In this document: positions 1-64,000 of the stretch, one piece after another
Position numbering within the stretch: the first letter of the stretch is position 1
Layout: every line of letters starts with the position of its first letter
Source of the DNA: Hexactinellida sp. DTS-2022
Taxonomy: Eukaryota > Porifera > Hexactinellida
Length of the DNA stretch: 64,000 bases
Direction: 5' to 3'
Assembly (NCBI GenBank): GCA_028753945.1
Contig: JAPNXP010000008.1
Location: forward strand, 2,790,001-2,854,000
The notes under the pieces: model-generated
Told to the model about the DNA's origin: nothing
What the model saw: only the letters and a program-made list of their open reading frames with translations
The model's database searches: none
Program-made: the position numbers and the translations under genes

Positions 1-1800
1 CTGCTCTAGAGCAAACGAAGAAGCTGTGTCCAACTCCTGGCATTCGCGAATCCTCTGCCCATTAAGTCTGCAATGGAGAAAACATGCCATTCGAAATACT
101 CCTCATCATTTACCTCGGGGTCGACTTCTGACTGTAGACGCGAAAGATAATCGGCCACGTAATTAGATGCACCTTTGATATATTCTACATCATAATTGAA
201 GGACTCTAGTTATTGAATCGATCGTGCAAACTTGTGCCGGGGGTCTTTCTGTCGTCGAAGCCAGCTGAGAGGGTTGTGGTCAGAAATAAAATGGATTTTA
301 TCGGAAGCTTGAAGATATTTCCGAAATTTGCGACTTGCTGCAATTAATGCCCAGCGTTCTAACTCGCCGGCACTATAGTTCTTTTGACTCTCTGTCAATC
401 CTGAGGAGAAGAATGTAATTGGCATTCGCTTGGACTCCTCGTTCTCTTGCATTAGAAGTTAGAACGGCGCTTACACCAACGGTTGATGCGGCAGTTTGAA
501 GGTAAAATTCCTTATTCCAGTCAGGGAAGGATAATGTTCTTGGGAACTCGGATAGGGAACGTTTCAATTCTCGAAACGCTTTCTCTTCTTCATCATCCCA
601 TTTCCAGTCTCCCTTTGCTAGTTAATTAGTATAATGGTTCAGCGGTTGCGGCCATCTTTGGTATCTAGTCGCGGTAGTAGTTTACCATGTCTAAGAAGCG
701 CAGTAGTTCCCTTTGGTTCTTTGGTCTCTCTGCCTCACAAATCCTCGCAACAATCGATGGAACTGGGCGGCGTCCTTTTGCGGAAATAATGTGGCCCACA
801 AACTCTCCCTCCTTATAGCCGATCCGGCACTTGTCCTGTCGCAGCTGAATTCCCGATTGTCTATATCCCTCAAGTGTGCGGCGTAGGTCTTGTAAGTGAC
901 TTTCAAAGTTTCGCGAATGAACACAAGTATCATCGACGTAGGGGTCGGCTGCTTCTATACCTTCCAGTGTACTATCCATTAGCCTTTGGTAGGTGGCCTG
1001 ACTATACACAGGCCGAAAGGCATCCTAACCATCTCGTAATGCCCTCGGGGTGTTGAGAAGGCAGTTTTTTGTTTGTCCCCTTCTTCCATCTCTACTGCCC
1101 AGTATGCACTAGCGCCATCAAGAAATTAAAAGTAGTGGTCACCATGCATCTTGTCTAGTATATCGCTCGGGGTCGGCATAGGGTAGGCATCTTTGCGAGT
1201 GATCTCGTTCAAGCTTCTGTAGTCGATGCAGAAACGAATGGATCCGTCTTTCTTCGTGATAAGTATTACTCGGCTGGACCAAGGAGAGTTTGAAGGTTTA
1301 CAGATTCCATTTGCTAGCATGTCGCGCACTTGTGCACCAATCTCCCGTTCCACCGCGGGCGCCATTCTCAGTCCTTTACATTTGACTGGTCGCGAATTTC
1401 CAGTATCTATTGTGTGCTTCGTCTCGCTTGTAACGGCAGGCTTCTTGGGGTTGTCTGCGAAAACATCTCGATATTGGTTTACTAACCGTTAAGTTGTTCT
1501 CTCTGGTCACCTTGTAACGAGGGATTTACAATGTTGATGAGGTGGTGAGGGCAATCGCCTGGCATGTTAGCTTCTAAAAGAGCTGCAGTAGCGCGTGATA
1601 ATGGTTCTCCGCCTTTGACTGTGATTCCTGATTCTTTCCATATGCCTCCAAGTCTCACCCGCTGCGCCTCCCATCAAATTCAGTACTTCCGAATCTCCTC
1701 AACAGGTCTCTGCCAAGAATACGAGTAGTTCCGGTATCAGTTATTTGAAACCTCTGTAGTATAATCTGGTCGTTTCCGAAATCAACTGTTAGGTCTACGT
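1..1800 (-). pseudogene. Ty3/gypsy pol remnant: reverse transcriptase and RNase H
   Basis: Minus-strand fragments of a Pol polyprotein. About 1490-1126 gives the fingers/palm part of reverse transcriptase (NSPWSSRVILITKKDGSIRF, then FCIDYRSLN). 1009-665 contains the active-site YVDD box and the following thumb-like segment (VGHIISAKGRRP). 567-210 gives the RNase H-like tail (VGVSAVLTSN, ELERWALIA, DHNPLSWL), and a further stretch toward position 1 reads YIKGASNYVADYLSRL, typical of the end of Ty3 RNase H. 1560-1800 is the pol linker. The pieces lie in different frames with several stops. Family knowledge: this enzyme copies element RNA into DNA in cytoplasmic particles. This copy is inactive. 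Confidence 0.9.
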
Positions 1801-1806
1801 TTCCGA

Positions 1807-2150
1807 TTACGACAACCGCGCTTGTGAAAGTCCGTAAATCTTGCTAGGATTTTCGTTAAGATACTTCGCCAGCCCTAAGTTTTTCAAAGTATCATAATCC
1901 AACACGGATGGACCAGCTCCTGAATCTAATATGACTGTGGTAGGGACGCCGTTAATTTCAGCTTTAACGACGACGTACAGCTCGGGTAAGTCTTGATCCA
2001 TTTCCGTTGTGAAGACTCTACGCCCGCCCCCGTTAGGTTTTTCGAATTTGCACTCTTGGAGTTTATGTCCCTTTTGGCCACAAGCTGGACATCTTTTCTG
2101 GGGGCATTACTTCCAAAAATGGTCCTCTCCACATACATATATAACAACCC
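1807..2150 (-). pseudogene. Ty3/gypsy protease and nucleocapsid zinc-knuckle remnant
   Basis: From 2108 downward the minus strand reads a good CCHC zinc knuckle (CPACGQKGHKLQEC, spacing C-X2-C-X4-H-X4-C). A damaged knuckle precedes it, with an in-frame stop and a shifted cysteine. About 40 codons later comes a retropepsin-like aspartic protease with the active-site triad in VILDSGAGPSVLDY. Gag nucleocapsid knuckles bind element RNA and the protease processes the polyprotein. The order knuckle then protease fits the gag-pol junction of Ty3/gypsy elements. It is non-functional by frameshift. Confidence 0.85.
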
Positions 2151-2235
2151 TCGCGACGTTTCGTAGATGGCTTGCCTTGGCCAGTCCTGAAACGTACCAC
2201 AGTGGTTTGGGGCACGGAATAGTTGAAAATTTCAA

Positions 2236-3320
2236 GGTGTAGAAATTGCTTAATTATGAAATAAATAGATTTATAATTGTGTAATTACTAAGTATTTCAA
2301 AAATTAACTTGGTGGAGTACCTATAGCTAAAACTAGCAACTGTTAAAGATGAAAGAATGTATTTATCAAAATTCCTTAAATTGCGGTTTCAAAATATCAA
2401 GAATTTCAATTTGCTAGGATTTCGTTTGTGTCTGCAATATACCTTACTCTTCTTATACATTATAAATTTAACACATATTCAATCTATTCAAATTGTCAAA
2501 TTGATCCAAATGTCTTATTAACTTCTCAAATTTCTTCTTTGGAGCTGTTTGACAAAATTATCAATATCAAATTATTTTGAAATTTTTAAGTATCCGCTAA
2601 AACACATATAGCATTCTATAGCTTAGAAATTTCCTGTGGCCATTCTATGATGGAACATATACAACATATTAAAATATTTAGATGCGCTTCGATGCGCAAT
2701 ATAGAATTTATATTCAAATTCCATTCTCTATTTTTCGTTGCTATGAAAATGCTAAAACTAATTATTCGCGACTATTCAGTAGTATATCTTATTGGTTACC
2801 CAAATGTAAGTAAATATTGTATATTAAGAACAACTGAGCACTTAAGTACAATTTCATCAATGAGAGCAGCGAACTATGAACTCATATTGGGATTTTGATA
2901 TTGAAGGAAGTTAGTTTTGCACAATTCGGAGGTTATTTAGTGTGATGCACAAGTGACAGCTATGCTAGAAAAAGTCATCTAGGATTTATATGAGTTCTAA
3001 TACACATTATAATTACAATAAGTAACAATCTAGCCCCTTTACATGAGTGTACAAATTCTTATATCCTTTGGGAACTGGACTTTTACAAAATATTCCCCAT
3101 GTTCAAAATATTTGAACAACAACTGTGGGTGAGTATTAAAAGATTGTTAACAAACCAAAATTTTTGTGTTTCATTGATTTACAACAAATCGCCTAGAACT
3201 AAACTTAAAAGAGTGGATACATCATTTTTGATGATGCCATTCAATTCGCAGCTATCAATAACCCATATGCATTTAATACATCTCATATGTCTATCTGCAA
3301 CCAGGATACCTATTCTTTAC
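2236..3320. other. AT-rich stretch between gag and nucleocapsid remnants
   Basis: About 1.1 kb, strongly AT-rich, with no recognisable coding sequence. It separates the two parts of the gypsy gag gene, so it is probably a later insertion. I could not define terminal repeats or a target duplication. A short inverted similarity (CCACAGTGGTTT near 2199 and its complement near 3333) lies at the borders and may be chance. Confidence 0.4.
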
Positions 3321-3329
3321 TAACTCCCA

Positions 3330-4214
3330 TTTTAAACCACTGTGGAAACCCCGCGAGTAAGATACCGTATTGCGCATGTTGAGCGCGGGGTTTTCTTCGA
3401 GGTCTGTTTCGCTAGTGGAGGCAGACTCTGCATACATTTCAGGTTTTGATATTACCGCGACCTTAGCGACTCCTTCGAAATCTCTATTACCTCTATTTAG
3501 TAGATGCCCGTATTCGGTAAGCTCGCGTTTTACTACTTGAATAAGCTCCCTACCTTGGTCTCCCTCTAGGTCGTCATCTATATCTCTGACTCTGTCTTTA
3601 CCCTGACCTGTACGTCTCTCGGTAGTTGGGACGCTAGAATTGACGCAAGGAATTTCATACCTGTTTAAGCATGAACTTTCTTTTAGCGACGTAGAAAAAG
3701 TCGTCAATTTCCTAACCTGGTTCCCAATGCAATTTCCCTAGTTGTTGTATTGATATAAAGCGCCGACAGGAGGATCAAGCGTCTTTTCCAGAGCGTCCAG
3801 TGTATTGTCCAAATTATCCATACTCTTTATGAGGTCCTTTATTAGCTCTAGTTCCGCTGTTCTCCGGTTTACGTAGGCTGGGAGTAGTTGAATGGCTCTC
3901 ACACTCAGGGTTTTATCCAGGAGCGCGCCATACGCCTAAAGGCGTATAAATTGTGAAGAGTTTTCGTTTAGGAGCGCGAAAACTGCCGAAAGTCCCCATA
4001 GAGTAAAACAAAACTAACATTTTAGGCGTACATAATTCATACTATAGTGACCTTAGGACAGTTAGGAGGGTTCAATTCTAGACTTGTATAATACCCTGCT
4101 CACATTTCCGTTTTCTCCCGCCAATAAATTCGTGACAGCTGCCTTGAAGAGATGTCTCCAGTCTTCTATGCGATCTGTTTCATGGAGGGGAGGAATAGAT
4201 AACGGACCAGCCAT
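3330..4214 (-). pseudogene. Ty3/gypsy gag N-terminal remnant
   Basis: Starts at an ATG at 4214 and reads MAGPLSIPPLHETDRIEDW, a typical Ty3-like Gag start (short proline-rich leader, then EDW). It runs to a stop near 4075. After the repeat insertion at about 3917-4090 it resumes at 3910 as LSVRAIQLLPAYVNRRTAEL followed by a predicted helical segment. A third block (3707-3340) is charged and has no named domain. Gag forms the particle shell. Stops and frame changes show that it is dead. Confidence 0.7.
3917..4090. repeat. GGAGCG dispersed repeat, fragment
   Basis: Shares TTATCCAGGAGCGCG and TTTAGGAGCGCGAAAA with copies at 5810-5925, 7500-7625, 27345-27530 and 51000-51130. It interrupts the gag remnant. 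Confidence 0.6.
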
Positions 4215-4309
4215 CAGTTAGTGAGTTGATATATTGAGTTAATATATATTTAATGCTACAGACTAAGTGAGTGACACAGCGGTAAGTTATAATTAAATAT
4301 ATATTAACC

Positions 4310-4821
4310 TGGAAGTCTGTGTAGATAGTAATGCATTCTTTTACACCAGCTAACCCAGAGCTAATAACAAGATGGTACGCAGTAACGAAACAATTAACAA
4401 TATGCAGTTTAAAACTTGCATACTCTGGAGCTTTTTCGAGGAAATCAATTATATCCTGAAATTTTTGAATTTTGAACTTTTCCTCGTAGATGGAAATTTG
4501 GTCTGGTTGAAAGACACGGTCTTTTGGTGGTGGACGTAAATTAGAAGGGATAATTGCCTGACTTTGAGGAATAGAAAGTGGATGGATAGTAGGAATTGGA
4601 TTGAGATTGTAGTTCAATCTTGTGAAACTATGGGGAGTAATTTTCAGGAATTTATTATCAAAGTGAAGTGAGCAGGTAATAACATAAACAGCAGGCCTGT
4701 TAAGAAAACGCAACCATTTAACAGCCAATTGCTCGCCCTGAGGAAATTTGTAGCGAGGGTTATTAGGGCCATCCTTGTAACCAGAGTTGCAATAAACAAC
4801 AGAACATTTGTTAGGCATCAA
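4310..4821 (-). CDS. THAP-domain protein, first exon (probably transposon-derived)
   Basis: From an ATG at 4821 (a second M follows directly) the minus strand encodes a THAP zinc finger. It has the paired cysteines of CSVVYC, a conserved tryptophan in KWLRFL, and CSLHF carrying the last Cys-X2-His pair, about 80 residues in all. A proline-rich linker and a charged helix follow (YEEKFKIQKFQDIIDFLE). A canonical splice donor after codons for TDFQ near 4310 suggests the exon ends there; the open frame beyond it probably reads into intron. THAP domains bind DNA and are common in P-element and pogo-like transposases as well as host factors. No downstream exon was found, because the gypsy gag starts about 100 bp further on. 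It could be a remnant cut off by the gypsy insertion. Confidence 0.6.
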
Positions 4822-4974
4822 TAAATACGAGAATTGAAGAAATGAGGCTAGAAAATAAAATGTTGTACAATATTTAAAATTAATTAGCTCTAAACTTATG
4901 AAATAAGAGAGAAAAGAAACATGAATTAGATAGGTCGGAGGAATAATCAGGTATTTACAATGCGATACGTTGTA

Positions 4975-5060
4975 GAACTAGTGCTTCGCTAGCTAGGTCG
5001 CTTCGCGGCAGAATACAACCACACACCAACCGCTTCGCGGTTGATGTGTGGTAATATACT
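4975..5060. repeat. CG-rich short palindromes in AT-rich DNA
   Basis: Contains GCTTCGCTAGC, GGTCGCTTCGCGG and ACCGCTTCGCGGT, with an inverted ACACACCAACCG / GGTTGATGTGTGG pair. Similar CG-rich islets occur at 33395-33440, 53800-53870 and 54225-54290. Confidence 0.5.
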
Positions 5061-5809
5061 TCTAACATTGAATATAAAGCGTAAATAGGCCTAAATAGTC
5101 AAATGGGGAATTCCATGTCAAGTCGACCAGTCATTTCACCACTATCAATCGATTTGTCTGTAAATTGCTGTGTAACAAGCTACAAGCAAGTCTATACTTT
5201 CCTCAAAATTTTAGACTAATCGGTTGAGTGGTTTTTGATTTATGACGTCACAAATTTTCATTTTTTTGTTGATTATCCAAACATTTTTCAAAATGTTGAA
5301 GCACCATCTCACTTCAAACTCGTATAACTTTTGATATAATTATCCAATTCTTTTAAAAATTGCTATACTTATGTTTTTATATATGGAGAATTCAAATCAG
5401 ATGGATATATTAAGTTATCAGTTGTTTTTATTAGTGAAAATTTGAACTGAAACCAATACCGGAAGTAGAACCGGAACCATGACGTAGCAAAAATGTATAT
5501 TTTCGGATCTCTTTTATTTTTTGGTAATTTATTCTATGTAGTCTTAAGTCATTGTGTAGAAAATTTCATTATGGTTTCCATATCTTCCCATTGAGTTATT
5601 CACATTTTTGTCCTCTAAACGCTATTTATGTGATACTACAACTTATTAATGTTCTTTATAAAAATCGAATACTGGCTAGAACCTTACTCTATTTCTATCA
5701 TATTGATAAATATTTCATATTTAAATAATTATTATCACCAGTGTATTATACAGCCATTTGTAAATACGCTCCTAATCCTGGTCTGATGCAATTTCATACG
5801 CCTAAATCA

Positions 5810-5925
5810 CAAATTATTGTTACCGTATAGGAGAGGATTCCAAATTTTCGCGCTCCTAAATTCCAATTTTCCAAAAATCATACTCCAAAAGGAGCGTCTC
5901 GCGCTCCTGGATAATTCCTTGATTA
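5810..5925. repeat. GGAGCG repeat in left arm
   Basis: Reverse orientation of the copy at 7500-7625 in the right arm. It carries GGAGCGTCTCGCGCTCC, a small GC-rich inverted motif. Confidence 0.6.
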
Positions 5926-6244
5926 TCACTCATTCCAACACCATTATACAATTGATATACGTATGTATCAGAAATTTGTGGTTTGTGGTATGTTTGATCT
6001 CCGATACACTACCATGTAAATTAAGTGCATTAAATGCATTGGTATTGTTGCAATGTATAATTGGAATGCAATTGATTGAACAAATTAACTGTGAACTTAC
6101 TTACGTTAACTAATGGCCGTTATCACACTGTTATTTCGGCCTAATTAATACCAATGTATTTGTTATTTACATTATTATTCAAATAATTAAGATTGCTTAT
6201 AATTCATGATTTGATAATTGTCTTTGATGTAATATTCATATATA

Positions 6245-6547
6245 CAGTACCTCCTGCTAATCCTAACATAGGTGTTCCGATTCAACTAAAATCTCTTCCG
6301 ATTAGTGAATTCGTTCTGGGTAGGGATGTAATACATTTCTATAGGCATCTATAAAATGAGACCCCAATAATCCGACCCACTATTTTTAATCCATACAAAT
6401 CATATAGTACACTACCTGATACTTATTTTTGTATAATTTCAATGTATTATATATACAAATATTTATGATTTACCCGCTTTTATATGAAAAATATTTTGGT
6501 ATCTCCTGTTCGGACTAGCGAGGGTTCGGATTAGCGAGGGTATACTG
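6245..6547. mobile_element. pogo/Tc1-like MITE with TA duplication
   Basis: Begins CAGTACCTCCTGCTAATCC and ends GGATTAGCGAGGGTATACTG, which are inverted with respect to each other, and is flanked by TA on both sides. 303 bp, non-coding. The CAGT...ACTG ends with TA duplication are typical of Tc1/mariner-pogo derivatives. Confidence 0.75.
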
Positions 6548-7499
6548 TATTTCCAAATGGATTCCGTACGTTTATATATTTACAATTTAATCTCTTGCTA
6601 CATTTGAAAATCAGTAATTAGCTTCATGTCCATCGATGAGATTTTGAACTTCCTTGCACGTTTTGAAGAAGTTTTTGGAGTGGATATATAGCCTATTACA
6701 TCATTTTAGGGAGATAACAAACGTCTTATTTTGAGTGCCAATAGAAACTATTTTCAGGACGCCCTGGTCCTTTTGGATGCATAAAGCTGACTTCTATATC
6801 ACCTTCTTCCTCACAGACTTCTTTAATCACACAAATATACCAATCTTTGTCATACATACATACGACAAAATTACCTATAGTTTATTAAGTATGGCAGCTG
6901 TGTAGAATATTTAGAGTTTGTCACACGATTTCATTTAAATTCATATGTCATTGTGTAATCTAATTGGTCACTAATTCGCTTTCCTCCTATAGATTTTGCA
7001 CTTATTGGAGTGTATTTATGGTAAGTACGTGTCACTGGTATAGTTTTGATGTTATCATATCTAAAACATAATTAAGTGTACTACAAAATAATCTAAGAGC
7101 TCTACGTATATTAAACATTTGAATAAGTTATATATATTATCTTCTTTTGTCGCTGTAAACTTGCTCGGGCGGTAGCTCTTTTTACTGTACCTCCTATGTC
7201 ATCACAAGTTAATTTTCAGTGGGAGGGAACAAAAAAAATTGTTTTCAAAATTCAGATTCGAAGTGATGCAAATAAATAGAATCAATAGATAATAATCAAG
7301 TTTCACAACTTTTATGCTGTAATATTAACTTCACAGCTCAATAGTTCAATAAATTGCATTCTTATTAAACATAGCAACAATACTAATGCATTATAATTTA
7401 CATGGTAGTGTATCGGAGATCAAACATACCACAAACCACAAATTTCTGATACATACGTATATCAATTGTATAATGGTGTTGGAATGAGTGATAATCAAG

Positions 7500-7625
7500 G
7501 AATTATCCAGGAGCGCGAGACGCTCCTTTTGGAGTATGATTTTTGGAAAATTGGAATTTAGGAGCGCGAAAATTTGGAATCCTCTCCTATACGGTAACAA
7601 TAATTTGTGATTTAGGCGTATGAAA
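7500..7625. repeat. GGAGCG repeat in right arm
   Basis: Mirror copy of 5810-5925. Contains GGAGCGCGAGACGCTCC. Confidence 0.6.
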
Positions 7626-8314
7626 TTGCATCAGACCAGGATTAGGAGCGTATTTACAAATGGCTGTATAATACACTGGTGATAATAATTATTTAAATAT
7701 GAAATATTTATCAATATGATAGAAATAGAGTAAGGTTCTAGCCAGTATTCGATTTTTATAAAGAACATTAATAAGTTGTAGTATCACATAAATAGCGTTT
7801 AGAGGACAAAAATGTGAATAACTCAATGGGAAGATATGGAAACCATAATGAAATTTTCTACACAATGACTTAAGACTACATAGAATAAATTACCAAAAAA
7901 TAAAAGAGATCCGAAAATATACATTTTTGCTACGTCATGGTTCCGGTTCTACTTCCGGTATTGGTTTCAGTTCAAATTTTCACTAATAAAAACAACTGAT
8001 AACTTAATATATCCATCTGATTTGAATTCTCCATATATAAAAACATAAGTATAGCAATTTTTAAAAGAATTGGATAATTATATCAAAAGTTATACGAGTT
8101 TGAAGTGAGATGGTGCTTCAACATTTTGAAAAATGTTTGGATAATCAACAAAAAAATGAAAATTTGTGACGTCATAAATCAAAAACCACTCAACCGATTA
8201 GTCTAAAATTTTGAGGAAAGTATAGACTTGCTTGTAGCTTGTTACACAGCAATTTACAGACAAATCGATTGATAGTGGTGAAATGACTGGTCGACTTGAC
8301 ATGGAATTCCCCAA

Positions 8315-8601
8315 ATTTAACAATGTGTAATTTTAATGATTACGTCATCATGCGATAATGAGTAAGCATATTGGTGATCTGGTGTGACCAACGTGGCCGC
8401 ATCATTAATGTCCATGTTCTATTAAATTTTCAGTTATTTATCTCTTAGAGGGCGCGAATTATGTTCGATTAAGTGAATTTTCATGCTTCTCGAAATGTGA
8501 CGATGACGTCATAACTTGTGTGAGAAATTTTGAGTGGAATCCTTTCTTCAATCAACTCGTAACATACAAACAAATATATACACACACATATACACATATA
8601 C
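8315..8601. other. Non-coding spacer with possible retroposon tail
   Basis: No gene seen. It ends in AACATACAAACAAATATATAC followed by a TATACACA-type microsatellite, reminiscent of a LINE/SINE 3' tail. Two TGACGTCAT motifs occur. Confidence 0.3.
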
Positions 8602-8879
8602 ACCCAGGCATAGCATTCTATACACTAAGGCAATGGTGGTCACTAAAATTTTTGGACCTGCGATTGGTTTTAAATACTTCAATTCGACAAAATGCTTTTT
8701 CGTTATTTTGTACATTAGTTTAATAGTTTAATAAAATCCTTATTGAATAGTTACAATCAGCTTCGTGTAGTATGAATTGTGATCATTTTGCACAAATTTA
8801 ATAATATACTAACTCGAATACTTTTCCTATTTGAATGGTTCATTGGGACAATAATATATAAGGCTTTTAATATTGAATA

Positions 8880-8935
8880 GAAATTAAAAATTAATTAACA
8901 ATATTTTGTTCATAATAAGCAGGCCTGACTGATTG
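8880..8935. repeat. Solo end of a mariner-like MITE
   Basis: GTTCATAATAAGCAGGCCTGACTG matches the right end of the larger MITE at 45264-46547 (GTTCATAATAAGCAG then CCTGACTG). The partner end was not found here. Confidence 0.5.
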
Positions 8936-9476
8936 GTAATCTATATGAGTATACTTGTATTTGAAATGATGTTCAAAGGAACTGATATTGCGAGTCACCT
9001 ATACATTTTGTTTTTATCCACCTTTTTTTATCCGCCCATAATGTAAAAATTTACATTGGTGGATATTAATGGGATTCTAATTTTCTTAAATTGCCCCTTC
9101 TATTATATTCCAATCTACTCTTACTTATTCCAAATACATAATCAACCAGTATTATCTATCTGAATACGATGTCTTGTGTTGTGCCTGGCTGTACCTCCAA
9201 TTACAGAGGAGAAGATTTCACGAAAATTTTTAATTTCCCAAAAGATGAGGATCTTCGGGAAAATGGTTCAAGGCTATACCCAGACCGAGAGAAGACTACC
9301 AAAACAACAAGATTCCAAGGGTTAGTAATTCTTACATTAAAATAATGAATTTTCAACGAAACTCTGATTCAGTTACTATAATAATTTAATTAATTAAAAG
9401 TACAAGTGTTGATTATGCAATCTGAACCTCGTTATTGAAATTTTCCTTAGTTTGACCTCAAATACACCTTATTTAA

Positions 9477-9658
9477 GAGATATCTTATATGTAGACCGTC
9501 TAGAAATAGACCAGGTTTTATTCCCTATGCATTAGTATTACCCATAAAAAGCAGGGCAAGTGGTCTACAGAATTTATAGACGGTCTACAAATTTTTGGCT
9601 TATTTGTATGGGCTTTTATAGACCGTCTATTTCTAGACGGTCTACATATAAGGATGCT
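9477..9658. mobile_element. Small TIR element in THAP intron, 10-bp duplication
   Basis: Flanked by CCTTATTTAA at 9467-9476 and 9659-9668. Its ends share TTATATGTAGACCGTCTAGA in inverted orientation. 182 bp, non-coding. A duplication of 9-10 bp suggests a Mutator-like relationship. Confidence 0.75.
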
Positions 9659-10724
9659 CCTTATTTAACCGTGTAGGTAATAATTGATTAACAAGGTTCC
9701 ACTTCAACTGTATTTTTGTATACATCTAGATATGCATACTCCACTTTAAAGAGGAAGATATCGAAAAATCAATAAGATATTTTGATGGTAGTAAATATGT
9801 TGATGTACCTCGCCAAAAATATGCCATATCTAAGTCTGCGATACCATGCATTTTCCCAAACTGTCCCAGCTACCTCTCTGACACCAATGAAAGACCGAGG
9901 AGATAATCAAGAGAACAGAAAGAAGTAACCCTGACTGAAACAGCAATGAAGCTAAGCAGAGAAGAGAGTGCAACCACAACAGCTAAGTTTTCAATTTCGT
10001 TAATTGCTGATAATATTGATAAATTGTCGACATTGACATCTCCAATGGTTGGAGTAGTCATATACCGGATTTATACTCTATTATTTTCCTTAAGATCCTA
10101 GTTATTAAGGATAGTCAACCTCATATTGAAGCATCGCTTACGACAAAATCTGATTTATATATCACGGCCTTTCATCAACAAAAATATCAAATAGATCTTT
10201 CCATGAAGCAAGTTAGTGACATCCGTCAAATTGAGACCCTGTTATTAGAAATAGATTGTTTACCTAGGCCTAAGATTAATCAAAGTTCAGAAACACCACA
10301 ACCCACTGTTACAACCTGCCTAGAAAATGTCATTAGTAATTTGGAACACGTTATTAAATTACTAGATCATGATGATTTAGATTTCGCTGCCGACGAAGCT
10401 ATAAATGAAAACCTCTTTAATTCATCAAAAATAGGGTTTCATTTTTTACTTGACCAATTGAAATCTTTGAAAGATTCCAAATTTGGGCGCCGATATAGTG
10501 TTTTAACTCAGGTTTTTCCCTTAAGGTTCATGGTATTTCACCAGCTTGTTACCGTCTTATTCAATCTTCGAATTGTTTAACTCTACCACATGAGCGTAAT
10601 ATACTCAAAATAAAAAATTATGTCGTTTTAGATAGCGATTATCTAAATGTTCTTAAAGAGTTTTCATCCTCATTTAATGACAGCGAGCGACACGTCATAC
10701 TTCAAATGGACGAAGTACACATAG

Positions 10725-11046
10725 CATAGGCGTAGCATGCGGTCCGGCAGGTCCGGCCATGGCCGGACCACTTTTAATTTATTCTACTACAGTGGAAGCC
10801 GCTTAATCGGGACGCCTCGGGAGTAGGAATTTAGTCCCGTTTATCCGGTTCTCCCGATTAACCGATATACTTTATACTATTTAATACGAATTGGTTTCCA
10901 AAGGCTCGTCCCGAATAACCGAATTTCCCGATTAACCGTCTCCCGATTAAGCGGCTTCCACTGTATATTATATAGGAGGGTCCGGTTTTGGCCGGGCCAT
11001 TTTAACTGTTAAACCGGAGAGTTTTTAGAGCCGTGCGACACCCGTG
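10725..11046. mobile_element. GC-rich MITE (CATAGGCGTAGCA ends) inside transposase ORF
   Basis: Same family as 14294-14430: ends CATAGGCGTAGCA and, inverted, CACGGGTGTCGCAC. Flanks are CATAG and CATAC, a 5-bp duplication with one difference. It splits the P-like transposase between the codons for DEVHI and SDASY. The 174-bp MITE 10790-10963 is nested inside it. Confidence 0.75.
10790..10963. mobile_element. 174-bp pogo-like MITE, copy 1
   Basis: CAGTGGAAGCCGCTTAATCG at the left and its complement at the right, with TA on each side. By eye it is identical over its whole length to 12975-13148. The uninterrupted site is visible in the sister element at 14294-14430. Confidence 0.85.
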
Positions 11047-12974
11047 CATACGTAGTGATGCCAGCTATAAAGGTGGTAAAATAGTAGGCTCTATTGACCA
11101 TCCGGAAGATCCACCTACAACTGTGTTTTCTATGATGGTATCTAGTTTTATGACAAAATTTTCCACAATTGTACGTCTAGTCCCTCTCGGTTCTAGCTCT
11201 GCTACGGCTCTTTTCCATTGTTACAAAAACTATCTCTGATATCGAAAGATGTAATATATATGTTGACGCATATGCACTGATAACTACCCACTAAATGTCA
11301 GTTTATTTAAACTTTTTTCAGCAGACCAAAAATCTCTGATGCCCATAGTCAAACATCCATGTGATCCAATCAGAGATCTAATTTTATTCTTTGACATTGT
11401 GCATATTATTAAGTCAGTTAGGAACAATTGGCTCAATTTAAAAGACTACGAAAAGGTCTTTATCTTCCCAAATTTACTGAATGCAAGCCTCATGATTACA
11501 CACATACCGAAAATATACCTCCTAATAACCTCAGAGTTTCCATCAATACATCAGAACTTGGTATCGATACCAGTTCCTTTTCTAATTCTATGCACCCTAC
11601 CATCTGCTATTCAGCCTTTCAGGACATAAGAACTTTATTCAATTCGGATAAGTGCAATTTATTCAAGCGTGCTCCCAGATTAACATCAAAAGCATGTTGG
11701 CCATCTAGCCTGGAAAGACAAAATGTCAATTTAGCACTTAGGGTTTTTCACGAATCAACATCAGCGGGACTGTTAGCATATAACTTGGAAAAGAACATTG
11801 TAGACAAAACCCAAACTGTTGAATTTTTGAAATTAATCAATGATGTTTGGAAAATGTTTAATGTGAACTGGGTAGGGAAGAATATTCGTTTTAATGACGA
11901 AATGTCTGCACCCTTATATTTGAACGACTCGCGATTATTGTTTCTCAAAAACTTTGTGTCTTGGTTAGAGTGCTGGAGAGCTCTTCCTACAGCGAAAGGA
12001 AAATTATCTCCTCAAACTTTTAAAAGTTTTATACATACCTGCAAGGCATTACCTTTACTACTCAAATTGATTTGTACAAAATATGGTTTCAAATACCTTC
12101 TGACATCAAGGATACAGAACGATGCTTTAGAACACCATTTTGGTTTGTACCGGCAAATGTCAGGTTCACAGTATCACATTTCATATTGTCAAAATCCTGG
12201 AGTCTGAGCGCCGGCTTCAGCTTTCTAATATTCTAAAATTGTTTCAAATCAGAAGAGAATCTGATACTATCGAGAGACCTACCAGTATCTTAGAGTATTT
12301 AAGTACATTTTTCACTCAAATGACGATGAACATGCTGCTAGTTTTGATGTAGATTCCTATTTGTCAACCTTAAATGAAATCAGCCTTCCAGAAATGGCAG
12401 CATTTCAAGTTGAGTGCCTCGCGTTTGTCGCTGGCTATGCTGTATTTTCTTATCTCAAAAAATCTAGTAATTGTATATTATGCAGGAAATTTCTGTGTTT
12501 TGAAAAATCCTTACAAGTGAATGATGACATTGGCAGTCAGTCTATACTGATAGATTTGTTAGATAGGGGTTCTCTCAAATATCCATCGAGCCATGTTCTT
12601 GAATGCATTAAGGTCATTTTTGACATATTTAGCAAAATTGACAGTCATAGGAAACAATTTGACAACTTTTACTCTGGCTCTTCCCGTACGAAACTTGTTC
12701 AACTGGCATGGGCCACTATGGAACTAGAGCATAGCACACTTTGGAGATTCGTATGTGAATGCAATGTATCGCGGTGGGACATTCTACGAAAACTTTTTAT
12801 CACTGTTTATTATCTAATAGAGTTAAGAATTATAATGTACTAGAAATTGAAGCGTGATATTAGCAAGCTTACTAAATTCAAGAATTAATTTTTCTTTATT
12901 TCTTTAATTTTATTCAGTCAACCTGTTGCTGTTCCTGTAGATGTATTAAGTGTGACTACTCCCTCTTAGAAGTA

Positions 12975-13148
12975 CAGTGGAAGCCGCTTAATCGGGACGC
13001 CTCGGGAGTAGGAATTTAGTCCCGTTTATCCGGTTCTCCCGATTAACCGATATACTTTATACTATTTAATACGAATTGGTTTCCAAAGGCTCGTCCCGAA
13101 TAACCGAATTTCCCGATTAACCGTCTCCCGATTAAGCGGCTTCCACTG
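12975..13148. mobile_element. 174-bp pogo-like MITE, copy 2
   Basis: Identical by eye to 10790-10963, also flanked by TA. It lies in the 3' non-coding part of the P-like element. Confidence 0.85.
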
Positions 13149-13446
13149 TATATCTCTATTTACGTATTGCATCTTAATGTCCTTAGTATCATAATAACAT
13201 TTATATCAATATCTGTGTTTGTATGAGTATACTGTATTAATAGTATTATATATTTAACTCCTTATATTTCCAATCGTTTTAATTGACAATAATATGTTGT
13301 CAGGATGATGAGGGTAGCTAAAATTAATGGAAAAATTGAACAAATTACCATTTTAGAAAATGTTGTTTTGAAGTACTTAACCAATCCCTGGTCCAAAATT
13401 TTTAGTGACCACCATTGCCTTAGTGTATAGAATGCTATGACCCAGG

Positions 13447-14219
13447 CTTGTGTTTTAATAGTATAGATGTAGATTTCGAAGAGAATGATAAATTAATAGA
13501 ATTTATGTATTTATTTATCAGATAATTCCTAATATATGGTTTGATAACAACAATCTATTAAGTTTAGTCATAAGCCTCTTAAGTGAATCATATAACACTT
13601 TTGATTACTATTTATAAATATAAATAATGTGGGTTGTATCGAGATGAAAGTTTCAGGGTTAAATTTCAGGAAAGTTTGACAAGATGATCATAAAATGAAC
13701 GCAAATACCATATATGGTATGAATTTTTGAATACTTCATTGTGGTTAAAATTAATGAGGCACTATTCTCAAAAGTAGTCTAGATGTTTCCGCCATATATG
13801 AAAACCTAAATATAGTTGAACATGTAACGATAGCTGTATGTATCCATGATCAAACAGAATGTAATCAATGGCCTGGAAATTATTTGGGCAATTCTATGCT
13901 TAGCAAGCCGTAGTATATATTAAGCCATGACTTAACTAAGTACAAACTTAGTACTTAAATATATACTTAGTACTTAAGTACCAAGTAATCTCGTGAATAC
14001 GGGCCCTGATGTCAGTGATGTGATAATGCGAATACTCTCGGGATACCCAATGATCCAATATATGTATGTAGGGAGACATCTTATTGTTGTTTCATAGTTT
14101 TAATTCTCTGGATCTTGTTGTAATCATTATGACGCATTGTATCCTGTTAATAATGCTCAAAATTCTGTTTATTAAGAATATGTTGATATCTATTTATGTT
14201 TTTGGATGCATATTGAGTA
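13447..14219. other. Non-coding AT-rich spacer with ACTTAAGTAC palindromes
   Basis: No gene seen. 13920-14010 contains overlapping TACTTAGTACTTAAGTA-type palindromes ending in GTGAATACGGGCCCTG. The same module is larger at 53437-53597. Confidence 0.5.
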
Positions 14220-15020
14220 CACATTGGTGCAAAAAGACCCGGCTTGTAGAACAAAGGTCAAGACTCATGAGTGATGACCAGGCTTGTAGAACACATAGGC
14301 GTAGCACGCGGTCCGGCCATGGCCGGACCACTTTTCATTTATTCTGCTATATTATATAGGAGGGTCCGGTTTTGGCCGGACCACTTTAACTGTTTGACCG
14401 GAGAGTTTTTAGAGCCGTGCGACGCCCGTGGAACAAGATGTAAATCTTTAATTAGTGTTACATAGAGTCTTACTCTCATGTCACTTGAGTTTTGGCACAA
14501 GTGTGTAGTAAGACTGGCTTGTAGAACAAGGATGCAGAAAGGCCTGGCTTGTAGAACAAGTGTCTATCACTTTAATTAGTGTTACACAGTGTGTCTAACA
14601 CTTTGGCATGAACAAGTGTGTAAGAAGACCTGGCTAGTAGAACAGCGTGTAATTTATGTAGTTACACTGAGTCTTAGCATCAGATTTGTAGAACAGGCGT
14701 GTAACACGTTAATTAGTGTTACTCAGAGTCTTAAGGCACCCGAGTTACTTGTACGTATTATCGATTTCTGATTATACGTGTATAGCTTTATTTCTTTATT
14801 GGAGATGTGTACAATTGATATATTTATCTGGGCTTGGTTCTGTCCGCTACACTAGTATCTGGTTTAAGTGTATAACATTGTATGTGCATACAAGGTACCT
14901 AGCTTGAAGTAAGTGTGTTTACACCTGGCTTGTTTACAAGTGTGTAGACTGTAGAGAGACCTGGCTTGAGCAATCAAGTGTCTAGGAACACCTGGCTTAC
15001 GTGACTCAAGTAGGTATGCT
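14220..15020. repeat. Degenerate minisatellite (GGCTTGTAGAACAA unit)
   Basis: GGCTTGTAGAACAA recurs with variants about every 50-90 bp, alternating with TTAATTAGTGTTACA-type blocks. No coding sequence. A MITE is inserted at 14294-14430. Confidence 0.6.
14294..14430. mobile_element. GC-rich MITE, uninterrupted copy
   Basis: 137 bp, ends CATAGGCGTAGCACG and (inverted) CACGGGCGTCGCACG, flanked by the 5-bp repeat GAACA at 14289-14293 and 14431-14435. It shows the empty site (CTGCTATATTATATAGG) for the MITE nested in the 10725 copy. Confidence 0.8.
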
Positions 15021-15044
15021 AAACTGATTTGTAATAGTATAGAG

Positions 15045-15372
15045 CAGGGGTTCTTAACCTTTTTAATTTCATTTCCCCTTTTGGCCTGTTCACTCTACCC
15101 GATTTCCCCCATCATTTGTATAAGGAAAAAAGTAGCCTCAAACATACAATTTATTAGCTTTCTGCTGGTTGAAAATTTAGCAAACAATAGTGCACAACAT
15201 CAATATGATTGGTGATCAGTACTTTTGTTATGATCTATGTAGATAAAATATATGGTTTGTATTATTTTATTTAAGTTTTAATATTATTATTAATTTTGTC
15301 GAAATTGATTTCCCCCTTATATTCCCGAAATTTCCCCCCAGGGGGAAATTTCCCCCCGGTTAAGAACCACTG
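15045..15372. mobile_element. hAT-like MITE
   Basis: Flanked by GTATAGAG at 15037-15044 and 15373-15380, an 8-bp duplication fitting the hAT pattern nTnnnnAn. Inverted ends are CAGGGGTTCTTAACC and GGTTAAGAACCACTG. AT-rich and non-coding. A related copy is broken up at 48215-49105. Confidence 0.85.
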
Positions 15373-15710
15373 GTATAGAGTGTAGAACTCATTGTTTTTT
15401 GTTACAAATTTGGAATTAATTCCCTTGAGAATTGATTTGGGAAAAATCGGGGAAAGGTACTGAGGTGTGACCCAAGTGCACGCACTGATTGTTATCAGCA
15501 GCCCTGAGGGACCGAATTGAAATTCTTCATAGATTTAAAGCAGTATTCTGTAATTATATTGTATATGGGAGTAATTGTGTAGGGTGATTCAAGTAACGCA
15601 TCTTAATTTAGGTTAAATTATTGGTTGATAATGAGTTAAGATAGTATTGCAAATATCAACGAATATACTGATTGCACTATACGTATATTACATGTAATGT
15701 AACATGCCGC

Positions 15711-16590
15711 CTATGCGGAGAAAAAATCTAAAATTACAGCTGTGCATACAACACGTTTATTATTATTTTTTCTCCGTAACGGTGCCCTGACCAGAGCTTT
15801 ATAGTTGATGGGTTGAAACTTGGCATGTATATGCGCAGTGACCGTGTCCCGTATCAACTTGATAAATGGGTGTAAACACCTTGAGGCGTTCATGACATGT
15901 CGAAAAATCCAAAATTGCAGCCTGTGCCGACGCATGTTCCTTTGGTGGCACTATATTTTGGTGGTGGTTTATTGATAGTGCCTCCAAAGGAACAAGCTGT
16001 CGGCACAGGCTCCAATTTTGGATTTTTTTCGCCATATCATCATCACTATGAAGGTGTTAAATTATTTCAGAGAGGTGTTTCGGAAGGCAACGACCCTTAG
16101 AGTGGTGGAAGTTTCGTTTTAGCTCACTTTATTTCAGAGTTATTCAAGTTATCAGTCAATGTAATAGGTGATGAGAGCTAGCATTTTTTTGTGCGTGTTG
16201 GGTGATCACCCAAAACCAACCGACCCATTTGAATTATATAATTCACAAAATTATGAAAACACAATTTTTTACGATGTCATCAACACCTCAAGGTGTCAAG
16301 ACACATTTGTAGAGGTGATACGTGGCATAAGGATCAATTGATAAATTGATGTTTGTCTCTATCTTGTATAATAATCTCTGAGATTAATGCTATTTATCAA
16401 ATCAGTATAAATAATCATTAATTTATTAATAATTTAACACCATTATTATGTACAGCAAAATAAATGAAGTTCAATTAATTGCAATTATTATTAATCTAAA
16501 TTTCATTTCACTATCATATTTGAATTCAGCGCACTCGATAACTCCAATAATCCAATTGGAACCGTCCATATATAAACACAGAGCGAATTA
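15711..16590. repeat. Hairpin-unit repeat, copy A
   Basis: Copy of the roughly 1.4-kb non-coding unit also seen at 35130-39680, 40146-41925, 54930-56558 and 59890-61930. Its core (15907-16025) folds back on itself: TCCTTTGGTGGCACTATA on one side, TAGTGCCTCCAAAGGAAC on the other, with GTCGGCACAGGCT outside. The short open frames here are the hairpin read on both strands. Confidence 0.75.
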
Positions 16591-16599
16591 ATTAGAATT

Positions 16600-17530
16600 A
16601 GATGTCATGTATTTGTTGTAGGCGAAATTGAGTTTCTGGTGAGATTGAGTCATACTTAATAGAAAAGGTTTAACTTAATATTATGGGTTGTTAAAGATTA
16701 ATTATATCCCAGATCTAATCCCTTTATTTGTTCACTTCCAAATGTTAATACTAGGTAAACAAGTATGCTGAATACGAATTTGACACTAACAAATTTATAT
16801 TATGTCTATTTGTTGTTGTTGTTTACAAAATAGGTAAACAAAGTAATGAATATTCCAAATTAACATAGAGCCTAACTTACAACGGTAATTTGAAAACGAT
16901 TGACCCATTTACAAATTTATAATACAAATATTTATTCTTGTTATTGCTCTTGTTGTTGTTATTGACAATATAGGTAACAAGTTTGTAGAATATTATAATT
17001 GAATTAGAGACTAGCTTAAGACGGTTATTTTAAGTAATTGCATATGCTGAATACGAATTTAGAATCAAGGCTGGATTCGGTTAACGGTTAACAGGTTAAC
17101 CGTTGCTGACATCGGTTAACGGTTAGAGATTTTATTAACCAGTTAGCCGGTCTGTTGAATAACAGAAGAATTATTGGGAAATTAATGTATAAAGTATTAA
17201 ATTTTTTTGAATTTTATCAGAATATGTAGTCCTAAATCCATTTCTCATCACCACTTAATAAATTTTATTGGACAAAACATTGATTTATATTTACCTAAAG
17301 CACGAAATGTATCAGTTAATATACTTATGTAGTTATACTTTATACACCTGAGCAGTGGCGGCGGAAGCTAATAAAAACTAGGGGGGCTAACCTGTGTAGC
17401 TATGTCCACCTTCAAATGGAGAACGAAATATTTGGGCGACATATATACTCTATGACTATGAGTCTATGAGTATTGTAAATCTTACGATTGGCCACAAAAT
17501 CACAATTAGTATTCGAAATAAATATTTGCT
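16600..17530. other. AT-rich spacer with imperfect internal duplication
   Basis: No gene seen. Two related blocks (about 16745-16870 and 16880-17060) share GTTGTTGTTATTGAC-like and GCTGAATACGAATTT motifs. 17070-17150 holds GGTTAACGGTTAAC repeats. 17352 begins CAGTGGCGGCGGAAG, a hAT-style end without a visible partner. Confidence 0.4.
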
Positions 17531-18075
17531 ACATTAAGTATATATGTTGCAGTGTGTTAGAGATTTTCGGGTGTTCGCGTACACACGGATTAATTACTAA
17601 GTTGTTTAATACGAGTATTGCGTATAATACGTATAATACGTATTATACGTGATACGCTATCCACCAGTACGTATTATACGTTAAATCTATGATCAACCAG
17701 GGATATCTTGGAAGTAAATTCAATAGAATATTTCTAATTCTTGTTGTAAAAACAACATCTAACAAATAATCATATTTGTACTATACAAACTATACTACGA
17801 GTCGATTAACAATAAAAGAATAACGATTAAACCAAAAGTTATTCAAATCAAATTCAATGAGCTCGATATTATAAGTAAGGTATACGTATAATACGTATTA
17901 CATTATACGTATTATACGTAATACGTAGACAATAAAAGACGTATTAAACAACTTAGATTAATTAACGGGTGTACGCGTACACACTAAAGTTTATAGTGTG
18001 TACGCGTACACACGAGATAAATTTAGTGTATTAGAATTAACAATATCATATGGGTCACCAATAATATCACATTTG
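17530..18075. repeat. GTGTACGCGTACAC repeat containing an insertion
   Basis: The reverse complement of this block, without the 360-bp insertion, is present at 30225-30400. It is marked by GTGTGTACGCGTACACACG palindromes. Confidence 0.75.
17597..17956. mobile_element. TIR element with 8-bp duplication ATTAATTA
   Basis: Ends CTAAGTTGTTTAATACG and its complement CGTATTAAACAACTTAG. Flanked by ATTAATTA at 17589-17596 and 17957-17964. The homologous repeat at about 30330 carries a single ATTAATTA, giving the empty site. The interior is rich in CGTATAATACG palindromes. Confidence 0.85.
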
Positions 18076-18495
18076 AGTTAGCAGCTTGTAGTAAGTTTTT
18101 AGGTCCATTTTGATATCCATTAATTTCTTTACCTATATTTGTAAACAGCAATACTCAATATTCATATTACGTATAAATTAGAACTTAGTCTCAAATATAA
18201 AATTTTAAAAAACACAAGAATTGTGTTATGGATATTAGAATCTTGGATAATGGTCGTTTGCACATAGCGGTAATCTATACATAACCGTCGTTATGATCAT
18301 TTTTATCCAGTACCTTGGGTGCCCTTTATGAGCAAGTTTCACTCTAATTTGTAATTAGTAGCAACTAGTAATATACCATTGGTGCCATTACGGATGGGCA
18401 GATTGGAGCAAACAAATCTGCGACGTTTACTCAATGTAAAATCCAAAACGGCTTCAAAGATTTGGAAATGTATTCTTCAAACTCCTCAATTAGAG

Positions 18496-18667
18496 CGGTG
18501 GTTCTCAACATTTTCAATATTACGGACCCCTGGTAGTAGTAAAATCTTGTGCGAACCAAAACATGTACTAATTATATGATACTATTATCGTGATAGGTTA
18601 CGCGGCGGAACCCTTAAAATCATTCGTTGACCCCTTTGGCTTGCGGTCGCCAGGTTGAGAACCACTG
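18496..18667. mobile_element. hAT-like MITE
   Basis: 172 bp. Ends CGGTGGTTCTCAAC and GGTTGAGAACCACTG are inverted. Flanks AATTAGAG and AATTATAG are an 8-bp duplication with one change. Confidence 0.75.
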
Positions 18668-18792
18668 AATTATAGCATATTCAAACAAATTTAAGTGTAC
18701 TGTAAATACTACCTGAATATTAATGTTGCAGGTCACTGCGTATCACCACAAAACACGTTTGACACATTGTACTAAATGCAAAATATATAGTA

Positions 18793-18908
18793 CAGTCAAC
18801 TCCCGTTATAACGAATGCTCGGGACCGTAGTTTCATTTCATTATAAGCGGAGTTTGTTATAAGCAGGTACTTCGTTATATCCGACTTGATTATAAAGGGA
18901 GTTTACTG
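18793..18908. mobile_element. Tc1/pogo-like MITE
   Basis: Begins CAGTCAACTCCCGTTATAA and ends TTATAAAGGGAGTTTACTG, with TA on both sides. 116 bp, non-coding. Confidence 0.75.
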
Positions 18909-19239
18909 TATGTATGTATAATACTTATCGCACTAATTTGGCTTTGGGAGATTATTTGCTTAGGGCCAAAACTTGTGACACCTGAACTAATATTTTGTGA
19001 CAGCACCAACCATTTACTAACTAACTGGGTTGAAGAAAATAATACAGGTTGTGGCAGAAAGATCTGGACAAGGTTTACTACTGCTAGACACATTATTCCA
19101 CTAATACGAATTTCACTTTTCCAACATTTTACCTAATTTAACGACATAATACTGAAACGTTATAATAGCAACAATTATTTAATTTATCCTATCGGCCGAT
19201 CTTTAACGGGAAACAGATAACGGTGGTGTAGGTGGACTC

Positions 19240-20022
19240 ATGGCCTACTATAATACGGCTATACATGCTGCCGAATCATAGTAGAAAATAAGAGTCCAGT
19301 TTTGTAATTTATTTCTAAGCTAAACTATGCTTCCTATTGGCATAATTTACATTGTGTATGGGGTAATCAACCATTGCGAGTCCAATGGAACCACTTTTGA
19401 GATTCTGAGATTTGTGGTTAAGCTGTTTAGGCGCCATTTAACGATGACGGTAACAATTTATGTTAAAATGAAAAAAAATTCAAATATCATAAATTTCATT
19501 TTCTTCTTACTTTCTAATAATTTTATAACACGAATACTAAATAGGAATTTATTTCATACCCCAAAGGCTACTAAATCACAAAATGGCGACATTCTAAAAA
19601 ATTCTAAAAATTCTAGGACAACCACATGCTAAAATACAAGTATTATCCGAATTACAACTTACTATTTTCGTCCATAAAATGTATATAATTGCTGGTTTAT
19701 TTATATTCATTCTCATTATATATTCGGAAAATGTATACTAAGTATATTAGCAAATTATTTTCATTTTCTCGTAGTTCTTTAGACTCGAATTGTATATTTT
19801 GTATATTTGTGATGTCATCGTTAATTGGCGCCTAAACGGCTTAACCACAAATCTCAGAATCTCAAAAGTGGTTCCATTGGACTCGCAATGGTTGATTACC
19901 CCATACACAATGTAAATTATGCCAATAGGAAGCATAGTTTAGCTTAGAAATAAATTACAAAACTGGACTCTTATTTTCTACGATGATTCGGCAGCATGTA
20001 TAGCCGTATTATAGTAGGTCAT
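19240..20022. mobile_element. Foldback (MULE-like) element, 9-bp duplication
   Basis: Arms of about 215 bp: 19240-19455 reappears inverted at 19810-20022, starting ATGGCCTACTATAATACGG. Flanked by GGTGGACTC at 19231-19239 and 20023-20031. Long TIRs with a 9-bp duplication suggest a Mutator-like non-autonomous element. The two identical short open frames inside are the arm read on each strand. Confidence 0.85.
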
Positions 20023-20280
20023 GGTGGACTCTATTAATTTAGTACATTACTTAAGTGTAAGATTTGATATTTTTTCTGTTTGTTTAATTAATACTTTCTA
20101 ATTCATCTTGTTGAACTGAATATAAAATTGTGACATGTATTTCTCAAATTATTAGATTATAATCGATTGAATGTAATTGGCAACAATTCGATACTGGTTA
20201 CTACACGATACTGTCAATAGATAGTTGAAATTTCATCCTACTAAAATTAATGGCAAGTTATCCAACGACTAATCGATAAT

Positions 20281-21424
20281 TTACTTGTTGAAGCATATTA
20301 TACCTTTGTGGCATTTAGTGCCACAGGTTCTGGATGACTTCTTGCATGGACATCGTGTTGTCTTACAATTCTTACATCTGCAAAAAGAATTATTCTCAAT
20401 TCTTAATGAAGCCTTTCGCATTGCAGAAGTTTGAGAAATTATGGCTTCTGGGACATTCGAAGTCTGAATAAACGTATTAGAGGAGCAGACTTCGAACTGA
20501 TTTCTTGTGTAATTGGTATTTAGTGTACCATCTCTCGTGCCAATGGTGTAGATGTCTTCCGAAATATCTGTAACTACAGCTAGCATATTTCGTGGGCTAA
20601 GGGAATGCATTTTATCAGGCCTTTCAATAGGGACGACTACATTATCGCCGACAGCAGCTGGTTGAAACTTTTTAGCTGCAGATGAAACCATACGATCGTG
20701 TAGTTTCTCCTGTTTTCTCTTGATCCCAGCTCTCACATTATTTGAATGTTTGGTTGCATTTTCAAGGTCACATTTGGCACACCAAACAGGGGATCCGAAA
20801 CCTTCTTCCCCTTCGGTCCTACCACAATAGACATGGACGAATCTATTACAACCTGGACAAGAATGGACACCGCTTGTTTCGTAATTACAAACTACGCAGT
20901 TCAATGTGCCAGGAGAGGAATTAGTTACGAAGATACGAGTTCCATCAGGAATGGGTTGTGAAATATCATGTATATATGAATCTAGCACTGGTGACTGAAT
21001 AGAATCAACCTCGACTTCGCTGTTATTTGTTGAAAACTTAGAACCTGTAATGGGTGATATATCACTATGAGTCCGGATTGCACTGGGAAGTAGGTTGTTT
21101 ATAGGAGCATTAATTTCTTCAATGAGAGTTCTAAGTCTTCTTCTGTACGAATGTCAGAAGCACATTCTTCAGGAAGTCCGATATCAGAAAGGCCAAAGGA
21201 TGGTTTATGGTGATATAGAGCCTCGTATGGCGTCATTCCAATAGTAGAATGAATGTTGTATTTATTTCGAACTGTACACGCTTCAAGTATTTGACCCAGC
21301 ACAAATCATTAGGACTATTCCTCATTTTTGACCCTAGAGCATTTTTAATCTCTCTATTCGCACGCTCTACGGATCCTTGGCTTTCTGGATGGCGAGGCTT
21401 CCCGTGGATGATCTTTGTAGAAGG
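20281..21424 (-). pseudogene. Ginger/KRBA2-like integrase-type transposase, C-terminal part
   Basis: Continues the gene whose first half is at 29274-30007. Going down the minus strand: the end of the integrase core with GKPRHPESQGSVERANREIK, whose glutamate is the third catalytic residue; a frameshift near 21250; IGMTPYEALYHHKP; another frameshift near 21130; then a C-terminal tail. The tail (20988-20281) has a PHD/RING-like zinc cluster (CVVC, HSCPGCNRFVHVYC, WCAKC), a YTIGTRDGTLNTNYTRNQF motif and a Cys-rich end (CRCKNC, RCPCKK, CGTKCHKG). This layout matches Ginger-type transposons and the host genes derived from them. Frameshifts and the 7.8-kb insertion make it a pseudogene. Confidence 0.85.
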
Positions 21425-21433
21425 CCATTTTTC
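21425..21433. repeat. Target-site duplication, left copy (CCATTTTTC)
   Basis: CCATTTTTC here and at 29265-29273 flank the KDZ element. Read on the minus strand it encodes the Glu-Lys-Trp of the interrupted integrase. The exact boundary is uncertain by one or two bases. Confidence 0.75.
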
Positions 21434-21450
21434 CATGTATTAGAAAGTAC

Positions 21451-21565
21451 TGGGCGCATGCGCCTATCTATCTGGGCGCATGCGCCTATCTATCTGGGCG
21501 CATGCGCCTACCTACCTGGGCGCATGCGCCTAACTATCTGGCGTATGCTCCTATCTATCTATTTG
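21451..21565. repeat. Left subterminal array of 22-bp GC-rich unit
   Basis: Four tandem TGGGCGCATGCGCCTATC-type units and a decayed fifth (TGGCGTATGCTCCTATC). Each contains the palindrome GGCGCATGCGCC. The right end has two units. It is a likely transposase-binding region. Confidence 0.8.
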
Positions 21566-21641
21566 GACTATCTGGCACTCAATTAATTAGTACACTTTTT
21601 TAAAAAAAAGCATATACTTCCATCCTTAATTAGCCTGTAAG

Positions 21642-24600
21642 ATGCCTTTAATGACAAAAGGCAATGCAAGGGAAATATTAACAAACACTCTCAGACGTTT
21701 TAACTCCGTAACTGGTCAGAGTTTTGGCTTAGTATTTACTTGGCAGGGTGAACTCTCTTTGATTGGAAGTGAAAAGTTCAAGAAGTTCATTACTTTACAT
21801 CAATCTGAAGTATGGAAATATGTGGCATGTCAAGTACATCATTCTCAAGAAGGTTGTAACCCGACACATGAAGAGAATCTACTCCAGCTAGTATTGAGCG
21901 GAGACTTCATGTATTGTAATGTCATGATTCTTAGAAAAATCGTCGCTTTGATCATGCAAAAATATGCTGGTATGTTACAAACAACGTATAGTACAGTAGA
22001 GCCTCTGAACAACGGACACCTTGGGACCGGAACCGTTGTCCGTTATTTAGAGGTTGTCCGCTATTTAGAGGTTGCTTTTCTATTAGACATATGCTAAATA
22101 AATAAATCCGTGCCACGAGGGTTGTCCGTTATTTAGAGGTTGTCCGTTATGGGAGGCTCCACTGTATATACAATTTAAGAAATTTTAGGGCTAGAGACGG
22201 ACATACCTAATTTCCGGAACGGGACGGTATGGAACGGTACCATTCCGGAAAATTAAAGTACCTAAATTACGGAACGGTACCATTCCGGGAAATCTAAGTA
22301 CCTAAATTACGGAACGGGGTAGCCCCCCAAGGTATAGGTTATTATAGACTTTAGAAACATTTGGTCTTGCATCCCGATATACTATTTGTACTAAATGTGC
22401 TAAATTATGAAGATAAATTGAAACAAACTGGCGTAAGCGCGTTTAGGGACCCAGGGGCCGAAATAGCTAACCTATTGTGTTCTTGTGGTGCCCTAAATCA
22501 CTAGCGATTTAGGGATCCCGAGTTTTGTATAGAGTGAGTATATTGTTATAGTCTAATCATTCTTAGTTGATGTATACCAGCTCAAGTAGCTAAATTAACA
22601 TTGTAAATAACGGATCCAGGGCTTCATTTAGGGGATGGCGTGGGATGGCTCTCGCCATCCCTTGCACCCCCTACCTTACAGCGTGCTTCCGCGCGCGGTC
22701 ACATCCTCGCCATCCCTTATTCCTGGAAACCATAATTTTTCCATCGCTTTGGTCAATGTCTAAAGAAACCCTGGTATCCCTAACTATACCACCTTGTCTA
22801 CAGTCTACACATCCAACACGTGTCACTTAACATACTTGGTGTTTAGGGACTTGCAACATTTTAAATGATTACTCTCATTGTTAAATGCACATTGTATCAC
22901 TGCCCTCCTTTCTGAGTGCGACACTTAGTTACTATGACTTCCTCCAATAATAATATAATAATTTTAAAGGGTCTCTGTGTGGGTCGTATGCGGGTACCGC
23001 CCCCGCCCCGCCCCACAAAATATTCAGATCCTTTGACCCGCAACCCGCATTTATTAACCCGCCCCGCGCAGAGGTCTAGTACATGTCACTGGTTTGATCC
23101 CTACATTTAGCGATTTCGGACTAAGCCGGCCCTGAAACGCTAGTGATTTAGGGCCGGGGGTAAAGGAACAAAAAAGGAATTTTAGACGGGAAAGGAAGGT
23201 TGGCAATTGGAATCACTATTTTGGTTTACTCGGGGTCTCGTTAGGGTATCCACGGGATTGCACATATCTTTCGATCGAGGTTTAACTGAAAGGAGATATC
23301 TTTGTTCTGGAAATTAGGGATCAAAATTAACGGAATCGAAAATTCCGGAAAATAGGCAATTAAATTTCCGGAATAATTTTGTTCCGGAAATTAGGCATTT
23401 ACAAATTCCGGAATCGAAAATTCCGGTAAATAGGCATTTGAATTTCCGGAATAATTACGTTCCGGAAATTAGGTATTCATATTTTCCGGAACCGTTCCGC
23501 GCAATTCCGTAATTTAGGTACTTTGATTTTCCGGAATGGTACCGTTCCATACCGTCCCGTTCCGGAAATTAGGTATGTCCCTAGAGACTCGCTTATTTAT
23601 TTTAATCTATAGCGAGTACATCAAACTAACTAATTAATATGCCTGGAAGGAATACGAGGACCCCAGTTTTACCGGGAAAATTTATCCTTAAAACAATTTA
23701 AGTAACGGATATTTATTTAATCACATCTATTCTAGGTAAGACACGTGATTATTGGGGCAAACCAAAATATCTACCTTTGTGGTGGCCAGCAGCAATTAAA
23801 TTTCGAGGATTAAAATCCAAATCTAAAACAGACTTATTAGCAATCATTCAATCCTACAAAGACTACACTCATCCAGAAAGTGACACGGTTAAATCCGCTC
23901 CGGACAGAGACAGGTCCCCTTTAACATCGCGAAGGTTAATAAAGGACTCTAAGTCGGAAGCCTCTCTTGACAATGTTTTCAAACCAGCAAATGTTCAAGG
24001 AAAACATACTAGTAACCTATTTTTCAATCAAACTTCCGATATAGACACCTCGAATGATTCCTTCTTTTCACCTGGCATACGGCAACTCGATTTTACTTCA
24101 TTCCTAGAACATTCAGCTACACTCGCAACACTATCAAATGCTAAACCAATTTTACCTATTTATCAATCTCTCAACATTATTGAGCCAATTGTTGAAGCGA
24201 ATACAGCTGCAGTTTCTGTTAGCATAGAATCTACACCCAAAATACTCACTGAACAGTTAAGGGAAAAGTGCATCAAAGAACTCTCCAAACCCAATTTTTT
24301 TCTTAGTGATACAACAATCAATGCGTTTTGTGTAAGTTGACTTTATAACCGTTGGCGTTGCTATGAATGATTACGGACTCACCCTTTAATAATTATTGTA
24401 TACACATATTTACCAATATCAAATTTTAGGACATTCTGAAAAATCAATATCCAAAAATATTGGGACTGCAAGATACGATCCTCTCACAGGTAATTGATCT
24501 AAATAACTCTATTCACCACTTATATTTACACGAGTCCTTCTGTCTCGGGGGCTTCGCGATGAGTCACACATCGCTATGTGATATCGCTTTAGTTTTATTG

Positions 24601-25485
24601 TATACAACAACAATAATGATTAATAGTATAAAGGAAAATTATCCGACTCGGCAGCCAAAATTCTGAGCATTTTATTGCGAATATTTTACCCGAGCACACT
24701 AATAGAATGCTCGGATAATTGAATGACCGAGTCGGATAAATATTCATAATATAAATTTGTAATTACGAAATTCGAAATCAGCATACTTGTTAACATTTGC
24801 AAGTTAGTCTATATCACAATTATGAATGCGGTTTCTATTCCCCTAATACTTTAATGCAATCCGGGGGGACACACATACTTACACATTATGTCACTTACAC
24901 ACACTTTGATAATTAATTTGTTCTTAGAATCGTGGCTTTGTTAAGGCTCACTCAGGGTCAGTTCAAATCCATTACAATGGCTCTTTACATTGGGTTTGTT
25001 CTCGAATGGACCAAAACCAGTCTGTATTTGTTTATGATTCCATGTACTGTAATCGTACGACAGAGGAATTTGATACTCAATTGGCCCTACTCTATAGTAG
25101 ACAGGAAGAAAATCTAAATATTACAGTTGTCCCAATTCAACAACAAAGAGGGCCTTCATATTGCGGACCTTTTGCACTTGCTGTGTGTACCGCACTTGCA
25201 GCTGGGGAAGATCCCACGACACTACGATGGCGCCAGGATAAAATGCGTTCGCACTTGATAAAGTGTTTCGAAACTGAAAATATTTCCCCCTTCCCTCTTA
25301 TTCAATCACAGAGATTACAAACAAAGATCTCGTTAAATCTGGAGCAAAAGTTGATAATTAAACTTTGGTGCTACTGTCGACTTCCAGCTTACTCATCTAA
25401 ATTCATGGTTGAGTGTCAACAATGTAAAACATGGTTTCACAAACCTTGCATTGGACTACCAGATACTGGTATACAAGTAAAATAA
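21642..25485 (+). CDS. Ulp1/C48-like SUMO protease with C-terminal PHD finger (KDZ element accessory gene)
   Basis: Four exons (21642-21969, 23736-24331, 24430-24489, 24928-25485) join in phase at GT-AG introns into 514 codons including stop. Residues 1-110 are unassigned; exon 2 opens with a Trp-rich YWGKPKYLPLWWP motif. Exon 4 is an Ulp1-type cysteine protease: His in GSLHWVC (about 349), Asp in VFVYDS (about 365), the Gln of IQQQRG and Cys in PSYCGPFAL (about 407). A PHD finger starts at about 475 (WCYCRLP, MVECQQCKTWFHKPC). The stop at 25483-25485 precedes, in the same frame, a CNSC and a second stop at 25513-25515, so a nonsense codon has probably removed the last zinc-ligand pair. Ulp1 proteases cut SUMO conjugates; KDZ elements are known to carry such partners. 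Intron 1 carries two insertions. The start codon is the first ATG of the open exon, and an upstream exon cannot be excluded. Confidence 0.85.
21994..22164. mobile_element. pogo-like MITE in intron 1
   Basis: 171 bp, CAGTAGAGCCTCTGAAC at the left and GGGAGGCTCCACTG at the right, TA on both sides. Contains repeated GTCCGTTATTTAGAGG. It lies 24 bp after the splice donor. Confidence 0.8.
22199..23580. mobile_element. hAT-like non-autonomous element in intron 1, TSD CTAGAGAC
   Basis: Begins GGACATACCTAATTTCCGGA and ends with its complement. TIRs run for roughly 100 bp. Flanked by CTAGAGAC at 22191-22198 and 23581-23588, fitting the hAT pattern nTnnnnAn. The interior is non-coding, with TTCCGGAAATTAGG repeats and a patchwork of other fragments (a GCGGGT-rich piece at 22980-23070). 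Confidence 0.85.
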
Positions 25486-25556
25486 TTCAATTGTAATTCA
25501 TGTGCTAGTAATTAGTTTTAATAATAGACATTTTAGTAGATACATACAAGTGAATA

Positions 25557-28500
25557 CTAACTATTTTGGTTAATATCTACCCTATCATTCCAACAAGCGA
25601 TGAAATATCTTGTATTATAAAACACATTCTGAATATTCATGTAAGTAATCTGAGTAGAAATCTTCCTCAAAGATGAAAAAAATTGTTCGCAAATTTGTGA
25701 GTTTAGGTTAGTTATTTCTTCTGTCTTTATTGAATTCATCTTATAAGAAGCATTGCATTTGTGGTTTTTCGTGTGAAATCGATCGATCAGAAATGTCGTA
25801 TTTCGAAACAATTTTGGGTCCCTGAAAAGAATTCGATAAACATATTAAATGTAAAAAAAGTGTGCATAAATTATAAGCTAAGTACCTGATAGTGCATGTG
25901 GTATGTAAGTTGCAAGCATTATCATAAATAATAATACTTGGTTGTCTCCTGAAAAGTGTCGAAAGGGTGTTGAAAATCGAAATGGTTGATTCCCTCTGTC
26001 TCATAATTTGAAACCCGTAACAAATTTTGTGCTTGCAGGCAATTACCAAAAGTCCAGGAGAAAACCTCTGATGTATAGGATAAATTTTTGTACATGCTAA
26101 ACTTGATGGAACTGTTAGATCAGCCTCATAAAAAGGTAATCTAATTGGGATAGAAATAAGCATATTGCAAATAGATTAAACAAGTTCAGCAATTATACTA
26201 TAATAGAATGATGCTACTTACTTGTAGTTTTTATTGAAAGTTGGGAAGTAATTGAAATAATCAGAGTGAGGAGCGTCGATTTCTACAAGTTTGCGACTCG
26301 GTTTGTGGAAAAGGTTATCTATTTTCAAAATTATACTTTTTAATAATCTGGCTGTAGTAGGATGTAAGATAAAATTCTCGTCTACTGGTAGTAAAGTGAC
26401 AAGTACTAGTGATGTAAAGAATTGTTTCAAAATATGCATTTTGGCATAAATTGCAAACAAACGTTTCCTGAGAATAGCTTTACCTTCAGATAATTGAACA
26501 ACCAAGTTTATTTCATCTTTAGTCAACAAGGAAAATTGGAAAAGTCCTGTAATGGGTTCTTGATGACAGAGGTGTTCTATTACCCCTCTAACTAAAGGAT
26601 AGTCTGGATGAATTAGAATTATTCCGTCATTGTTAAAACTGCTAAAGATAATATAGTCTGTTAATTCTTCAAATTCTATCGATGTGACAATGTTATGGAA
26701 AAGTTGTTCGCTCAATCCAGTTGAGCAATAATCAATTAGTTGATTCCTCGAATCTGTATTTCTTATGAATACACGCTCAATCAATGGAATCGGTTGGTAG
26801 ATTTGAGCTGCATCATATTCATATTGGACTGGACATTGTGGAATTTTTCTCACTGTTCCCATCATTATTCCATCCATAATTATAACATCTGGACTGTCTT
26901 GGCATTTGGGACAAGTGAATGTTTTAAAGTAATCAATATCAATCATTCTTAAATAAGCATTCCAGCCATGCTGTACAATATGATAGAAGAATCTGATTTG
27001 CCTACCCATTCTAAAAAATTTCCTGTTTTTAGCCCTAAATTAGGAATAGAAAATTAATACCTATCGATTAGTATCGAACAAATGCCCACTATTTGTAACT
27101 TATAGGTAATAAAACATACAGTACCATTAGTTATTACCTCAAAAAGCTGTGAAGTGGATTTCGGGATAAAGTCATCAGTTCACTATATTCATAGAGTAAT
27201 CCGAAATGAATGAAATAGTGATTATTTAGGTTTAGTAAAAGAAACCGTTGCCCTTCAAAAACACTTTGGCAATGACAAGGTCCTGTACATCGAGAACTGT
27301 AAACTAAGTGAATAAAATAGATAAATCAAATCTTGAACAAATATACACAAGGAATTATCCAGGAGCGCGAGACGCTCCTTTTGGAGCTGATTTTTGGTAA
27401 ATTTGTATTTAGGAGCGTGAAAATTAGGAATCCTCTCCTATACCGTAACATTAATTTGTGATTTAGACGTATGAGAAGTGGATCAGACCAAGCATTAGGA
27501 GCGCATTTACAAATGGCTGTATAATACACTGAATATTATACACCTTCGTCGATTGGTAGCAAATATTCATTTCCCTTGAATAAAATTAATTAATTAACTC
27601 AGTTTACCTTTATGTCCTTTAAGGTCAAGAATGTCATTATCCATATAGACTATGATCCCTGTACGTTGTAATGTTGAGTCTTTGAATGCATAGCCATTAT
27701 TACAATCCTTGGCTTCCGGATATAAATCAACTGGTAGAGTGAATCCATTGGAAAGTTGTTCAGAGTACACTGAAGCCAGATTTTCATCCAATATATTTGG
27801 AATGGGTAGAGAAGAAATTGTCGAATATTTTTCAGTTGTTGTAATATCTATTGGATTGGTTTCTGCTTCCAAATCCGGAAGAATCTTTTTTAATGTAGAT
27901 ACTTGTTTGCATTTATTATTGCAACTCTCACATGTCCATTTATTTTCGGTGCAAACGAAACAATGAAAAGTAGAATTATCCGTTAAGAAAATAGTTTTAT
28001 GATCTATGGAGTAGAAAGTTAGATTGTCCTTCTGGTCTGATAGGGTATTTTCTCGAATTATTTCTGAACAATATTCAAAAGCTTGGTAGTGATAGCAATC
28101 ATTGGTAAGGCATTTCAAGCATACATTCTCCAGTCTATCGATTATAATTTTCTTCTTCTTAATTTGTAGTTTACCTATTTAATTATTCCATTATATTTAA
28201 ACATTATAAATAAACTTCATGATGGAAGTGATTCTGTTATCTTACCTGCTATTACATGATAATCTGTAATTATACCAAAATTGGATCGATCGAGCTTCCA
28301 TACTTGAGTTGTTTCCATTATAAGGTGAATATATTGATCAATTAACAGAATTTCAATTGAAACAGTATTATAATAATGGCTGGTATCTTCTTCAGAATCT
28401 TCTTCAGAATTGATTTCACTTTTTCTTGGGCCTATAAGATGTCAGGCGATTATATTTTTAAGTGAATTAATTAATTGAAAAATATATTACTTACAATACT

Positions 28501-28660
28501 CAATTTTAAGATCTTGAGGATTAAAATTCGAACTAAATTCTTCAATTTGAGGCTGGGATCCTGTAATTCGTAGTGTAGATATAGTAGCCAGGGTAGCCTC
28601 TTCTCTTTCGAGCTTACGTTTTTTCTGTTTGCAAGTCACTTTTAGAGTAGAAATATCCAT
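25557..28660 (-). CDS. KDZ-family transposase (HMGXB3-related), seven exons, intact frame
   Basis: Exons 28660-28495, 28431-28246, 28174-27608, 27303-27138, 27034-26222, 26140-25886 and 25821-25557 total 2418 nt (806 codons with stop). All six introns are GT-AG and every phase matches. The N-terminus is basic (residues 1-30). A Cys cluster lies near 187-205 (HCFVC, WTCESC), and RCTGPCHC follows near 311. VYSSRCTG and LLYEYSELMTLSRNPLHSF precede FFYHIVQHGWNAYL. Likely catalytic acids are Asp of IIMDGIMMG (about 416), Asp of IIYDNACNLH (about 706) and Glu of LNSQICEQ (about 763), with IDRFHTKNHKCN between. These motifs define the KDZ transposase domain, also present in vertebrate HMGXB3. By family it is a nuclear DDE transposase that moves this element. 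No frameshift or premature stop was seen. A domesticated host gene is the alternative, but the flanking TIRs and TSD argue for a transposon. Confidence 0.88.
27345..27530. repeat. GGAGCG repeat in transposase intron 3
   Basis: GGAATTATCCAGGAGCGCGA to TATAATACACTG, closely matching 7495-7675. It lies entirely in the intron 27304-27607. Confidence 0.7.
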
Positions 28661-28682
28661 TCTAGTGTAAAACTAATAATTT

Positions 28683-29044
28683 CAGAGTTGAAAATAATCA
28701 TGATTTTTTTTTAAAATAAACAAAAATCCGATTTTTTTGATTTAAATCAGAGTTTTGATTTTAATTGTTTTTTTGCAATCTATATCACACTGGCGTATAT
28801 TATTTGGCTAATAGATTAATTACATTGATAATGACTCATTATCAATGTATTTCTTTACTTTTCGCAAAAAACAATAGAAATCAAAAATCTGATTTAAATC
28901 AAAAAGTCTGATTTAAATCAAAAAAATCGCATTTTTTGATTCAAATCAGACTTTTTTGATTTAAATCAGATTTTTGATTTAAATCATGATTTTATTAATA
29001 AAAATCATTGATTTAAATCACTTGATTTAAATCAAACAACCCTG
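28683..29044. mobile_element. hAT-like MITE with GATTTAAATCA repeats
   Basis: Right end CAAACAACCCTG and left end CAGAGTTGAAAATAATC match the family at 45498-45817 and 55084-55437. The interior is a series of GATTTAAATCA palindromes. It lies just upstream of the KDZ transposase start. No clean duplication was found. Confidence 0.7.
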
Positions 29045-29212
29045 AAAACTATAAGCTCTAATAATTTACATTTCTTTGGGACTATATTGGATACTATACT
29101 TGAACCAAAGTCGCGTCGATACCTATATCTGACTAAGATGCTAGCAATAGTAAATAATGCCCAATTGTAGGCACATGTTGTGTACAATATTAATATCCTA
29201 TGCAGATAGTTA

Positions 29213-29250
29213 GGCGCATGCGCCCAGATAGATAGGCGCATGCGCCCAGT
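29213..29250. repeat. Right subterminal array of 22-bp GC-rich unit
   Basis: Two units in inverted orientation to 21451-21565, with the same GATAGTTAGGCGCATGCGCC innermost variant. Confidence 0.8.
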
Positions 29251-29273
29251 ACTTTCTAATACCTCCATTTTTC

Positions 29274-30007
29274 ATCAATTAATGAAAATAAAGTATAATT
29301 ACAGAATTCACCCCCATTATCTGACTGGAGAATATGAGGTGGGCCGATGTCGCAGAAGATTTCTTTAAGGATGTTTGCTACTTCTGCAGCAGACTTGTGT
29401 TTCAGAGGCCGAAGGAGAAGGTATTTGGTGAAATGGTCCTGGTAAACCAACAGCCACTTATAAGGGATACCAGAATCTGACATGTTGTGTTGCTCTGACA
29501 TATCTCGAAAATCAATCAAATCGACTTGGCACCTGGAGAGAAATCTTGTCGATGAAATTGGCTTGACGACTAAAGATTTTACCGATTTCTTGGCTTTTCG
29601 AAGGTGACATTCTTCACAACTGGCTAAGAATAAACACAAGCTTTCTCTGTTATGCCGTGATACTCCTGTACCAATCGTTTATGCAAACCATCTCTCCTAA
29701 CGAAGTTATGTTCCAAATGTACACGTTTTATAACATCATATAGCTCTTCAATCGAGAGTACGCGCTTATCTTGGCTATGCTCACCTTCACTCCTCCTCAG
29801 ATATAGAAGCCTGGCCCCTTGACATGGCACTATCTTGAATCGCAAATGCAGTCTCTGCATGCGAATTCTTCCCGCTCTATCTGAAGGCACGGGTCCCGAA
29901 ATTAATTCAATCTTTTGAGTTATTTCTTCCTTCGTATACAACTCGGAGCGATTTGTAGAGGGTAGATTCGATAGAGAGTATATAAAATTATGTTTTGCCA
30001 AGTCCAT
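29274..30007 (-). pseudogene. Ginger/KRBA2-like integrase-type transposase, N-terminal part
   Basis: 30007-29624 starts MDLAKHNFIYSLSNLP and contains the two histidines of an HHCC integrase zinc-binding domain (VHLEHNFVRRDGLHKRL). After a frame change near 29640 come its two cysteines (CEECHLRK). The integrase core follows, with the first catalytic Asp in CQVDLIDFRDM, WLLVYQDHFTKYLLLRPL and the second Asp in LQSDNGGEFCNY. The frame then runs into the KDZ element at 29264. The third catalytic residue and the rest of the protein are at 21424 and below. Such DDE integrases drive cut-and-paste movement in Ginger elements. No TIR of this host element was identified. Confidence 0.85.
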
Positions 30008-30224
30008 TCTTTGAGAGTAGAATGTCGAAAATATGAAGAATGCTTTACAACTTCAACATTTAAATATTTGAGGAGGATCAGAAGAATCTACCGTCATCTC
30101 AACAGACGTACATGGAAACGTTTCGCGAACTTTGAAAGATCAAAAACACCAACAGCTGACATGATGATGATGATTACGTATTTATCGTATTAGAAATGAA
30201 TATTAATGAATTAATTACTCAAAT

Positions 30225-30400
30225 GTGATATTATTGGTGACCCATATGATATTGTTATTAATTCTAATACACTAAATTTATCTCGTGTGTACGCGTATAC
30301 ACTATAAACTTTAGTGTGTACGCGTACACCCGTTAATTAATCAGTGTGTACGCGAACACCCGAAAATATCTAACACACTGCAACATATATATGTATTTAC
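30225..30400. repeat. GTGTACGCGTACAC repeat, uninterrupted copy
   Basis: Reverse complement of the sequences flanking 17597-17956, lacking that insertion. Contains GTGTACGCGTACACCCGTTA. Confidence 0.75.
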
Positions 30401-30409
30401 CATTGTTTA

Positions 30410-30975
30410 AATAATAAATATTCCAAAATCATAGCGAGAACTGACATTTCTTTGTCATATTATAGTTTCATGGTGAACGAAGTGATATTACAAAATTTCA
30501 ATATTCAATTAATTTCTCTGATCATTCAAATAAATAACAAATCGTCAAATAAATTCAAAAAACAACATAAAATAATTTGAATCATAGCCTACTCTATATA
30601 TGGCCTGACAGTAGATATACCAGGGATGCACAAGAAGATGGGAAATTTAAATTTTTTAATGTTTTCTATATTGAACTACTAAGTTCTTTATACGTCTCTA
30701 GGTCGTATATATAACTCAGCCTTGCTAGCCCGTGATTAGTATTAGCTGTAATGAGAAGGGTGATTGGATTTTCATAATTTAATAGTAATAATAAACACAA
30801 ATAGTACAATTTTTAATATTAATGCTACAGTAAATACTACACAATTATTTGCTTTCTTTCCTCTCTCCTCTTTCTCTCTCTGGCTCTAGCAGTGACACAC
30901 GACACACTTAACTACATAATATAAATAAGAATAAACAGAGTAATACAAATCATGGTAAATACAAATAAGTAAACA
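30410..30975. other. AT-rich spacer
   Basis: No gene seen. Contains a CTCTCTCTTT-type pyrimidine run (30860-30885). Confidence 0.4.
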
Positions 30976-30980
30976 CATAA

Positions 30981-32975
30981 TTAAGAGAATTTTTTTAATT
31001 TACGCTTTTCTTTTCTTTTTGAAAGAACCAGCGAGTTATAATTCTTAACTTTGTTTACAAGAAAGCAATTCGCAGCGGTAAATACTAGCTTCGATAATAT
31101 GTTCCAACTAAACACACCACAGCTAATACTACAAGTAGACTTCCAAATACTTGGATCACAATTATCACTATCTTCCAAATACAGCAAAGCGAGTTCAAAT
31201 ATTATTTTCTAGAAGGTCCACTTACAAGCTTTGCCAAAAGCTCTTTATTGTTTTCGATGGCACTAAAGGTCTTCCATAAAACAAGAACTGATTTCCAAAC
31301 TGGCTCAGATGGAGTCCGCCACGGTCCGTTAGCCGCAGAAGTTTATACTGAGAGTCCAGGTCTAAATCAAGGAGAAATTATTTATCAACGGTTAGCATAT
31401 GTAGACAGACATGACACGGTTTTGTTCGTTCAGGTACTGATGGACAGAATAGCCTGCAATAAAGGCTAATGATTGAATCAACTGTGAACCACAATCAATT
31501 GTTGATAGGTCATGAATCTCATCAAGAAATGGCTCCAAATTGAATTCACCATCAGTAGTGGAATACGGACAAGAAAATGACTTGACAAATGACTGAATAG
31601 ATCGAAAGGAAGTGTCTTGTTGGTCAGTAAATATGTTTAATATGCTAGAAAGTTCAAGTCGATGCTCGGTTCATGGATTTGAAGATAGGAGATGTGATAA
31701 TTAGAACCCGACATCATACGGTATAGACCGAAATGGTGTTCCAAGGGACCGTCTGTAGAAAGGAGGACAACACATATGTAAAGCCACAAGATTGAGTCAA
31801 ATGGTTGGTAATTTGTGGTAAGGCATACAAGCATGTCTAAAACTGGTGTATGTTTGTTTACTCAGTTTGCCAATTTTTTCTGGTAAAGTTTGCCAAGCAT
31901 CTAACCAAAAACTACACGAGTCAAAAATAGAAATCGCTCGTCATTAAAAGTCAAAGGTCTCGAGAAATTATCATTCAAACGTATTCCTTTAAATGGTGTG
32001 TTAACGTTGAATAATTTCTAAACAGTAAGAATGGTATCAACAAACTCCGGAGTATTCTTTCTATATTCTGGATAACGCAATTCGTTCTGGATAGTTAGCG
32101 CAGATATTGTTAATTCGTTAACGACTTTCAAAACCAGTTTTACATTTTTGACGCTCTATGCTAGACGGAAAACATGACTCCATAGTCAAATGAGGAGCTA
32201 ACTTGGCTAAACTTCTTCTTTCTGAATTATATAATTGACATACATCTTGAAAGAATGCACAACCGAACTTAAGGGGATAATCACAATAAGAACTAGAGTT
32301 GTATTTTAAAGCAAGTTCCTGCAAAATAGATTCAATTTCTCGGATGTCACTAATTGCAGCAATGGGAACGGATATACTGTCCATTAAAATAGGCTGGGGT
32401 GGATAAATAAGCATTGATTTCAAGGTACAAATCTACGCGGAGATATTTTTTTCAGCCATTTTAGCGAGAACAAACGTTATGTTACTCTCATTACGGAACC
32501 ACACCAACCAACTATTAGGTAAATAAATCAAAGTTAACTTATCTCTCAAGTCCTGTAGAGAGTTGACCACAAACTTCTCTTTCTCTTGACTCTCGGATCT
32601 CAAGCTGAGTTGTAGTGTTTGGTTTATCAATTCTTCCTCTTTTGCATCGTATGACAAGCTATTCCGTTTGTTAGGTTTGGATGAGTAATATGCCGGGCAC
32701 CCGGGCAGTAAACTTGTACAGCGCCTTCCTTCAGCTTTGGCTTGGCCCGCTTTTGGGACTTTGAAAGTGTAGTCTATGTATTCTTTCTGAAACCGTTGAT
32801 ACATACATAGACCAACTTCAGATCACCGATATCCTCGCGACGAAGAGCGCATGTCCAGGCATGATTCAGGGTTGGTGTACTTTGAGACATCTTGAACATA
32901 GGAACATGGTCATCCGGGTTGTAATTGCTCTTGCAACCGGGGAGTCGGGGACAGAACAAGAGTTAGGCATGAATA
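30981..32975 (-). pseudogene. P-element-like THAP transposase, second decayed copy
   Basis: Paralogue of the gene at 9169-12843 on the other strand. The start near 32970 gives MPNSCSV, then, after a frameshift, PGCKSNYNPDDHVPMFKM (THAP). 32804-32433 gives VPKAGQAKAEGRRCTSLLPG and an acidic coiled-coil-like linker. 32423-32118 matches the insertion domain (FQDVCQLYNSERRSLAKLAP, then CFPSSIERQ). 31740-31640 has PLEHHFGLYRMMSGSNYHIS, and about 31450 has LIQSLAFIAGYSVHQYL. 31187-30981 is the C-terminal tail (WKSTCSISCGVFSWNILSKL). The catalytic middle part is missing and stops are frequent. TIRs matching 8609/13439 were not found. Confidence 0.85.
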
Positions 32976-33394
32976 GAAGTTAATATGAATAAAATACCAG
33001 AACGAAATGTAAAAAGGATGGGATAGTACGTCAATAGAAGAGTTTGGAATAAAAATTATATAATCTGATCAATAGTTGTATATATTTCAAGAATATTTCT
33101 AATTAATGTGGTTGATTATTATTATTATTTTTGAAATTAAATATTGTGGTTGGATAAATATTACCATCTTCTCCTTCATCCTTGGTCCATATTTTATAGG
33201 TTACTGTCAGGGACTTCGCCACGGGGGGGGGGGCATAGGGGGGCAATGCCCCCCCCCCCCCTGGTAGAAATCCTCGCCCCGGGGCAATGCCCCCCCTGGT
33301 AAAATTGCGAGCCCCGGGACATACCCCCCTGCTAAATTATTGCCAAATAACGTTGTATGTGTATTATTATTATTAATATTATTATTATGATGTA

Positions 33395-33440
33395 TACAAG
33401 CGCACTTCGCTTGCTTTCGCTGCGCGGCTGCAGAAAGCAC
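33395..33440. repeat. CG-rich islet
   Basis: GCGCACTTCGCTTGCTTTCG followed by CTGCGCGGCTGCAG in otherwise AT-rich DNA, similar in style to 4975-5060. Confidence 0.4.
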
Positions 33441-33659
33441 CCTTCTGGTGCCTCATATATCCCTACCAACAAATAACAGAAGTAACGTTTGTAAATTCCT
33501 TATAACGTCTACATCTAAACAACAAATATATACACATGGGTTGTTAACAACATCATATTTGGAATCAGCTTACTTAATTACTCCATATATAGTCGTTGGA
33601 AGTAAGCGGCCACGACCCTTTAAAACATTTAAATTACAAATAATTGATTGGATTTATTA

Positions 33660-34125
33660 TTACTGTGCCGACTATACTACAGTATAGTGGCCCAGTTCTA
33701 ATCTTACTGCCTTGGTTAGTTATTTTACTGTGCCGACTATACTATAGTATAGTGGCCCAGTTCTAATCTTACTGCCTTGGTTATTATTATTATTATTATT
33801 ACTGTGCCGACTATACTATAGTATAGTGGCCCAGTATTGGAATCACTGCCTTTATTTTTATTAAATAATACTGTGCCGACTATACTATAGTATAGTGGCC
33901 CAGTATTGGAATCACTGCCTTTATTATTATTATTACTGTGCCGACTATACTATAGTATAGTGGCCCAGTTCTAATCTTACTGCCTTTAATATTATTATTT
34001 TTTTACTGTGCCGACTATACTATAGTATAGTGGCCCTGTATTGGAATCACTGCCTTTATTATTATTACTGTGCCGACTATACTATAGTATAGTGGCCCAG
34101 TATTGGTCTTAGTGCTTTGGTTATT
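33660..34125. repeat. Tandem array of a palindromic motif (CTATACTATAGTATAG)
   Basis: Seven copies, about 65-73 bp apart, of ACTGTGCCGA-CTATACTATAGTATAG-TGGCCCAGT (the first copy has one change), separated by TTA microsatellite and TCTAATCTTACTGCCTT or TTGGAATCACTGCCTTT. Inverted single copies lie at 40670-40712 and 61950-61990. Confidence 0.85.
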
Positions 34126-34442
34126 ATTAATATTATTAGTCCGTAGCCTCTCTACTGACCAAAGTTTTATTAACTAAGAACCCAAAATTTCAGGATATGT
34201 GTCTCATGGGTTACAGATGTGCACCTGGGGTCACGATTTTTTATCATATTTTTTTGGACACATTTTTGCACCTGTTTAATATTGAACAGGAACAATAAAT
34301 GGTACCCGACAATTAAATTTATATGCATTCGATAGAGAATTAAATTCTACACCTTTTCACTGTGCACGAATTTTCAAATTGTACATAGTTTGTGCCACAA
34401 TTGAGTTGCAAGTTTCCTTTGTTTACTAACACTTCAGTTCAA

Positions 34443-35129
34443 AGGCCTGGGTTCCCCTGCAATTTTCACTTACTTACTCTTATATATTATGCTCCTGTAT
34501 ATTTGCAATTATTCAAGACAAAGTTTGACTCTCTAGCTAATGTACTTTCCGAGTTACAGCAAGGTATGTGAATATGGAACTAAATGACGTGCTATTATTA
34601 TGTAACACTAATTGAGATTTTACTGTAAACAAAGTTCTAAAAGAAATTTGGGCAGTTATCAATGCGATGTTAATGCCTATATAGTTAGTACTAAGCACGA
34701 GCATGGGGGCGATGAACAGCATTTTTTGATATGATGTTTACTTTCAATACTGAAGCGATGACTAGTCGGAATTTTCTGCATTCTTGAAAATTCCGAATAG
34801 TCATTGCCACAATATTGAAAGTAAACACTAGATTAAAAAATGCTGTTCATTGCCCCCATGCTAGTAGCTACTATAAACTATATAGGCATTAACATCGCAT
34901 TGATAACTACCCAAATTTCTTTTAGAATTTTGTTTACACTAAAATCTCAATTAGTGTTACATAATAATAGCACGTCATTTAGTTCCATATTCACATACCT
35001 TGCTGTAACTCGGAAAGTATTTTAGCTAGAGAGTCAAACTTTGTCTTAAATAATAGGTAACATGTAAGGGTTTAGTGGAATAAACTAACGAGCGATTGTA
35101 ACTTTTCCTGAGCCAGGGGATCAGAGGCC
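34443..35129. mobile_element. Foldback element, TSD TTCAA, empty site in window
   Basis: Outer ends AGGCCTGGGTTCCCCTG and, inverted, AGGCCTCTGATCCCCTG. Inside, 34514-34765 and 34790-35046 are near-perfect inverted arms. Flanked by TTCAA. The inverted homologue at about 40345-40355 (TTCAGTTCAATTAAAGTG in complement) lacks it. The two MLFIAPMLV open frames are the arms on opposite strands. Confidence 0.75.
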
Positions 35130-38100
35130 TTCAATTGAAAGTGTTAAATCAAATTCTATTGTTTCAACTCGTTATTATTATATTGATTCAACTTGTGAGA
35201 TCGAGTAGGCTTCTATTTTCTAATTGAAAACTAAGATTTTACATTCCTTAACAACGACAGATTATGTGATTATATTTATTTCTGCTTAGAATATTCTTGA
35301 ACAATGGATACATGACATATTTAATTTAAATTAATTCGCTCTCTGTTTAACTTATAGAGACGGTTCGAATTAGATTATTGGGGTTATCGAGTGCGCTGAA
35401 TTCAAATATCATAGTGAAATTAAATTAAAATTAATAATAATTGCAAATAATTGACTTAATTTATTTTGCTGTACATAATAATGGTGTTAAATAATTAATA
35501 AATTTGTTAAATATTAATACTAATTACCGAAATTTCATTAATCTCAGAGATGTTACAAGATAGAAACAAAATTTCAATTTATCAATTGGTCCTTATGGTA
35601 CGTGCCACCTATACAAGTGGGTCTTGACACCTTGAGGTGATGATGACATCGTTAAAAAAATGTTTTTTTACAATTTTGTTAATTCGATATTTAAAATGGG
35701 TTAGTTGATGTTGGGTGATGACCCAACACTTACTTAAGAAATGCTGAGTCATCAGCTATTATCTCTAAAATGAAGTGAACTAAATGGAAATTTCCACCAC
35801 TCTAAGGGTCGATGCCTTCTGTAACACCTTTTTGAAATAATTTAACACCTTCATAGTGATGATGACAATGCGAAACAAAAAATCCAAAATAGCAGCCTGT
35901 GCCGACAGCATGTTCCTTTGGAGGCACTATCAATAAACCACCACCAAAATATAGTGCCACCAAAGGAACATGCGTCGGCACAGGCTGCTATTTTGGATTT
36001 TTATTTTTATTATTATTTTTATTATTTTTATTTCTCCGTAGCAGGTGCCCTGGCCACACCTGTATACATTATGGGCTGAAATTTGGCATGTATTTGCGAA
36101 GTGACCGTCAAATTTGCACCTGGGGTACGAATTTTTATTAATTAAGAAATTTTTGACACATCTTTAACACCTTTCAAAATTTGGCTGGTCCATATCTCAA
36201 AATATGTTTTAATAAACCCCAAAATTTTATTTCATATTTAGATTCATCTTAAAATTCTGCGTCTGATGGGAGAAGAAAATTTGTTAAAATTGGTTTAATT
36301 TCTGCCATAAATGGGAGTTGAAATTCCTTTGTTTATTCAACACTTCAATTTCAATAAAACTGTGAAATCTAATTCCATTGTTTCAACTTGTAATAATTAT
36401 ATTGATTTAACTTGTTAAATCCTACTCTAGTGATTCAACTTGCGATAATTATATTGATTTAGCTTATAAATTCCAGCTGGCTTCTATTTAATTCTAGATT
36501 ACTATACAATGGATTAAATTAAATAATATAATACAAGGAATATGTTGACTCAACTCAACCAACCATGGATAACATTGCTAAAATAAATAACTATTAATAT
36601 AACTTATTATCAATATATAATGAATGAATGGCAGTAAACTAAAGATGGTTTACGGTAGAAACAAACTTCAAATTTATCTACCATTCCTTGTGACTCGGAC
36701 CAATTAACAAATGGTTTTTGACACCTTGAGGCGTTGATGACTGGGCGAAAAAAAATCCAAAATTGCAGACTGTGCCGACAGCATGTTCCTTTGAAGGCAC
36801 TATCAATAAACAAACAACAAAATATAGTGCCACCAAAGGAACATGCGTCGGCAAAGTCTGCAATTTTGGATTTTTTTTTCTCCGTAGCAGGTGCCCTGGC
36901 GACACCTTTATACATTGAGGGCTGAAACTTGGCATGTGGATGTGGAAGGTCCTTCTAATTTGCACCTGGGGTTACGATTTATTATTAACAAATTTTGGAC
37001 ACATTTTTAACACCTTTCAAAATTTGTCTGGTCCATGACTAGAAAAATGTTTTACTAAACCCCCAAATTTTTTTCACATTTGGATTCACCATAAAATTCT
37101 GCGTCTGATGGGAGAAGAAAACTTTCAATAAAGGGTTAAATTTCTGCCATAAATGGGGGTTGAAATTTCTTTGTTTAGTCACACTTCAATTTCAGTAAAC
37201 TGTGAAATCTAATTCCATTGTTTCAACTTGTAATAATTATATTGATTTAACTTGTTAAATCCTACTCAATTTATTCAACTTGCTATAATTATATTGATTT
37301 AACTTATAAATTCCAGCTGGCTTCTATTTAATTGTAGTATTACTATACAATGAATTAAAACAATTTAAATTAAATAAGGAATTTGTGACTAAACTCAAAT
37401 CACCGTGGATAACATTGCTAAAATAAATAACTAATAATATAATTTATTATAAATACATAATGAATGAATGGCATTAAACTAAAGATGGTTTATGATAGAA
37501 CCGTTAAGAATTACATTCCACAACAACGACAGATTAAGTGATAATATTTATTTCGGCGAGAATATTCTTGCACAATGAATGTACTGACGAAATTTATTAT
37601 AATTAATTCCTTTTGTATTTAACTTATAGAAGTTTCCAATTGGATTATTGGGGTTATCGAGTGCGCTGAATTCAAAAATGATAGTGAAATTCGATTTAAA
37701 TTAATAATAAGTGCAAATAATTGAACTTTATTTATTTTGCTGTACATAATAATGGTGTTAAATTATTAATTTATTAATTAAATATTTATACTAATTAGCT
37801 AAATTTCATTAATCTCAGAGATGATACAAGATAGAAACAAACTTTCAATTTATCAATTGGTCCTTATGCCACGTACCACCTATACAAGTGGGTCTTGACA
37901 CCATGAGGTGATGATGACATCGTCAAAAAAATGTATTTTTACAATTTTGTGAATTAAATAATTCGCATGTGAAGGTTGGAGTTGGGTGAATACCCAACAC
38001 GCACTTTAAAAATGCTGAGTCATCACAGATTATATTCTACTGAAACTTGAATATCTCTCAAATGAAGTGAGCTAAATGGAAACTTCCACCACTCTAAGGG

Positions 38101-39680
38101 TCGTTGCCTACTGAAACACCTTTCTGTAATAATTTAACACCTTCATAGTGATGATGACTAGGCGAAAAAAAATCCAAAATTGCAGCTTGTGCCGACAGCA
38201 TGATCCTTTGGAGGCACTATCAATAAACCACCACCAAAATATAGTGCCACCTAAGGACATGCGTCGGCACAGGGTGCAATTTTGGATTTTTATTATTATT
38301 ATTTCTCCGTAGACGGTACCCTGCCCTCACCTTTATACATTAAGGGCTAAAACTTGACATGTAGGTGCGGAGTGACCGTCTAATTTGCACCTGGGGTTAC
38401 GATTTCCGTTCAAAATTTCTTAACACCTATTTAATCTAATTAAACCTCATAACATTAAATAATAAAGTGAGCTTGATAAAATTTGCATATTTGGATAGAG
38501 AATTAAATCTACACCTTTTCATAGTGCACGAATTTTCAAATTGGGCTTAGTTTGTGCCACAATTGAGTTTCAAAACTTCTTTTGTTTACTCACACTTCAA
38601 TTTCAGAAAACTGTTAAATCTAATTCTATTGTTTCAACTTGTACCAATTATATTGATTTAACGTGTTAAATCATACTCTATTGATTCAACTCGCGATAAT
38701 TATATTGATTCAACTTATAAATTCCAGCTGGCTTCTATTTAATTGTAGTATTACTATACAATGGATTAAATAAAATAATATAATATAAGGAATTTGTTGA
38801 CTCAACTCAACCAACCGTGGATAACATTGCTAAAATAAATAACTAATAATTTAATTTATTATCAATAAGTAATGAATGAATGGCATTAAACTAAAGATGG
38901 TTTATGATAGAACCGTTAAGATTTTACATTCCACAACAACGACAGATTAAGTGATTATATTTATTTCGGCGAGAATATTCTTGCACAATTAATGTACTGA
39001 CATAATTAATTATAATTAATTCCTTTTGTATTTAACTTATAGACGGTTCCAATTGGATTATTGGGGTTATCAAAGTGCGCTGAATTCAAATATGATAGTG
39101 AAATTCGATTTAAATTAATAATAAGTGCAAATAATTGAACTTTATTTATTTTGCTGTACATGTTAAATTATTAATTTATTTATTAAATATTTACACTAAT
39201 TAGCTAAATTTCATTAATCTCAGAGATGATACAAGATAGAAACAAAATTTCAATTTATCAATTGGTCCTTATGCCACGTACCACCTATACAAGTGGGTCT
39301 TGACACCTTGAGGTGATTATGACATCGTAAAAAAAATGTATTTTACAATTTTGTGAATTAAATAATTCGCATGGGTTGGTTGGAGTTGGGTGAATACCCA
39401 ACACGCACTTTATTATATTCTACTGAAACTTGAATATCTCTCAAATGAAGTGAGCTAAATGGAAACTTCCACAACTCTAAGGGTCGTTGCCTACTGAAAC
39501 ACCTTTCTGTAATAATTTAACACCTTCATAGTGATGATGACTAGGCGAAAAAAAATCCAAAATTGCAGCTTGTGAAGACAGCATGTTCCTTTGGAGGCAC
39601 TATCAATAAACCACTACCAAAATATAGTGCCACCTAAGGAACATGCGTCGGCACAGGCTGCAATTTTGGATTTTTTCTCT
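35130..39680. repeat. Tandem array of hairpin-bearing 1.4-kb units (copies B)
   Basis: GGGGTTATCGAGTGCGCTG recurs at 35383, 37653 and, as GGGGTTATCAAAGTGCGCTG, at 39064. TCTCCGTAGCAGGTGCCCTG and close variants recur at 36032, 36879 and 38306, so the full unit is about 1.41 kb, with one shortened unit of about 0.85 kb. Each unit has a hairpin (35881-36000, 36766-36872, 38168-38287, 39550-39672). No coding potential. Confidence 0.8.
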
Positions 39681-39684
39681 CTCG

Positions 39685-39990
39685 CCCAATTAAATTGCAG
39701 TTTCAGATTGGCATTCTATAATGCACGCTTAACAAATGTTAGAGACACTAAATCAATTTATACTAATTGAATGCTAGCTGCTAATCCATACAGTGCCACG
39801 ATCGAATTTAATTGGTTAAAGGTTTTGTTACCTTTTGAGATTGAAGATGTGAATATTTTTCTTAGATAATAGAACTTGTTTCTAGATACGTAGTTACCCA
39901 CCTCCCTGCCAAATTTAAAGTCTGTAGCTCTTACCCAGTTTCTCAATCAATTCCGAACAAACAAACAACAAACAAAAAAACAAACCATTT
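39685..39990 (+). repeat. Retroposon (LINE/SINE) 3' end
   Basis: Ends CTGCCAAATTTAAAGTC and then an AACAAACAAACAACAAACAA tail. A second copy is at 54668-54905. The tail and conserved 3' block are typical of RTE-type LINEs or SINEs that borrow their end. Confidence 0.6.
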
Positions 39991-40145
39991 AGATTTAATA
40001 TATAAGATAGAAACTTGATAATTTCATATTATAATCGACTCTCGTTGATACGAATTTTGTGAGGGGGGGGAGGGGGGCATGCCCCCCCTGGTAATTTTGC
40101 CGCCCCCCCTAGATGAAAAATCCTGGCGACGTCCCTGGTTACTGT

Positions 40146-41925
40146 CATGCCATATACATATAGAGTAGGCTATGTGCAAGAGTATTCTTGCAGATGCAAA
40201 TATAATCACATAATCTGTCGTTGTTATGGAATTTATGATCTTAATTTTCAATTAGAAAATAGAAGCCTACTCGATCTCACAAGTTGAATCAATATAATTA
40301 TCACAAGTTGAAACAATAGAATTAGATATAACACTTTAATTGAACTGAAGTGTTAGTGAACAAAGGAAATTTGCAACTCAATTGTGGCACAAACGAAGCC
40401 CAATTTGAAAATTCGTGCACTGTGAAAAGGTGCAGAATTTAATTCTCTATCGAATGCAAATAGATTAGATATTCGGGCACCATCTATTGTTCCTTTTCTA
40501 ACATTAAACAGGTTTAAAAATGTGTCCAAAAAATGTAATTAAAAATCGTGACCCCAGGTGCACATCTGTAACCCATGAGACACCTGTCCTGAAAATTTCA
40601 GTTCTTAGTTAATTAAACTCTGTTCTGTGTACGATCTACGGTAGGATAATATACCAAAGCACTAAGACCATTACTGGGCCACTATACTATAGTATAGTCG
40701 GCATAGTAATTACTAATTTTACGCAAAAATAATGTTTATTTTATTAATATTTAATGAATGTCATTAACCTTGAAACTGGTTAAATATAGAAACTAACCTC
40801 CAATTTATCAATCGTTCGTTTGGCTCGTGACCACTAGATAAATATGTCTAAACCTCTTGAGGCGTTGATGACATAGCAAAAAATCCAAAATTGCAGCTGT
40901 GAGACAGAATTTATTTATTTATTTCTCCGTAGACAGTGCCCTGGCCAAGCTTTATAGTTTATGAGCAAAAACTAGGCATGTAGGTCCGGAGTACCGTCTA
41001 ATTTGCACCTGGGGTTACGATTTTTGATCAAATAATTTTGACACCTATTTAAACTAATTATGGCTCATAACATGAAATAATTAATAGTGACCTTGATAAA
41101 ATTACATGTATTGATACAGCATCAAATTCTACACCTTTTGACAAATCACAAATGTTCAATTTGGCAAAGGTTTGTGCCAAAATTGGGGTGCCAATTTCCT
41201 GTGTTTCCTCACACTTCAGATTAAATCAATTTCCAATGTTTCAACTTGCATTAAATATATTAATTTAACTTGTTAAATCTTACTCTATTGTTTCAACTTG
41301 AAATATTTATATTGATTGAACTTGTGAATTCGAGCTGGCTTCTATTTAATTGCAGTATTACTATACAATGGATTAATGCAAATTAAATTAAACAAGAAAT
41401 TTGTTGACTTAACTCAACTCACCGTGGATAACATTGCTAAAATAATTAACTAATTACAGTAGTCTCCCAAAACGGACACTCCGAGAAGCGGACAACCCAT
41501 CTACAAGGGACAAACCTCGTGGATTGGAATGAATTTTCTATACATGTAATAGTTACGGACTAGACCCGGAGAAGCGGACATCTTTCTACAACGGACAAAA
41601 TCCATGCCCGCAATGTGTCCATTATTCGGAGACTCCACTGAATATAATTTATTATCTATACATAATTAATGAATGGCATTAAACTCATGATGGTTTAAGA
41701 TAGAAACAAACTTCCAATTTACCAATCGTTCATTGTGGCTCGTAAACCACCTGACAAATGGGTCATAACACCCTGACGTGATGGTAACATGGCGAAAATA
41801 TTCAAAATTGTAGCCTGTACCCAAAGTATTTCCCTTTGGAGATACTACTACTTAACCAACAACCAAATGTAGTGCCTCAAAAGGGAAATGCGTCGGCACA
41901 GGCTGCAATTTTGGATTAAAAATAT
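40146..41925. repeat. Hairpin-unit repeats, copy C
   Basis: 40180-40640 is the inverted form of 34150-34440 plus 35150-35330. 40720-41450 runs in the array orientation and lacks the hairpin (TCCAAAATTGCAGCTGTGAG directly joins the TTTCTCCGTAGAC block). A diverged hairpin is at 41797-41920. One palindromic motif lies at 40670-40712. Confidence 0.7.
41457..41640. mobile_element. pogo-like MITE
   Basis: CAGTAGTCTCCCAAAACGG at the left, GGAGACTCCACTG at the right, 184 bp, TA at the left only. Confidence 0.7.
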
Positions 41926-42014
41926 AAGTAATCCATCAATGTTAGAATCAGAACTGTCCAGTGCGATTCCTGATAAGGGGAATTTTGCCTTACCTAATGT
42001 TTGATTGAGCACAT

Positions 42015-42777
42015 GCACGGACGTCGCCAGGATTTTTCATCTAGGGGGGCATAGAAATTGCGAGAGGGAGCAAACATTCTATTGGTGTTAGAACTAACAG
42101 TGACGTGACCAATTACTTAGTTATTAACCTTTCTAGTTTAGTGTTTTTTCCGAAGTATGAAAAGTAGCCTACAAAAATCAAAAACATTGATCCCAGCAAA
42201 TACTACAGAAAAAATACCAGCCATAGTGAAAGGTAAAAGTCAATTTTGCAGGTAAAAGTTCTTATATTGCATTGTAATACAGTTGATTACAAAGGGATAA
42301 CTTATATAAATATAGTGATTCCCTGTACAGTCTACATAATTAAATATTTTCTGTGTTCCTAATTGATAGATTTGATTTATGTCAAACGTAATAAGAATAA
42401 ATAACATGATCGAATATCTTCCTCTGCATTCTGCATTAACCACATACGTAATACAGTACTTTAGTATGAGTAGTCCGTTTTAGTTTAAATATATATAAAC
42501 TTCCCAGACTAACAAGCGGAACGAGCGAAAAAAAAAATTGGATGTCCACGGATTTTGGTGAATATACAGGGAGAAATTGGAGCCTAGTACAGGGATATGT
42601 CTCAATTGGGATGGCTAGTATGAACTAAAGATAAGTTATTAAATCGAATTTAATAGCATCAATGGATCAGAGCATTGAAATATCAACAAAATATTTACCA
42701 GGTGGGACATTGCTCCGGCTAAATATTTTACCAGGGGGGCATTGCCCCCCTATGCCCCCACCCGTGGCGACGTCCAA
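42015..42777. mobile_element. G-run-terminated element inside NHL pseudogene
   Basis: Ends GGACGTCGCCAGGATTTTT and, inverted, GGACGTCGCCACGGG, with GGGGGGCATAG / TATGCCCCC next to them. Flanked by GAGCACAT and GAGCACAC (8 bp, one change). Non-coding. Same family as the ends of 33208-40137. Confidence 0.75.
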
Positions 42778-43108
42778 GAGCACACAGTTGTAGGAAAATA
42801 TCTTAATTGCTCCATTTGAGTGATCTGTGCCGAGAAATTTCCATTTTTGTCCATAGCAAAGAAAAGAGCAACTGTCATAGCATTCAATTGACTGGTCAGT
42901 TGAATCGCTTGAAGGTATTTTCCTTCCATGTTATATAGGTATATGACATTTTATCTTTGGAGAAAATGTAAATGGGGTTTGATTTAATATGAATATGGCA
43001 GAGGAGTAAGTGATCTCCATATAAACCAAAGATTTTCACAAATTTGAGATCAGAATCGAATATTTGAATACGCTGCAAGTTTCGATCACGAACAAATATC
43101 AAACCAAC

Positions 43109-43401
43109 CAGTGGCGCAAACAGGGGGGGGGGCGTGGGGGGGCGTGCGCCCCCCCAGTAAAAAGTTGAAAGGGGACAACATTAATGGTGCGGGTGTTACC
43201 GTGCCCTCTGGATAAAAAGTAAAATGTTCAATATAATTTAGGATACAAGGATACTACGTATAATTCATTCAAAAAATGTCATTTGTTGCAATCAAATTTT
43301 TTATGGGGGACAAGCCCCCCAGACCCCCATTAAGTCGCTCGGTACACTCGCTCCGCGCCCCCCCAACTTTAACCTCAGAATTGTAAAACTTTGCGCCTAT
43401 G
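43109..43401. mobile_element. G-run-rich MITE inside NHL pseudogene
   Basis: 293 bp, CAGTGGCGCAAAC at the left and TTTGCGCCTATG at the right, flanked by AAACCAAC at 43101-43108 and 43402-43409. Contains a run of G followed by GCGTGCGCCCCCCC. Confidence 0.8.
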
Positions 43402-45396
43402 AAACCAACAGTATAGCACATCCCAGTTATGGTAGAAAACACCAGCCAACAATCCTTTAGTGCCTATTTTATTTATGAATTTTTCCGACTTATCGAAATT
43501 CAGGAGAGACCTTCCCTCGATATCACAGAAAATAGTGCTTCTAGTTATAGAGACTAACAGAGCCCATAAGGTTCGTTCAATTGAGCAGAGCCGAAAGAAA
43601 GTAGGAACCCTCCTTCAGTGTTTAACACATGTATCCTACGTTACTCAGATCAGCAACGTTTAACTCGTTCGTGTCTCTATCTAGCGGAATGCTCCTTGGG
43701 TTGTGGAGCTTTCCAAGCTCGGAGCCACTCTTACAGGCGGAAACAGAACGCTTTCTCTCCAAACGTATTGCGGTATCAGTTCAATCAAGTCAGTCTCCAT
43801 GATTAATTCAAAACAACGAAATTCAACGAACTAGAATTTCTCTCCTGGTATCCTCTGGGCGTTTTACTATTAATAATTACTATGTGGATACCATACAGAT
43901 CGCATAGGTATATAACAACGGTACTAAAAAATTGGTCATTTTTATTATATTCGATTAATGGCAGGAAGGAAACAAGACCCTCCCTATATGGCTACATTCG
44001 ATAGTTTTGAGACTCCTGGGATATCTGGTTGGTAAGCTAAGTGCATATTGTGCCAAAAGGAGAGGCAAGGACAAGGAGTGGTAAATCGACTTTTAAACGA
44101 CATTATGCTATTTGTAGTTCAAATTCAGAAGATCTTTCCATTGAGACAATACAGTTATCCCAAGAAAATGCTCAAAATGATCTGTCTGATGAAGCGCATG
44201 TAACGTTTGTGAATATACCAAGACAAGTTACCTACAAAAAAGGAAGATTTGTAAACAATTGGAATTATTCAGTTAAATATCTAAATTAGAAGCTAAACTA
44301 ATTGATGAGCAAATTGCTCGATATTTCTATGCAACAAACACACCATTTTTAGCAGTGGGACATCCAGAATTAGTTAAACTAATAAGCATGCTGCGTCCAG
44401 GTTCCTCACTACCAAGCCGCTATGATGTTGTTGGAAAGTTATTGGATAAGGTACAAGGTTCATTCATGAATACTTGCAGACAAACACTCGAAAATAAAAC
44501 AGTTTCTTTGTCTTTGGACGGGTGGAGCAATGTTCACAACGAACCGGTTGTGTGCTTCAGTGTCACAACTGATAAAGGAGATTCATTTCTGACAGATACT
44601 ATAGATACATCTGGATGTGCTCACACTTCAGATTACCTTACTCAGCTCGCAGAAAATTCCATTAAGTCTTGTCAAGAAAATTCAAATGTTGTGTCGGAAG
44701 TGTAGTTACAGACAACGCTGCAAACATGGCCAAATTGAGGCGACAGTTAGAAGAAAATATATCAAGTGATTTGTTAAGATACGGATGCTCAGCCCATCTG
44801 CTAAATCTATTGGCACAAAATATTCAAATCCCAGAAGTAAAGAACAAGTGCTCCAAAAAATTAAATATTTTCGAAATACCCATCTACCGGCTGCAAGATA
44901 CAGGGCATCTGGAGGTAAGTGAAGCTCTTGTTCTTCCACATGAGGTGCGATGGAATTCCGTTAGTGATTGTTTGGAGAGCTATATTGCGAATTGGCCAGT
45001 ACTGGTTAAGGTTTGCGAATACCGCGATGAAATAACTTAACATAGCAAACAAGGTAAATAAATATTCCATAAAACGAAATGCCGAGGAATTTTTAGTTAG
45101 ATTAAAGCCGATTTCAGTAGCTTTGGATAGGATTCAAAGAAATAATGCTATTATCAGCGATAGTGTAGAAAAAGTTAAAGGGAGATTTAAATAATTCAGG
45201 ACAGCCTACGAATGTGTGACGCGAACGCAAACAATAACAGGTTTAATGAATGTGAAAGAAATACAGTCAGGTTATTTATTATGAACATTCAAGGGACCAA
45301 AAATTGTGTTCATAATAAAGAGACTTCATAATAAGCGAACTCAACATAATACAAACCCTATGTAAGTTATCAAATTCAATAAATTGGGACCACAGG

Positions 45397-46471
45397 CAAG
45401 GGCGTAAATCCATGCTACAAAGTGGGGGGGGGACGTTTTCACAGTTGGGGAGAGGAACTTGCCCTACCAAAAATATTGATTCCCAGGCACTCAAAATCAG
45501 GGTTGTTTGATTTAAATCAAGTGATTTATATCAATAACTTTTATTAATAAAATCATGATTTAAATCAGACTTTTCTGATTTAAAATCAGACTTTTCTGAT
45601 TTAAATCAGATTTTTACGTCTATTGTTTTTTGTGAAAAGAAAAGAAATACATTGATAATGAGTCAAATTACAATGATAATGAGTCATTATCAATGTAATT
45701 AATCTATTAGCCAAATAATATACGCCAGTATGATATAGATTGCAAAAAAACAATTAAAATCAAAAAAATCGGATTTTTTTGATTTTTTTTAAAAAATCAT
45801 GATCTTTATCAACCCTGCTCAAAATTGATCAATGTCGATTCTTAGTACCCATGGATCGCCCACTTTGGAATACCATCGTTTCGAGACATAGGTTACGATC
45901 CGTTTTTTGTGAGCAGCTTATGGACCACTTATTTGGAACGATGGAAAGCTAATAGTAGTATATGGAAGTTCATATTGTGGACCATACTTGTTACCCTAAT
46001 ATCCTGTTTAAGAAGTCGAGTAATTACAACCTAGGTGAAAATAATAAACTCAAGTTGTTACCTATTGACATGAGAAAATAGACTTTATTCTTCTCACTTT
46101 TGGATATAAAATATGAAGAATAAACTTAAGTTAGATCAAGGTGTTCTTTCAGAAATTTATTGTATCTCACGAGTCACGACCCCCTAAAATTTTTCATGAC
46201 ATCCAGTTTGAGAAACACTTGTTAATATATGAAACTGATCCCCACAACTACAGATCCTGCGTAAGGGGAACCCAAATATATTAATATAATTATTAATTTA
46301 CGAAAAATGAAAAAAGATTATATGATCCGTTAATTTCTCAACTTCTCAACTCCTATTCATCACTTGATGCGAGTCAAATTTGTTAAGTACAACTGTACTT
46401 GAATCCAACCCATACAAAAAGTGGGGGGGGGTGCGTCCCCCCGTCCCCCCCCCCCAGGATTTACGCCCATG
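45397..46471. mobile_element. Element with GGGCGTAAATCC ends nested in the MITE
   Basis: CAAGGGCGTAAATCC at the left, GGATTTACGCCCATG at the right, flanked by ACCACAGG and ACCATAGG (8 bp, one change). G-runs lie just inside both ends. It contains the hAT MITE 45498-45817. Confidence 0.75.
45498..45817. mobile_element. hAT-like MITE (GATTTAAATCA family), TSD CTCAAAAT
   Basis: Begins CAGGGTTGTTTGATTTAAAT and ends ATCAACCCTG. Flanked by CTCAAAAT at 45490-45497 and 45818-45825, fitting nTnnnnAn. It is the innermost of the nested insertions in the hAT gene. Confidence 0.85.
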
Positions 46472-46842
46472 ACCATAGGGCTTATTCAGAATAAAATTCT
46501 TCATATTAAGCAGACGAAATCTTGTTCATAATAAGCAGACCTGACTGTACTAGTAAGTTTTGCTATATACTAAATTACCTAATATCTGTTGTTTAACTAA
46601 GCTACGAAGTATGAACCCTAAGGTTGGCTAAAAACTATTGAGCGTTACAAATGTATTAACCAAAGTACACAATAGAGCTGCACAAGCCATTACCCCTGCA
46701 CACTATTGTGCACACTTAATCGATCCGAGATACAGAGGAAAGTTAATGAGTACAGCTGAGATTCATATAGCCATGGAGCATTTGAGTGATCGGTTGCCGG
46801 AAAACAATGAGAACTTTTGTAAAATTTAAAGCAGACTGCGAA

Positions 46843-46996
46843 CAGAGGCGTAGCTAGGCCTGCATTAAGGTGCGGCACAGGTAGATTATGTTGCGGTATT
46901 TCCGCACTATAGTATTATACTAAAGAAGATTTTTGTGGACACAATTATTTTGGGTGCGGCCTGTGCCCCAAGTGCCGCACCCTGGCTACGCCTCTG
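46843..46996. mobile_element. MITE with CAGAGGCGTAGCTAGG ends, TSD ACTGCGAA
   Basis: 154 bp. CAGAGGCGTAGCTAGG and CCTGGCTACGCCTCTG are inverted. Flanked by ACTGCGAA at 46835-46842 and 46997-47004. It interrupts the hAT gene. Confidence 0.85.
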
Positions 46997-47259
46997 ACTG
47001 CGAACCTTTTTGGTTGTTCAACCAAAGTATAATTCAAACGTGACACCTTTCTGTTGGTGGAGATCTCTAGATGGAATAACGAAAGAGAGTTTGTGGCGGT
47101 AGCAGAAAGGTTCTTGACAGCAGTGGCATCAAGTGCAGGAGTTGAGCGCATATTTTCAACATTTGGATATATACTTTCCAACATAAGGAATAAACTTGCA
47201 ATCGAGCAGACGGCAAAACTAGTGTTTATCTACAGAATAGTCAATCTTATCTAAATAAA

Positions 47260-48205
47260 ACTCGGATCATATTTCTACATTACTATATTTGCATAATCAT
47301 ACTGAGTTTAGGTTTAGCAAAAATAAACTATAAGTTATTAATTAAACTCTTAGTTGCCAATTGAAAGTGAAATTTAATTTAATTTCAATTGAAAGTGAAA
47401 ATGAAAGTGGGTTTTTATTTATTTATACCTTGGACCCCAAGGCATATATGTCTTTTAAGTTAAACTATCTGATTCTCAGTGAATTTGATGTATTAGTCAA
47501 AAAATTATATAGATTACAAAAAATAATAGAAGTTTTTATAATCAGATTTTTTTATTAAAAAAATCATGACTTTTTCAACCCTGCCGGTGGCTCTATTAAG
47601 CGGAGTCGACTGTAGTTTATTTTATTTATTATTAATTTAATACGATCCCTTTGGTATCGATCGATCCGCTAGGGATTACTCAAACACTACGCGGTCTCGA
47701 CTTATTTATTAAAATATTTGTATCATTAGTTATTCAACTTACCTTGCAACAAAAACATTATCCTATCTGCCATATGCACAAATTATATTTACTATTTGCC
47801 CACCTTTTTTTATACACGTTAGAAGCTATCCAGCCCCTAAGTTCAATTCGTTATTAGGTATGGTAGATATGAGTCAGGGGCGGCACCTCCTTCGAAAAGT
47901 GGTACGGCGGAGAATTTTACAGTATTCGCACGTGGTCCGACAACGCCGCCCCAGTTTTCTGAATGTGGTCCGGCAACGCCTTACCAGTTAATTGATGTGT
48001 TCCGGTGTAAGCGCGCTTTGGGGACCCAGCGTTTTAGAGTCCCCGTCCCTAAAGCCCTAGCTTTTTTTCACTGTTGAACTAGCACAAATTTTGAACCCAA
48101 TTTGTTGAGTTTGTCCAGATTAACCGACCTTGGCAACTGGATAAGATTTGGTTCTTGGGGAGTTGTCCCAATTAAGCGGAGCCTACTGATATTCAAACAC
48201 AAGGC
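47260..48205. other. Spacer with solo MITE ends
   Basis: No gene seen. A GATTTAAATCA-family end (AAATCATGACTTTTTCAACCCTG at 47560-47582, one long block) abuts a pogo-like end (CTATTAAGCGGAGTCGACTG, 47592-47611). Another pogo-like end is at 48165-48190. 47880-48060 carries GTGGTCCGGCAACGCC repeats. Confidence 0.5.
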
Positions 48206-48209
48206 TGTA

Positions 48210-49105
48210 TAGTATAGAACAGGAGTTCTTAACCTGGGGGAAATTTCGGGAATATAAGGGGGAAATCAATTTAGACAAAATTAGGCCATATAAAATAAAT
48301 AACTAGTTTATCATCCCTGTCTGTCCCAATTTTGGCCCCCGTCCGGATATATTTTATTATTATCTTATGAACATAGCCGTACAGATATTAGCTATAAACT
48401 TGTGTAAAGTACTACTACCCTAATACAGTCTACTCCGCTTAATCGGGACACGTTTGTTTCAGACCTCTTTCCCAATTAAGCGGAGATCTCAATTAACCGA
48501 AAATTTTATATAAAGTTGCGATCTAGTAGCGATTTCAGTTTTAAACCTGTTACGTATAACAATTCCTCGACTGCTTACAGACCCTTGAGGCTACTCGCAC
48601 CCATAGTATGAGCCTTAATATTCTGTGGACCGTTTGGAACTGTCCGTGAACCACTAGATCATAATCTCTGGTAGACAACCACCGTATCTAGACATTGTGT
48701 TGTAGATTATAGGAATTGATCAAAATTATTAGAATTTGTTCTGATCAATATTAATTTTTCATTGAGCGAGCACAAATATTGAGAGCAATTTGTTGAGTTT
48801 GGTTGTCCCGATTAACCGGTGTCCCAATAAAAAAAATTAGTCTTGTATTCTAGGGCATTATGATGTGATTTTCTAATTAAATAAAATATTAATATATATT
48901 GTTTGGAATATATTGCTATTTGCATATTAATGGGAATATAAAATTAAAATTAAATCCCGTCCGCCGTCCGTATTTTCTGGAAATTCCGGATGATAAACAA
49001 TTTATTTATTTACCTGGCCTTTATTATATTAATAAAACGTAAATAGAATAATACAAACCATATATGATATCTACATAGGTCATTTCAAAGTACTGATCAC
49101 CCCTC
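48210..49105. mobile_element. hAT-like MITE (15045 family) broken by nested insertion
   Basis: 48225-48283 matches, in complement, the end part of 15045-15372, and 49020-49105 continues it (CATATATGATATCTACATAG). Between them lies the Harbinger-like element 48284-49019. Confidence 0.7.
48284..49019. mobile_element. PIF/Harbinger-like MITE with a pogo-like MITE inside
   Basis: GGCCATATAAAATAAATAAC to TTTATTTATTTACCTGGCC, next to TTA on the left and TTT on the right. The same family at 61111-61467 has TTA on both sides. 48427 onward (CAGTCTACTCCGCTTAATCG, to about 48830) is a pogo-like MITE inserted into it. Confidence 0.7.
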
Positions 49106-49322
49106 ATCAATTCGACAATATGTAATAAGTGACATGCAATTTAATTATAAATTTCGAAATAGTCTCCCTTATCGCGAATACAGTGCGAAATGCGTTGCGC
49201 GATCTCTATTCCCTCCCCTAACATTGATGCACTGGTGGCCAAGAAGCAGTTATAGCCATCCCACTGATGCTAACGTGCTAGTAGTGATAATAATTATTAT
49301 TGTTCATAATCATATTGATGTT

Positions 49323-50035
49323 AGTGATCGACCGGGACCGGGACCGGGAATATAATCTTTCACCGGGACCGGGTTTTAACCGGGATTGATACCGGGATCG
49401 AAGTAAATCAAATGATGGCCCTTACAATAGACATGTTGTTCCCATTAGGGGTTCTACCATACGTAGGGGAAGTTTACTCGGTCCACGGGGCGAAGAATGG
49501 GAAGGTGTAGTTACAATACATATTGTAGAATAATGTTATCAATTTTGTTGTGCAATAACACAGCTACCAAAATTCAAAAGATAATTATTCACCATTCACC
49601 AATTAGATTATGCCAATCATATTTCCACTTTAATCAGCAGTTGACCTCTTACCGATATGAAATAGTAATATATAATGAATAGACACTTTGGGAATATTGG
49701 TTGTTTTAGTAGATCGTAGTTAATAATTTAGAATTTTAGATGTTAGTTATAGGATTTACTTCCACATGAAAGAAAAAGTTGATATTAATATCACCTTCCA
49801 TTTCATAAATACTATGCAGACGACTTGGAATACTTAATGAAAAAAGTTCATTTTAGAATTTTAGCTTCAATGACAATGTTTATTCATTCAATTAACAACT
49901 TTTAGTTGTCCATTCCCGGTTAGGAATCCCAGGAAAACATCAATATTTACCAGGACCGGGACCGGGACAGGGACTCTAAAAACAGCCGGGATTTCCTGGG
50001 GCCGGGACTAAAACCGGGATCCCGGTCGTTTCCTA
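49323..50035. mobile_element. TIR element with GGGACCGGGA repeats, 9-bp duplication
   Basis: Flanked by ATTGATGTT at 49314-49322 and 50036-50044. Ends share CGACCGGGA in inverted orientation inside short unmatched tips. Both ends carry clusters of ACCGGG. The middle is AT-rich and non-coding. Confidence 0.65.
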
Positions 50036-50049
50036 ATTGATGTTGTGAC

Positions 50050-50990
50050 TATTGTTTGCTAATTATGCAACCAGCAGACAGCTAATAAATTGTATGTTCA
50101 AGGGTACTTTTTTGGGAAGGGAAATAGGGTAACTGCCAAAAGGGAAAATAGGGTAACTGCCAAAAGGGGAAATGTCATAAAAAAGGTTAAGCCCTGCGCT
50201 ATAAGTATGCTGTTATCAAATTTAATGTATACGAATTTGCGATGTATATTATCTAGAGAGTTCTTTCATAAATACTTATACAAATTAATGAAAATTTAAA
50301 TGTACATGGAAGCAAGGGGTATTATAGGTAAATGCATATACTGAATAGACTTTTCAACTAGGAATTGATTAATAATTATTGCTTGTAATGGTGAAGCTGA
50401 AAAACAAATAATAATACAGATATTTTAACCAGAGAATGAAAGGTTCACAACGAACTTATTGAACTTGAACTGATCGCAGCTTTTAGAGGATTTACGCTGA
50501 ACGAACTAAACTGAATAATATAAATTATAAATACTGAATCATTTAATCCATACGTAAAATCTAAATATATATATCATAGATTCACTACTCATATCTGCTT
50601 TCCTTACCTAATATACACCTGAACGAACTGAACGAATTAAATGAACGAATTGAACGACGCGGGTCAGCCCGTTGACAAACTGAACGAACGCATGTAGTGT
50701 TGAAATTAGGAGTGAACGTGAACGAACTAAACGTGCATCAATTTGAGATGAATGTATGGGTATGGAATTATAAAGGTAGCAAAAATCTAAAATTACAGCG
50801 TGCCGAGACATGTGTGATAGTGCTAACATTATGAATAACACGGGTTGTCTGCACAGTTGTGAATCAAACTCTGACCTGTATAGGGATATGGAAAAACAAA
50901 AAAACAAACATACTAACTAACCAAGGAAATCATTACAATAGTTGCCCACTGCATAGTTATTGGCATAGTAAAACACTAATTCCTAATATG
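50050..50990. other. Spacer with TGAACGAACT repeats
   Basis: No gene seen. 50430-50730 contains many irregular copies of GAACGAACTGAACGAA. 50780-50815 has a scrap of the hairpin repeat (AAAATCTAAAATTACAGC). Confidence 0.5.
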
Positions 50991-50999
50991 CAATTATTC

Positions 51000-51135
51000 T
51001 CCTAGAGTGTGAGACGCTCCTTTCGATGTATGATTTGAGTAAATTACATATTGGAGCGTATAATCCTGCATCTCACTAAACCATAACTATAATCTGTGAT
51101 TTAATTAAGCGGACAGTACTAGGATATGTGATCCC
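51000..51135. repeat. GGAGCG repeat, diverged copy
   Basis: GTGTGAGACGCTCCTTTCG to AATCTGTGATTTAATTAAGC, parallel to 7515-7620. Confidence 0.5.
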
Positions 51136-51207
51136 AACAATTATCCTTTAGAATGTTTCCCTTTCAATATTTTCTTTCATTTAGTTATTGTATTATCGCT
51201 TGTTTTG

Positions 51208-51516
51208 ATGACTTCTGCTGAAATAAATATTGAGGCCAAATTGGATGCTCTGAAAATGACAACAATTCGAACTTTTGAATCACTGCATTTCTTCCTGGAA
51301 GAGTAGAAAAAGAATCTTCTCTCTTGTATGGAGAAGATTAAGGAATAATTTGACAAAAATATTCAATTGGATGTAGCCATCAAACAACTCATTGAGACCA
51401 GGGATAATGTGTTATCTACATTGACTAGCAATTTAGTGGGTGATGCCTTGCACTCAGTAAAAAAGACTTTAGATGTAATATTAAGTTTGGAATTCAATAC
51501 TAAGACTTCTGGTTAA
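51208..51516 (+). pseudogene. Small coiled-coil-like reading frame with two internal stops
   Basis: From the ATG at 51208 a 103-codon frame ends at 51516 but has TAG at 51304 and TAA at 51346. Encoded pieces: MTSAEINIEAKLDALKMTTI, KKNLLSCMEKIKE and FDKNIQLDVAIKQLIETRDN. The spacing of hydrophobic residues suggests long helices, like the coiled coil of TRIM-type proteins, but the family is not certain. It could be a remnant of a gene related to the NHL pseudogene on the other strand, or a chance frame. Confidence 0.35.
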
Positions 51517-51649
51517 AGTGTTAAGAGAATACATCAATTAAATAATTAAATTTTGGTATATTGAATGCCATTGATGAAGATTTTAGACGGTAAATTCGAT
51601 AATAATAAATGAATACTTCATATGATATAAATCAAACAACCCTGGCCAC

Positions 51650-51810
51650 CGGTTAATAGATTTCTCCGCTTAATCAGTTCAAAATTTCACAGGATTTATA
51701 GGACGGAATTACATTTTGGCCTAAAATATTTTCGGTTAATATATTTCTCCGTTTAACCGGGTCAAGGCAACCTGGTCCCGAGGTGACTCTATTAAGCGGA
51801 GTCGACAGTA
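51650..51810. mobile_element. pogo-like MITE, partial
   Basis: Right end CTATTAAGCGGAGTCGACAG with TA after it. The left half has TTTCTCCGCTTAATCAG twice. It abuts a GATTTAAATCA-family end (AAATCAAACAACCCTG, 51626-51641). Confidence 0.55.
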
Positions 51811-52318
51811 TTTAATTCCCTAGATGTAAACCATTAACCATAATATGAACATTTTCGCTCGCCGCTATGTTCTTTCCGAATTATGGTCTTGAAACAAAAA
51901 ATCTCAGACAGATTGTGCATTTCGCTATAGCATCAGACAGATTGTGCATTTCGCTATAGCTTCAAACAAGCTTAAACCTTTGAATAGTTGACATGTATGC
52001 AGAGTAAATAATTAAGAGTATAGAATTATATTATAATAGGAGTAAGGGAAAATATATGTATTTACTATTACTAAATTATGAAAGATATTATAAAAATTAT
52101 GAGTAAGAAATTTCATTCTGAATAACAAACAGATCAGATTATATTGGCCACATTTTATTATTAGAGAAACAAATCTTAGTTGATAATTTTAGTAATGTGT
52201 TATTAATTGATCCGTATTCTATTAAATTCGGAGCTGAGTGGCCTAAACTTAATAATCGCTGATTAAACATTGGACATTGGAAAAAAATTCATAGAATGCA
52301 TACACAAAATGGAAATAA

Positions 52319-52654
52319 TTATTTAGCTGTTGTTTCAGCTTCTAATTTTTCCAACAAAGATTTAGATATTTCACGCAAATGATTTAATCCTTCACTTAAT
52401 ATCTTCGTGGGTGCAGTTTTCTTTGATTGTATTCTAATATTTATTTTATTGAGGGAAGGATGAGGCACAGAATAACCACAAAATTCAACTTCTTGCCAGT
52501 TAATAATAGCGAATCTAACAGCATTACCAAGAGTGTGGTCTTCTTCAATCATGACGAAAGTAATACACAAGTTCGGATCAGTTCCATCGATTAAATTTTC
52601 GAAATGTAGGCGAGATTCTTCTTTGAGAACCCAATTTTCAGGCGAATCCATCAA
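52319..52654 (-). CDS. POLR1D: DNA-directed RNA polymerase I and III subunit RPAC2
   Basis: A 111-residue single-exon reading frame starting MMDSPENWVL. It is the RPB11/RpoL-type alpha-like subunit shared by RNA polymerases I and III, which pairs with RPAC1 in the nucleus to seed enzyme assembly. Diagnostic motifs are FVMIEEDHTLGNAVRFAI (about 33-50), with the invariant HTLGN, then FCGYSVPHPSLNKINIRIQS (about 58-77). A C-terminal helix follows (LNHLREISKSLLEKLEAE). Length fits the family, whose members are somewhat over 100 residues. It is surrounded by repeats on both sides with no co-oriented neighbour close by. The start is supported by the immediate N-terminal context; M1 or M2 cannot be told apart. 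No promoter motif was recognised. Confidence 0.93.
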   Translation of the reverse strand: MMDSPENWVLKEESRLHFENLIDGTDPNLCITFVMIEEDHTLGNAVRFAIINWQEVEFCGYSVPHPSLNKINIRIQSKKTAPTKILSEGLNHLREISKSLLEKLEAETTAK

Positions 52655-52659
52655 AGTAA

Positions 52660-53430
52660 AGCTATAATTAATAATTAAAATGCTTATTAAGAGTTATTTA
52701 TTCAATATACATAAACATTCGATTAATTAATTAAAGGATAAATCATTTTTTTGAAAAAGAAATAATTTAATTAAAGTCAAATCAAATAATCACTAAATAG
52801 TAGTGTTTATAGACCGTAGTAAGTAGTAGCAGAGTCGAATTAGATATATGGATCGATGGTCCATATAATTCCAACGAATTATATAATTAAATATACGTAG
52901 TAAATTAGTAATAATAGTAAAACTCCTTAAATCACAAAACCTCAAAATGTCCGATGAGGCAGCAATAAGTTACATAATTGTTAATGCTTGGCGCAGATTA
53001 ATGTGAAAATCCAAAGATTTCAGGAAACATGCAACATAATATATTTTATAATGTGACAAAATTTTGTGTCGATTGAATCAAAATTGTAAGAGATTAAACC
53101 AAACTAGTTCCTACGCGACCGACGTCATAATCTCATAAATCGGCATACCTGTATCTCATTTTAAGTTGTCTTGCCATTTAAAATTGTGGGCGAATCGGAT
53201 AAAAACTGAAAAATTTATTTCCAAATATGTGCGTTTATGACGTCATAATCCCGTTATTTCGTTTAGAAAACAAATAGATCGTTGTCAGCGTGAAAATTAC
53301 CCCTGCATGCAAATTTCACATTTCTACATCATATGGTCTTTTCTAAAGTTAAAAGAATACAGCAAGCTATTACAATAGCATTCCATACACTAATATGCTA
53401 TGCTATTAAATATAATTCAATAAATATACT
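52660..53430. other. Spacer upstream of POLR1D
   Basis: No gene seen. Contains two GACGTCATAATC motifs (about 53122 and 53240). The promoter of POLR1D would lie here but no specific element was recognised. Confidence 0.4.
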
Positions 53431-53436
53431 AATTCA

Positions 53437-53597
53437 ATTTCGTACTTAAGTACGTACTTAGTTAAGTATGTACTTAAGTACAACAATATTTCTTAGTGAA
53501 TACGACTTAAGTATGTACTTAACTAAGTACGTACTTAGTACTTAAGTATATACTTAGTACTTAAGTACTAAGTAATCTTAGTGAATACGGGCCCTGG
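53437..53597. repeat. Palindromic ACTTAAGTACGTACTTA module
   Basis: Two inverted and several direct runs of TACTTAAGTACGTACTTAG, ending in TTAGTGAATACGGGCCCTGG. The shorter form is at 13920-14010. Confidence 0.7.
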
Positions 53598-53604
53598 TCT
53601 TAAC

Positions 53605-54660
53605 CGAGTTCTACTGTATATAATAAACAAAATTGTAATAACACATTTTTCGACGATGTCATCATCAATTCAAAGTGTCAAGACCCATTTGTAGAGAAGT
53701 TACGTGGCATAAGGATCAATTGATAAATTGGAAGTTTGTTTATATCTTTATCATCTATCAAATTAATTAATGCTAATTAGCAAATTAGTATAAACAAGCT
53801 GCTCGTCCGCGCTACGCGCGTTCTTACAACTTGCACTCGGGCCTGCGGCCCTCGCTTGTATTCATGGCAAATATATTTTCAAAATGTTATGCCAGTTGTA
53901 TTTAAATACTGTGGAATGTAACGGAAATTTAACGAAAATTATACATCCCTTTCCTTACGTCAATTTTTTGCCATTTTGGAATAAAAACTACAATCTGTGA
54001 CATTCGTAATCCTTCTCCTCCCTCGAAAGCGTTACTTAAATTTCGAAAGCCTCATACGCAAGTTAATTATTTTATGGGAAATCTTTTAGGAATTATAATA
54101 GCTGGCCGCTAGCCTATGTACAAATGACCGTGTATAGAGTAACCTTTAGCAGATTCTACTATACAGTATGTAGGTATCAGATCCCAACCTTATTGAGCTG
54201 TGACCCCTAAGCAGTATATTTAAGCTGATCGACCGCACTACGCGCGTTCTCACTCGAGCCTTCGGTCCTCGCGTGAATTTACAACAATTTGATTCCTTAA
54301 TTAGATTAGACAAATTTGTTTCTTCAGAAAGATTGTAAACAGCTCAAACTTTTCGACTAAATCATAATAAATATGCTCATGATTCTCGGTAAATTAATAC
54401 GTTAATTCTTGCTAAAAAAGTCATTGATACGAAAATTATTCTTAACTGACAAAAATATCTTTTTTCGGGTTTATGAGTAGCAAATCTGAAATCAAATTGA
54501 TTAATTAATCAAAAGTTTGGAAACGAAGATTTTATAAGGTGGAATGAAAAGTTTTAGTTTAACTTTTACTAAAAAGACTATTTATGCGATTAATGGGACT
54601 ATTAAAGTACTAACTTATAGGGTAAAATTTATTGGTCAAATCTATTGACCCAGAATTATT
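53605..54660. other. Hairpin-repeat fragment, CG-rich islets and AT-rich spacer
   Basis: 53630-53790 matches part of the hairpin unit (ACGATGTCATCATCA, GTGGCATAAGGATCAATTG). CG-rich islets at 53803-53870 (CGCGCTACGCGCGTTC) and 54228-54285 (CGCACTACGCGCGTTC). No gene seen. Confidence 0.5.
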
Positions 54661-54667
54661 TGTATTT

Positions 54668-54905
54668 ATTTTTCAGCCAATTAAATTGCAGTCTCAGTTA
54701 GGCTTCTATAATGCATAATTAACAGCTGATGGTTTTGTCACCTTTTGAGAGGGAAGATATGAATATTTTTCTTAGATATTAGAACTTGTTCCTAGATACA
54801 CTATTCCCCACCCCCCTGCCAAATTTCAAGTCTGGACCTCTTACCAATTCCTCAATCAATTCTGAACAAACAAACAAACAAACAAACAAACAAAAAAAAC
54901 AAATC
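54668..54905 (+). repeat. Retroposon (LINE/SINE) 3' end
   Basis: CTGCCAAATTTCAAGTC followed by an AACAAACAAACAAACAAACA tail. Sister of 39685-39990. Confidence 0.65.
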
Positions 54906-54929
54906 ATTGTGATTTAATATACAAGATAA

Positions 54930-56558
54930 TTATAAAAATTATTAAAAATTTAACACCAATTTCAATGTCAACTTTAATATTATTGAGTTTATTTATTTAT
55001 TTGTTATAAATAGTAAATAAAATTAATATGGCTACAATATTTCAATTCTGCTCACTCGATAAACCCTAATAAAGTTGAGTCAGCAGGGTTGATAAAAATC
55101 ATGATTTAAAAAAAAAAATCAAAAAAAATCCGATTTTTTTAATTTAGATTAGATTTTTTGATTTAAATCAGAGTTTTTGATTTTAATTGTTTTTTTGCAA
55201 TCTATATCACACTGGCGTATATTATTTGGCTAATAGATTAACTACATTGATAATGACTCATTATCATTGTAATTTGACTCATTATCAATGTTTTTCTTTT
55301 TTTTTCGCCCAAAAAACAATTATCATAAAAAATCTGATTTAAATCAAAAAATCCGATTTTTTTGATTTAAATCAGATTTTTGATTTAAATCATGATTTTT
55401 ATTAATAAAAATCATTGATTTAAATCAAACAACCCTGTAATAAACCAATTGGAAGTATCTATTTAAGTCAAATAAAGACTGAATTAAATATAATTAATTA
55501 CGTCAGTATATGAATAGTGCAAGAGTATTCTTGCAGAATGAAATATATTCACTTAATCTGTCGTTGTTATGGAATGTAGTATCTTAGTTTTCAATGAGAA
55601 AATAGAAGCCTACTAGAAAGTTGGATCAATATACTAATCAAGAGTTGAAACAATATTAATAGATTTAAACACTTTTACTTTAATTGAAGTGTTAGTAAAC
55701 AAAGGAAATTTGCAACTTAACTGTGACACAAACGAAACCCAATTTTATAATTCGTGCACAGTGAAAAGGTGTAGAATTAAATTATGTATTGAATGCATAT
55801 AAATTTAATATTCGGGCACTATTAATTGTTCCTGTTGTGACATTAAACAGGTGCGAAAATGTAACAAAAAATCGTGACAGCAGGTGCACATCTGTAACAC
55901 ATGGACACCTGTCCTGAAAATTTCAGTTCTTAGATAAGTTAGCTCGAATTAATAAGTAGAACAAATACAATTATATCAAGTTGAAACAATAGACTAATAT
56001 TTAACTGTTTTACTTGATCTGAAATGTGTGGAAACACAGGAAAATGGAACCCAATAATGGCACATACCTAGGAAAAGTGAATATTTGTGATCTGCAAAAA
56101 GGTGTAGAATTAAATTATCTATCCAAATATGTAAATTTTATCAAGCTCACCATTAAATATGTCATGTTATGAGCCATAATTAGTTTAGATTGGTGTGAAA
56201 TTCTTTGGTCAAAAATCGTAACTCCAGGTGCAAATTGACGGTTACTTCCGCAACTTCCTATCAATTTTCACCATTTTCTCTATATAGGTGTGGTCAGGGC
56301 AACGTCGACGGAGAAAAAAAAATGTTAAATTGCATCCTGTGCCGACGCATTTCCCTTTGGAGGCACTACATTTGGTCTTTGGGTAACTAGTAGTGCCTCC
56401 AAAGGGAAATACAGGCTGCAATTTTGGATTTTTTCGAAATATCATGAACGCCTCAAGGTGTTTACACCCATTAATCAAGTTGTTACGGGACAAAGGAACG
56501 ATTGGTAAATTTCAAGCTTCTTTCTATCTTAAACCATGTTGAGTTTAATACCATTCAT
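54930..56558. repeat. Hairpin-unit repeat, copy D
   Basis: Inverted relative to the 35130-39680 array. The hairpin at 56330-56432 is diverged (TTTCCCTTTGGAGGCACTAC / GTAGTGCCTCCAAAGGGAAA). It is interrupted by the MITE 55084-55437. Confidence 0.65.
55084..55437. mobile_element. hAT-like MITE (GATTTAAATCA family)
   Basis: Begins CAGGGTTGATAAAAATCATG and ends AAATCAAACAACCCTG. Also shares TACATTGATAATGACTCATT with the other copies. Confidence 0.8.
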
Positions 56559-58620
56559 CGTGACCTACGTTATATAAGGCCTGTTGTATGACAGTTTTAC
56601 TACCATGACAGACTTACTACCTCTATTACTAGTACCATGGATGTTCTCTATCCATGACAGATTTACTACCTTACATGGCAGAATTACTACCCTTTGATCA
56701 TGACTTGACTATTACTATGCACTTTTAATGGCTTCTTTCTTTCTTCTACTTGACTAAATACAAACAGCATGTACGTATTCAATATAGGAAGTATTTACTT
56801 GTATCTTAAAAATTTGACTTGCTCTATCATCTATATAATTGACATTTCTACATCCGCCTTCCCCGTATTCATTATTCACTAGGTAAATTAATATGTATAG
56901 CAATGTGAACGGTATAGCAAATAGATAATTATTCTAACATCGGAGATAGGAACTATTAATGGATTTAACAATACATAACCTATTGGGAAATCTGAGAATA
57001 TATTAGCTGTCAAAAACCGTATCGCTCTACTCAATAATAATTGCATCACTGAAGCTGTCTGCGTAAAAAGTTGTAGTACGACTATGTATCATGTCAATAA
57101 TTTCACCAAGTTGATAGCCTGAGGCACGCATTTTAAAATTTCGTCTCGCGAATTTTGTTGAGTTCAATAAATCGCTCGGCAAAATAACATGGGAAAGAAA
57201 ATTCACAAGCTTTGAATATTCAGAGATATTCATTATTGTATGTGATTTCTTGAATCAAGACTATAATTTGTGTACTTTCTTAAATCGATGAGTAGAATAG
57301 ATAATATAAATGAATTACCATTTCCTAATATTTTGAATACCTGCTGTTTGTATTTAGTCAAGTAGAAGAAAGAAAGAAGCCAATAAAAGTGCATAGTAAT
57401 AGTCAAGTAGAACTAAGAGTTGCGAGATGAGAACTCAAGTCATGATCAAAGGGTAGTAATTCTGTCATGTAAGGTAGTAAATCTGTCATAGATAGAGAAC
57501 ATCCATGGTACTAGTAATAGAGGTAGTAAGTCTGTCATGGTAGTAAAACTGTCATACAACAGGCCTATGCACCAACTTTGTGAAACTGGACCATGGATTA
57601 AAGGAAGGCTATTGATAAATAGGTTATTTATCGTTATCTAAATAACTAGTAGTGATAGACCTCATAAATGTTCTATAACTATATAGGAACATGATATCAA
57701 GGTATACATAGCACCCTTCAGAATTGAGCTGTCATCATTTGATTACGTAATCGCTATGTTTGGTGGGTATTATCGTGTTTTTATAGCCCGCTTTTAACAT
57801 AGTTAGACGCGTTATAAATGTTCAAAATTGGAACATGATGATGCCCATAACTAGTTAAATGAAACATATCTAAATTATAAATGGAATGTTGACACATTCC
57901 TAGGTTGCCAGGGAAATGTATATTTCCTAAGATGAGTCATAACTTAAAAACTATCGATTTTATGTAAACTAGGCTAGTACTGATCTATCCGCAATAGGTA
58001 ACTTCCTATTCATTGATAATACATTTTCTAGGCCTAACTTCAATAATTTTTGAGATAATGAGTGTATTACCTCATAAGGAATTAAGTGCTAATTATCTTA
58101 TTATCTCAAAGATTATTGTAGTTAGGCATATATAATGTATTATCAATGAATAGGAAGTTACCTATTGCGGATAGATCAGTACTAGCCTAGTTTACATAAA
58201 ATCGATAGTTTTTGAGTTATGGCTCATTTTAGGAAATATACATTTCCCTGGCAACCTAGGAATGTGTCAACATTCCATTTATAATTTTGATATGTTTCAT
58301 TTAACTAGTTATGGGCATCATCATGTTCCAATTTTGAACATTTATAACGCGTCTAACTATGTTAAAAGCGGGCTATAAAAACACGATAATACCCACCAAA
58401 CATAGCGATTACGTAATCAAATGATGACATAGCTCAATTCTGAAGGGTGCTATGTATACCTTGATATCATGTTCCTATATAGTTATAGAACATTTATGAG
58501 GTCTATCACTACTAGTTATTTAGATAACGATAAATAACCTATTTATCAATAGCCTTCCTTTAATCCATGGTCCAGTTTCACAAAGTTGGTGCATAGGCCT
58601 TATATATAACGTAGGTCACG
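56559..58620. mobile_element. Large foldback element with a second foldback inside one arm
   Basis: Outer ends CGTGACCTACGTTATATAAG and, inverted, CGTGACCTACGTTATATATA, flanked by CATTCAT at 56552-56558 and 58621-58627. The arms (56559-56582 plus 57561-58050, and 58110-58620) match almost perfectly for about 500 bp. The left arm is split by the element 56583-57560. No transposase. Confidence 0.85.
56583..57560. mobile_element. Nested TIR element, flanked by AGGCCT
   Basis: Ends GTTGTATGACAGTTTTACTA and its complement. TIRs are about 200 bp with repeated ATGACAGATTTACTACC. Flanking AGGCCT at 56577-56582 and 57561-57566. The central part holds an open frame on minus (57233-57027, 68 codons) that I do not recognise. 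Confidence 0.75.
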
Positions 58621-58855
58621 CATTCATTCATTATGTATTGATAATAGATTATATAAAAAGTTAATTATTTAGCAATGTTATCCACGGTGAGTTGAGTTAA
58701 ATAATTCATTGTATTGAAATACAACAATTACATAAGAAGGCAGCTCGAATTCACAAGTTAAATCAATTTAATTATTATAAGTTGAAACAATAGAGTAAGG
58801 TTCAAAATTACTGTTCTCAGCCATATGCGTGAATAATTATACAGTAAACCTTTTA

Positions 58856-59000
58856 AAAGTGAACACCCTGGGGACCAGCAAAAACGCTCACTTTTGAGAG
58901 GTGTTCACTTTTCATGATTTATTATAACGTGTGGTGTCACTGGTGTGTCTAAAGCAATGGGGAAAATTTGGGCCCGAGAAAAAGTCTATATATCACCAAG
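58856..59000. mobile_element. AAAAGTGAACACC MITE, truncated copy
   Basis: TACAGTAAACCTTTTAAAAG, then GTGAACACC and GGGGACCAGC, in inverted relation to 59308-59475. Homology ends near 58990. Confidence 0.6.
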
Positions 59001-59307
59001 TCGCACCCTATCACCGTCAAGACTTTGTATATCAACGAACTGTTCCACAGAATCTATTTGCGATATTTGTTTCAATCCCGATCCCGATTTTCAATCCCGG
59101 GATCCCAATGTTTTTATGCTATATAGCTATATAGTATTACTGTATTAGTGATTATATAATTGCCTTGACCGAAAGTTAACAATGGATAAATCATAAAATA
59201 CTGTTACCATTTAGTGCTTCGTACTTGTTAGTTAGGTAGAATAACGAAGGTAACAGTATTTTAGTGCTTAACAAATAACAATAACAATATTTCATATATT
59301 AACAAGT

Positions 59308-59475
59308 ACAATAAAACCTCCAAAAGTGAACACCTCTAAGAAATGAACAACTCCAAATATGAACACTTTCTCGATCCCCATATTTCCCCCATTGCTTTAG
59401 ACACACACATTATGATATATCATGAAAAGTGAACGTTTTGGCTGGTCCCCAAGGTGTTCACTTTCTAAGGTTTAA
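59308..59475. mobile_element. AAAAGTGAACACC MITE, fuller copy
   Basis: AATAAAACCTCCAAAAGTG to GTTCACTTTCTAAGGTTT. Inverted ends, internal repeats of TGAACAC. A further left-end fragment is at 59819-59881. Confidence 0.65.
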
Positions 59476-59567
59476 CTTTTATTACGTATGCGCAAATAGC
59501 GTAATGTATGCACAATGTATACTTTTAATACTGATTTATCAATAATTCAATTGTGCTCTATAATTCA

Positions 59568-59766
59568 GGCTTGGGGCTGATTACGATAACAATCGTAATC
59601 GATTGTAATCGATTACAACATTTCCTGTAATCGTAATCACACACTAGGAATCAGCCCCAAGCCCCCAACGTAGGCTTGGGGTTGATTACGATTACAATCG
59701 TAATCGATTGTAATTGATTACAACATTTCCTGCAATCGTAATCACTCACTAGTAATCAGCCCCAGG
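59568..59766. repeat. Tandem pair of a small TIR element (GGCTTGGGGCTGATTACG)
   Basis: Two copies of about 95 bp in a row, each running from GGCTTGGGG(C/T)TGATTACG to TAATCAGCCCCA or GGAATCAGCCCCAAGCC, with ATCGTAATCGATTGTAAT inside. Confidence 0.75.
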
Positions 59767-59889
59767 TCTGGCTCTATTATACATCCGATATCACTAAGCC
59801 CTATCCGATATCACTAAATACAGTAAAACCTCCAAAAGTGAACACCTCCGAGAAATGATCAACTCCAAAAATATGAACACTTAATTAAA

Positions 59890-61930
59890 GTGTGAGTAAA
59901 CAAAGAAATTTCAATCCCCATTTCTGGCAGAAATTAAACCCATTTTTAAAAATTTTCTTCTCCCATCAGACGCAGAATTTTAAGATGAATCCAAATATGA
60001 AATAAAATTTGGGGGTTTTGAGTTATGGACCAGACAAAATATGAAAGGTGTTAAAGATGTGTCCAAAATTGGTTAATCAAAAATCGTTACCCCAGGTGCA
60101 AATTATACGTCGACTCCGAACCTACATGCCAAGTTTCAGCCCTCTATGTATATAGGTGTGGCCAGGGCACCTGCTACGGGGAAATAAAAATAATAATAAA
60201 AAATTGCAGCCTGTGCCGACGCATGTTCCTTTGGTGGCACTATATTTTGGTGGTGGTTTATTGATAGAGCCTCCAAAGGAACATGCTGTCGGCACAAGCT
60301 GCAATTTTTGATTTTTTTTCGCCTAGTCATCATCACTATGAAGGTGTTAAATTATTTCAGAAAGGTGTTTCAGTAGGCAACGACCCTTAGAGTGGTGGAA
60401 GTTTCCATTTAGCTCACTTCATTTGAGAGATATACAAGTTTCAGTAGAATATAATCTGTGATGACTCAGCATTTTTAAAGTGCGTGTTGGGTATTCACCC
60501 AACTCCAACCAACCCATGCGAATTATTTAATTCACAAAATTGTAAAAATACATTTTTTGACGATGTCATCATCACCTCAAGGTGTCAAGACCCACTTGTA
60601 TAGGTGGTACGTGGCATAAGGACCAATTGATAAATTGAAAGTTTGTTTCTATCTTGTATCATCTCTGAGTTTAATAAAATTTAGCTAATTAGTATAAATA
60701 TTTAATTAATAAATTAATAATTTAACACCATTATTATATACAGCAAAATAAATTAAGTTCAATTATTTGCACTTATTATTAATTTTAATCGAATTTCACT
60801 ATCATATTTGAATTCAGCGCACTCAATAACCCCAATAATCCAATTGGAACCGTCTATAAGTTAAATACAAAAGGAATTAATTATAATTAATTACGTCAGT
60901 ACATTAATTGTGCAAGAATATTCTCGCCGAAATAAATATAATCACTTAATCTATCGTTGTTGTGGAATGTAAAATCTTAACGGTTCTATCATAAACCATC
61001 TTTAGTTTAATGCCATTCATTCATTACTTATTGATAATAAATTAAATTATTAGTTATTTATTTTAGCAATGTTATCCACGGTGAGTTGAGTAAAGTCAAC
61101 AAATTCCTTAGGCCGTATAAAATAAATAACTTGTTTATCATCCCCGCCCGCCCCAATGTTAACTATCCGTCCGGATCTATTTATTATTATCTTAGGAACA
61201 TAATCGTACAGATATAAGCTATAAACTTGTGTAAAGTACCTACTATGCCTGATTATTTAATAAGTCCTATATTTTAGAGCATTACTTTAATTATTTGGGC
61301 ATTGTCGTTTTATTTTCTGATTAAATTAAATATTTATATTTATTTTTGGCATAGTATGATGTTATTTGCATATTAATGGAAATAAAAAATAAAAATAAAA
61401 TCCCGTCCGCCGTCCCAATTTTCTCGCAAAATATGGTTGATAAACAAGTAATTTATTTTATGTGGCCTTATATAAATTAATTTAAATAGAAGCCAGCTGG
61501 AATTTATAAGTTAAATCAATATATTTATCGCAAGTTGAAACAATAGAATAAGATTTAACAAATCAAAACAATATAATTATTACAAGTTGAAACAACAGAA
61601 TTAGATTTAACACTTTCAATGGAACTGAAGTGTTAGTAAACAAAGGAAACTTGCAACTCTATTGTAGCACTAACGAAACCCAATTAAAAAATTCGTACAC
61701 TGTGAAAAGGTGTAGAATTTAATTCTCTATCCGTACATGTAAATTTTTTCAAGCTCAATATTAATTATTCCATGTTATGAGCTATAATTAGTTTAAATAG
61801 GTGTTGAAATCATTTGATAAAAAATCGTAACCCCAGGTGCAAATTAGACGGTCCCTCCGCAACTACATGCCAAGTTTCAGCCCTCAATGTATACAGGTGT
61901 GGCCAGGGCACCTGCTAGGGAGAAATAATA
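59890..61930. repeat. Hairpin-unit repeat, copy E
   Basis: One complete unit (59890-61095), inverted relative to the 35130-39680 array, with its hairpin at 60205-60312. A partial unit follows at 61470-61930. The Harbinger-like MITE 61111-61467 is inserted between them. A palindromic motif copy sits at 61950-61990. Confidence 0.75.
61111..61467. mobile_element. PIF/Harbinger-like MITE, intact copy
   Basis: GGCCGTATAAAATAAATAAC at the left, its imperfect complement ending in GGCC at the right, TTA at 61108-61110 and 61468-61470. 357 bp, non-coding. Confidence 0.75.
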
Positions 61931-62144
61931 AAAATAAAGGCAGTGATTCCAATACTGGGCCACTATACTATAGTATAGTCGGCACAGTAATAAAGGCAGT
62001 AAGATTAGATCCCGGAGGTGAAATGGATCGGGAACCCGGGATTGTAAGCCCTAACCATAGACAAGTTAGAAACGTGTGGGGTGGTTATAAACTTTCCAAA
62101 CACAATTCCTAGCCCAAGGATAATACTTTTATTAGCATAGTGTT

Positions 62145-62270
62145 CAGGGCCGGCGCCACCGGGGGTGTCCGGACACCCACTGCCTCAAGGAAATGAAGCG
62201 GTGACACCCACTAGACTATACAGTGGACACCCACTACACCCACATCTCATAACACGTGGCGCCGGCAATG
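62145..62270. mobile_element. Short GC-rich TIR element, TSD GTGTT
   Basis: 126 bp. CAGGGCCGGCGCCAC at the left, GTGGCGCCGGCAATG at the right, GTGTT on both sides. Contains GACACCCACT repeated. Confidence 0.65.
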
Positions 62271-62274
62271 GTGT

Positions 62275-62660
62275 TCCTTTAGATATGTATATGCTCGAAT
62301 AGATTTGTGAATCTTTTGAAAAGTTGAGTAGATTTCCAACCATTTAATAAAACTTGAGTAGATTTGCAATCATTTAATAAAATTTGAGTAGATTCGGAAA
62401 GAACCAATTTTATGTTTGAATGTCAGTAAAAATTGAGTAGAATTGGTGTAAATAAAAACTTGATTATTTTTGAAATTTTCCCGGATTTAACTATGCAGAC
62501 CTAGGTACCTAGGTTAACTTCTTAATCAGAATTTTAATATGATTTCAATTTGATATTGATCATCACTTCGAATATATCAATTGTAAAGGGATCAATAAGT
62601 TATCACTAATAAGTATAAAATATATCTATAAGTTATAATTAAAGCAATCATGAAATGTCA
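62275..62660. other. 3' flank of PLGRKT
   Basis: No further gene seen. AT-rich with a TTGAGTAGATTTGCAATCAT-type short repeat (62290-62420). Confidence 0.4.
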
Positions 62661-62667
62661 TAATTAA

Positions 62668-63093
62668 CTATTTGTTCCTTTTGTGCCTGATAGTCTCAAT
62701 CTCATTGAAGTTTATAGGTCCTCCTGGTATACCTATGGCCCTGTGCTCTTTCAATAGCTTTTCAGCAGTTGAACTGATCCTTTCCATTTTGTTGTGATAA
62801 CCCAGATCTGCCCAGTATAATGTAATGAAAGAGAGGGGGAGCAGAGGTCCAAAGAAAGCTTTGTTTTTGTTCTTAGCAAACCCGGCAAACATGCCAAGTG
62901 TTGCAATCAACGTGAAACTACCGAACCATATAGTTACATCTTGGGCCCTAGCAACTCCCATAGCTGCTTGTTTTCTAAACATTTCGGCTTGCATTATGGC
63001 TTGTCGGTCCATGGTAATCTGACCTTGTTGAATCATGAATTGCTGGGTCTTAATCAGCTGATCTTGCATCATCTTACCTATATTTAGCCCCAT
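62668..63093 (-). CDS. PLGRKT: Plasminogen receptor (KT) homologue
   Basis: A 141-residue single-exon frame beginning MGLNIGKMMQDQLIKTQQFM. The family signature is clear: a Gln/Met-rich N-terminal helix (ITMDRQAIMQAEMFRKQAAM, about 27-46), a first membrane segment (IWFGSFTLIATLGMFAGFA, about 55-73), a short basic loop (KNKNK), a second membrane segment (FFGPLLPLSFITLYWADLGY, about 80-99) and a C-terminal tail. In mammals the protein spans the plasma membrane and its C-terminal lysine binds plasminogen. This frame also ends in lysine (HKRNK), so that feature is kept, although whether it binds anything here is unknown. Length is close to that of vertebrate members. The start Met and the MG context match the family. 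There is no close neighbour on this strand downstream; the next coding block is at 63882. Confidence 0.93.
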   Translation of the reverse strand: MGLNIGKMMQDQLIKTQQFMIQQGQITMDRQAIMQAEMFRKQAAMGVARAQDVTIWFGSFTLIATLGMFAGFAKNKNKAFFGPLLPLSFITLYWADLGYHNKMERISSTAEKLLKEHRAIGIPGGPINFNEIETIRHKRNK

Positions 63094-63099
63094 TTTGCT

Positions 63100-63880
63100 A
63101 TATTAAATTCATTATACAGATTATAACAGTGGTCCAGTGAATGCCGGACAATGAAATACAGTAATTTAAAATAGCATGGGTAAATTGAACCAAGTAGCTA
63201 AGAGGGGTTTGACTTTGTGTAAATTATATTTTTATTTGCATAATTTGTTATTAACATTAGTGTTGTTTTACAGCATCATAATTTTGTTAAGTCATCAGTG
63301 GTTTGTTAAACCGGCTGTTGTTTATTCTTTAGCCACCAGAAAAAGTTAGGTGGTGGCTAAATTAGCCACCATCAAAATTTGATTTGTCGAGCACTGCCTA
63401 CCTTAGCCTACGCTTATGACCTACTTCCTAGTTTTCAGTTTAGGCAAACTAACTTCTTGATGAACAGTGACCTGTAAGGTCTTCTTAAAGTTCAGGTCAG
63501 GTTATTTAAAAAATAGGTTCAGGTTACTCAAAATTCAGGTTAGTTCAGTTCATGACCTGAACTGTGGACAAGCCTAATCAATATATAATATCAAATAATT
63601 AATTTGCTTAAAAATCAAATGGAAATTTCACAAAATTTCAATATACAGAATTAGATACACGATTGTATAGCAAAGTAATTCGAAATCTGCTACATCTTTT
63701 TGGATCTTCTCCATAACTAGTAGATACTAGGGACACAATTAATATTTCCAAACGTATTTGATGTTGACCTCAGCATTTGTGAGATTGTACACAGAGGAAT
63801 AATACTAGTAGTTTTAAAGGATAACGTTAATTAATTAATTAATAATTACCCTAATCATACCAGTGTGGTAGCAAAGTTAA
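63100..63880. other. Spacer between PLGRKT and the last gene
   Basis: No gene seen. 63333-63382 is a small hairpin (TAGCCACCAGAAAAAG / GGTGGCTAAATTAGCCACCA). 63420-63580 has repeats of TTCAGGTTA and GACCTGAAC. Confidence 0.4.
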
Positions 63881-63881
63881 G

Positions 63882-64000
63882 TTAAAGTAGATCATCCCAT
63901 CGAGAAATTGGGCCAGCCGCCATTACTTCTTCCTCCACCCAATTCTCCCAGTTCTCCAAGAATCCTTCATCGTACTCGGTCCTGGCTTCTGCCAGCACAC
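63882..64000 (-). CDS. C-terminal exon of an unidentified protein (partial)
   Basis: An open frame enters from the window end and stops with TAA at 63882-63884. It reads VLAEARTEYDEGFLENWENW, then VEEEVMAAGPISRWDDLL. It is acidic, Trp-rich and probably helical. Base composition (GC-richer than the flanks) and absence of stops support real coding sequence. I do not recognise the family. Confidence 0.55.
   Translation of the reverse strand, partial: VLAEARTEYDEGFLENWENWVEEEVMAAGPISRWDDLL

What the first reader, a model, noticed from the sequence alone, without database searches (positions are those of the whole stretch)
21434..29264. Nearly intact two-gene KDZ transposon pairing a DDE transposase with an Ulp1-PHD protein
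Seen: inverted ends, 9-bp flanking repeat, and two convergent spliced genes whose seven and four exons join in phase at GT-AG introns (806 and 514 codons). Known: KDZ transposases carry the D-N-A-C-N-L and I-D-R-F-H motifs, and some KDZ elements travel with Ulp1 proteases. Inferred: the partner protein may strip SUMO from, or read, chromatin at the donor or target site. The tail-to-tail arrangement with 71 bp between the stops, the PHD fusion and the 22-bp subterminal arrays appear unusual.
Basis: partly seen in the sequence, partly recalled or inferred. Interest (0 to 1): 0.88.

Follow-up and report, generated by a model that had tools for sequence, protein, structure and literature searches.

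The report
Transposon carrying an NRF1-like DNA-binding protein
This is a real two-gene jumping gene, probably from a glass sponge, whose second protein has the DNA-gripping part of the animal transcription factor NRF1 joined to a SUMO-protease-like domain and a chromatin-reading finger, and whose two ends carry rows of the exact DNA sequence that NRF1 binds, so it probably recognises its own copies and helps them stay active.

Summary
In detail: a 7,831-bp KDZ transposon (21434-29264) with a 9-bp target duplication sits in an integrase ORF; the unoccupied site exists at seven other places at 96-99% identity. Both genes join in phase; Pfam KDZ E 3.9e-11. Tandem pairs of GCGCANGCGC occur 152 times against 0 for the reversed pattern. 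For 22 related families an array of period 20-23 was found, with a usually palindromic core that differs between families and partly follows the DNA-contact residues. Best reading: a self-directed factor that binds its own element's ends, brings a SUMO-type protease and probably counters silencing or helps transposition, like plant VANC/VANDAL. Binding and function are untested. This copy's PHD finger is cut by an in-frame stop.

The parts
21434..29264 (.). KDZ transposon, 7,831 bp
   Evidence: ends and TSD; unoccupied site at 7 other places; same kind of ends in family B
21425..21433 (.). target-site duplication CCATTTTTC, left copy
29265..29273 (.). target-site duplication, right copy
21434..21452 (+). 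left terminus CATGTATTAGAAAGTACTG
   Evidence: family B begins CATATATTTAAAAGTACC
29247..29264 (-). right terminus (reverse complement AGGTATTAGAAAGTACTG)
21450..21560 (.). left subterminal array, period 22; GGCGCATGCGCC at 21453, 21475, 21497, 21519, then a degenerate unit
29213..29246 (.). right subterminal array; GGCGCATGCGCC at 29213 and 29235
21642..21969 (+). gene 1 exon 1: NRF1-type dimerisation domain and first DNA-binding helix
   Evidence: hhalign to host NRF1
23736..24331 (+). gene 1 exon 2: rest of NRF1-type DNA-binding domain (WGK..P.WWP) and linker
24430..24489 (+). gene 1 exon 3
24928..25485 (+). gene 1 exon 4: Ulp1-like protease (H-W, D, Q, C residues visible) and PHD finger
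25483..25485 (+). premature in-frame TAA inside the PHD finger
28495..28660 (-). gene 2 exon 1
28246..28431 (-). gene 2 exon 2
27608..28174 (-). gene 2 exon 3
27138..27303 (-). gene 2 exon 4 (CxC4-like cysteine cluster)
26222..27034 (-). gene 2 exon 5
25886..26140 (-). gene 2 exon 6 (YDNACNL)
25557..25821 (-). gene 2 exon 7 (LIDRFH), stop

Best explanation
The element is a KDZ DNA transposon that encodes its transposase plus a self-directed chromatin factor. The factor has an NRF1-type dimerisation and DNA-binding module, an Ulp1-like (SUMO/ubiquitin-like) cysteine protease and a PHD finger closest to H3K4-methyl readers. As a homodimer it most likely binds the palindromic GCGCATGCGC units arrayed every 22 bp (about two helical turns) just inside both ends, which lie upstream of the two convergent genes and next to the cleavage sites. 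There it would cut SUMO from repressors or from the transposition complex, keeping its own copies open and active and/or marking the ends for the transposase. Families diversify by changing array core and DNA-contact residues, so each factor would serve its own family. SHOWN: element, gene structures, domain homology, arrays, site identity, genome-wide linkage, divergence of cores between families. INFERRED: binding, deSUMOylation, anti-silencing or end-recognition role (about 0.85 that the protein binds the arrays; about 0.55 anti-silencing/transcription, 0.35 transposition-complex assembly as the main role).
For: NRF1 homology: PF10491 E 3.1e-4 in the window protein (21.0 bits, cut-off 23.5), over cut-off in three relatives at 1.5e-5, 2e-8, 2.7e-9 (the last a composite of two near-identical copies); 18 genomic places besides the true NRF1 gene marked over cut-off, 3 of them only with their frame neighbours; hhalign of 23 families to the host NRF1 93.9%, E 1.6e-7 over 124 collinear columns through both domains. 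Human NRF1 dimer on GCGCATGCGC through R206, N242, R244 (PMC10810270, passages). R206-equivalent kept in 21 of 21 families with that region; N242-equivalent Asn in 12 of 22. Sites: GCGCATGCGC 379 vs 26 reversed; tandem GCGCANGCGC pairs 152 vs 0. On C1, as far as the capped list goes and with neighbouring arrays merged, 7 of 13 array clusters lie within 5 kb of an NRF1/Ulp1 gene; 0.16 expected, 0 of 100,000 randomisations. Diverged cores: CCGCATGCGG pairs 90 vs 0, the listed ones bracketing four family-J elements on C1 (two), C10 and C12, with C4:1619007 and C12:125292 one-sided; TCGCATGCGA pairs 17 vs 0. 18 of 24 array units hold a palindrome of 10 bp or more, 2.5% in shuffles. The glass sponge Oopsacas minuta has the same protein: P0003, 61% identical to family B over residues 1-170.
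Against: No binding data. In the window's own family the N242 equivalent is Gly and R244 is Lys. Across families base 3 of the half-site tracks residue 244 (rank 2 of 146 columns) and base 5 tracks residue 242 only moderately (rank 12); base 4 tracks neither (ranks 21 and 76). Families are related by descent, so co-variation has few independent events. Six families with a recognisable DNA-binding exon gave no end array in the 2-4 kb read. Six of 13 C1 array clusters are not near a detected gene; one was read (a non-autonomous element). The host's true NRF1 could bind the same sites. Ulp1 scores are weak in Pfam (C48 E 0.046 for family B, none for the window protein). The sister copy on C1:14820600 shows only 7 shared flanking bases (GGGTAGG), not a clean 9-bp duplication. 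This copy's PHD is truncated.
Confidence: 0.72

Rival explanations
1. The arrays are bound mainly by the host's own NRF1, which the element exploits as a promoter activator; the element's NRF1-like protein is a competitor, repressor or autoregulator.
For: Host has one canonical NRF1 gene with N-I-K at the contact positions; mouse NRF1 activates unmethylated IAP retrotransposons (PMC12420836, passages); the last full unit of the left array lies 113 bp upstream of the gene-1 start.
Against: Many families have cores that differ from the NRF1 site (TGCGA, TGCGG, TGCTC, TGCAC, TGTGC half-sites), and changes within GCGC weaken human NRF1 binding (PMC10810270, passages); those families keep their own NRF1-like gene. 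Non-autonomous L096 keeps arrays at both ends, fitting a role in mobility.
Confidence: 0.15
2. The arrays are binding sites of the KDZ transposase itself (through its CxC4-like cysteine cluster); the NRF1-like module serves elsewhere and the match of core to NRF1 site is coincidence.
For: Subterminal repeats bound by transposases are common (recalled); CxC clusters of KDZ elements were hypothesised to recognise DNA or chromatin proteins (PMC12062965, passages).
Against: The core in seven families equals the NRF1 site over 10 bp; residue 244 of the NRF1-like domain ranks second of 146 gene-1 columns for base 3 (gene-2 columns were not scanned, so this rival was not tested head to head).
Confidence: 0.1
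3. The N-terminal domain is only a distant or spurious NRF1 look-alike.
For: Window protein scores just under the Pfam cut-off; NRF1 chains in the PDB match at E 0.015-0.052; no usable structure model.
Against: Relatives over cut-off; profile alignment E 1.6e-7 through both domains; P0002 carries PF10491 in the database.
Confidence: 0.03

Closest known systems
KDZ (Kyakuja-Dileera-Zisupton) DNA transposons
   Same: Pfam KDZ transposase with a CxC4-like cluster; inverted ends; short target duplication
   Different: 9-bp target duplication here (Zisupton 8 bp, PMC12730594 passages); second gene with NRF1-type module, Ulp1 and PHD; NRF1-site arrays. The founding KDZ papers (Bohne 2012, Iyer 2014) were not read, so earlier KDZ-Ulp1 pairings were not checked
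VANDAL / VANC anti-silencing system of Arabidopsis
   Same: TE-encoded sequence-specific protein; its motifs form tandem repeats in the element; motif and protein diverge together between related families (PMC5735166 passages; PMC10398659 abstract)
   Different: KDZ not Mutator-like (recalled), animal host, palindromic dimer sites at both ends, protease and PHD fused; no sequence comparison with VANC was made; anti-silencing not tested here
NRF1 / P3A2 / EWG transcription factors
   Same: dimerisation domain plus WWP DNA-binding domain; identical site GCGCATGCGC in the window's family
   Different: fused to Ulp1 and PHD, mobile, multicopy, contact residues and sites diversified
Host NRF1-driven retrotransposons (mouse IAP)
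   Same: NRF1 acts on a transposable element's regulatory region (PMC12420836 passages)
   Different: there the factor is the host's; here the element encodes it

Membership tests
KDZ transposon | KDZ-type transposase domain | tested here: met
   PF18758 E 3.9e-11, 43.5 bits over cut-off 26.6
KDZ transposon | CxC cysteine cluster beside the catalytic domain | tested here: inconclusive
   CxC4 E 3.8e-5, 24.0 bits, cut-off 26.9
KDZ transposon | mobile unit with inverted ends and target duplication | tested here: met
Zisupton group within KDZ | 8-bp target duplication | tested here: not met
   9 bp in the window copy and in family B copy 1, 8 of 9 in B copy 2; not filed as Zisupton
NRF1 DNA-binding family | PF10491 domain | tested here: met
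   window protein 21.0 bits, just under cut-off 23.5; relatives over it; hhalign E 1.6e-7
NRF1 DNA-binding family | base-contact residues R206, N242, R244 | tested here: inconclusive
   R206 kept 21 of 21; N242 Asn in 12 of 22; 244 is Lys in 6 of 22 and Arg in none of the 22 (host NRF1 has Lys)
NRF1 DNA-binding family | binds GCGCATGCGC as a dimer | not testable with these tools
   sites present in arrays; binding not measured
Ulp1 (C48) protease | C48 profile and His-Asp-Gln-Cys residues | tested here: inconclusive
   PF02902 E 0.046 in family B, none in window; LHW, YDS, QQQ and CG residues visible in the window protein
PHD finger reading H3K4me | PHD profile with complete zinc ligands | tested here: not met
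   PF00628 E 1.9e-5 over cut-off and PHF2 PHD E 2e-8, but the last Cys pair is cut off by a stop in this copy; complete in 17 other loci; histone binding untested
VANC-like anti-silencing factor | causes loss of silent marks at motif arrays | not testable with these tools
   only the sequence signature (arrays plus diverging protein) was seen

The most novel reading that the evidence does not exclude
A transposon lineage captured, or was the source of, the NRF1 DNA-binding module, and uses it as a self-targeting anti-silencing factor fused to a SUMO protease; its families form a natural, readable code linking NRF1-type contact residues to palindromic sites, an animal counterpart of the plant VANC system that arose independently.
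Probability: 0.5. Interest if true: 0.9.

Novelty: new variant of a known kind. Interest (0 to 1): 0.82.

Why it matters
I found no paper describing a mobile relative of NRF1 (searches, listings only). A transposon that encodes the NRF1 domain and carries the domain's own site at both ends gives a concrete mechanism for self-recognition, a natural series of about 22 protein-site pairs for reading NRF1-type specificity, a test of convergent anti-silencing between animals and plants, and a way to ask whether the NRF1 family came from, or was stolen by, transposons.

Tried and rejected
Structure: AlphaFold2 of P0003 with a 3-sequence alignment gave pLDDT 31.8 and was discarded; no fold search was run. 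Protein database: the full-length window protein found only P0001, an Ulp1-PHD protein whose N-terminus looks AT-hook-like by eye (GRPKGSNK) and has no NRF1 hit; residues 1-170 of family B found two Oopsacas minuta proteins and nothing else up to E 10, so spread outside glass sponges is unknown. Covariation: a clean three-residue code was the hope; only base 3/residue 244 is strong, base 5/residue 242 moderate, base 4 unsupported, and the tree shows shared descent. Chance origin of the ends: rejected. Papers: 0 hold NRF1 + KDZ + transposon; unrelated for Zisupton/Ulp1/PHD finger/transposase; 10 listed for PF10491 or its name, none with a transposon title; 68 hold a KDZ name, 30 listed, of which passages of two were read. 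One regex found nothing because it was wrong and was replaced.

Searches use one representative per family. L068 (no end array) was in 57 and 58 but not in 77; family H (TCGAC-A-GTCGA by eye) was left out of 77, 80 and 97; L020 (first exon broken by a stop) entered only 77, 80 and 97; families L025/L021 and L012/L038 were each counted twice (24 units = 22 families). Rows were aligned on the core, which favours the core. Half-sites and ends were read by eye from the tool output.
Full report
WHAT IS THERE. The 7,831-bp element at 21434-29264 is a real insertion. It is flanked by CCATTTTTC on both sides, interrupts an integrase reading frame (Pfam rve E 2e-8 on the right-hand piece), and removing it with one repeat restores the frame. 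The joined site was found uninterrupted at seven other places of the genome over at least 250 of 260 bases at 96-99% identity, at one place at 85% and in more diverged copies. The window lies in an unnamed 112-Mb genome of 18 contigs. The only close outside relatives of gene 1 found are two hypothetical proteins of the glass sponge Oopsacas minuta (Hexactinellida), so the host is probably a glass sponge (inference).

GENES. Gene 2 is a KDZ transposase (PF18758, 43.5 bits, cut-off 26.6; CxC4 slightly under cut-off). Gene 1 ends in an Ulp1-like protease and a PHD finger whose matches in the PDB include PHF2 and PHF8 (E 2e-8 and 1e-6). Splicing is inferred from frame and GT-AG only; no RNA data.

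THE MISSED DOMAIN. About the first 150 residues of gene 1 are an NRF1-type module. The window protein hits Nrf1_DNA-bind (PF10491) at E 3.1e-4, 21.0 bits against a cut-off of 23.5; relatives pass it (1.5e-5, 2e-8, 2.7e-9). In the whole genome there is one true NRF1 gene (E 3e-50) and 75 further matches up to E 10, of which 18 are marked over the cut-off, three of them only with their frame neighbours; some are near-identical copies. A profile of 23 families aligned to the host's NRF1 gives 93.9% and E 1.6e-7 over 124 collinear columns, running through the dimerisation domain and the WWP DNA-binding domain.

THE ARRAYS ARE ITS SITES. The crystal structure of the human NRF1 dimer (PMC10810270; abstract and passages read) is on GCGCATGCGC, each monomer reading TGCGC. 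The core of the 22-bp repeats here is that 10-mer. In the window it occurs six times (up to one mismatch), each in the element's ends. Genome-wide it occurs 379 times against 26 for the reversed pattern; pairs of GCGCANGCGC 16-32 bp apart occur 152 times against 0. Of the six others, one was examined (near C1:3942018): a ~1.3-kb non-autonomous element with arrays at both ends and no recognisable gene (L096); the other five were not read.

A FAMILY OF FAMILIES. Family B, with a protein 50% identical over the protease and PHD, has the same convergent layout, the same kind of ends, a perfect 9-bp duplication in one copy and 8 of 9 in another, and 3 to 7 GCGCATGCGC units per end that vary between two copies 99.7% identical. 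The window's sister copy on C1 has a less clean duplication (7 shared bases). Of 53 KDZ places collated, 41 have an Ulp1 exon within 5 kb (0.36 expected), 40 of those 41 convergent. For 22 families an array was found by tandem-repeat search, period 20-23 (L019 has a second array of period 26); for family H two copies were seen by eye; for six families (L068, L065/L022, L014, L027, L069/L072, L077) no end array was found in the 2-4 kb read, where the end may not have been reached (L068 has a 22-bp repeat inside its intron instead). Array cores: GCGCATGCGC in seven families exactly, TCGCATGCGA in K and L028, CCGCATGCGG in J, GAGCATGCTC in L025/L021 and L012, GTGCATGCAC in L019, GCACATGTGC in D, ACACATGTGC in L080, GCGCTAGCGC in L064 and L015, mixed half-sites in L078, L054, L073, L074, and CAACATGTAA in C. 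In 18 of 24 units the palindrome is 10 bp or longer, against 2.5% of shuffled units. The ten core columns carry 1.38 bits on average, the spacer columns 0.31 (rows were aligned on the core, which favours it). Diverged cores behave alike: CCGCATGCGG pairs 90 vs 0, the listed ones bracketing four family-J elements on C1 (two), C10 and C12, while C4:1619007 and C12:125292 are one-sided in the capped list; TCGCATGCGA pairs 17 vs 0, at family K elements on C2, C4, C14 and C18 and at places on C11 and C12 that were not read.

CO-DIVERSIFICATION. In human NRF1, R206 reads the central T-G, R244 the middle and N242 the outer base of the half-site (PMC10810270). In the 22 families R206 is invariant (21 of 21 read), and 20 of 22 keep T-G at the centre. 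An aromatic residue at 244 (Y, Y, F) occurs only in D, L080 and C, the only families of the 22 with TGT; that column ranks second of 146, behind column 235. Cys at 242 occurs in K, L028, J, L064, L015; three of these five have A or G at base 5, but C (Ser 242) and L080 (Asn 242) also vary there, and the column ranks only 12th. Base 4 shows no link to 242 or 244 (ranks 21, 76). The tree of the dimerisation region groups the Cys-242 families, so events are few and this is support, not proof. Two families without a found array make predictions: L068 (Tyr at 244) should have TGT half-sites, L077 (N-V-R) TGCGC.

HOW IT PROBABLY WORKS. A homodimer of gene-1 protein on palindromes about two helical turns apart would bring Ulp1 and PHD to both ends, which also hold the upstream regions of both genes (113 bp from the last full left unit to the gene-1 start, 554 bp from the right array to the gene-2 start). 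Removing SUMO from silencing factors, or from the transposase complex, is the most economical role for the protease; PHD reading of H3K4 methylation would favour active copies. This is the logic described for VANC proteins in Arabidopsis: TE-encoded, motif-specific, motifs in tandem repeats that vary between related families (PMC5735166, passages; PMC10398659, abstract). Host NRF1 driving unmethylated mouse IAP elements (PMC12420836, passages) shows that NRF1 can power a transposable element and is the main rival.

NOVELTY. KDZ elements, TE-encoded self-specific factors and NRF1 action on TEs are each known. A transposon that encodes an NRF1-family DNA-binding protein matched to its own ends was not found in searches of the held library (listings and abstract starts); subscription papers, among them the founding KDZ papers, were not seen. 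The UniRef name shown for P0002 begins 'Nuclear respiratory factor 1 NLS/DNA-', so a database has flagged the domain there.

Noticed in passing
window 21990-22170 and 22187-23590: Intron 1 of gene 1 looks swollen by two nested insertions: a short element with ends CAGTAGAGCCTC...GAGGCTCCACTG and a ~1.4-kb inverted-repeat element (GACATACCTAATTTCCGGAAC...); read by eye.
   Followed up: no
window 20281-21424 and 29274-30052, minus strand: The target is a multicopy integrase element: rve domain, a Znf_SCAND3-type zinc finger and a Cys-rich tail; it looks Ginger-like (recalled), and its joined site recurs in the genome.
   Followed up: partly
window 28700-29035: Dense repeats of TGATTTAAATCA-type palindromes lie between the right array and the transposase gene; similar repeats are in L006 and L059.
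   Followed up: no
L048 1-323: A 31-bp tandem repeat (10.5 copies) lies next to a family C copy.
   Followed up: no
P0001: An Ulp1-PHD protein from another source (ENA contig of 251,747 bp) has an AT-hook-like N-terminus (by eye) instead of the NRF1 module, which would fit an exchangeable DNA-binding part.
   Followed up: partly
L055-L058, PHD region: Four near-identical family B copies share a frame break at the last PHD ligands while L052 and L053 are open there, so a PHD-truncated version may have spread.
   Followed up: no
G000:C1:3960236-3960335: An array with GCGCACGCGC cores (centre changed), not near a detected gene.
   Followed up: no
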